A DNA stretch of 24,305 nt from IMG/VR virus record IMGVR_UViG_3300032053_008583, positions 1-24,305 of that record; one strand, 5' to 3'. The stretch is from a virus. A program made the translations under genes and the position numbers. Under the pieces are notes generated by a model. It did no database searches. It was not told the origin of the DNA and worked only from the letters and a program-made list of their open reading frames with translations. Of this stretch, positions 1 to 24,305 are shown piece after piece; the first letter of the stretch is position 1; every line of letters begins with the position of its first letter.

Positions 1-410
1 AGAGAATGTATCGAAGAGGAAGAAGAAACAAGCTTTGGTATAGAGAGCCTAGATGGTTGAATAGAAAGGCTACTAAGAAGCTAGGTTGGATAGCTCCCTC
101 TGTACAATATAGACTTGATTCTCATATCAATAGAAAAGGTTTTATTCCCTCTATTAGAAGGAAAAGATATTCTATTCAACCCTGTGATTTAGTAAAAATA
201 AGTTGTAATTGGCAAAGCACAAAAGGGTCTCATTGCAAGGGTACAAGAATTATTGTAGGTAAAAAGTCAATAAATATTAATCAAGTGAAAAATGTATTTC
301 ATATTGGAAGCTTGATTTGGAGGACAGCAATTCCTCCCACGGCTAAAGCCGTGGGTTTCCTTGCTGTAAATTTTCATGATAGAGATAATCAACCAATGCT
401 ACATCTGTAA
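1..410 (+). pseudogene. IscB/RRXRR-family nuclease, internally deleted remnant (5' end outside window)
   Basis: The frame is open to the left edge, so the true start lies outside the window; the first visible Met is at 6. The first 40 residues read like the arginine-rich bridge-helix stretch of IscB/RRXRR proteins (RRGRRNKLWYREPRWLNR, then WIAPSVQYRLDSH). About residue 43 the protein jumps straight to what resembles the C-terminal target-recognition part (IPSIRRKRYSIQP, later KGTRI and SLIWRTAIPPTAKAVGFLA). RuvC-II, the HNH domain and RuvC-III, which normally lie between these parts, are absent. About 130 residues are present where the family usually has 400-500. The end of the frame is encoded by the IS200/IS605-type end hairpin at 336-355. 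I infer an internally deleted, nuclease-dead relic. Family assignment rests on recalled sequence patterns. The gene is AT-rich compared with the phage genes. Confidence 0.6.
336..355 (+). repeat. IS200/IS605-type end hairpin next to the IscB relic
   Basis: A perfect 8-bp inverted repeat, CCCACGGC-TAAA-GCCGTGGG, sits in the context TTCCT...TTTCCTTGC, which is very common at the right ends of IS200/IS605 and IscB-carrying elements. It marks the downstream end of the mobile element whose relic lies at 1-410. The next gene begins about 20 nt further on. Confidence 0.7.
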
Positions 411-576
411 GGAATGGTTTGAGGAAAAGGTGCTGAAGGTGATACGTATCCCGGATCAATCAGGATATGTGGAAAAACCTGTATGCCCCGGATGCCTCGA
501 TGAGATAAAGACCCGATCGGAGGGAATCCCCAAGAAAACCCCGGGGGGATTATTACTGGACAGAAAAGACGGATAA
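376..576 (+). CDS. Small zinc-ribbon protein, function unknown
   Basis: A 66-residue protein with two Cys pairs (CYIC near residue 8 and CPGC near residue 37), spaced like a small zinc ribbon. It has no further domain. The ATG at 376 is the first start after an in-frame TAA at 367-369 and has no convincing ribosome-binding site. It begins only about 20 nt after the IS end hairpin and overlaps the end of the IscB relic frame. The element may therefore have landed at, and replaced, the original 5' end of this gene. Several other tiny Cys-pair proteins are encoded in this window. Functional assignment is not possible. Confidence 0.5.
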   Translation: MIEIINQCYICKEWFEEKVLKVIRIPDQSGYVEKPVCPGCLDEIKTRSEGIPKKTPGGLLLDRKDG

Positions 577-633
577 GTTAAGAAAATAATACTATGTGGC
601 AAAGTGCAATTAGTTGCCTTTCAGGGGGATGAG

Positions 634-1323
634 ATGGGCTTGAATAAGCAAAAAGGAAATATGTTTCCCTGGGTCACCCACACCATAAACCCGATCAAGG
701 GTTGCCTCCATGATTGCAGTTATTGTTATTTGAGATCGCTACTGTTCTTTGAGATGACGCCCCGGTTTGAGGAAAGAGAGGTAAAAAGAGGGCTTGGCAA
801 GGGGAGAGTGATCTTTGTGGGATCGGCCAGCGACATGTGGGGAGTGTGGGTTCCGGATGTCCAAATCCATGCGGTTCTGGAACAGTGCATGAAATATCCG
901 GATAACACCTATCTCTTCCAGTCCAAGAATCCTGAAAGATTCAAGAATTTCATATTCCCTCCCAAAACGATCCTTGGCACCACCATAGAGACGAACAGGC
1001 AGGGGCTGATACAAAGCAAGGCCCCAAAGGTGGAAAGTAGGGTTCAGGCTATGGTGGCTTTCAAGGATGCAAGGAAAATGGTGTCCCTTGAGCCGATCAT
1101 GGACTTTGACCTGGAAGCGATGGTGAGGATGATCTCATTGGTCGGGCCTGAGTTTGTGAGCATTGGCGCGGATAGCAAGAATCACGCGTTAATGGAACCT
1201 TCCTGGAAGAAGGTGAGGGAATTGATTGAAAGGTTGGGAGGAATTACGGAGGTTAGGGAGAAGGAGAATCTGGAAAGGCTGAAGTCTACAGTCAATAAAG
1301 GTCAACATTTATGGGGAAATTGA
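634..1323 (+). CDS. Radical-SAM-like phage Gp37/Gp68 (DUF5131-type) protein
   Basis: A 229-residue protein. Near the N-terminus it carries a CxxxCxxC cluster, C24-x3-C28-x2-C31, inside INPIKGCLHDCSYCY, the radical-SAM iron-sulfur signature in the form seen in phage Gp37/Gp68 (DUF5131) proteins. Further family-like stretches are VGSASDMWG, TYLFQSKNPERF and SLEPIMDF. The family is presumed to bind a 4Fe-4S cluster and S-adenosylmethionine; its reaction is not known to me. I chose the ATG at 634 over an upstream in-frame start at 604 because AGGGGG (623-628) lies 5 nt before it. The stop is followed one base later by the start of a small membrane peptide, which suggests one transcript. Confidence 0.75.
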   Translation: MGLNKQKGNMFPWVTHTINPIKGCLHDCSYCYLRSLLFFEMTPRFEEREVKRGLGKGRVIFVGSASDMWGVWVPDVQIHAVLEQCMKYPDNTYLFQSKNPERFKNFIFPPKTILGTTIETNRQGLIQSKAPKVESRVQAMVAFKDARKMVSLEPIMDFDLEAMVRMISLVGPEFVSIGADSKNHALMEPSWKKVRELIERLGGITEVREKENLERLKSTVNKGQHLWGN

Positions 1324-1324
1324 A

Positions 1325-1414
1325 ATGTGGATCCTCGGAATTTTCTGTATCATTTGGGCTTGCTATGGAATGTGGATAATCCATAAAAAGAGGAAAATGA
1401 GAAGCACCATTTGA
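1325..1414 (+). CDS. Putative 29-residue single-pass membrane peptide
   Basis: ATG at 1325 opens a 29-codon frame one base after the preceding stop. The product has a hydrophobic segment of about 18 residues (WILGIFCIIWACYGMWII) followed by a strongly basic tail (HKKRKMRS), as expected for a small N-out/C-in membrane peptide. GGGGAA at 1315-1320 gives a fair ribosome-binding site. Tiny membrane proteins of this kind are common in phages, sometimes as lysis or inhibitor factors. No specific role can be assigned. The close spacing, start signal and hydropathy are the only support. Confidence 0.5.
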   Translation: MWILGIFCIIWACYGMWIIHKKRKMRSTI

Positions 1415-1447
1415 TATAGACAATCCCTATAGAAATGGAACAATAAA

Positions 1448-1681
1448 ATGCCAATCTGTAAGGATTGCAGGAGACCATTCACCAAGAATGTGTGGGAAAG
1501 AACCCGGAAATTCTGCATTCCATGCTCCGACAGAAGAGCAAAGGAGCAAGGCCACTTCGATAGGATTCATGGCGGATCGGTGCTTAATGCAAGGATTAGG
1601 GCCGATGGCTCTGGCAATCCGAAAATATGGACTTCAGGAGATTATGACCAGGGATTTTTGGAGAGCTTGGTCCCGAAATAA
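1448..1681 (+). CDS. Small zinc-ribbon protein, function unknown
   Basis: A 77-residue protein with two Cys pairs at C4/C7 (CKDC) and C23/C26 (CIPC) in a basic N-terminal half, the layout of a one-knuckle zinc ribbon. The C-terminal half (IRADGSGNPKIWTSGDYDQGF) is polar and unrecognised. The ribosome-binding site is weak (TGGAAC about 8 nt before the ATG). A competing frame at 1488-1724 was rejected because it lacks any motif. The gene sits between the radical-SAM-like gene and the terminase genes, on the same strand. It may bind nucleic acid or act as a small regulator, but this is only inference from the Cys pattern. Confidence 0.5.
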   Translation: MPICKDCRRPFTKNVWERTRKFCIPCSDRRAKEQGHFDRIHGGSVLNARIRADGSGNPKIWTSGDYDQGFLESLVPK

Positions 1682-1682
1682 A

Positions 1683-1812
1683 GGGAACAATGGAAACAAA
1701 GCGCAAGATAGTGAAATGACTTAGGGAATTTGTGGTATTATGCTGAAATGTTTCCATAGAAAGAAATAATAGGAAACAATAGGAAACAAATGAGGAAACA
1801 AATGAGGAAACA
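1683..1812. repeat. GGAAACA repeat cluster upstream of and inside the start of terS (candidate packaging or operator site)
   Basis: Six exact copies of GGAAACA lie within 121 bp: + strand at 1692, 1772, 1782, 1794 and 1806, and inverted at 1749-1755. A near copy (GGGAACA) lies at 1683. TGGAAACA (1691-1698) and TGTTTCCA (1749-1756) form an 8-bp inverted repeat. The last four copies are 10, 12 and 12 bp apart, about one helical turn, and run into the terS start. Small terminases of many phages bind DNA in or near their own gene, so this is a candidate pac/cos recognition array. A repressor operator, or simply repeated AGGA ribosome-binding sites, are alternatives. Confidence 0.5.
1733..1741 (+). 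promoter_or_regulatory. Possible extended -10 promoter for the terminase genes
   Basis: TGGTATTAT matches the extended -10 pattern TGnTATAAT. No good -35 box is seen 17 bp upstream (GAAATG), which extended -10 promoters tolerate. Transcription would begin near 1748, inside the GGAAACA repeat cluster and between the arms of its 8-bp inverted repeat. Repression by a repeat-binding protein would therefore be easy. Confidence 0.3.
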
Positions 1813-2473
1813 CATAGACTATGACCAGCTTCAGATTCTTGCCGATTTGAAGCTCACCAAGGCAGAGATGTCCAGAAGGCTCGGGGTCGGACGTCCGGCC
1901 ATAACAAAGGCCATCAGAAAGCTCAAGGGATATGCTACGAGAGTTGTGGCGCTTGAAAAGGCCAAGGAATACGGAGTGATTCAGTTCAACGTGATGCAGG
2001 ATCATCTGGATGACCTGAAATATTTAAAGGAGATCTTAGATCCTGTACACCGATATAACATGGGAGACAAAGAAGGTTTCATAGCGATGCAGAGAAAGAT
2101 CGAGTCTCAGTCAGCGGAAGGGGAGCCCGACCAGGAAGGGAAAAGAAAACAGAAATTGAACCGGGGCAGAAAGATCAAGAGAGAGCAGAAGATTGAGACC
2201 TTCGATTTTACCATGGATCCCCGGCTCCTTGAGACAAGGATTATTGAGGTGAGACTGAAATGCAGAGATTTTATCCTTGAAGCCTGGAAGACTGTTGCAA
2301 GCAAGGAAGAGGTTGAAGCCTTCAGGGAGACGTTCATAGAGACGCTCAGGGAGGTGAACTCCGAGATGAAGTGCCCGAACTGTGGGCATATATGGGAGAC
2401 CGATGCGGCAGAAAGATTCGTCGACAGGCTTAGATCGAAACGAATTATCAGACCAGACATTATCCTACATTGA
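1790..2473 (+). CDS. Putative terminase small subunit (HTH DNA-binding protein)
   Basis: A 227-residue protein directly upstream of and overlapping terL, the normal place for the small terminase subunit, which recognises phage DNA for packaging. Residues about 10-46 form a helix-turn-helix (DYDQLQILADLKLTKAEMSRRLGVGRPAITKAIRKL, quoted in part: TKAEMSRRLGVGRPAITKA). A long charged central region follows (QEGKRKQKLNRGRKIKRE), then a helical part. A CPNCGHIW pair lies near the C-terminus. Two in-frame ATGs, 1790 and 1802, each have AGGAAAC upstream, so the start is uncertain by four codons. The last ~70 nt overlap terL in another frame, suggesting translational coupling. Assignment rests on position plus the HTH, since small subunits are poorly conserved. 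Confidence 0.6.
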   Translation: MRKQMRKHIDYDQLQILADLKLTKAEMSRRLGVGRPAITKAIRKLKGYATRVVALEKAKEYGVIQFNVMQDHLDDLKYLKEILDPVHRYNMGDKEGFIAMQRKIESQSAEGEPDQEGKRKQKLNRGRKIKREQKIETFDFTMDPRLLETRIIEVRLKCRDFILEAWKTVASKEEVEAFRETFIETLREVNSEMKCPNCGHIWETDAAERFVDRLRSKRIIRPDIILH

Positions 2474-4595
2474 GGATAGGCTGAACCTGAAGAGGAAAAG
2501 GGCGTTCAACTTTAAGATTGACCTGCCGGTCCCTTTCCCTAAGCAGGCATTTGCCATCGAGCATCTCAAGAAAAGGAATGTCTTCAAGGTCGGGAGAAGG
2601 GGCGGGAAGACCGTCCTTGTCTCGATCATAGCGGGGAATAAATTTAGGGAAAAGAGAAGGATTCTTTATGCTGCCCCTACCACTGAGCAGCTTGACAGGT
2701 TCTGGACCACGGTCACAAGGGCCCTTGCGAAGCCAATAGAACAAGGGGTTCTGTACAAGAACGAGACACTCCATTTGATCGAGATCCCTGGGACGGAATA
2801 TCGGATTAAGGCAAAGACTGCCTGGAATGCAGATACTTTGCGTGGAGACTATTCGGATCTTCTCATCCTCGATGAGTGGCAGTTGATGAACGAGGATGCC
2901 TGGGAGTTTGTGGGTGCACCGATGCTTCTTGATAACGATGGGGATGCGATTTTTCTATTCACGCCGCCATCCCTCCACAGCCGGTCGGTGAGCAAAGCCA
3001 AGGATCTTCAGCACGCATCGAAGATGTATGAGAAATACAGAAATGATGAAACCGGAAGGTGGGCCACGTTTCACTGGACCTCTCACGATAATCCAACCCT
3101 GAGTAATAAGGCTTTATTGGATATCACAAAAGACATGACTTCTATCGCCTATAACATAGAGATCATGGCCCAGGATATAGACCAGGCCCCTGGTGCGCTT
3201 TGGAAAAAGGAAGATATAGAACACAACCGGGTATTTAAGGCCCCTGAATTGTCGAGGATAGTCGTAGGGGTTGATCCTTCGACGACAAGCGGAGGGGACG
3301 AGGCCGGGATAATAACGGCAGGAAGGGGAGGGGAGGACGGGTACGTTTTATCGGATGATAGTATCCAGGGGAGTCCCTTGGTTTGGGCGACTGCGGCGGT
3401 CACCGCGTTCCACAAGTTCAAGGCGGATCGGATAGTTGCTGAGTGTGTACCCATTGATAGTGAGGCCCTAACAAAGGAAGGATGGAAGCCTCCAGTAGAT
3501 CTTCGTGTTGGAGACCACATATTAGGCTATGATTTAAGCACGGACACATGTAAGTGGACTAAAATAATTGCCTTAAATTTTGGTTATGATGAAGTCATTA
3601 CTTATGGCAATTCAAGTTTTCATGTGCGATGCACTCGGAACCACAAATGGCCGATGAGAATTGAGAGCCGTGCGGGAAGAGCCAAGTATGGCAAGCGTTT
3701 GAAATGTAGTAAGAAAACTCAAGGCATGTTTACTATTGATGAAATGCTGAGAAGTTGGCGGCGTGCAAGAATGATTCAATGTGTTCCAGCGGATATAGGT
3801 AGTGGCATTGTTATAGCTAAATTTACTGATTGGATAGATCGTAACAATGCGGTTCGTAAGGTTTTGCAAATGAGCAGACAACAAAGAATTGGCTTTATCT
3901 ATGGAATGCTTCTCGGCGAAGGCACGCTTACGAAATGTGGGGGCGTACAGTTCAGTCAAAATCCAGGAGCAATAAATGATGCGTTTCTTCTTGCCTGTTT
4001 CCTTGAAGGGGTCCCTGCGAGTCATTGCCGAATTAATAGAAAGAAATGGAACGGAGAAGATCGTATTAGTTATCGAACATGGCTTCACAGATCACGTACA
4101 CTCCTTATAGAAAAGGTTCAAGAACTAAGGAGTAAGTCAGAAGAGGTTTGGTGTCCCACGACCCAACTTGAGACATGGGTAATGAGACAAGATGAGAGGA
4201 TCACAATCACGGGCAATTCAAATAATGGCGGGGAGATGGTGGAACTCACGATCAAACAGGTCGATCATTCCATTCCCGTCAAACTTGTCCATGCATCCAG
4301 AGGAAAATTTACGAGGGCCGAGCCCATAGCGGCCAACTATGAGAAGGGAAGGGTTCATCATGTCGGAAAATTCGATGCACTTGAGCGGGAGCAATGCCTA
4401 TGGATTCCGGGCGATCCGTCTCCGAATCGCATGGATGCCGCAGTTTGGGCCCTGACTGAACTTTTACTGAGGGCAACCCCGGGATTTGGTTTTGCGGGAA
4501 GATCCTATGAGCGGGAAACCAAAGTGGAGGAGAAGAAACAACCTTCCCGGAATATACGAGATCGGTTCATAGACAGATTTGATAGGGGGGATTGA
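2403..4595 (+). CDS. terL: Terminase large subunit (ATPase-nuclease) with intein
   Basis: The DNA-packaging motor ATPase and headful/cos nuclease. From ATG 2403 the precursor is 730 residues: a 472-residue extein, typical for TerL, plus a 258-residue intein. The ATPase has Walker A GRRGGKT (64-70), Walker B LLILDE (153-158) and the coupling motif FTPPS (186-190). The RNase-H-fold nuclease acids are D291 (VVGVDPSTT), E347 (RIVAE) and D678 (NRMDAAVWAL). The intein starts immediately after E347, and the post-intein SNNGGEMV completes the usual AE-NNGG motif. GTG 2382 is an alternative start, but ATG 2403 has GGGAG at 2394-2398. It overlaps terS upstream and the next gene by one base (TGATG). Packaging depends on protein splicing if the intein is active. 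Confidence 0.92.
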   Translation: MRQKDSSTGLDRNELSDQTLSYIEDRLNLKRKRAFNFKIDLPVPFPKQAFAIEHLKKRNVFKVGRRGGKTVLVSIIAGNKFREKRRILYAAPTTEQLDRFWTTVTRALAKPIEQGVLYKNETLHLIEIPGTEYRIKAKTAWNADTLRGDYSDLLILDEWQLMNEDAWEFVGAPMLLDNDGDAIFLFTPPSLHSRSVSKAKDLQHASKMYEKYRNDETGRWATFHWTSHDNPTLSNKALLDITKDMTSIAYNIEIMAQDIDQAPGALWKKEDIEHNRVFKAPELSRIVVGVDPSTTSGGDEAGIITAGRGGEDGYVLSDDSIQGSPLVWATAAVTAFHKFKADRIVAECVPIDSEALTKEGWKPPVDLRVGDHILGYDLSTDTCKWTKIIALNFGYDEVITYGNSSFHVRCTRNHKWPMRIESRAGRAKYGKRLKCSKKTQGMFTIDEMLRSWRRARMIQCVPADIGSGIVIAKFTDWIDRNNAVRKVLQMSRQQRIGFIYGMLLGEGTLTKCGGVQFSQNPGAINDAFLLACFLEGVPASHCRINRKKWNGEDRISYRTWLHRSRTLLIEKVQELRSKSEEVWCPTTQLETWVMRQDERITITGNSNNGGEMVELTIKQVDHSIPVKLVHASRGKFTRAEPIAANYEKGRVHHVGKFDALEREQCLWIPGDPSPNRMDAAVWALTELLLRATPGFGFAGRSYERETKVEEKKQPSRNIRDRFIDRFDRGD
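3444..4217 (+). mobile_element. LAGLIDADG intein inside TerL
   Basis: In-frame insertion of 258 codons. The N-terminal splice block begins with Cys1 and reads DSEALTKEGW...VDLRVGDHILGYD, a clear Hint block A. Block B is CTRNHKW with the T-x-x-H pair. The centre contains GFIYGMLLGEGTL, a LAGLIDADG-type helix, so a homing endonuclease is or was present; I see only one such motif with confidence. The C-terminal block is ITITGN followed by Ser+1, with Gly instead of His at the penultimate position. The insert is visibly more AT-rich than the flanking terL DNA, as expected for a horizontally moved element. Boundaries are set by Cys1 at 3444 and Asn at 4215-4217. Confidence 0.9.
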
Positions 4596-4813
4596 TGAGC
4601 CAGGACAAAAAAGAGAATAACAGCGATTCCTATCTCATCGGCTGGAAATCCATCTGCGAGGCCATGGGGGTACTCTCCCCGAAGTCAGCTCATGAGAGGA
4701 TAAAAAGAGCCAATATTGACCTCGGCTGGGAACGGATGAAAAAGGGTCGGTCTCCGGCGATAAGGAAGTCCGTTTTGCTCGAAAAGTTAGACAAATACTT
4801 CTATCAGTCATAA
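4595..4813 (+). CDS. Small helix-turn-helix protein
   Basis: A 72-residue protein. The segment YLIGWKSICEAMGVLSPKSAHERIK, followed by a basic wing-like part (WERMKKGRSPAIRKSVLLEKL), resembles the short MerR/excisionase-like HTH proteins often encoded in phages. The ATG at 4595 overlaps the terL stop (TGATG) and has AGGGGGG at 4584-4590, so it is translated with terL. It could be a transcriptional regulator of the late genes or an accessory packaging factor. The 250-nt regulatory gap with promoter and terminator follows directly. The function is inferred from fold pattern only. Confidence 0.6.
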   Translation: MSQDKKENNSDSYLIGWKSICEAMGVLSPKSAHERIKRANIDLGWERMKKGRSPAIRKSVLLEKLDKYFYQS

Positions 4814-4861
4814 AAATTGCTTTTTACTGCATTTTACCTTCGTCAAAGTCAAGATTTCATA

Positions 4862-4891
4862 TTGACAACCGAATTCCTTTCCATGTAACAT
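4862..4891 (+). promoter_or_regulatory. Sigma70-like promoter ahead of a hairpin leader
   Basis: TTGACA at 4862-4867 is a perfect -35 box. TAACAT at 4886-4891 follows after an 18-bp spacer as a moderate -10. Transcription would start near 4898, and the RNA would begin at the inverted repeat TGAGA-TACATC-TCTCA (4900-4915) and then meet the intrinsic terminator at 4940-4974. A short leader of about 75 nt would result unless the polymerase is modified. Confidence 0.45.
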
Positions 4892-4939
4892 TATTTCATT
4901 GAGATACATCTCTCATCTAACCCTCCTTTCTTTCTGATA

Positions 4940-4974
4940 GGCGCCCCTTGTGCGATACAGGGGACGCCTTTTTT
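4940..4974 (+). terminator. Intrinsic terminator / attenuator hairpin
   Basis: GGCG-CCCCT...AGGGG-A-CGCC forms a stem (4940-4968) with a small internal asymmetry and a 10-nt loop, followed by TTTTTT (4969-4974). It lies between the promoter at 4862-4891 and the next gene at 5065, so it acts in the leader. The right arm AGGGGACGCC recurs exactly at 11486-11495, in the leader of the capsid gene. Confidence 0.7.
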
Positions 4975-5032
4975 GTTTTCGGGAGCTATAAGAAATGGGG
5001 AACAAGCTGGTGAGGAAGCTAAGGAAAATATC

Positions 5033-5068
5033 ATGAATGATTTGGTGTCCCTGGAGCTGAACGAGTGA
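5033..5068 (+). CDS. Possible 11-residue leader peptide
   Basis: ATG at 5033 opens a very short frame (MNDLVSLELNE) whose TGA at 5066-5068 overlaps the GTG start of the next gene. AAGGA lies about 8 nt upstream. It may only serve to deliver ribosomes to the downstream GTG. Evidence is limited to the start signal and the GTGA junction. Confidence 0.2.
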   Translation: MNDLVSLELNE

Positions 5069-5805
5069 AATGTGAATTTTGTGGAGGCAACATAGTTGAG
5101 GACCAGTGGAACCCATTCGGGGGCGAAAAATGCATGATGTGCGGGAGAAAACCGAAGACAGAGGAAACTATGAGCAATCGGTTAAATCCGGAAAAGGAAG
5201 AAATGGTAAAGGCCCTCTTAAAAGATCATTCCATCAGGGATATCATCAAGGAAACCGGGGTGGCGAAGAATACGATTATACGGATTAGGAACGAGAATTT
5301 TACAGAGGAAGAAAAGGCCAAATTGAAAAAGTGGGCTAACGTGAAAGGGCGGAACAAAAGGGAATTGGAAAGGGAGGATCTGGAAGCGACAGAGCAACGG
5401 AGGGAGACGAAGGTGAATGAGGATCAAAAGACGAAAATTTGCAGCAAATGCAAGGAACCAATGCTGCTAACAGAGGAACTTTTTTCACACAATCATTCGA
5501 CTTCTGACGGCTGGGAAAGGTTTTGTAAGGCCTGTGCGAGCAAGATGAGGAAGGATCGAAAGGAAAAAACCGCAGGAAAGAATTCAGGGAACCGGAAACA
5601 TGGCAACAATGGGGGTCGGGCGCGGAAGAGAACCCCCATAAAAGAAATGCAGCTTGTCCGGGGAAGTGGCCCGATAATGAATTCGGAGCAGCTCTTCCGG
5701 ACATTCAGATACACGCTGGCCTATGAGATATGTGACGAGGTGGTCGGCCACATCAATCAGTTGAAGGAGAAACTTGCAAGTGAATTGCACCTGTCAAAAG
5801 CATAG
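5065..5805 (+). CDS. Zinc-ribbon / HTH protein of unknown function
   Basis: A 246-residue protein starting at GTG 5065 (GGAG at 5053-5056). It has three recognisable parts. The first is an N-terminal zinc ribbon, C3/C6 and C23/C26. The second is a helix-turn-helix around residues 47-77 (IRDIIKETGVAKNTIIRI), resembling resolvase-type HTHs. The third is a second Cys domain, C126/C129 and C154/C157 (CSKCKEPMLLTEELF...FCKAC), of the kind often found attached to phage HNH endonucleases, but no HNH core is present. The C-terminus is a short helical segment. It sits between the promoter-terminator leader and the portal module. It may be a DNA-binding regulator, possibly of late transcription, which is inference from its domains and place. 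A derelict endonuclease accessory is an alternative. Confidence 0.65.
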   Translation: MKCEFCGGNIVEDQWNPFGGEKCMMCGRKPKTEETMSNRLNPEKEEMVKALLKDHSIRDIIKETGVAKNTIIRIRNENFTEEEKAKLKKWANVKGRNKRELEREDLEATEQRRETKVNEDQKTKICSKCKEPMLLTEELFSHNHSTSDGWERFCKACASKMRKDRKEKTAGKNSGNRKHGNNGGRARKRTPIKEMQLVRGSGPIMNSEQLFRTFRYTLAYEICDEVVGHINQLKEKLASELHLSKA

Positions 5806-5862
5806 CCATGCTAAACCTATACATCTTGTGAACGGATATAGCGGTTTACTGGGAGAAGATAC

Positions 5863-6027
5863 CTGATAATAAAATGGCTAAAGAAACTTGATAAAAAGGA
5901 CATTGTGATAGGCGGAGGACTCGTTCTTATAGGTGTTGGCTTCTGGCTTGTTCACCCGTCTTTTGCCTTCATATCGGTGGGTCTTGGGCTGTTCGGGCTG
6001 GGGACGGGACTGATAAAGGTGAAGTGA
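5863..6027 (+). CDS. Small two-helix membrane protein with non-ATG start
   Basis: A 54-codon frame encodes a basic N-terminus (WLKKLDKKD) followed by two hydrophobic, glycine-rich segments (VIGGGLVLIGVGFWLV and FAFISVGLGLFGLGTGL), consistent with two membrane helices. It resembles small phage membrane proteins of the pattern KKLDKKDxxxGxGLVLxGVG. No in-frame ATG exists after the TAG at 5839-5841. CTG at 5863 with GGGAGA at 5851-5856 is my best start. GTG at 5905 with AAGGA is the fallback and would cut the basic region. The stretch 5806-5862 holds no other gene. A role in lysis or host-membrane interaction is possible, but nothing shows it. Confidence 0.45.
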   Translation: MIIKWLKKLDKKDIVIGGGLVLIGVGFWLVHPSFAFISVGLGLFGLGTGLIKVK

Positions 6028-6060
6028 TCAGAAAAGAATATTTTTTTAGATAGGGAACAA

Positions 6061-6081
6061 AATCGGGAGCGCGACCCGATT
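6061..6081 (+). promoter_or_regulatory. Leader hairpin upstream of the portal terminator
   Basis: AATCGGG-AGCGCGA-CCCGATT is a perfect 7-bp stem with a 7-nt loop and no following T tract. It stands 16 nt before the terminator at 6098-6140, so the portal leader contains two stem-loops in series. A similar pair precedes the capsid gene. Confidence 0.5.
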
Positions 6082-6097
6082 CCCAAATATTCAGAAG

Positions 6098-6140
6098 AGG
6101 CCGATTCCGTGATCACGGCGGGATTGGCCTTTTCTTTTTT
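6098..6140 (+). terminator. Intrinsic terminator directly ahead of the portal gene
   Basis: AGGCCGATTCCG (6098-6109) pairs with CGGGATTGGCCT (6119-6130) through 12 bp including two G-T pairs, with a 9-nt loop, followed by TTTCTTTTTT (6131-6140). The portal ribosome-binding site GGGAGGG begins at 6141. No promoter fits between terminator and gene, so portal mRNA must read through it. Confidence 0.75.
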
Positions 6141-6152
6141 GGGAGGGATGCA

Positions 6153-8348
6153 ATGGGATTCTTCGAATCATTACAGAGCAAGCAGAAAGAGGAAGGGCCA
6201 AGGATCCCGATAGTCAGTTCCTTCTACACGGCCCCACAGGCGATAGCGGCGGAGAAGCCGTACTATGCCCTTGTCCAGGCTTATAAGTCATGGGTATACA
6301 CGGTGATCGACAAGATCGCCAAGTCCGTGGCGATGGTTCCCCTCAATCTCTATATTTACAGAAATCTAAGTACAGGCAAGAAGACAACGAACCTTCAGTG
6401 GAGGGCCGAGTACAAATCCATAGAGACAGAGCGGGAAAGAAAATATTTTCTCAAAGAGATGGGCCTTAAAAAAGAGCAGATTTTCGACCACCCCTTCCTT
6501 ACCCTGATCCATCATCCCAATTCGCTGATGACTCGCTTTATGCTTTGGTATGAGACAATGGTACGATTGGAACTCGGAGGGCTTTGCGGATGGCTTCAGG
6601 TGAAAAACAAGATAGGTATCCCTTCAGAGATCTGGCCGCTTCCCTTGACCCAATTTGCGATGCTCCGCCCGAAAGTTACCCCATCGCTAAGGCTCCAATA
6701 CTGGGATTATCAGGATGGGAGTGTCAATCAGAGGTTTGAACCGGATGAGATTCTTCTCTACAAATATCCTCATCCTGCTTCTCCCTTTCAGGCCATGTCA
6801 CCACTAATGGCCCAGACCTACCCATACGACATCGACCTCTTTCTGATGCAGCAGCAGAGGGCATTATACAAAAACATGGGCATTCCCGGGATCACCCTTG
6901 AGACTGACGCCGAATTGGGCAAGGAACAGTTCAGGGAGATACGCGAGCAGTTGATCGAGGAGTACGGAAGCGCGATGCAAGCCGGTGTTCCGATGATCCT
7001 CCATTCGGGTCTCAGGCAGGGGAAGGCCATGGCGATGACTGGCCGGGAGTCGCTGCTAAACGATGTGCAACAATTCGTAAGGGAAAAACTAATCACGGCA
7101 TATGATCTTTCCCCATCGAAGATTGGCCTCCACGAGAAGGATAATCGGGCGACTGCCGAGGTTATGGATCAAACATTTATCAATGAGTGCCTCAAGCCCA
7201 AGTGTATGCTCATAGAGGAGGTCATCGAGACTTTCGCCCTACCCCAATATGATGAGGGGATTACATGCGACTTTGACCTGCCGTCCTATCCTGACAGGGA
7301 ATTTTTGTTGAAGGAGCGGGAGACGAATCTTAGGATTGGATACCATACAATCAACAAGGAATTGGAGATAAATGGTGAGCCGCCGGTTCCATGGGGTGAT
7401 AAGCCATGGCTTCCATTCGGTTTGATGCAGCCGGGCGGGGAATCTCCGCAACCCCCAGCGGGAAAAGAAGCCAAGTTCTTAAAGCTGATGAACCGTTCCT
7501 TCTGGACGGAGGAACGCAAGGATGTCTATTGGAAACTTTTCGTCAAGCGGGTAGACAACTACCAGCACCTGATCGAGATGCCGATGAGGGAGTATTTCTC
7601 GGCTATGAAGGAGGACGTTATCAACCGGCTTCACAAGGATGGAGGTAAGATCCTGGCCTATTTCTCCGGCTGGTCAAGGCAAAAGGTGCAGCATGCCGTA
7701 AAGGACCATAAGGGGATAAGGGACATAAACGTAAACAAGGCCGAGGAGAAGAAGAATCTAGTTAAGATGGTCGAACCGATTGTGAAAAACATCATGCAGG
7801 AGGTCGGCAAGCACCGGATGAAGGATATTTTGGAGACCATGAAGGCCGTTAACCCTACCTTTGATGTGAATGCTCCAGGGGCTATAAAGTGGCTCGGTAG
7901 CCGGATGAGGCAGTTCTCCGAGCAGGTATCGGGAACAACCTTCGACGAGATCGAGAGGATACTCAAGGAGGGATTTGCCGCCGAGTCCCCCGTGACGGAA
8001 ATAGCCGAGACTCTGAGGCAGAAGTTTGATTCATGGGAGGAGTACAGGGCTTCCATGATCGCACGAACAGAGACGTTAGCGGCCATGAACCAGGCGGACA
8101 TCGAAGGAGTACGGCAGACCGGTCTTGAGGATGAGCTTCTAAAGCACTGGCTTTCGGCAAGGGACGAGCATGTCAGGCCGACCCACCAAGCAGCCGATCA
8201 AGAATATGCTGATGGAATTCCGATGGATGAGCTCTTCAAGGTAGGTAATGATGAGATGGATGCGCCGCTTGAGGGGACTGACCCAGCAGAAAATATACAA
8301 TGCCGATGTACACTTTATTATTCTCAAACCGAAGGTGGAGGAGAATAA
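6153..8348 (+). CDS. Portal protein fused to MuF-type head morphogenesis domain
   Basis: A 731-residue virion protein. Residues about 30-410 look like an HK97-family portal: KSWVYTVIDKIAKSVAMVPLN near the N-terminus, HHPNSLM and LPSYPDREFLLKERE further on. The portal forms the ring at the unique capsid vertex through which DNA passes. The C-terminal part (about 470-731) carries an SPP1 gp7/MuF-like domain: ARTETLAAMNQA, HWLSARDEHVRPTHQAADQ and the terminal NIQCRC motif. These are usually separate genes, so this is a fusion. ATG 6153 is supported by GGGAGGG at 6141-6147. The gene lies immediately behind an intrinsic terminator. The order terL-portal-MuF-protease-capsid is the standard head cassette. 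Confidence 0.88.
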   Translation: MGFFESLQSKQKEEGPRIPIVSSFYTAPQAIAAEKPYYALVQAYKSWVYTVIDKIAKSVAMVPLNLYIYRNLSTGKKTTNLQWRAEYKSIETERERKYFLKEMGLKKEQIFDHPFLTLIHHPNSLMTRFMLWYETMVRLELGGLCGWLQVKNKIGIPSEIWPLPLTQFAMLRPKVTPSLRLQYWDYQDGSVNQRFEPDEILLYKYPHPASPFQAMSPLMAQTYPYDIDLFLMQQQRALYKNMGIPGITLETDAELGKEQFREIREQLIEEYGSAMQAGVPMILHSGLRQGKAMAMTGRESLLNDVQQFVREKLITAYDLSPSKIGLHEKDNRATAEVMDQTFINECLKPKCMLIEEVIETFALPQYDEGITCDFDLPSYPDREFLLKERETNLRIGYHTINKELEINGEPPVPWGDKPWLPFGLMQPGGESPQPPAGKEAKFLKLMNRSFWTEERKDVYWKLFVKRVDNYQHLIEMPMREYFSAMKEDVINRLHKDGGKILAYFSGWSRQKVQHAVKDHKGIRDINVNKAEEKKNLVKMVEPIVKNIMQEVGKHRMKDILETMKAVNPTFDVNAPGAIKWLGSRMRQFSEQVSGTTFDEIERILKEGFAAESPVTEIAETLRQKFDSWEEYRASMIARTETLAAMNQADIEGVRQTGLEDELLKHWLSARDEHVRPTHQAADQEYADGIPMDELFKVGNDEMDAPLEGTDPAENIQCRCTLYYSQTEGGGE

Positions 8349-8366
8349 ACAGGGGAGGATAACACC

Positions 8367-8411
8367 ATGAAGATGGAGCATAAGACGTTTGCGGCAGAGG
8401 TCGGGGAGTGA
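8367..8411 (+). pseudogene. Vestigial 5' end of the original prohead-protease gene
   Basis: ATG 8367, with AGGGGAGG at 8351-8358, opens 14 codons (MKMEHKTFAAEVGE) that end at TGA 8409-8411. The protease gene begins at 9290 with a similar N-terminus (MKIEHKIFTAEVKE), 10 of 14 residues identical but only 29 of 42 bases. I read this as the original start of the protease gene, cut off when the HNH endonuclease arrived with its own replacement copy. Its stop overlaps the HNH GTG (GTGA), so it may now act as a leader that couples HNH translation to the portal transcript. Confidence 0.7.
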
Positions 8412-9280
8412 GGAGGATAGAGCATCAGATTATTGAGGGAGTTGAGAAGAAAAACTGTCCGAGATGCAAAAGATGGAAGTCTTTGGAGTGTTTTGGAAAA
8501 TCTAAAAATGAGCGAGATGGCCTCGTTGATATATGCAAGATGTGTAGATATAAAACTCTCCGAACAAGCCAAATCAATGTTAGTCAAAGAAAATGGCATA
8601 TCATAGGCGATGGGATTGAGTTTAAACATTGTTGGAGATGCAGAAGATGGTTGCCCTTGACTTATTTCCATAATAATTCAGCCTCATGGGACAAACTAAA
8701 TAAGACTTGCAAAATATGTATGGCTGAAACTCAGCGTGAAAGGAATAAGAGAAATCCAGAAAAGAAAAAGGCATTAACTCAAAAATGGAGAAACGAAAAT
8801 CGTAAAAGGAGTAATGAACTTGCAAGAAAATATTATTACGAGAAACCTGAAGTGATGAGGGAAAGATCGAGTAAGTGGGCAAAGAACAATAGAGAGAAAA
8901 TTTCATTCCATAGAAATATCAGACGATATGAAGACTCAAAGCTTAGGCTTAATCACTCGATGAGTCAGGGGATATATGCTGCTATCAAAAATCACAAAAA
9001 CGGTAGGCATTGGGAATCTCTGGTCGGATATACCTTGATCGATTTAATGAAATCTCTTGAGAAGCAATTCGATTCAGAAATGACATGGGAAAATTATGGG
9101 CAATGGACAATCGATCACAAAATTCCTATTGCAGCATTTAATTTTGAGAAACCAGAACAGATCGATTTCAAAAGATGCTGGGTCTTATCTAATCTTCAAC
9201 CAATGTGGAAGACAGAGAATTCATCTAAAAATTCTAAATTATCAAAACCCTTTCAGCCTGCCTTGAGAATAGCAGCATGA
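8408..9280 (+). CDS. HNH homing endonuclease
   Basis: A 290-residue protein. Two repeated zinc-binding modules come first: C17/C20 with C43/C46, then C75/C78 with C101/C104. A long basic linker follows (residues 105-180), then an HNH core with WTIDHKIPI (DH at 236-237) and CWVLSNLQPMWKTENSSKN (N262, N271). This is the usual layout of phage free-standing HNH endonucleases, which cut a cognate site and spread by repair. Start GTG 8408 overlaps the vestigial protease ORF (GTGA); AGAGG at 8396-8400 can serve as ribosome-binding site. It is markedly AT-rich and interrupts the head cassette between portal and protease. The sequence TGAGGAGGA occurs at both edges (8409-8417 and 9278-9286). Confidence 0.85.
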   Translation: MRRIEHQIIEGVEKKNCPRCKRWKSLECFGKSKNERDGLVDICKMCRYKTLRTSQINVSQRKWHIIGDGIEFKHCWRCRRWLPLTYFHNNSASWDKLNKTCKICMAETQRERNKRNPEKKKALTQKWRNENRKRSNELARKYYYEKPEVMRERSSKWAKNNREKISFHRNIRRYEDSKLRLNHSMSQGIYAAIKNHKNGRHWESLVGYTLIDLMKSLEKQFDSEMTWENYGQWTIDHKIPIAAFNFEKPEQIDFKRCWVLSNLQPMWKTENSSKNSKLSKPFQPALRIAA

Positions 9281-9289
9281 GGAGGAAAT

Positions 9290-11269
9290 ATGAAAATCGA
9301 ACATAAAATATTTACAGCAGAGGTTAAAGAATTCAGCGACGAAGGCTTATGGATAGAACACTTCATTTCAACAGAAAGACTTGATCGAGGCTCAGACATT
9401 ATGCGTGTTGACGGAATGAAAATCCTGGGGCGTCCAGTTGTTCTAATGGCTCATGGATTTTCAAATATGGGACAGGAGCCGATTGCAAAGCCTTTGAAAA
9501 TTTGGAAGTCGGAATTCAACGGTTTTAAGGGCGTTATGGCACGGACACAATTCTTTGACGGATCAAATTTAATTCCTCCAGATAATACGGGTAGAAGACT
9601 TTATGAAAAAGCCAAAAATGGTTTTATGCCGAATTGGTCAATTGGGTATATCCCCTTAAAATGCGCATTCGGAAATAAGGATGGCATCGAATATCGTGAA
9701 GTTTTGGAATGGGATCTTCTTGAGTGGAGTCCTGTGGGTGTGAGCATGAACCCCGACTGCCAGAACGTAGAGAAGTGCGGTAACTGCCAGAAAGAGGCGT
9801 GGTTCAAGATACTGCCAGAGAAGTTCGATAAGAGAGAGTTCAAAAGCTACAAATCGGTTGACGGCAAGTCTCTCTTGGATGATCAGAACGACCGGAAAGC
9901 TTTAGAAGAGAAGCTGGGAGATCTCTGCCAGTATAAGGATGGTCAGCTTGTCGACACGGAAGAGAAGCCTTATCCCAACGAGCACGCCTGTAGGATCACA
10001 GATCCCAAGAAATATGATCGAATAAGAAGGAACAACGACAAGTTTGGCAAGGGTATCCATGCTCTTTGGGGGATCAAGGAGGGTGATCCTGTCGAGTTAC
10101 AGGCCATACGATTCTCAAAAAGCAAGTTCACGGCGAAGGAGGCCCGCCAGTGGTGCAACGATCACGAGTACAAATGCAAGCCGTTTGAGCCTGCTTCTGA
10201 GAAATGCGGGGAGTGCGGGCAGGAGATGGCTGTGAAATGGGATGAGGATGTGTCTGGGGAGAATGAGGGGAAGACGTGCGACCCGAATTTTGAGTTTTCA
10301 TTCGTTTGCTCAATCTGCGAGAAGAGAGACGAAGTGATTTGTCAGGGCTGCAAAAACCTTGTGAAATACAACGATATATCGGAAGCGGGAATGGGATATA
10401 TCAAATGTCCAAGTTGTGGAAAATTCATCGATCAAACAGGAAAGGTTTTGGATCAAAAGGCCATCCGTAGCGACCAAGCCGAATCGGTCAAGTTCGTCAT
10501 AGTGGATGGGGACCAGGTCAGGGAGAAAAACAATGTAGATTTTACTATGGGCGGTAACCACTACGCCTGGGACTTCATACCGGAAGATGAGATTTGGGTT
10601 GAACAAGACATGGATGAGACGAATACCATTGCGACCAAGCTTCATGAGTTTACCGAAAGGCTCATCATGAAATATCTTGGCTGGGACTATAACAATGCCC
10701 ATGAGGTGGCCTCCAAACCGGAGCGTCTGCTCCGGCATATCATGATGGCAGAGAGCGATGAGGCATGGGCCGAGGACGGAGGAGGAAATGGCGGGGATGG
10801 AGAAGGGGATTATGGAGAAGAATATGATTCCTTCATTATAGGCTTTTTGACGGGCAACGAAAAGATTCTTAAACGGATCAATGATGCCCGCCAGAAGAAA
10901 GGATTGAAATCAATCGAACCAAAAAAGAAGGATGCCACGGAGGACATGAAAGTCTTCATGGATTTCATAAAAACAATGGGGGAGAAGTTCGAATCGATGG
11001 AAGCGAAGCTTGACGGCCTTGCGGCCAAACTTCAGGAGGGTTCAAAAGTTTCTATAGGCGAACCGGCGCCAGAAGACAAGAAGGACGAATCCAAGACAGA
11101 TAACCCGCCGGAACCGAGAAAGATCACTGTAATCACGGAGGAAGAAAAGAGAGCGGCTATCAAGGAAGCCCTGAAGGGCATCTCCGATCAGATAACTGAG
11201 GCGATCAATAAGGTCGTCCCGGCTGTTGTAAAAAGTGAATTTGACCGATTGAGGGGGAAAATTTCGTAA
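9290..11269 (+). CDS. HK97-type prohead protease with long C-terminal extension
   Basis: A 659-residue protein. The N-terminal ~155 residues match a prohead (U35-type) protease: H55 in VVLMAHGF, S117 in MPNWSIGY, and LLEWSPVGVSMNPDC. It should process the head scaffold and capsid N-termini. The extension carries Cys clusters (C157/C163/C166; CGECG and CPSCG pairs), a segment typical of phage XkdF/protease C-terminal regions (PYPNEHACRITDP...FTAKEARQWCNDH, about 225-300), and a terminal acidic/coiled part (MEAKLDGLAAKLQEG and beyond) that could be scaffold. AGGAGG at 9280-9285 supports ATG 9290. The first ~440 nt are clearly AT-rich with different codon choice, then composition switches near 9720. 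It looks like a hybrid gene whose 5' end came in with the HNH gene. Confidence 0.82.
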   Translation: MKIEHKIFTAEVKEFSDEGLWIEHFISTERLDRGSDIMRVDGMKILGRPVVLMAHGFSNMGQEPIAKPLKIWKSEFNGFKGVMARTQFFDGSNLIPPDNTGRRLYEKAKNGFMPNWSIGYIPLKCAFGNKDGIEYREVLEWDLLEWSPVGVSMNPDCQNVEKCGNCQKEAWFKILPEKFDKREFKSYKSVDGKSLLDDQNDRKALEEKLGDLCQYKDGQLVDTEEKPYPNEHACRITDPKKYDRIRRNNDKFGKGIHALWGIKEGDPVELQAIRFSKSKFTAKEARQWCNDHEYKCKPFEPASEKCGECGQEMAVKWDEDVSGENEGKTCDPNFEFSFVCSICEKRDEVICQGCKNLVKYNDISEAGMGYIKCPSCGKFIDQTGKVLDQKAIRSDQAESVKFVIVDGDQVREKNNVDFTMGGNHYAWDFIPEDEIWVEQDMDETNTIATKLHEFTERLIMKYLGWDYNNAHEVASKPERLLRHIMMAESDEAWAEDGGGNGGDGEGDYGEEYDSFIIGFLTGNEKILKRINDARQKKGLKSIEPKKKDATEDMKVFMDFIKTMGEKFESMEAKLDGLAAKLQEGSKVSIGEPAPEDKKDESKTDNPPEPRKITVITEEEKRAAIKEALKGISDQITEAINKVVPAVVKSEFDRLRGKIS

Positions 11270-11277
11270 GAGGTTAA

Positions 11278-11439
11278 ATGCCAAGAGGTATTGCTAAAAA
11301 TCCAGAGGGACTAAAAAGAAGTGATTGGATAGCACATTATTCCGAACTTTCTAAGAATCTGGAATTGGAAAGTGTTGTGGAAATGTGTTTAAAAGCTAAC
11401 CCTCCAGCAATGCAAGGAGAAAATTTTTCCACGGCTTGA
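11278..11439 (+). CDS. Small AT-rich ORF, function unknown (possible endonuclease relic)
   Basis: A 53-residue frame starting at ATG 11278, nine bases after the protease stop, with AGAGG just upstream. The product begins MPRGIAKNPEG, a style of N-terminus I associate loosely with phage HNH or NUMOD-type endonucleases, then becomes helical (WIAHYSELSKNLELESVVEMCLKAN). Its base composition is AT-rich like the mobile nuclease inserts and unlike the protease and capsid genes on either side. It may be a decayed endonuclease fragment or a true tiny gene. No firm homology is seen. Confidence 0.4.
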   Translation: MPRGIAKNPEGLKRSDWIAHYSELSKNLELESVVEMCLKANPPAMQGENFSTA

Positions 11440-11464
11440 AAGGGCCGCATGAAGTAGGAAGATA

Positions 11465-11492
11465 GTCCCCAGCCCTGATCAAGCGAGGGGAC
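11465..11492 (+). promoter_or_regulatory. Leader hairpin upstream of the capsid terminator
   Basis: GTCCCC (11465-11470) pairs with GGGGAC (11487-11492) around a 16-nt loop. It is followed 23 nt later by the intrinsic terminator. The segment AGGGGACGCC (11486-11495) is identical to the right arm of the terminator at 4959-4968, so the leaders share sequence. Confidence 0.45.
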
Positions 11493-11515
11493 GCCCCAAA
11501 ATCGAATCAAGAGAG

Positions 11516-11556
11516 GCCCGTTACCGTTCGAACGGCGGTAACGGGCTTTTCTTTTT
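11516..11556 (+). terminator. Intrinsic terminator ahead of the capsid gene
   Basis: GCCCGTTACCG (11516-11526) and CGGTAACGGGC (11536-11546) form a perfect 11-bp stem with a 9-nt loop, followed by TTTTCTTTTT. Only 51 nt separate it from the capsid ATG, and I see no promoter there. Capsid mRNA therefore either reads through or is processed at this structure. Confidence 0.8.
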
Positions 11557-11607
11557 GGGGTTAACAATTCGGGGCAAAAAAAACAAAAATCAAGGAGGAA
11601 ACAGCAT

Positions 11608-12921
11608 ATGGATCTTCAGATAAACGAAAAGGATGGGAAGATGGTGCTGAACACCGAGGCCCTTGAGGCGGCCATACGGGAAGGCACCGTAAATACGGTC
11701 AAGGACCAAGTAAAGGAGCTTGTTAAATCTGAAACGAAGGCGATCTTCGACAACAGCGACGGACGGATCATGGACAAAGAAGGAAAGTCGGTCATCGATA
11801 CCGGCTTCTTCAACAAGACCTATTCCTCCGGCAGAAGGGGCGTCATGGACGGAGCGGCATTGGGAGACTACCTGGGCTCCAACGGAGGGCCTTTTCTGAG
11901 GCTTTCACCTATCATGGAGAAGTTCGCCAATCTGGTGAGAAAGCGGTTCGATCCGAGAAGTCTTCTTGTCAGCGGCTTCAATCTCAGCGAGTGGAACAAG
12001 GAGATTGTGGATTGGAACAAGAAGGGGGCGCTTTCCGGCACACTTGTAGAGGGTGATGTCGGCGCCATCGTTCCAATAGAGTTTCTTGCCACGGTCATCG
12101 AGTTTGCCATAGAGCAGAGCAAGATTCTTCCCAAGCTCTGGAGGATACCGATGGGGGCCTACCAGACCAGGATTCCATATCTTTCTCAGGCGGCGGGTAG
12201 CTATTTTGGTGGGATTCTGCTGAAGCACCCCGATGAGGCCTACGAGAAGGAAAGCACCAAGCCGACCTTCAGCTATAAAACCTTTGAAGCCAAGAAGCTG
12301 ATCGGCTTGATTCCGATTTCAGATGAATTGGTGATGGACAGTTCGATCAACATCATCAACTACCTGACCGGCCTTTTCACAAGGGCCTTTCAGTATGCAA
12401 CCGAGGGCGAGGTCGTCGCGGGCACCGGGGCTTCCGGGCAGATGCTCGGGATCATCAGTGATCCGGCGATCAACGCAGTCAAGAGAATAACACTCAACAC
12501 CGTCAAGAGAGACGACATCATCAATCTCGAATCGGCCCTTGACGAGAATTTCCAGGACATCAACTATTTGACCCGAAGGGCAACTCTTAACGTCCTGCGT
12601 AAGGAAAAGACGACCACGGGGGCTCCGATTTATTACGACACCACGGAGTCGGGACTTCAGCCCGGGATGGGGCCTCAGTTGAACGGATATCCGGTCATCA
12701 GGACTCGGAACGTTCCGGCAATAGGCAATAAGGGCGATGTGGTTTGCGGGGAGCTCGGATACTACATCTGGGCGATCCGGCAGGACATGACCATAGACAT
12801 GAGCTCCGAGCGTTACTTCGAGTATGACGTGAAGGCGATCCGCTTTGTGGTGCGGCAGGACGGCGCGCCTGGTGTGTCCATAGCCTTCTCCATACTCAGC
12901 AACATTCCGGAGACCTCATAG
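11608..12921 (+). CDS. Major capsid protein, HK97 fold
   Basis: A 437-residue protein. Residues about 1-50 are charged and helical (EALEAAIREGTVNTVKDQVKELVKSE, in part), like the scaffolding delta domain that the protease removes. The rest reads as an HK97-type capsid: VEGDVGAIVPIEFLATVIEFA, KLWRIPMGAYQTRIPYL, SYKTFEAKKLIGLIPISDEL, the loop GEVVAGTGASGQMLGI, and a C-terminal ERYFEYDVKAIRFVVRQDGA strand region. AAGGAGG about 8 nt upstream of ATG 11608 is the strongest ribosome-binding site in the window, fitting a highly expressed gene. It stands alone between a terminator upstream and a TnpB element downstream. No head-tail connector or tail gene follows in the window. Confidence 0.9.
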   Translation: MDLQINEKDGKMVLNTEALEAAIREGTVNTVKDQVKELVKSETKAIFDNSDGRIMDKEGKSVIDTGFFNKTYSSGRRGVMDGAALGDYLGSNGGPFLRLSPIMEKFANLVRKRFDPRSLLVSGFNLSEWNKEIVDWNKKGALSGTLVEGDVGAIVPIEFLATVIEFAIEQSKILPKLWRIPMGAYQTRIPYLSQAAGSYFGGILLKHPDEAYEKESTKPTFSYKTFEAKKLIGLIPISDELVMDSSINIINYLTGLFTRAFQYATEGEVVAGTGASGQMLGIISDPAINAVKRITLNTVKRDDIINLESALDENFQDINYLTRRATLNVLRKEKTTTGAPIYYDTTESGLQPGMGPQLNGYPVIRTRNVPAIGNKGDVVCGELGYYIWAIRQDMTIDMSSERYFEYDVKAIRFVVRQDGAPGVSIAFSILSNIPETS

Positions 12922-13044
12922 AAGGCAATCATCATCTCCTTTCTCATAGCACCTTTCTGGCGTGGATGAGGTTAAACGCCAGGAAATTTATGGAGTACAA
13001 AACTTCAGAATCACAGAGACAATTTGTCTGAAAAAGAGAAAACG
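12922..13044. other. Gap between capsid gene and TnpB element
   Basis: Holds a hairpin CTGGCG...CGCCAG (12957-12982, 14-nt loop, no T tract). It also holds a tiny frame starting at ATG 12990 after AGGA (MEYKTSESQRQFV, stop at 13029-13031). The tiny frame may be the upstream remnant of whatever was here before the TnpB element landed, or chance. The last ~16-20 nt adjoin the element's right end and would be copied into its guide RNA. Confidence 0.35.
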
Positions 13045-13150
13045 GTAAACTACCTCGCCGCAAGCGGACGAGGCATTGCAGTTCCAAGAGAAAGAGATTT
13101 TAGAGATTCAGAGTGGACTGCGATAGGCAAGTTTACGATTGCCCTTTGAG
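13029..13150 (-). ncRNA. Probable right-end (omega/re) guide RNA of the TnpB element
   Basis: TnpB elements make an RNA that overlaps the 3' end of tnpB and the right end and continues into flanking DNA, which becomes the guide. Here the hairpin at 13053-13073 and the end at 13045 fit this, read on the minus strand. The guide would be the 16 nt or so just below 13045, beginning CGTTTTCTC on the minus strand. The 5' limit is a guess; only the 3' scaffold end is supported by the repeat at 22030-22072. Confidence 0.4.
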
Positions 13151-14171
13151 AAATATTGATAGCGCCATTGAGGTCGGCATGACAAGAAAAATCACAACAT
13201 TGGCAGACGAACTCGGATTGAGACTTACGATTGCTTCTCGAAATATGACCGCATTCAGAGCATGTCTTAGAAGTATTCCTTGGATTAACAAAAATCACAG
13301 GTATCCCTGCCAGTTGTGCCTTGTAAGAGATAAATTTTCCGAGTTCATCGAAGCTCCATTTTCCAAAAATCTCTCGTTGCTCTTTTCTAACCGTTTGTCT
13401 ACCGTTAAACCCCTTAAGATTTTCAAGAGCAATCCCACGGTTTGTGTCTTTAGCAATCGAAACAATTTTTTTGGAAATGGTGTGATTGGTGTGCTTCTTG
13501 AAGCGTCTCTCCTTTCCAGAAAGCTTCTTGAGATGTCTTTTGGCAGATTTGGAGCCCCTTTTCTGCAAGGCCTTTTTGATCTTGGTCATTTTCTTGCGGA
13601 CAGTATCAACCCCTTTGCCGGAGAAAACCTCTCCGTCGGAAGTGGTTGCAAGGTTGATGATGCCAAAATCAACACCTATAAATCCTTCAATATCTTTAAT
13701 TTCATCTTCAGGAACCTCCACGGTCTGAAACAGATAGAACTTTCCTTTCCTGTGAATAAGATCGGCTTCGCCTTTCACGTAAGGCAGATATTTGGAGTTA
13801 TGACAAACAAAGAGAATCTTCAACCTTCCACCAACAGACCAGATGGAGACCGACTCTTCTTTGTACGAGAGGATACGAACATCATAGGTGATTGCTCCAA
13901 GAGGCTTAAAAACTCTTTTGGTTTTCTTGTCCAGTTTGTAGGCATCAACAACTTTAGAAATACAACGGACAACCATCTGAGCAGAGAGATCGGAAGAATC
14001 CTTGATGTCTCGATAGACAAGATGGTGAAGCCGATATTGGTTAAACTCTTTCTTTTCCAAAGCCACGTCGGAAATCTTATTGCAGGCAGCGTTGCTGTCC
14101 TTCATGGTCTGCAAAATAGACTTGCCCTGTTCTTTGGTCGGGAGAAGTTTAATTTGAAGGGTCAATTTCAT
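13050..14171 (-). CDS. tnpB: TnpB RNA-guided nuclease
   Basis: A 373-residue protein, full length for TnpB, which uses a right-end RNA to cut DNA next to a short TAM and keeps the element in place. The RuvC residues are all present: D168 (FIGVDFG), E250 (GIALENLKG) and D333 (CHADLNGAINI). The zinc ribbon is CSECG (C304/C307) plus CQCC (C323/C326). The N-terminus MKLTLQIKLLPTKEQ is typical, so the start at 14171 is sound. The C-terminal ~20 codons run through the end hairpin. It lies antisense to the phage operon and has its own promoter with almost no 5' leader. The frame is intact, so an active nuclease is likely. A long frame on the opposite strand is a shadow. Confidence 0.92.
   Translation of the reverse strand: MKLTLQIKLLPTKEQGKSILQTMKDSNAACNKISDVALEKKEFNQYRLHHLVYRDIKDSSDLSAQMVVRCISKVVDAYKLDKKTKRVFKPLGAITYDVRILSYKEESVSIWSVGGRLKILFVCHNSKYLPYVKGEADLIHRKGKFYLFQTVEVPEDEIKDIEGFIGVDFGIINLATTSDGEVFSGKGVDTVRKKMTKIKKALQKRGSKSAKRHLKKLSGKERRFKKHTNHTISKKIVSIAKDTNRGIALENLKGFNGRQTVRKEQREIFGKWSFDELGKFISYKAQLAGIPVIFVNPRNTSKTCSECGHISRSNRKSQSEFVCQCCDFSCHADLNGAINISQRAIVNLPIAVHSESLKSLSLGTAMPRPLAAR
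13053..13073 (-). repeat. Right-end hairpin of the TnpB element
   Basis: CCTCG-CCGC-AA-GCGG-A-CGAGG: a 5-bp and a 4-bp stem with one bulged A, read on either strand. It overlaps the last codons of tnpB. The same structure with one base changed recurs at 22038-22058. Confidence 0.8.
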
Positions 14172-14177
14172 AGCTCA

Positions 14178-14206
14178 AGTCTAACTCAAATGTTTGAGGT
14201 TGTCAA
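14178..14206 (-). promoter_or_regulatory. tnpB promoter with operator-like palindrome in the spacer
   Basis: On the minus strand TTGACA (14206-14201) and TAGACT (14183-14178) are separated by exactly 17 bp, a strong sigma70-type promoter. The ATG at 14171 lies 6 nt beyond the -10 box, so the mRNA would be nearly leaderless. The spacer contains the palindrome CTCAAA-TG-TTTGAG (14186-14199), a candidate repressor site. Confidence 0.65.
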
Positions 14207-14229
14207 GAATCTATTTGAGAAGGGAGCAC

Positions 14230-14270
14230 GGGCATTCCTCCCCACTGCAAGCAGATGGGGTATCCTGCCC
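14230..14270 (-). repeat. Left-end imperfect hairpin of the TnpB element
   Basis: Outer arms GGGCA (14230-14234) and TGCCC (14266-14270) enclose CCCCA-CTGC-AA-GCAG-A-TGGGG (14240-14260). The inner fold copies the architecture of the right-end hairpin, including the bulged A. TTCATTATTC on the minus strand lies just outside and may contain the target motif. Confidence 0.7.
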
Positions 14271-14275
14271 GAATA

Positions 14276-15394
14276 ATGAACAAGGAACTTCTACATGACA
14301 TGGTCACCACCGATGACAAGAGTATGGTGCTGATCGAACATCTTCTCCCGGGCTACCGGAACGCCAAGGATTGGATGAGCATCGAGCGGGCGCTGCTCGG
14401 AGAGGCCCACGGGAAGTGGAGGATCTTCAGGCGGGGGAAGCAGACCTATGAGACGCAGGTGATGGAACCCGAGCGACCCAGGAGCATGTCGGATAGGACG
14501 CTCACAAGTGCGGATGTATCCAGTCCGCAGACTTACGAGACCAAAGGGGTAAAAAAAAAGACGGTGGGATGGGTTCAGGACTCGTGGATTAGGGGTGGGG
14601 CCGAGATCAGCAACGAACTTGTGATCCGTGTTGGCACGGATTGCGGGTTCGATATCAAGGTGCTGACGCCGCAATCGGACACGGAGCTACTTAGGCGGAC
14701 GCTTGCCGGGGCGGACATCATTATCCTCAACAACATCTGGAGTTTCAGCCAGGCCCAAATGGCGATCATCTTGAAGACGATTTACTCGGACAGGAAACCG
14801 TATGTCAAATACGAGCACGACCATCGGGAGCTCGACAGGCCGGAGTTCTCAAGGAAGCTATTCCAGAACTCTGCACAAAATATATTTCTTTCGCCTGTTC
14901 ATCTTGGAAATCATCGGAAGGCTCTTGGTTGTAATGGGATCGCTTTTCCTCTGGCGATTGACACGGAGATATTCAGGCCGGTCGATGGGATCGAGAGGCG
15001 GCCCAATACAGCTTTGATCTGCAACCTCAGGAATTTCAAAAAGTGGACAAGACTCCAAGACTATATTGATGAGCATACCGGGATGGATTTCACGGTTCTT
15101 GCTGGTAACGGCGGAGTGGTTCACGGTGCGAATGTTAAACAGAGAAATATGGTTCCATATGAGGAGATGCCCAAAATATACTCCGCATTCGAATGTCTTG
15201 TCCATCTCCTCGATGGATGGGGGGCCGGAGAGCGGGTGATATTTGAGGCAGCCCTTGCTGGATGTAAAATCGTATCGAGCGAGAGGTCGGGCCATATGTC
15301 GTGGGAAAAAGATTTGACGGATGTCGAAGGATTAAGGGCATGGCTAAAAGCTGCCCCATATCAATTTTGGAAGGAGATTGAAAAGATTCTATGA
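14276..15394 (+). CDS. GT-B glycosyltransferase (GT4-like)
   Basis: A 372-residue protein. The C-terminal half has a GT4-type donor-binding pattern: TALICNLRNFKKW, HGANVKQRNMVPYEEMPKIYSAFECLVHLLDGWGAGERVIFEAALAGCKIVSSE (quoted in parts: PYEEMPKIYSAF, GERVIFEAALAGCKIV), which includes the EX7E-like acid pair. The middle begins KKTVGWVQDSWIRGGAEISNE, a typical GT-B N-domain opening. About 90 residues before it are unrecognised. It should transfer a sugar from a nucleotide donor in the cytoplasm. ATG 14276 is chosen; an in-frame ATG at 14255 lies inside the IS end hairpin. The TnpB element sits directly upstream and may have separated the gene from its ribosome-binding site. It overlaps the next gene by ATGA. 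Confidence 0.75.
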   Translation: MNKELLHDMVTTDDKSMVLIEHLLPGYRNAKDWMSIERALLGEAHGKWRIFRRGKQTYETQVMEPERPRSMSDRTLTSADVSSPQTYETKGVKKKTVGWVQDSWIRGGAEISNELVIRVGTDCGFDIKVLTPQSDTELLRRTLAGADIIILNNIWSFSQAQMAIILKTIYSDRKPYVKYEHDHRELDRPEFSRKLFQNSAQNIFLSPVHLGNHRKALGCNGIAFPLAIDTEIFRPVDGIERRPNTALICNLRNFKKWTRLQDYIDEHTGMDFTVLAGNGGVVHGANVKQRNMVPYEEMPKIYSAFECLVHLLDGWGAGERVIFEAALAGCKIVSSERSGHMSWEKDLTDVEGLRAWLKAAPYQFWKEIEKIL

Positions 15395-15537
15395 CCATCG
15401 AGAGAAGGATGATTAACTGGGGAATCCCAAGAAAGCGGAAACCCAAAAAGAACAATCCTCCCATCGATAGGAGGGGCGACAAGCACGCGATGGGGCTGGC
15501 TTGGCAGGATTTTTTTGAAAAGAACGAAAGGAAATGA
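15391..15537 (+). CDS. Small basic protein of unknown function
   Basis: A 48-residue protein, rich in Lys and Arg (IPRKRKPKKNNPPIDRRGDK), with ATGA overlaps at both ends: its ATG overlaps the stop of the glycosyltransferase gene and its stop overlaps the methyltransferase start. GGAG lies upstream within the preceding gene. Tight coupling on both sides is the main argument that it is real. It has no recognised domain. Confidence 0.6.
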   Translation: MTIERRMINWGIPRKRKPKKNNPPIDRRGDKHAMGLAWQDFFEKNERK

Positions 15538-16157
15538 TGATAGTTTATCCAACCCAACAGTATTGGGATGATCGATACGGCAAGCAAAGGGACAAGACGG
15601 TTGGGTGCAATTCCTTTACTATAGAGCAATTCTCCAAAAAGACCGAGGAGTCGATTGATTTGGCAAAGGCGATCATTGATCCGATATTCATTGGCAGACG
15701 GGTGCTCGATTTCGGGTCGGGGGTGGGAAGGTTTTCCGCGATGCTTTCCCAATTCTGCTCTCATGTCCACGGGGTAGACATATCGGAGTGGGCGGTCGGG
15801 AAGGCAAGAACAAGAAGTCCGAAATGCGATTTCAAAGTATATGACGGTAGGACAATTCCGTATGGAAATGAGTTTTTTGAGGGATGTTTTTCATGGACGG
15901 TCCTTCAGCATATTCCTCCGACGGAGATCAACGGGATATGTGACGAAATAAGCCGGGTGCTGAAAGGGGGATCTCCCCTGGTCATATACGAGAATATATC
16001 GACATGGCAAGAGGACAAGGTCCACATCTGGTTCAGGAGGCCGAAGGATTACATGATATTCTTCCCCGAATTCCGGGTCGAAAGCGAGAAGATCGTTAAC
16101 GACTTCGACCGAACGGGGGAAGATCATGTTCTTTTTGTCTTCAGGAAAAATCTTTAG
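15534..16157 (+). CDS. Class I SAM-dependent methyltransferase
   Basis: A 207-residue protein with a Rossmann methyltransferase core: motif I VLDFGSGVGRFS (57-68), the acidic residue binding the SAM ribose in GVDIS (80-84), and motif IV/post region FEGCFSWTVLQHIPP followed by EISRVLKGGSPLVIYE. This is the general Methyltransf_11/25 type; the acceptor cannot be told. Its place among glycosyltransferases suggests O-methylation of a sugar or capping of a glycan, which is inference. The ATG at 15534 overlaps the preceding stop (ATGATGA), with AAAGGA just upstream. Confidence 0.82.
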   Translation: MMIVYPTQQYWDDRYGKQRDKTVGCNSFTIEQFSKKTEESIDLAKAIIDPIFIGRRVLDFGSGVGRFSAMLSQFCSHVHGVDISEWAVGKARTRSPKCDFKVYDGRTIPYGNEFFEGCFSWTVLQHIPPTEINGICDEISRVLKGGSPLVIYENISTWQEDKVHIWFRRPKDYMIFFPEFRVESEKIVNDFDRTGEDHVLFVFRKNL

Positions 16158-16172
16158 GGGAAGTTGACCGCA

Positions 16173-16742
16173 ATGGCCAAACCGGAGCGAAGATACTGGG
16201 TTACTGACCTAATTTGGAGATCCAAAATGATCGAGCTTGACAAATGGAGAAAGAAGAACCCCTGCTCCTTTGGAGGGGATAGCTACACAAAGGCGCTTGG
16301 AATTCTTGAAATCCCTACAGGCTCAAAAGTCTTGGATGTTGGATGTGCCGATGGGGCCGTAAGGAATTGCCTGCCGCCCGATATAGAATATTTCGGGGTG
16401 GATCCCAAACCGGGAATAGATACTCCAAATATCAAGGAAGGGGTCGCGGAGGATATTCCTTTTGGTGATGAGAGTTTTGATTACGTGATCTCCATTGCCT
16501 CCCTTTTTCACTTCATGAATCTTGAGAAGGCTTTCTCGGAGATGGTGCGGGTTCTTAGATCGGGCGGAATACTGGCGATGTTTGTCATCATCAAGGGAGA
16601 ATCCGATCCAGACAGTAAGAGCCATACCTTTAGGCTGACCCATGAGATCATGGATGAACTCGCGGCGATGTCCGGGTTGGGCACGGCAATCAAAACCGAG
16701 GTTCCGGAACTGAAGAGCTGGTTTTATAGGTGGCAAAAATGA
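16173..16742 (+). CDS. Class I SAM-dependent methyltransferase (second copy type)
   Basis: A 189-residue protein with motif I KVLDVGCADG (52-61), FGVDPKPG (74-81), AEDIPFGDESFDYVIS and MVRVLRSGGILAMFVI, the classic Methyltransf_11 layout. It is not a simple duplicate of the upstream methyltransferase, since the N-terminus and C-terminus differ. ATG 16173 is preferred; a TTG at 16164 sits too close to AGGGGAAG. It overlaps the next gene by ATGA. Two methyltransferases in a row among glycosyltransferase genes suggest methylation of two positions or two sugars. The acceptor is unknown. Confidence 0.8.
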   Translation: MAKPERRYWVTDLIWRSKMIELDKWRKKNPCSFGGDSYTKALGILEIPTGSKVLDVGCADGAVRNCLPPDIEYFGVDPKPGIDTPNIKEGVAEDIPFGDESFDYVISIASLFHFMNLEKAFSEMVRVLRSGGILAMFVIIKGESDPDSKSHTFRLTHEIMDELAAMSGLGTAIKTEVPELKSWFYRWQK

Positions 16743-17593
16743 TCTGGAAAATCGTTTCATATGACAATTCAGTTTTTGCGAAAAGGCTGAACCGAATGTT
16801 TGGGATAGAGGTATGCCTAAAACCAGAGGGGAGGTTTGACGGCCTTTTCTTTTTCAACATGGCGCCGGCGCACCTTAGTTTCGCTCACAAGTACCACCGT
16901 ATCCCTAAGATATGCTATTGGACCGGCACGGATGCGAGACTATTCGTTGAAGACAAAAACGCAAGCGCCGATTTTGGCAATGCGCTGCATGTGACTGATA
17001 GCCCTCTGCTCGTGGGCAAGCTATCACAAAAAGTATCCTCGCCGTGTTTTTTGCCGATTCCCCCATATTTGCCGAACCTGGACATTGGGATTGAGCGACC
17101 CGCAGGAATCTTGATGTACTTGACGGACCACAAGGCCAGAGATATTGAGCGGTCTAAGGCATTCATCAAACAGATCCATGACATCCCGATTTATATGCTC
17201 CACGGCAAAGGGAAGAAGGTTGTTGACGGAAAGTTCCAGGACAACATCATTGATCTTGACTGGATTGAGGATGAGGCGAGAGAGAGTATATTCAGGAAGG
17301 TCTCCGTCCACATCCGATTGATGCACTACGACGGGCTCAGCCAGACCGTGGTGGAAATGAAGATGCTGGGACGCCATGTCTTTTATACCGAAATTGTTCC
17401 CTACTGTAATCCAGTTGAGGCAGATGATTCTCCGTCAGACATAGCAGAGTCGGTACGGCAGAAAATAGACGCTCCCTTGGATATAGAGGGAGCCGAATAT
17501 TACAGGAGGGTCTTCTCAAAGGAGAACTTTTTGAAGATCATCACGGAACTCTGCGCTTTGAAAGGATGGGATTTTCCATATGGAATTGTTTAA
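16739..17593 (+). CDS. Putative GT-B glycosyltransferase
   Basis: A 284-residue protein. Stretches PKICYWTGTDARLF, ILMYLTDHKARDIERSKAF, and HIRLMHYDGLSQTVVEMKMLGRHVFYT match the general GT-B pattern, where a donor-binding C-domain carries an acidic residue in a helix after a substrate loop (here GLSQTVVEMKMLG). No family is firmly recognised. ATG 16739 overlaps the preceding stop (ATGA) and has AGGTGG at 16728-16733. It overlaps the next gene by 14 nt. It is likely part of the same polycistronic message. Confidence 0.65.
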   Translation: MIWKIVSYDNSVFAKRLNRMFGIEVCLKPEGRFDGLFFFNMAPAHLSFAHKYHRIPKICYWTGTDARLFVEDKNASADFGNALHVTDSPLLVGKLSQKVSSPCFLPIPPYLPNLDIGIERPAGILMYLTDHKARDIERSKAFIKQIHDIPIYMLHGKGKKVVDGKFQDNIIDLDWIEDEARESIFRKVSVHIRLMHYDGLSQTVVEMKMLGRHVFYTEIVPYCNPVEADDSPSDIAESVRQKIDAPLDIEGAEYYRRVFSKENFLKIITELCALKGWDFPYGIV

Positions 17594-18326
17594 TCGACCC
17601 TTAGTTAGCTTTATTGTCCCTTGCTATAATAATGCAAAGTATATCAAGGACTGCCTGGACTCGATTGTAGCCCAGACATATAGGCCATTGGAGGTTGTGG
17701 TATGCGAAAATGGCTCGACTGATGGTTCGGGTATCATCATTTCGGAATTTGCGAAGATTCCGTGGTTCAAATGTCTACACCACGGAGAAAAGCTCGGTAC
17801 GGCAAGAGCCTTCAATTTTGCACTCAAAGAAGTGACTGGCGAATGGGTTGCGAAGCTCGACGGTGACGACATCGATAAACCAGACCATATTGACCGACTC
17901 ATGAATGGCCTGGATAAATCTCCTGATGCAGACATGCTCTATGGCGACCTTGAGGAGATCAATGCGGCGGGAAAGGTCATTGTCCAGGTATCTGGATGTA
18001 GGGGACAGGACCATATTTTCAATCTCTGCTCGATAGCCCATGCGACCACACTCATTAAAAAGAGCGTTTTAAACGAACTTGGGGGATGCGATGAGGCGGT
18101 AGAGTTTAGCGAGGACTGGGAGTTGATGATCCGTATAGTGAAGGCGGGGAAGAAATGCGTTTATGTCGGCAAGACCGGGCACCAGTGGCGAAGGGTGTAT
18201 GACGGAAAATCAATGAGCATCAAATTCGGGATCAACTCCGAGATGAGAAGAAGGAATCATTCCTATATATTTAGGAAGCACGGCCTTCAAGGACCATGCG
18301 GCTGCGGATGCGGGGTGATGCCATGA
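17580..18326 (+). CDS. GT2 family glycosyltransferase (first of a tandem pair)
   Basis: A 248-residue GT-A enzyme. The N-terminal nucleotide-binding part is LVSFIVPCYNNAKYIKDCLDS, then VVVCENGSTDGSG (40-51), and the metal-binding DGDD at 94-97 (the DXD motif). YGDLEEI and EDWELMIRIVKAGKKC follow as in GT2. It should use a nucleotide-sugar donor. The C-terminus ends in an odd Cys-rich tail, PCGCGCGVMP, which recurs in the next gene. The ATG at 17580 lies inside the end of the preceding gene. It overlaps the following paralogue by ATGA. The two proteins are similar along their full length, so they arose by duplication. Confidence 0.85.
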   Translation: MELFNRPLVSFIVPCYNNAKYIKDCLDSIVAQTYRPLEVVVCENGSTDGSGIIISEFAKIPWFKCLHHGEKLGTARAFNFALKEVTGEWVAKLDGDDIDKPDHIDRLMNGLDKSPDADMLYGDLEEINAAGKVIVQVSGCRGQDHIFNLCSIAHATTLIKKSVLNELGGCDEAVEFSEDWELMIRIVKAGKKCVYVGKTGHQWRRVYDGKSMSIKFGINSEMRRRNHSYIFRKHGLQGPCGCGCGVMP

Positions 18327-19060
18327 ACAAACCTCTTGTCTCATGCATCGTTGTCAGTCATAACAAGGGCCGATGGCTTCCCGACTGCCTCCGGTCCCTA
18401 ATCAATCAGACGTACAGGCCGATGGAGATCGTTGTGTGCGACAACGGATCGACTGACAACTCTCCCGAAATTATACGGTCGTTCGATGGTGCGATGCAAT
18501 TCAAGAGCATTTTTAAGGATGAAGCCCTTGGCGTTGCTAAGGCGTTTAATCTTTGTCTGTCTTTTGCTTCCGGCGAGTATATCGTCATGTTGGGGGCCGA
18601 TGATGTTGCGAAACCGAATCATGTCGAGCTTTTAATGGGGGCTGCAAATAAGCATCCAGAGGCAGACCTCATTTATGGGGACATCGAAATAATAGACGGA
18701 AATGGAACGCACGTCAAGAAATCTTCTGCGGCGGACGGTCTCAAGCATATCTGGAATCGCTGCTCAATAGGCCACGCGACCGGAGCAACGAAGCGAACTC
18801 TATTCGAGGAGATAGGCGGGTATGACGAATCCCTCAAAATGTCTATCGATTGGGAGTTTATTCTTAGGGCGATCAAGGCCGGGAAGAAGCTTTTTTACTG
18901 TGGTGAGACGGGATACCGATGGAGGAGGATAAAGGGAAGCGATCAAATCACCATGAAATACGGGCTTAGATCGAAGGAGAGAATTGAGGCCCATTCCTAT
19001 ATCAGAAGGAAGCATAGTCTGGTTGGTTCTTGTCAATGTGGGTGCGGGGCAATGCTATGA
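18323..19060 (+). CDS. GT2 family glycosyltransferase (second of a tandem pair)
   Basis: A 245-residue paralogue of the preceding protein, collinear with it: CIVVSHNKGRWLPDCLRSL, CDNGSTDNSPE (39-49), GADD at 91-94 in place of DGDD, YGDIEII, and DWEFILRAIKAGKK. The GADD variant keeps the two central acids expected for metal-donor binding. The tail is SCQCGCGAML. ATG 18323 overlaps the upstream stop (ATGA). An in-frame ATG at 18296 is within the upstream coding tail and is not favoured. Divergence at the DXD motif and the loops suggests a different donor or acceptor from its partner. It overlaps the acyltransferase gene by ATGA. Confidence 0.85.
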   Translation: MNKPLVSCIVVSHNKGRWLPDCLRSLINQTYRPMEIVVCDNGSTDNSPEIIRSFDGAMQFKSIFKDEALGVAKAFNLCLSFASGEYIVMLGADDVAKPNHVELLMGAANKHPEADLIYGDIEIIDGNGTHVKKSSAADGLKHIWNRCSIGHATGATKRTLFEEIGGYDESLKMSIDWEFILRAIKAGKKLFYCGETGYRWRRIKGSDQITMKYGLRSKERIEAHSYIRRKHSLVGSCQCGCGAML

Positions 19061-19638
19061 AAAGCAGATCGAAAGCGGCGAAGTCTAATATTTATAGTCG
19101 GCTCTTTGAAGAACCCGATTACGACCCTATTCATCCAGATGTGATATTAGGCGTAAACGTCAGGGTTCGTTATTATGCCGTGATCGAAAAAGGGTGTGTC
19201 TTCGGGGACGGGTGTTTTATAGGGAACAACACGACCATCAGGGAGAACTGCATCTTTGGGGAGAGGTGCGTGATAGGCCACAACGTAGTCTTTGAGGCGA
19301 ATAGCAGATTCGGAAACCACGTAACCATCAACGCGCAGTGCCACATGACGCAGGGAATAACGGTCGAAGATGAGGTATTTTTCGGTCCTGGGGTTATAAC
19401 GATGAACACAAGGAGAATCAGTTACGGTCGGAAGATTCCGAGAAAATACGATCCTCCCATTATAAAAAGGGCCGCAAGAATCGGAGGGGGGGCCATCATC
19501 ATGCCGGGGGTTGTAATAGGGGAGAATGCACTCGTGGCCGCGGGAAGCATTGTCACAAGGGACGTGCCAGACCGAATCATCGTCATGGGATCCCCAGCGA
19601 GGGAGATCGGGAACGTCCCCGAAGAAGAGATTCTATGA
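19057..19638 (+). CDS. Hexapeptide-repeat (left-handed beta-helix) acyltransferase
   Basis: A 193-residue protein made of imperfect hexapeptide turns ([LIV]-G-x4): VRYYAVIEKGCVFGDGCFIGNNTTI, IFGERCVIGHNVVFEAN, FGNHVTINAQCHM, VEDEVFFGPGVI, ARIGGGAIIMPGVVIGENALVAAGSIVTRDVP (quoted in parts: IGGGAIIMPGVVIG, GSIVTRDVP). This is the LbH fold of sugar O- or N-acetyltransferases such as those in O-antigen clusters. H107 (QCHMTQG) is a candidate catalytic His. It would acylate a sugar using acetyl-CoA. ATG 19057 is used because it forms an ATGA overlap; an upstream TTG at 19030 lies in the preceding gene. The stop overlaps the next gene. Confidence 0.85.
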   Translation: MKSRSKAAKSNIYSRLFEEPDYDPIHPDVILGVNVRVRYYAVIEKGCVFGDGCFIGNNTTIRENCIFGERCVIGHNVVFEANSRFGNHVTINAQCHMTQGITVEDEVFFGPGVITMNTRRISYGRKIPRKYDPPIIKRAARIGGGAIIMPGVVIGENALVAAGSIVTRDVPDRIIVMGSPAREIGNVPEEEIL

Positions 19639-20345
19639 CTGTAAAAATATGCGTCTTCATGGCGATTTACAAACGGGCTTCAATATTGGAGGAGACGATC
19701 CGAAGGCTCAAATCCCAGACCTTGCCCCCTTGTACAATAGTGGCGGTCGGGAGTTGCGATGAGGACAGAGAAGTGGCTTTGAGGAATGACTTAGATTATC
19801 TGGAGTGGGAGAATAAATTTCTAAGTACCAAAGTCCAGGCCGCCGTTCTACACTGTAGACAATATAATCCAGACGCAATCATGGGAATAGGCTCTGATGA
19901 CTGGCCTTCCGAAAATTGGGTCGAGGAGATGGCGGCACATTTGGATGGAAATGACATTGTGGGGCCGGATCATCTGTTTTTCTGCCTAATAGGGGCGAGA
20001 CCCCCGCAGGTCATTCGATATTTCTATCCCCATCCGAGATATGGGGAGCCGATGGGAGTGGGGAGGCTGGTATTGAAACGAATCCTTGATAGATGCGATT
20101 GGAAACTCTATCCGCCAGGCCTCAAGAGCGGACTTGACGGGGCGAGCCATAGGCGTTTGATGTCGTTTGGGGCAAAATCGTTTCTTTATAAGGACGATAA
20201 AGCGAAAATCCTGTGCCCGAAAGGGCTATCGGATCAGTTGACGAGCTGGAATCATGGGTTGAACCCGGGCCACAGTGAAAGGGTCAAAGATCCCACATGG
20301 ATTGAAACGTATTTTCCAGGAGTCATGGAGAAAGGCTTGATATGA
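19635..20345 (+). CDS. GT-A glycosyltransferase (GT2-like)
   Basis: A 236-residue protein opening ICVFMAIYKRASILEETIRRLKSQ, like the first beta-alpha unit of GT2 enzymes, with GIGSDDW (84-90) as the metal-binding DXD-type motif. The middle (VGPDHLFFCLIGARPPQVIRYFY) and the end (TYFPGVMEKGL) are not familiar to me. The C-terminal GTSWNHG-like segment (LTSWNHGLNPGH) might contact the acceptor. The ATG overlaps the previous stop (ATGA), and its own TGA overlaps the next ATG. It belongs to the operon and probably adds one residue of the glycan. Confidence 0.7.
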   Translation: MTVKICVFMAIYKRASILEETIRRLKSQTLPPCTIVAVGSCDEDREVALRNDLDYLEWENKFLSTKVQAAVLHCRQYNPDAIMGIGSDDWPSENWVEEMAAHLDGNDIVGPDHLFFCLIGARPPQVIRYFYPHPRYGEPMGVGRLVLKRILDRCDWKLYPPGLKSGLDGASHRRLMSFGAKSFLYKDDKAKILCPKGLSDQLTSWNHGLNPGHSERVKDPTWIETYFPGVMEKGLI

Positions 20346-21127
20346 TCCTTATCACTTCAAAATTCGGGGCGACTCGACAATATCCCGACCAGGGAATGAT
20401 GAGGAGAACATTGGCGGCTTTTCTCGGGTCTCTGGATAGACAGACGGACAAGAGGTTCAGACTCTTCATTTCTTGCCACGACATCCCTGAAGGGTTTCGA
20501 TATCCGTGGCTTGAATGGTGTCCGATGGTTGTGGATTCGGAATGTCAGAAAACGAATTACTGGAAAAGATTTCCCGCGAACCTCGACGATCCGGGGCAGA
20601 GGATCGTCTACCCCTATGGCGGGAAGGGAGAAGACTCGGGTCGCAAGACCGCCCACTCGGCGATAATGGCCGGGCAGTGGGCATATCAAAACAACATCAA
20701 GGATTTCTGGATGCTACGGATGGACAGCGATGACATGCTCGCCAGAGACATGGTTGAGACGATCCTGAAGCTGGAAGACCAGGGATTCGAGGCCGTTTAT
20801 AACCGACGCTGCCATATCTTCGACGCTAAGACAGGGGAGGTCGGGGAGTACAACTACAGATACTCGACGACCTGCAACGCGATCAGGATGAGGATCGAAG
20901 GAAATGATTTACCGTGCTGGCTATATCTTTGCAGGAACCACACGAGATTTATATCTGACGTGCGCAAGGATAGGATCAAGGCAAATGAGATTGACTGGGC
21001 CTATTGCATCACAACGAACTCAGGGAACTCGATTTCAGCAAGGCCGACATTGACCCGTGAGAAGTGGGCGAAGAGGATCAAAATGACCGATGAATTGTCT
21101 GATCGGTACGGGCTTGATCGGTTTTAA
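20342..21127 (+). CDS. GT-A-like glycosyltransferase (putative rhamnosyltransferase type)
   Basis: A 261-residue protein that starts MILITSKFGATRQYP, followed by FLGSLDRQTDKRFRLFIS and the acidic motif WMLRMDSDDM (123-132), which fits the DXD of GT-A enzymes. The arrangement resembles putative rhamnosyltransferase (Rhamno_transf-like) proteins, in which a conserved R-[LM]-D-x-DD motif follows an HSAIMAGQ-like helix; here AHSAIMAGQWAYQ precedes it. The donor sugar is not provable. Its ATG overlaps the previous stop. The next small gene starts 16 nt after its stop, a minor break in the otherwise overlapping run. Confidence 0.65.
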   Translation: MILITSKFGATRQYPDQGMMRRTLAAFLGSLDRQTDKRFRLFISCHDIPEGFRYPWLEWCPMVVDSECQKTNYWKRFPANLDDPGQRIVYPYGGKGEDSGRKTAHSAIMAGQWAYQNNIKDFWMLRMDSDDMLARDMVETILKLEDQGFEAVYNRRCHIFDAKTGEVGEYNYRYSTTCNAIRMRIEGNDLPCWLYLCRNHTRFISDVRKDRIKANEIDWAYCITTNSGNSISARPTLTREKWAKRIKMTDELSDRYGLDRF

Positions 21128-21143
21128 TGGAGATGATTGAAAA

Positions 21144-21308
21144 ATGACAATCATAGTAAATACGATCGATCCAAGGAAGTTTGATGAGTGGCTCATATCC
21201 CCGGCAGTTCGATGTCCTCTTTGTCATGCAAGCTCTAATCTTCACGGGGTATACAAGGGTCTAAGAAGAATACTATGCCTTTTTTGTGGGAAGGAGTACC
21301 AGTTTTGA
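21144..21308 (+). CDS. Small zinc-ribbon protein
   Basis: A 54-residue protein with CPLC and CLFC pairs 18 residues apart (RCPLCHASSNLHGVYK...LCLFCGKEYQF), a minimal zinc ribbon. GGAG lies 11 nt before ATG 21144. Its stop overlaps the TTG start I assign to the next glycosyltransferase gene (TTGA). It is one of several such proteins in the window, the only one lying in the glycosyltransferase operon. Its role is unknown. Confidence 0.55.
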   Translation: MTIIVNTIDPRKFDEWLISPAVRCPLCHASSNLHGVYKGLRRILCLFCGKEYQF

Positions 21309-22033
21309 TAGATATCATCCTGACCACCTACAACCGCAAGGGATTTCTCAAAAAGACCCTTGATAGCCTTTTTGAGAAGACCACTGTAATTCCATACAGG
21401 CTTTTCATCATAGACGATTGCTCGACCGACGGGACGCCTGAATACCTGATGGGCCTGAAGGATGAGCATATTGTCCATATGACTCTAAGCAAGCGAAGAA
21501 ACGGAATCCGGTACGGATTTGATATGCTGTGGGCCGAGGTGGAAGCCTACAATTCCTTTTACGGTGAGTTCCCGTATCTCTGCTACCACCAGGACGATGT
21601 TGAGATTTTAGACCCCCTGTGGGCTCAAATATTGACCGAGGCATACCAGGATTTGAAGGGGACCCATAACATCGGATTCTTTTCCGGCTGCGACTCCCCA
21701 GAGCATCCGGTAAGGGAAAAGATCAAATGGAAGGGCTATCCGGTGATGCTCAAATCTTCCCAGGCATTCCAGAACGCCATCGCCGAGAAGTCGTTCTGGA
21801 AATCGATAGGCCCCGTTCCAAGATTCAATCCGGACGGCCAAAAAACTGGATTTCCCGACAATGGAAAGGGTTCCAACATGGACGTGTGGTTCACGGGGTG
21901 CTTCAGCCAGTCCCGGTTCAACAAGGGCTCAGCCTCCCCCAATTGCAGTCTCCTGCAAAAAAAGGATGTGATGGTGATTCCCCTGATGAGGCACCTTGGG
22001 CAGTCGGAGAATTCGACATGGAGGAAGCTGTAA
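21305..22033 (+). CDS. GT2 family glycosyltransferase
   Basis: A 242-residue GT-A enzyme: MIDIILTTYNRKGFLKKTLDSL, FIIDDCSTDGTPEYL (34-48) and YHQDDVEIL (94-102) as the DXD-type motif. I favour the TTG at 21305, which overlaps the upstream stop (TTGA), has AAGGAG at 21291-21296 and gives the usual GT2 N-terminus; ATG 21275 would add ten unlikely residues. The TAA stop at 22031-22033 lies inside a solo IS605-type right end, so the protein probably lost or changed its original C-terminus. Confidence 0.8.
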   Translation: MIDIILTTYNRKGFLKKTLDSLFEKTTVIPYRLFIIDDCSTDGTPEYLMGLKDEHIVHMTLSKRRNGIRYGFDMLWAEVEAYNSFYGEFPYLCYHQDDVEILDPLWAQILTEAYQDLKGTHNIGFFSGCDSPEHPVREKIKWKGYPVMLKSSQAFQNAIAEKSFWKSIGPVPRFNPDGQKTGFPDNGKGSNMDVWFTGCFSQSRFNKGSASPNCSLLQKKDVMVIPLMRHLGQSENSTWRKL

Positions 22034-22072
22034 ACTACCTCGCCGCAAGTGGACGAGGCATTGCAGTTCCAA
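22030..22072 (-). repeat. Solo copy of the TnpB element right end (orphan guide-RNA scaffold candidate)
   Basis: 42 of 43 bases match 13045-13087, including the hairpin CCTCG-CCGC-AA-GTGG-A-CGAGG (22038-22058). The single change, C to T at 22050, turns a G-C pair into G-T and keeps the fold. No tnpB gene or left end is nearby. On the minus strand a guide would begin AGCTTCCTCC, from the end of the glycosyltransferase gene. Confidence 0.8.
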
Positions 22073-22106
22073 ATGAAAACTTAAAAGGCAGGGGAGAATA
22101 TTAAAT

Positions 22107-22931
22107 ATGCCAAAAGTCTTCGATACGTTCCCGTTCTTCAATGAGCTTCGGTTGCTTGATATCAGGCTGCATGAGCTTTCGGATGTGGTTGACTATTTTG
22201 TGCTCGTTGAATCCGATGCGACACGAAGGGGGACGAAGAAGCCCCTTTACTTCGCTGAGAACAGGGACTTGTTTGAACCGTTCCTTGATAAGATTATCTC
22301 CTTGACGATGCCGTATCCGCATCTCTCCGAGAAGGAGTGTGAGATCAAGCAGAGAAATATGATCCTCGATGCAATAAAAGACAAGGCCACGGACGACGAC
22401 ATCATCATAGTCTCGGATGCCGATGAGATACCGAGGGCATCAAAGATACCGATGCTGAAAGAAATGGAAAGGCCCGTCCTGATGCAGGCCTGGCTCTATT
22501 ACTATTATTTGAACGGTTTCGTGTCTAGGGATTACCCCCTTGCTCCGGTCGCATGTCGATACGGGGATCTGCTGTCCCATTACAAGACCTGTCATGACCT
22601 GAGAGTCGGAGTGATCTATGATGGGAAAAATAATGGTGCGAAAAGACGATCCACGGTGATGAAAAACGCCTCATGGCATTTCAGTTGGATAGGCGGGATT
22701 GACAGGATCATCGAGAAGGCCCGTGCCTTTCATAGACCCGACAGAAAATGGGACACCTCTAAGTTTCTGGGTCGGGAAAGAATAACGAGAATGGTAAACG
22801 AGGGTCTTCATATTTCGGGAAGATCCGAAAATAGAATCGTTTATTACGGTTCCATCGATGGCACATTCCCAAAATATTTAGTCGAGAATCAGGGGAAATT
22901 CTTGGATATGATTTATATGGGGTTGAATTGA
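22107..22931 (+). CDS. GT17 family glycosyltransferase
   Basis: A 274-residue protein with clear GT17 features (the family of beta-1,4-mannosyl-glycoprotein N-acetylglucosaminyltransferase-like enzymes): MPKVFDTFPFFNELRLLDIR, LSDVVDYFVLVES, KPLYFAENRDLFEPFLDKII, and VSDADEIP (102-109) as metal-binding motif, then SWHFSWIGG near the C-terminus. Bacterial and phage members likely build surface glycans; the precise sugar is unknown. GGGGAG lies about 11 nt before ATG 22107. It is separated from the preceding gene only by the solo right end, so the two were probably adjacent before that insertion. Confidence 0.9.
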   Translation: MPKVFDTFPFFNELRLLDIRLHELSDVVDYFVLVESDATRRGTKKPLYFAENRDLFEPFLDKIISLTMPYPHLSEKECEIKQRNMILDAIKDKATDDDIIIVSDADEIPRASKIPMLKEMERPVLMQAWLYYYYLNGFVSRDYPLAPVACRYGDLLSHYKTCHDLRVGVIYDGKNNGAKRRSTVMKNASWHFSWIGGIDRIIEKARAFHRPDRKWDTSKFLGRERITRMVNEGLHISGRSENRIVYYGSIDGTFPKYLVENQGKFLDMIYMGLN

Positions 22932-22958
22932 AAGAGAGGAAACATCGAAGGCGATAGG

Positions 22959-23660
22959 CTATTTTTCAATAGAGAATTCATTTGCTTCTGCGGAAAATCC
23001 ACATTGAGGGCAGCGGATTTTATGATTTCCGAAAACTATGGTGTTTGAATGTTTATGAAGAGAGGTGAGTTCCAAATTTTCAAGACGATTGTCGTCTTTA
23101 ATCCCGTTTTTATGGTGCACAATCTCTCCCCTTTTGAGTGGGCGGCCAAGATGTTTGGCCATGATGAGACGATGCTCAAGAACAGAAAGGTTATAACATG
23201 AATCTTTCATTTTTTCAGCAATTGCTCGATCTTCAGGAGATAATCCAGAGATGGCAAGCACTATATATCCCCGTTTTACTTTCCATCTGCCTTGCCAGTT
23301 TTTTCTTTCAGGTCCTCTCTTATGAGTTGCGGCTAATCCTTTTCTTTTGCATTCTTTTGAGCAGTATTTTTTATCTGTGGGCCGATCTATTGAAAAAAGC
23401 TTCCCACAAATTATGCAAATTTTCTTCATGGGATATTTTCTTTCTAAAGGATGAAGAGTCTTATAGGTTTTATAGCATTCCCATGAACAAAAAAGTTTTG
23501 AATTTCTTTTTATCAATTTTCCACAAATTAGACAATTCAATTCTTTATTTTTTTTCATGCCCAAATGTGCACAAGAAACAGAGCAGTATTTTGCTGTTTG
23601 TGTTCTATAAGGCAATACAGAAAAAAGTTCACCACAAATTATACATTTTTTTGAAGGCAT
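22959..23660 (-). CDS. HNH endonuclease with repeated Cys motifs, antisense to the operon
   Basis: A 233-residue protein. Three repeats of a CxxCG...F...CSxxC zinc motif lie at C6/C9/C26/C30, C43/C46/C58/C62 and C82/C85/C100/C104. An HNH_3-type nuclease core follows, [38 protein letters not shown] (H163, H182-H183, N185, N191; quoted in parts [16 protein letters not shown]), and a final Cys pair C217/C220. The start at 23660 has AAAGGAGA and its own promoter (23696-23724). It is AT-rich and runs against the phage operon, between the GT17 and GT9 genes, so it looks like an independent mobile insertion. A long frame on the opposite strand (23198-23677) is a shadow. Confidence 0.88.
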
Positions 23661-23695
23661 TTCGGTCTCCTTTATGATTTAGAATGGATAAATGA

Positions 23696-23724
23696 ATGGT
23701 ACCATTTAAAAAAGGAAAAGTCAA
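23696..23724 (-). promoter_or_regulatory. Promoter of the antisense HNH gene
   Basis: On the minus strand TTGACT (23724-23719) and TACCAT (23701-23696) are spaced by 17 bp; the start codon is about 36 nt downstream. The -10 box lies in the palindrome ATGGTACCAT (23696-23705). The -35 box abuts the GTG of the GT9 gene at 23725 on the other strand, and the spacer holds that gene's ribosome-binding site. Confidence 0.6.
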
Positions 23725-24305
23725 GTGAAATCTTCTGCTTTGGCGTACTTTTCGAACGGTTGTGGAAATTATTGCATGATGATGCCAGCACTCCAAGCAG
23801 TCGCATCCATGACGGAGAATAAACAGATAGACATCTGCCTAACCGATGAATGGTCGGATAGTCGGAGGGAAGCCGTGGAAGAGCTTTGCAAGGCGTGGCC
23901 GGTTGTCAATAAGGTCTTGAGTTGGCCCAGAGACAGGATAGACGAGAAGAAATATGATCTTTGGTATCTCTCTGTGCATGGAGTCCAATCCGATGTACTC
24001 TATGTTTTCCTCAGCAACATGAAGAAGAGGATTACCCCCAAACCATCTTGGAGGTCCTCCATGGTGCATGAGGCCGACCACTACATGGACATAGCGTATG
24101 CCATGGGATACGAGGGGCCGGTTCCGCAGGTAATTTTCCCTCTTGCTGACAAACCGATTCTTGACCTCCCAAGGCCGATCATCGGGCTGTGCAACGGGTA
24201 CTTCAGAACATCGACCCACTACTGGGACAAGAAGGGGTGGCCGCACTTCGCAGGACTTTCCGAATCCCTCAATCTGTATTTCGGAGGATCGTTGGTGGGG
24301 CTTGG
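23725..24305 (+). CDS. GT9-like (heptosyltransferase-type) glycosyltransferase, 3' end outside window
   Basis: The first 193 codons of a frame open to the right edge. The start GTG 23725 has AAGGAA at 23712-23717. The N-terminus ALAYFSNGCGNYCMMMPALQAV resembles the GT9 opening (GxGDxxxxxPAL). Near the end, IIGLCNGYFRTSTHYWDKKGWPHFAGLSESL resembles the GT9 donor-site region with K-x-W-P (quoted in parts: KKGWPHFAGL). GT9 enzymes use ADP-heptose-like donors in lipopolysaccharide core assembly. The remaining C-terminus, including the second donor-binding helix, is not in the window. It continues the glycosyltransferase run after the antisense HNH insertion. Confidence 0.75.
   Translation, partial: MKSSALAYFSNGCGNYCMMMPALQAVASMTENKQIDICLTDEWSDSRREAVEELCKAWPVVNKVLSWPRDRIDEKKYDLWYLSVHGVQSDVLYVFLSNMKKRITPKPSWRSSMVHEADHYMDIAYAMGYEGPVPQVIFPLADKPILDLPRPIIGLCNGYFRTSTHYWDKKGWPHFAGLSESLNLYFGGSLVGL

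Follow-up and report, generated by a model that had tools for sequence, protein, structure and literature searches.

A phage prohead protease gene with its native start left upstream of an HNH endonuclease gene and a divergent catalytic domain at its restart

The window, meaning the whole 24,305-nucleotide stretch that was analysed, comes from a 24.3-kb IMG/VR virus record (IMGVR_UViG_3300032053_008583), and its head operon has the order TerL, portal-MuF, HNH, protease, major capsid protein. The features of the region from the portal to the capsid gene are as follows.

6153..8348, + strand: portal protein fused to a Mu F-like domain, the upstream gene (Pfam Phage_portal 1.5e-39, Phage_Mu_F 5.5e-12)
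8349..8366, + strand: native protease leader with a strong Shine-Dalgarno sequence, GGGGAGG (8352-8358), which now drives the stub (from the sequence)
8367..8411, + strand: stub, native protease codons 1-14 plus TGA, encoding MKMEHKTFAAEVGE (start profile; HNH-bearing alleles only)
8408..8411, + strand: GTGA overlap, bases common to the HNH start and the stub stop (from the sequence)
8408..9280, + strand: HNH / endonuclease VII-like nuclease gene, 290 aa, GTG start at 8408 (PHROG 1035 endonuclease VII, 1.4e-27; composition)
9113..9220, + strand: HNH-type motif DH...N...N, residues D236, H237, N262 and N271 (invariant columns of HNH alignment A2)
9281..9289, + strand: new Shine-Dalgarno sequence of the restarted protease, GGAGGAAAT (from the sequence)
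9290..9737, + strand: replacement N-terminal catalytic domain, protease codons 1 to about 150, ATG at 9290 (third-position GC step; comparison with allele B)
9738..11269, + strand: resident remainder of the protease gene (DNA near-identical between alleles A and B except for a patch at about 10264-10383)
11608..12921, + strand: major capsid protein, as context (Pfam Phage_capsid 3e-37)

The junction seen in the window is present in contigs of at least seven metagenomes, so misassembly is unlikely. The assignment of the inserted gene to the nucleases rests on its PHROG 1035 match and on the four residues of its motif, which are invariant in A2. The gene is optional at this locus, as the portal-protease junction occurs without it in L013-L020, L029, L031, L032 and other relatives. 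Sequence searches with the HNH and N-domain alignments returned no useful solved relatives, and an AlphaFold model of the HNH protein, with its nuclease half below 50 pLDDT, was left unused. The downstream gene was assigned to the HK97-type prohead proteases (S78) from a match to PHROG 80, head maturation protease (3.6e-11, residues 2-157), and from the order portal-protease-capsid; its Pfam S78 match lies below the cut-off (18 vs 21 bits). The invariant residues H55 and S117, presumably the S78 catalytic pair, fall inside the replaced segment. Among cultured phages there was no close relative of this protease, only one weak match at 27%.

Other mobile genes and cargo were found in the window and its relatives. 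TerL (2382-4595) contains an apparent intein of 258 aa (3444-4217, + strand), running from CVPIDSEALT to ITITGN and followed by SNNGGEMV; the gene is uninterrupted at this site in L028, L029, L032 and L113, and L022, L024, L025 and L092 carry the identical insert. A TnpB-like IS605 OrfB protein with a Cas12f1-like zinc domain is encoded between the capsid and later genes (13050-14171, - strand), and a second nuclease gene, of the HNH_3 type (22959-23660, - strand) and unrelated to the first, raises the number of kinds of mobile or selfish genes in this virus to at least four. The gap between portal and protease is an insertion hotspot whose cargo differs among relatives (L003:1243-3219, L031:7403-9403, L011, L029), including a laminin-G/lectin-domain protein in L003 and a weak beta-propeller match in L031. 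Between 14255 and 22931 lies a long run of ORFs that, by reading of their translations only, resemble glycosyltransferases, methyltransferases and acetyltransferases, which is unusual for a phage head operon contig.

The stub (8367-8411) is a native remnant inside the split host gene: it is the start of the native prohead-protease gene, severed from the rest. Its peptide, MKMEHKTFAAEVGE, shares 10/14 residues, and its DNA 29/42 bases, with the protease start, MKIEHKIFTAEVKE, while the best other 14-codon frame among 29,765 other open frames on both strands reaches no more than 5/14 against the protease N-terminus. The first-pass annotation had noticed this resemblance between the frames at 8367 and 9290, and its coordinates, frames and counts proved exact, as did its observation that the stub stop falls on the HNH GTG in the GTGA overlap. 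A native-start profile built from 28 N-termini of HNH-less relatives only ranked 9290 (39.7 bits) and 8367 (26.3 bits) above all others of the window's 1,549 start codons, the third reaching 12.5 bits against a background of -10 +/- 5. The leader at 8349..8366, AATAAACA...GGAGG...ATGAAGAT, is similar to that of the HNH-less L031, and the stub has a third-position G+C of 79%.

In HNH-less relatives the stub-like peptide is itself the protease start and reads straight on (L013, MKIEHKIFEAEVKAF; L029, MEKEYKVFEAEVKES; L031, MKIPKLERKVFSAEVKEF), and direct native-style starts into the protease were also found in L032, L085 and others. These direct starts, which the first-pass annotation had proposed to look for, back its reading that an HNH insertion left the old protease start and supplied a new one. 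A scan of 50 protease loci, up to 3.5 kb upstream, found the stub in every intact HNH-bearing allele, namely the window's allele A, A' (L007), B and the distant L154, and a separate stub in 0/44 HNH-less relatives, some of them near-copies of one another; the contrary case named in advance, an HNH-less relative carrying the short ORF, was thus not seen among the 44. The reading frame of the stub is preserved in all variants, including the 13-codon form in L007, recognised by alignment, in which a 3-base deletion keeps the frame. This conservation, together with the strong Shine-Dalgarno sequence, might suggest an independent small gene or a regulatory leader peptide unrelated to the HNH gene, but we regard that as very improbable, since all 44 HNH-less relatives lack a separate ORF and have the same peptide as the start of their protease. 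As the severed native start, the stub may now act as a leader.

Judged by its composition and divergence, the catalytic domain in its entirety (codons 1 to about 150, 9290 to about 9737) is foreign to the rest of the gene: it is a divergent copy fused in frame to the resident protease gene. Third-position GC is 36% over codons 1-150 vs about 60% (59-64%) afterwards, and the HNH gene is likewise AT-rich, at 37% GC. The strongest changepoint falls at codon 144 in the window and codon 165 in L154, steps unlikely by permutation; in allele B it lies earlier, at codon 41, with an N-domain average of 42% vs 64% after. No such step was seen at that place in the HNH-less relatives tested. The first-pass annotation had proposed that the endonuclease entered with a recoded copy of its flanking gene. 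The copy was confirmed and is larger than had been recognised, reaching about 450 bp into the protease gene, beyond the start alone, to include the whole catalytic domain of about 150 codons; in place of recoded, a divergent domain from another phage is the better description, because the protein sequence differs as well.

Allele B (L008, L011) shares the backbone and stub site of the window but has an HNH protein 46% identical to the window's and another N-domain. The DNA of A and B is about 61% identical over 9290-9737 and 97% identical beyond, and the right border of the divergence is sharp, at 9737, GGTGTGAGCATGAACCCC. Synonymous difference (pS) is 0.82, which is saturated, in the N-domain vs 0.074 after the border, and nonsynonymous difference 0.28 vs 0.018, indicating two separate N-domains of long standing whose protein sequences are under constraint. 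A second divergent patch (about 70% identity) was observed at 10264-10383 in the otherwise near-identical C-terminal part of the protease. A purely local origin, in which insertion gave rise to a second copy of the protease's own 5' end, much as in a target-site duplication, and the copies then drifted with nothing foreign involved, would fit the clear homology of stub and restart. It is nonetheless improbable, as the compositional shift spans about 150 codons rather than 14, A and B are saturated across the N-domain yet share the DNA downstream, and native-like composition is found in the stub and not in the restart.

Exchange between alleles on one backbone is also apparent. The window and L007 are identical from about 8460 across most of the HNH gene and N-domain, 31/39 of their differences lying between 7900 and about 8460, and A and B share the opening ~50 bases of the HNH gene. 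The left exchange point therefore falls at the HNH start and the right one where the protease domain ends, and the HNH gene and N-domain appear to have been exchanged together. The flank that would have been co-transferred is bordered by 9737 on the right and by the first ~50 bp of the HNH gene on the left; such borders fit co-transfer, but recombination alone could give them. In L012, a 3,455-bp deletion took the stub and most of HNH-B and left the replacement domain in frame, though this is a single contig in which misassembly is possible. Because the domain was kept in frame after the deletion, the replacement copy of the protease is probably the working one, and the deletion could represent a later fate of the cassette.

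A distant parallel, L154, was found on a 76-kb contig in a survey of protease relatives. Its protease is 45-50% identical to the window's, and the locus consists of an 18-codon stub, MKIERKVFAAEVKEFDEG, an ATGA overlap where A, A' and B have GTGA, a 349-aa HNH protein whose C-terminal domain resembles that of the window HNH, and then a restarted protease whose GC step lies close to the motif at which it is seen in the window. The insertion locus is the same across A, B and L154, the HNH gene following protease codon 14, 14 and 18, respectively. Among 102 HNH domains placed in a tree, those from the three protease loci form one group (SH-aLRT 90), and the window HNH is nearer to that of L154 than to that of B, against the backbone relationship, a pattern that horizontal spread to a single locus would be expected to give. 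No such grouping unites the N-domains of A/B with that of L154, so over long distances the N-domain is not fixed cargo of the HNH gene. The domain partner appears to change with time, which would be expected were each transfer to copy its flank from the most recent donor.

These comparisons bear on the possibility that ordinary recombination swapped the catalytic domain together with a neighbouring HNH gene as a passenger, the stub being the left recombination scar. Such passive mosaicism would be in keeping with the other exchanges on the backbone, including the patch at about 10264-10383 and the variable portal-protease cargo, but we consider it unlikely because stub, HNH gene and replaced N-domain recur in two distant phages and three alleles, because the HNH tree holds a locus-specific group, and because the stub is strictly linked to the HNH gene.

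In a test of 125 HNH loci, each was scored for a peptide ahead of the HNH gene that resembles the start of the gene after it, and the only convincing, well-placed matches were at protease loci. Two further candidates were rejected: L227 was a chance match, and L178 proved to be a terminase split by an HNH gene. In the latter (L178:3710-4546) a nuclease of the same family splits the large-terminase gene with no duplicated coding sequence. The HNH gene's own start (RIEHQI) was considered as a third copy of the protease start and left as chance, its spacing and frame being a misfit.

HNH genes are frequent in group I introns, and the window has an apparent intein in TerL, which together raise the idea that the HNH gene belongs to a self-splicing intron or an intein, the stub then being the first exon. 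We give this almost no credence: no recognisable group I intron was found around the HNH ORF by Rfam at E<=0.5 in the window, L154, L008 or L031, and the protease has a complete start of its own, such that splicing the stub on would duplicate codons 1-14.

We consider it highly likely that, in this phage lineage, a homing-type HNH gene inserted within the prohead-protease gene, bringing a divergent N-terminal catalytic domain from another phage. The gene would have entered within the protease gene and not beside it, and the divergent N-domain would have been fused to the resident gene where the domain ends, at the conserved G-V-x-M-N-P-D motif; codons 15 to about 150 of the resident gene would have been lost, its leader and first 14 codons staying as a short ORF. 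Most likely the cleavage site of the HNH protein lies within codons 15-150 of the native protease gene, and repair templated by an HNH-bearing phage would bring in the HNH gene and the donor's divergent N-domain, which the enzyme would no longer recognise, sparing its own copy. Because the relic start retains the ribosome-binding site of the native gene and the stub stop shares bases with the HNH start, low-level re-initiation by stop-start coupling would be the simplest route to HNH translation. An allele with native codons 15-150 on this backbone (a phage more than 95% identical) was not found in two DNA-pattern scans of IMG/VR. The scan with the stub pattern matched HNH-bearing contigs only, and that with the downstream border matched HNH-bearing contigs, the L012 deletion, the 61% relative L031, and L252 and L253 (contigs of >190 kb, left out).

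Several known systems are similar in part. Mobile endonuclease ORFs with a foreign carboxy-terminus have been described in fungal mitochondria, in atp6 of Allomyces macrogynus and in atp6, atp9, cox2 and nad3 of Glomus sp. (PMC3630166). As here, an endonuclease lies inside an essential gene with a divergent replacement of the severed part and a native remnant persists; the hybrid is the working gene, as is probably the case in the window too. There the 3' end is replaced and the remnant lies downstream, whereas in the phage the catalytic domain at the 5' end is replaced, in a mirror-image layout with an amino-terminal rather than carboxy-terminal replacement, and the remnant lies upstream as a possible translated leader; the enzyme is an HNH nuclease in a phage rather than a LAGLIDADG or GIY-YIG protein (PMC3630166). 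Free-standing phage homing endonucleases such as T4 SegF, SegG and the mob genes co-convert their flanks (PMC2988022), and Skunavirus HNH genes track their insertion site (PMC12724721). The window shares with these an optional nuclease by a conserved essential gene and exchange of the flank, but they lie between genes, whereas the HNH gene here lies within its predicted cleavage target and has left a severed start (PMC2988022, PMC12724721). Homing endonucleases of ICP1 and other phages occur near essential structural genes and at the borders of exchanged DNA, as does the window's nuclease; the account covers islands bounded by such genes and split or spliced genes, and no mention of start codons, recoding or prohead protease was found in it (PMC10448857). 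The best PHROG match of the window nuclease, annotated endonuclease VII, recalls F-CphI and the endonuclease VII-motif homing enzymes, but F-CphI is defined by a DHDH/CX2C pattern where the window protein has the HNH-type DH...N...N (PMC6083498). Replacement of a 3' end is thus already known from mitochondrial genes, and the 5' phage version would follow the same logic with the layout reversed (PMC3630166). We found no description in open-access papers of a 5' counterpart, or of a phage case of a severed start with a replacement 5' half, although this does not prove that none exists.

Selfish endonuclease genes in essential genes are normally tolerated only with an intron or intein. The solution suggested by this locus is that the invader brings the severed half along, which would be one way into essential genes without killing the carrier. 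More tentatively, and with slightly less than even confidence, we propose a class of phage homing endonuclease genes that invades essential genes with an immune 5'-half replacement including the active site, the severed start being reused as a leader through which translation of the nuclease is coupled to the structural operon; invasion of this kind, when repeated, may be an engine of protease-domain swapping between phages. Several steps are preserved side by side at this locus, including the relic start, a pair of rival cassettes carried by the same backbone, an allele with a deletion and a parallel case in a distant phage, and they allow a direct test of what homing endonucleases contribute to domain exchange.
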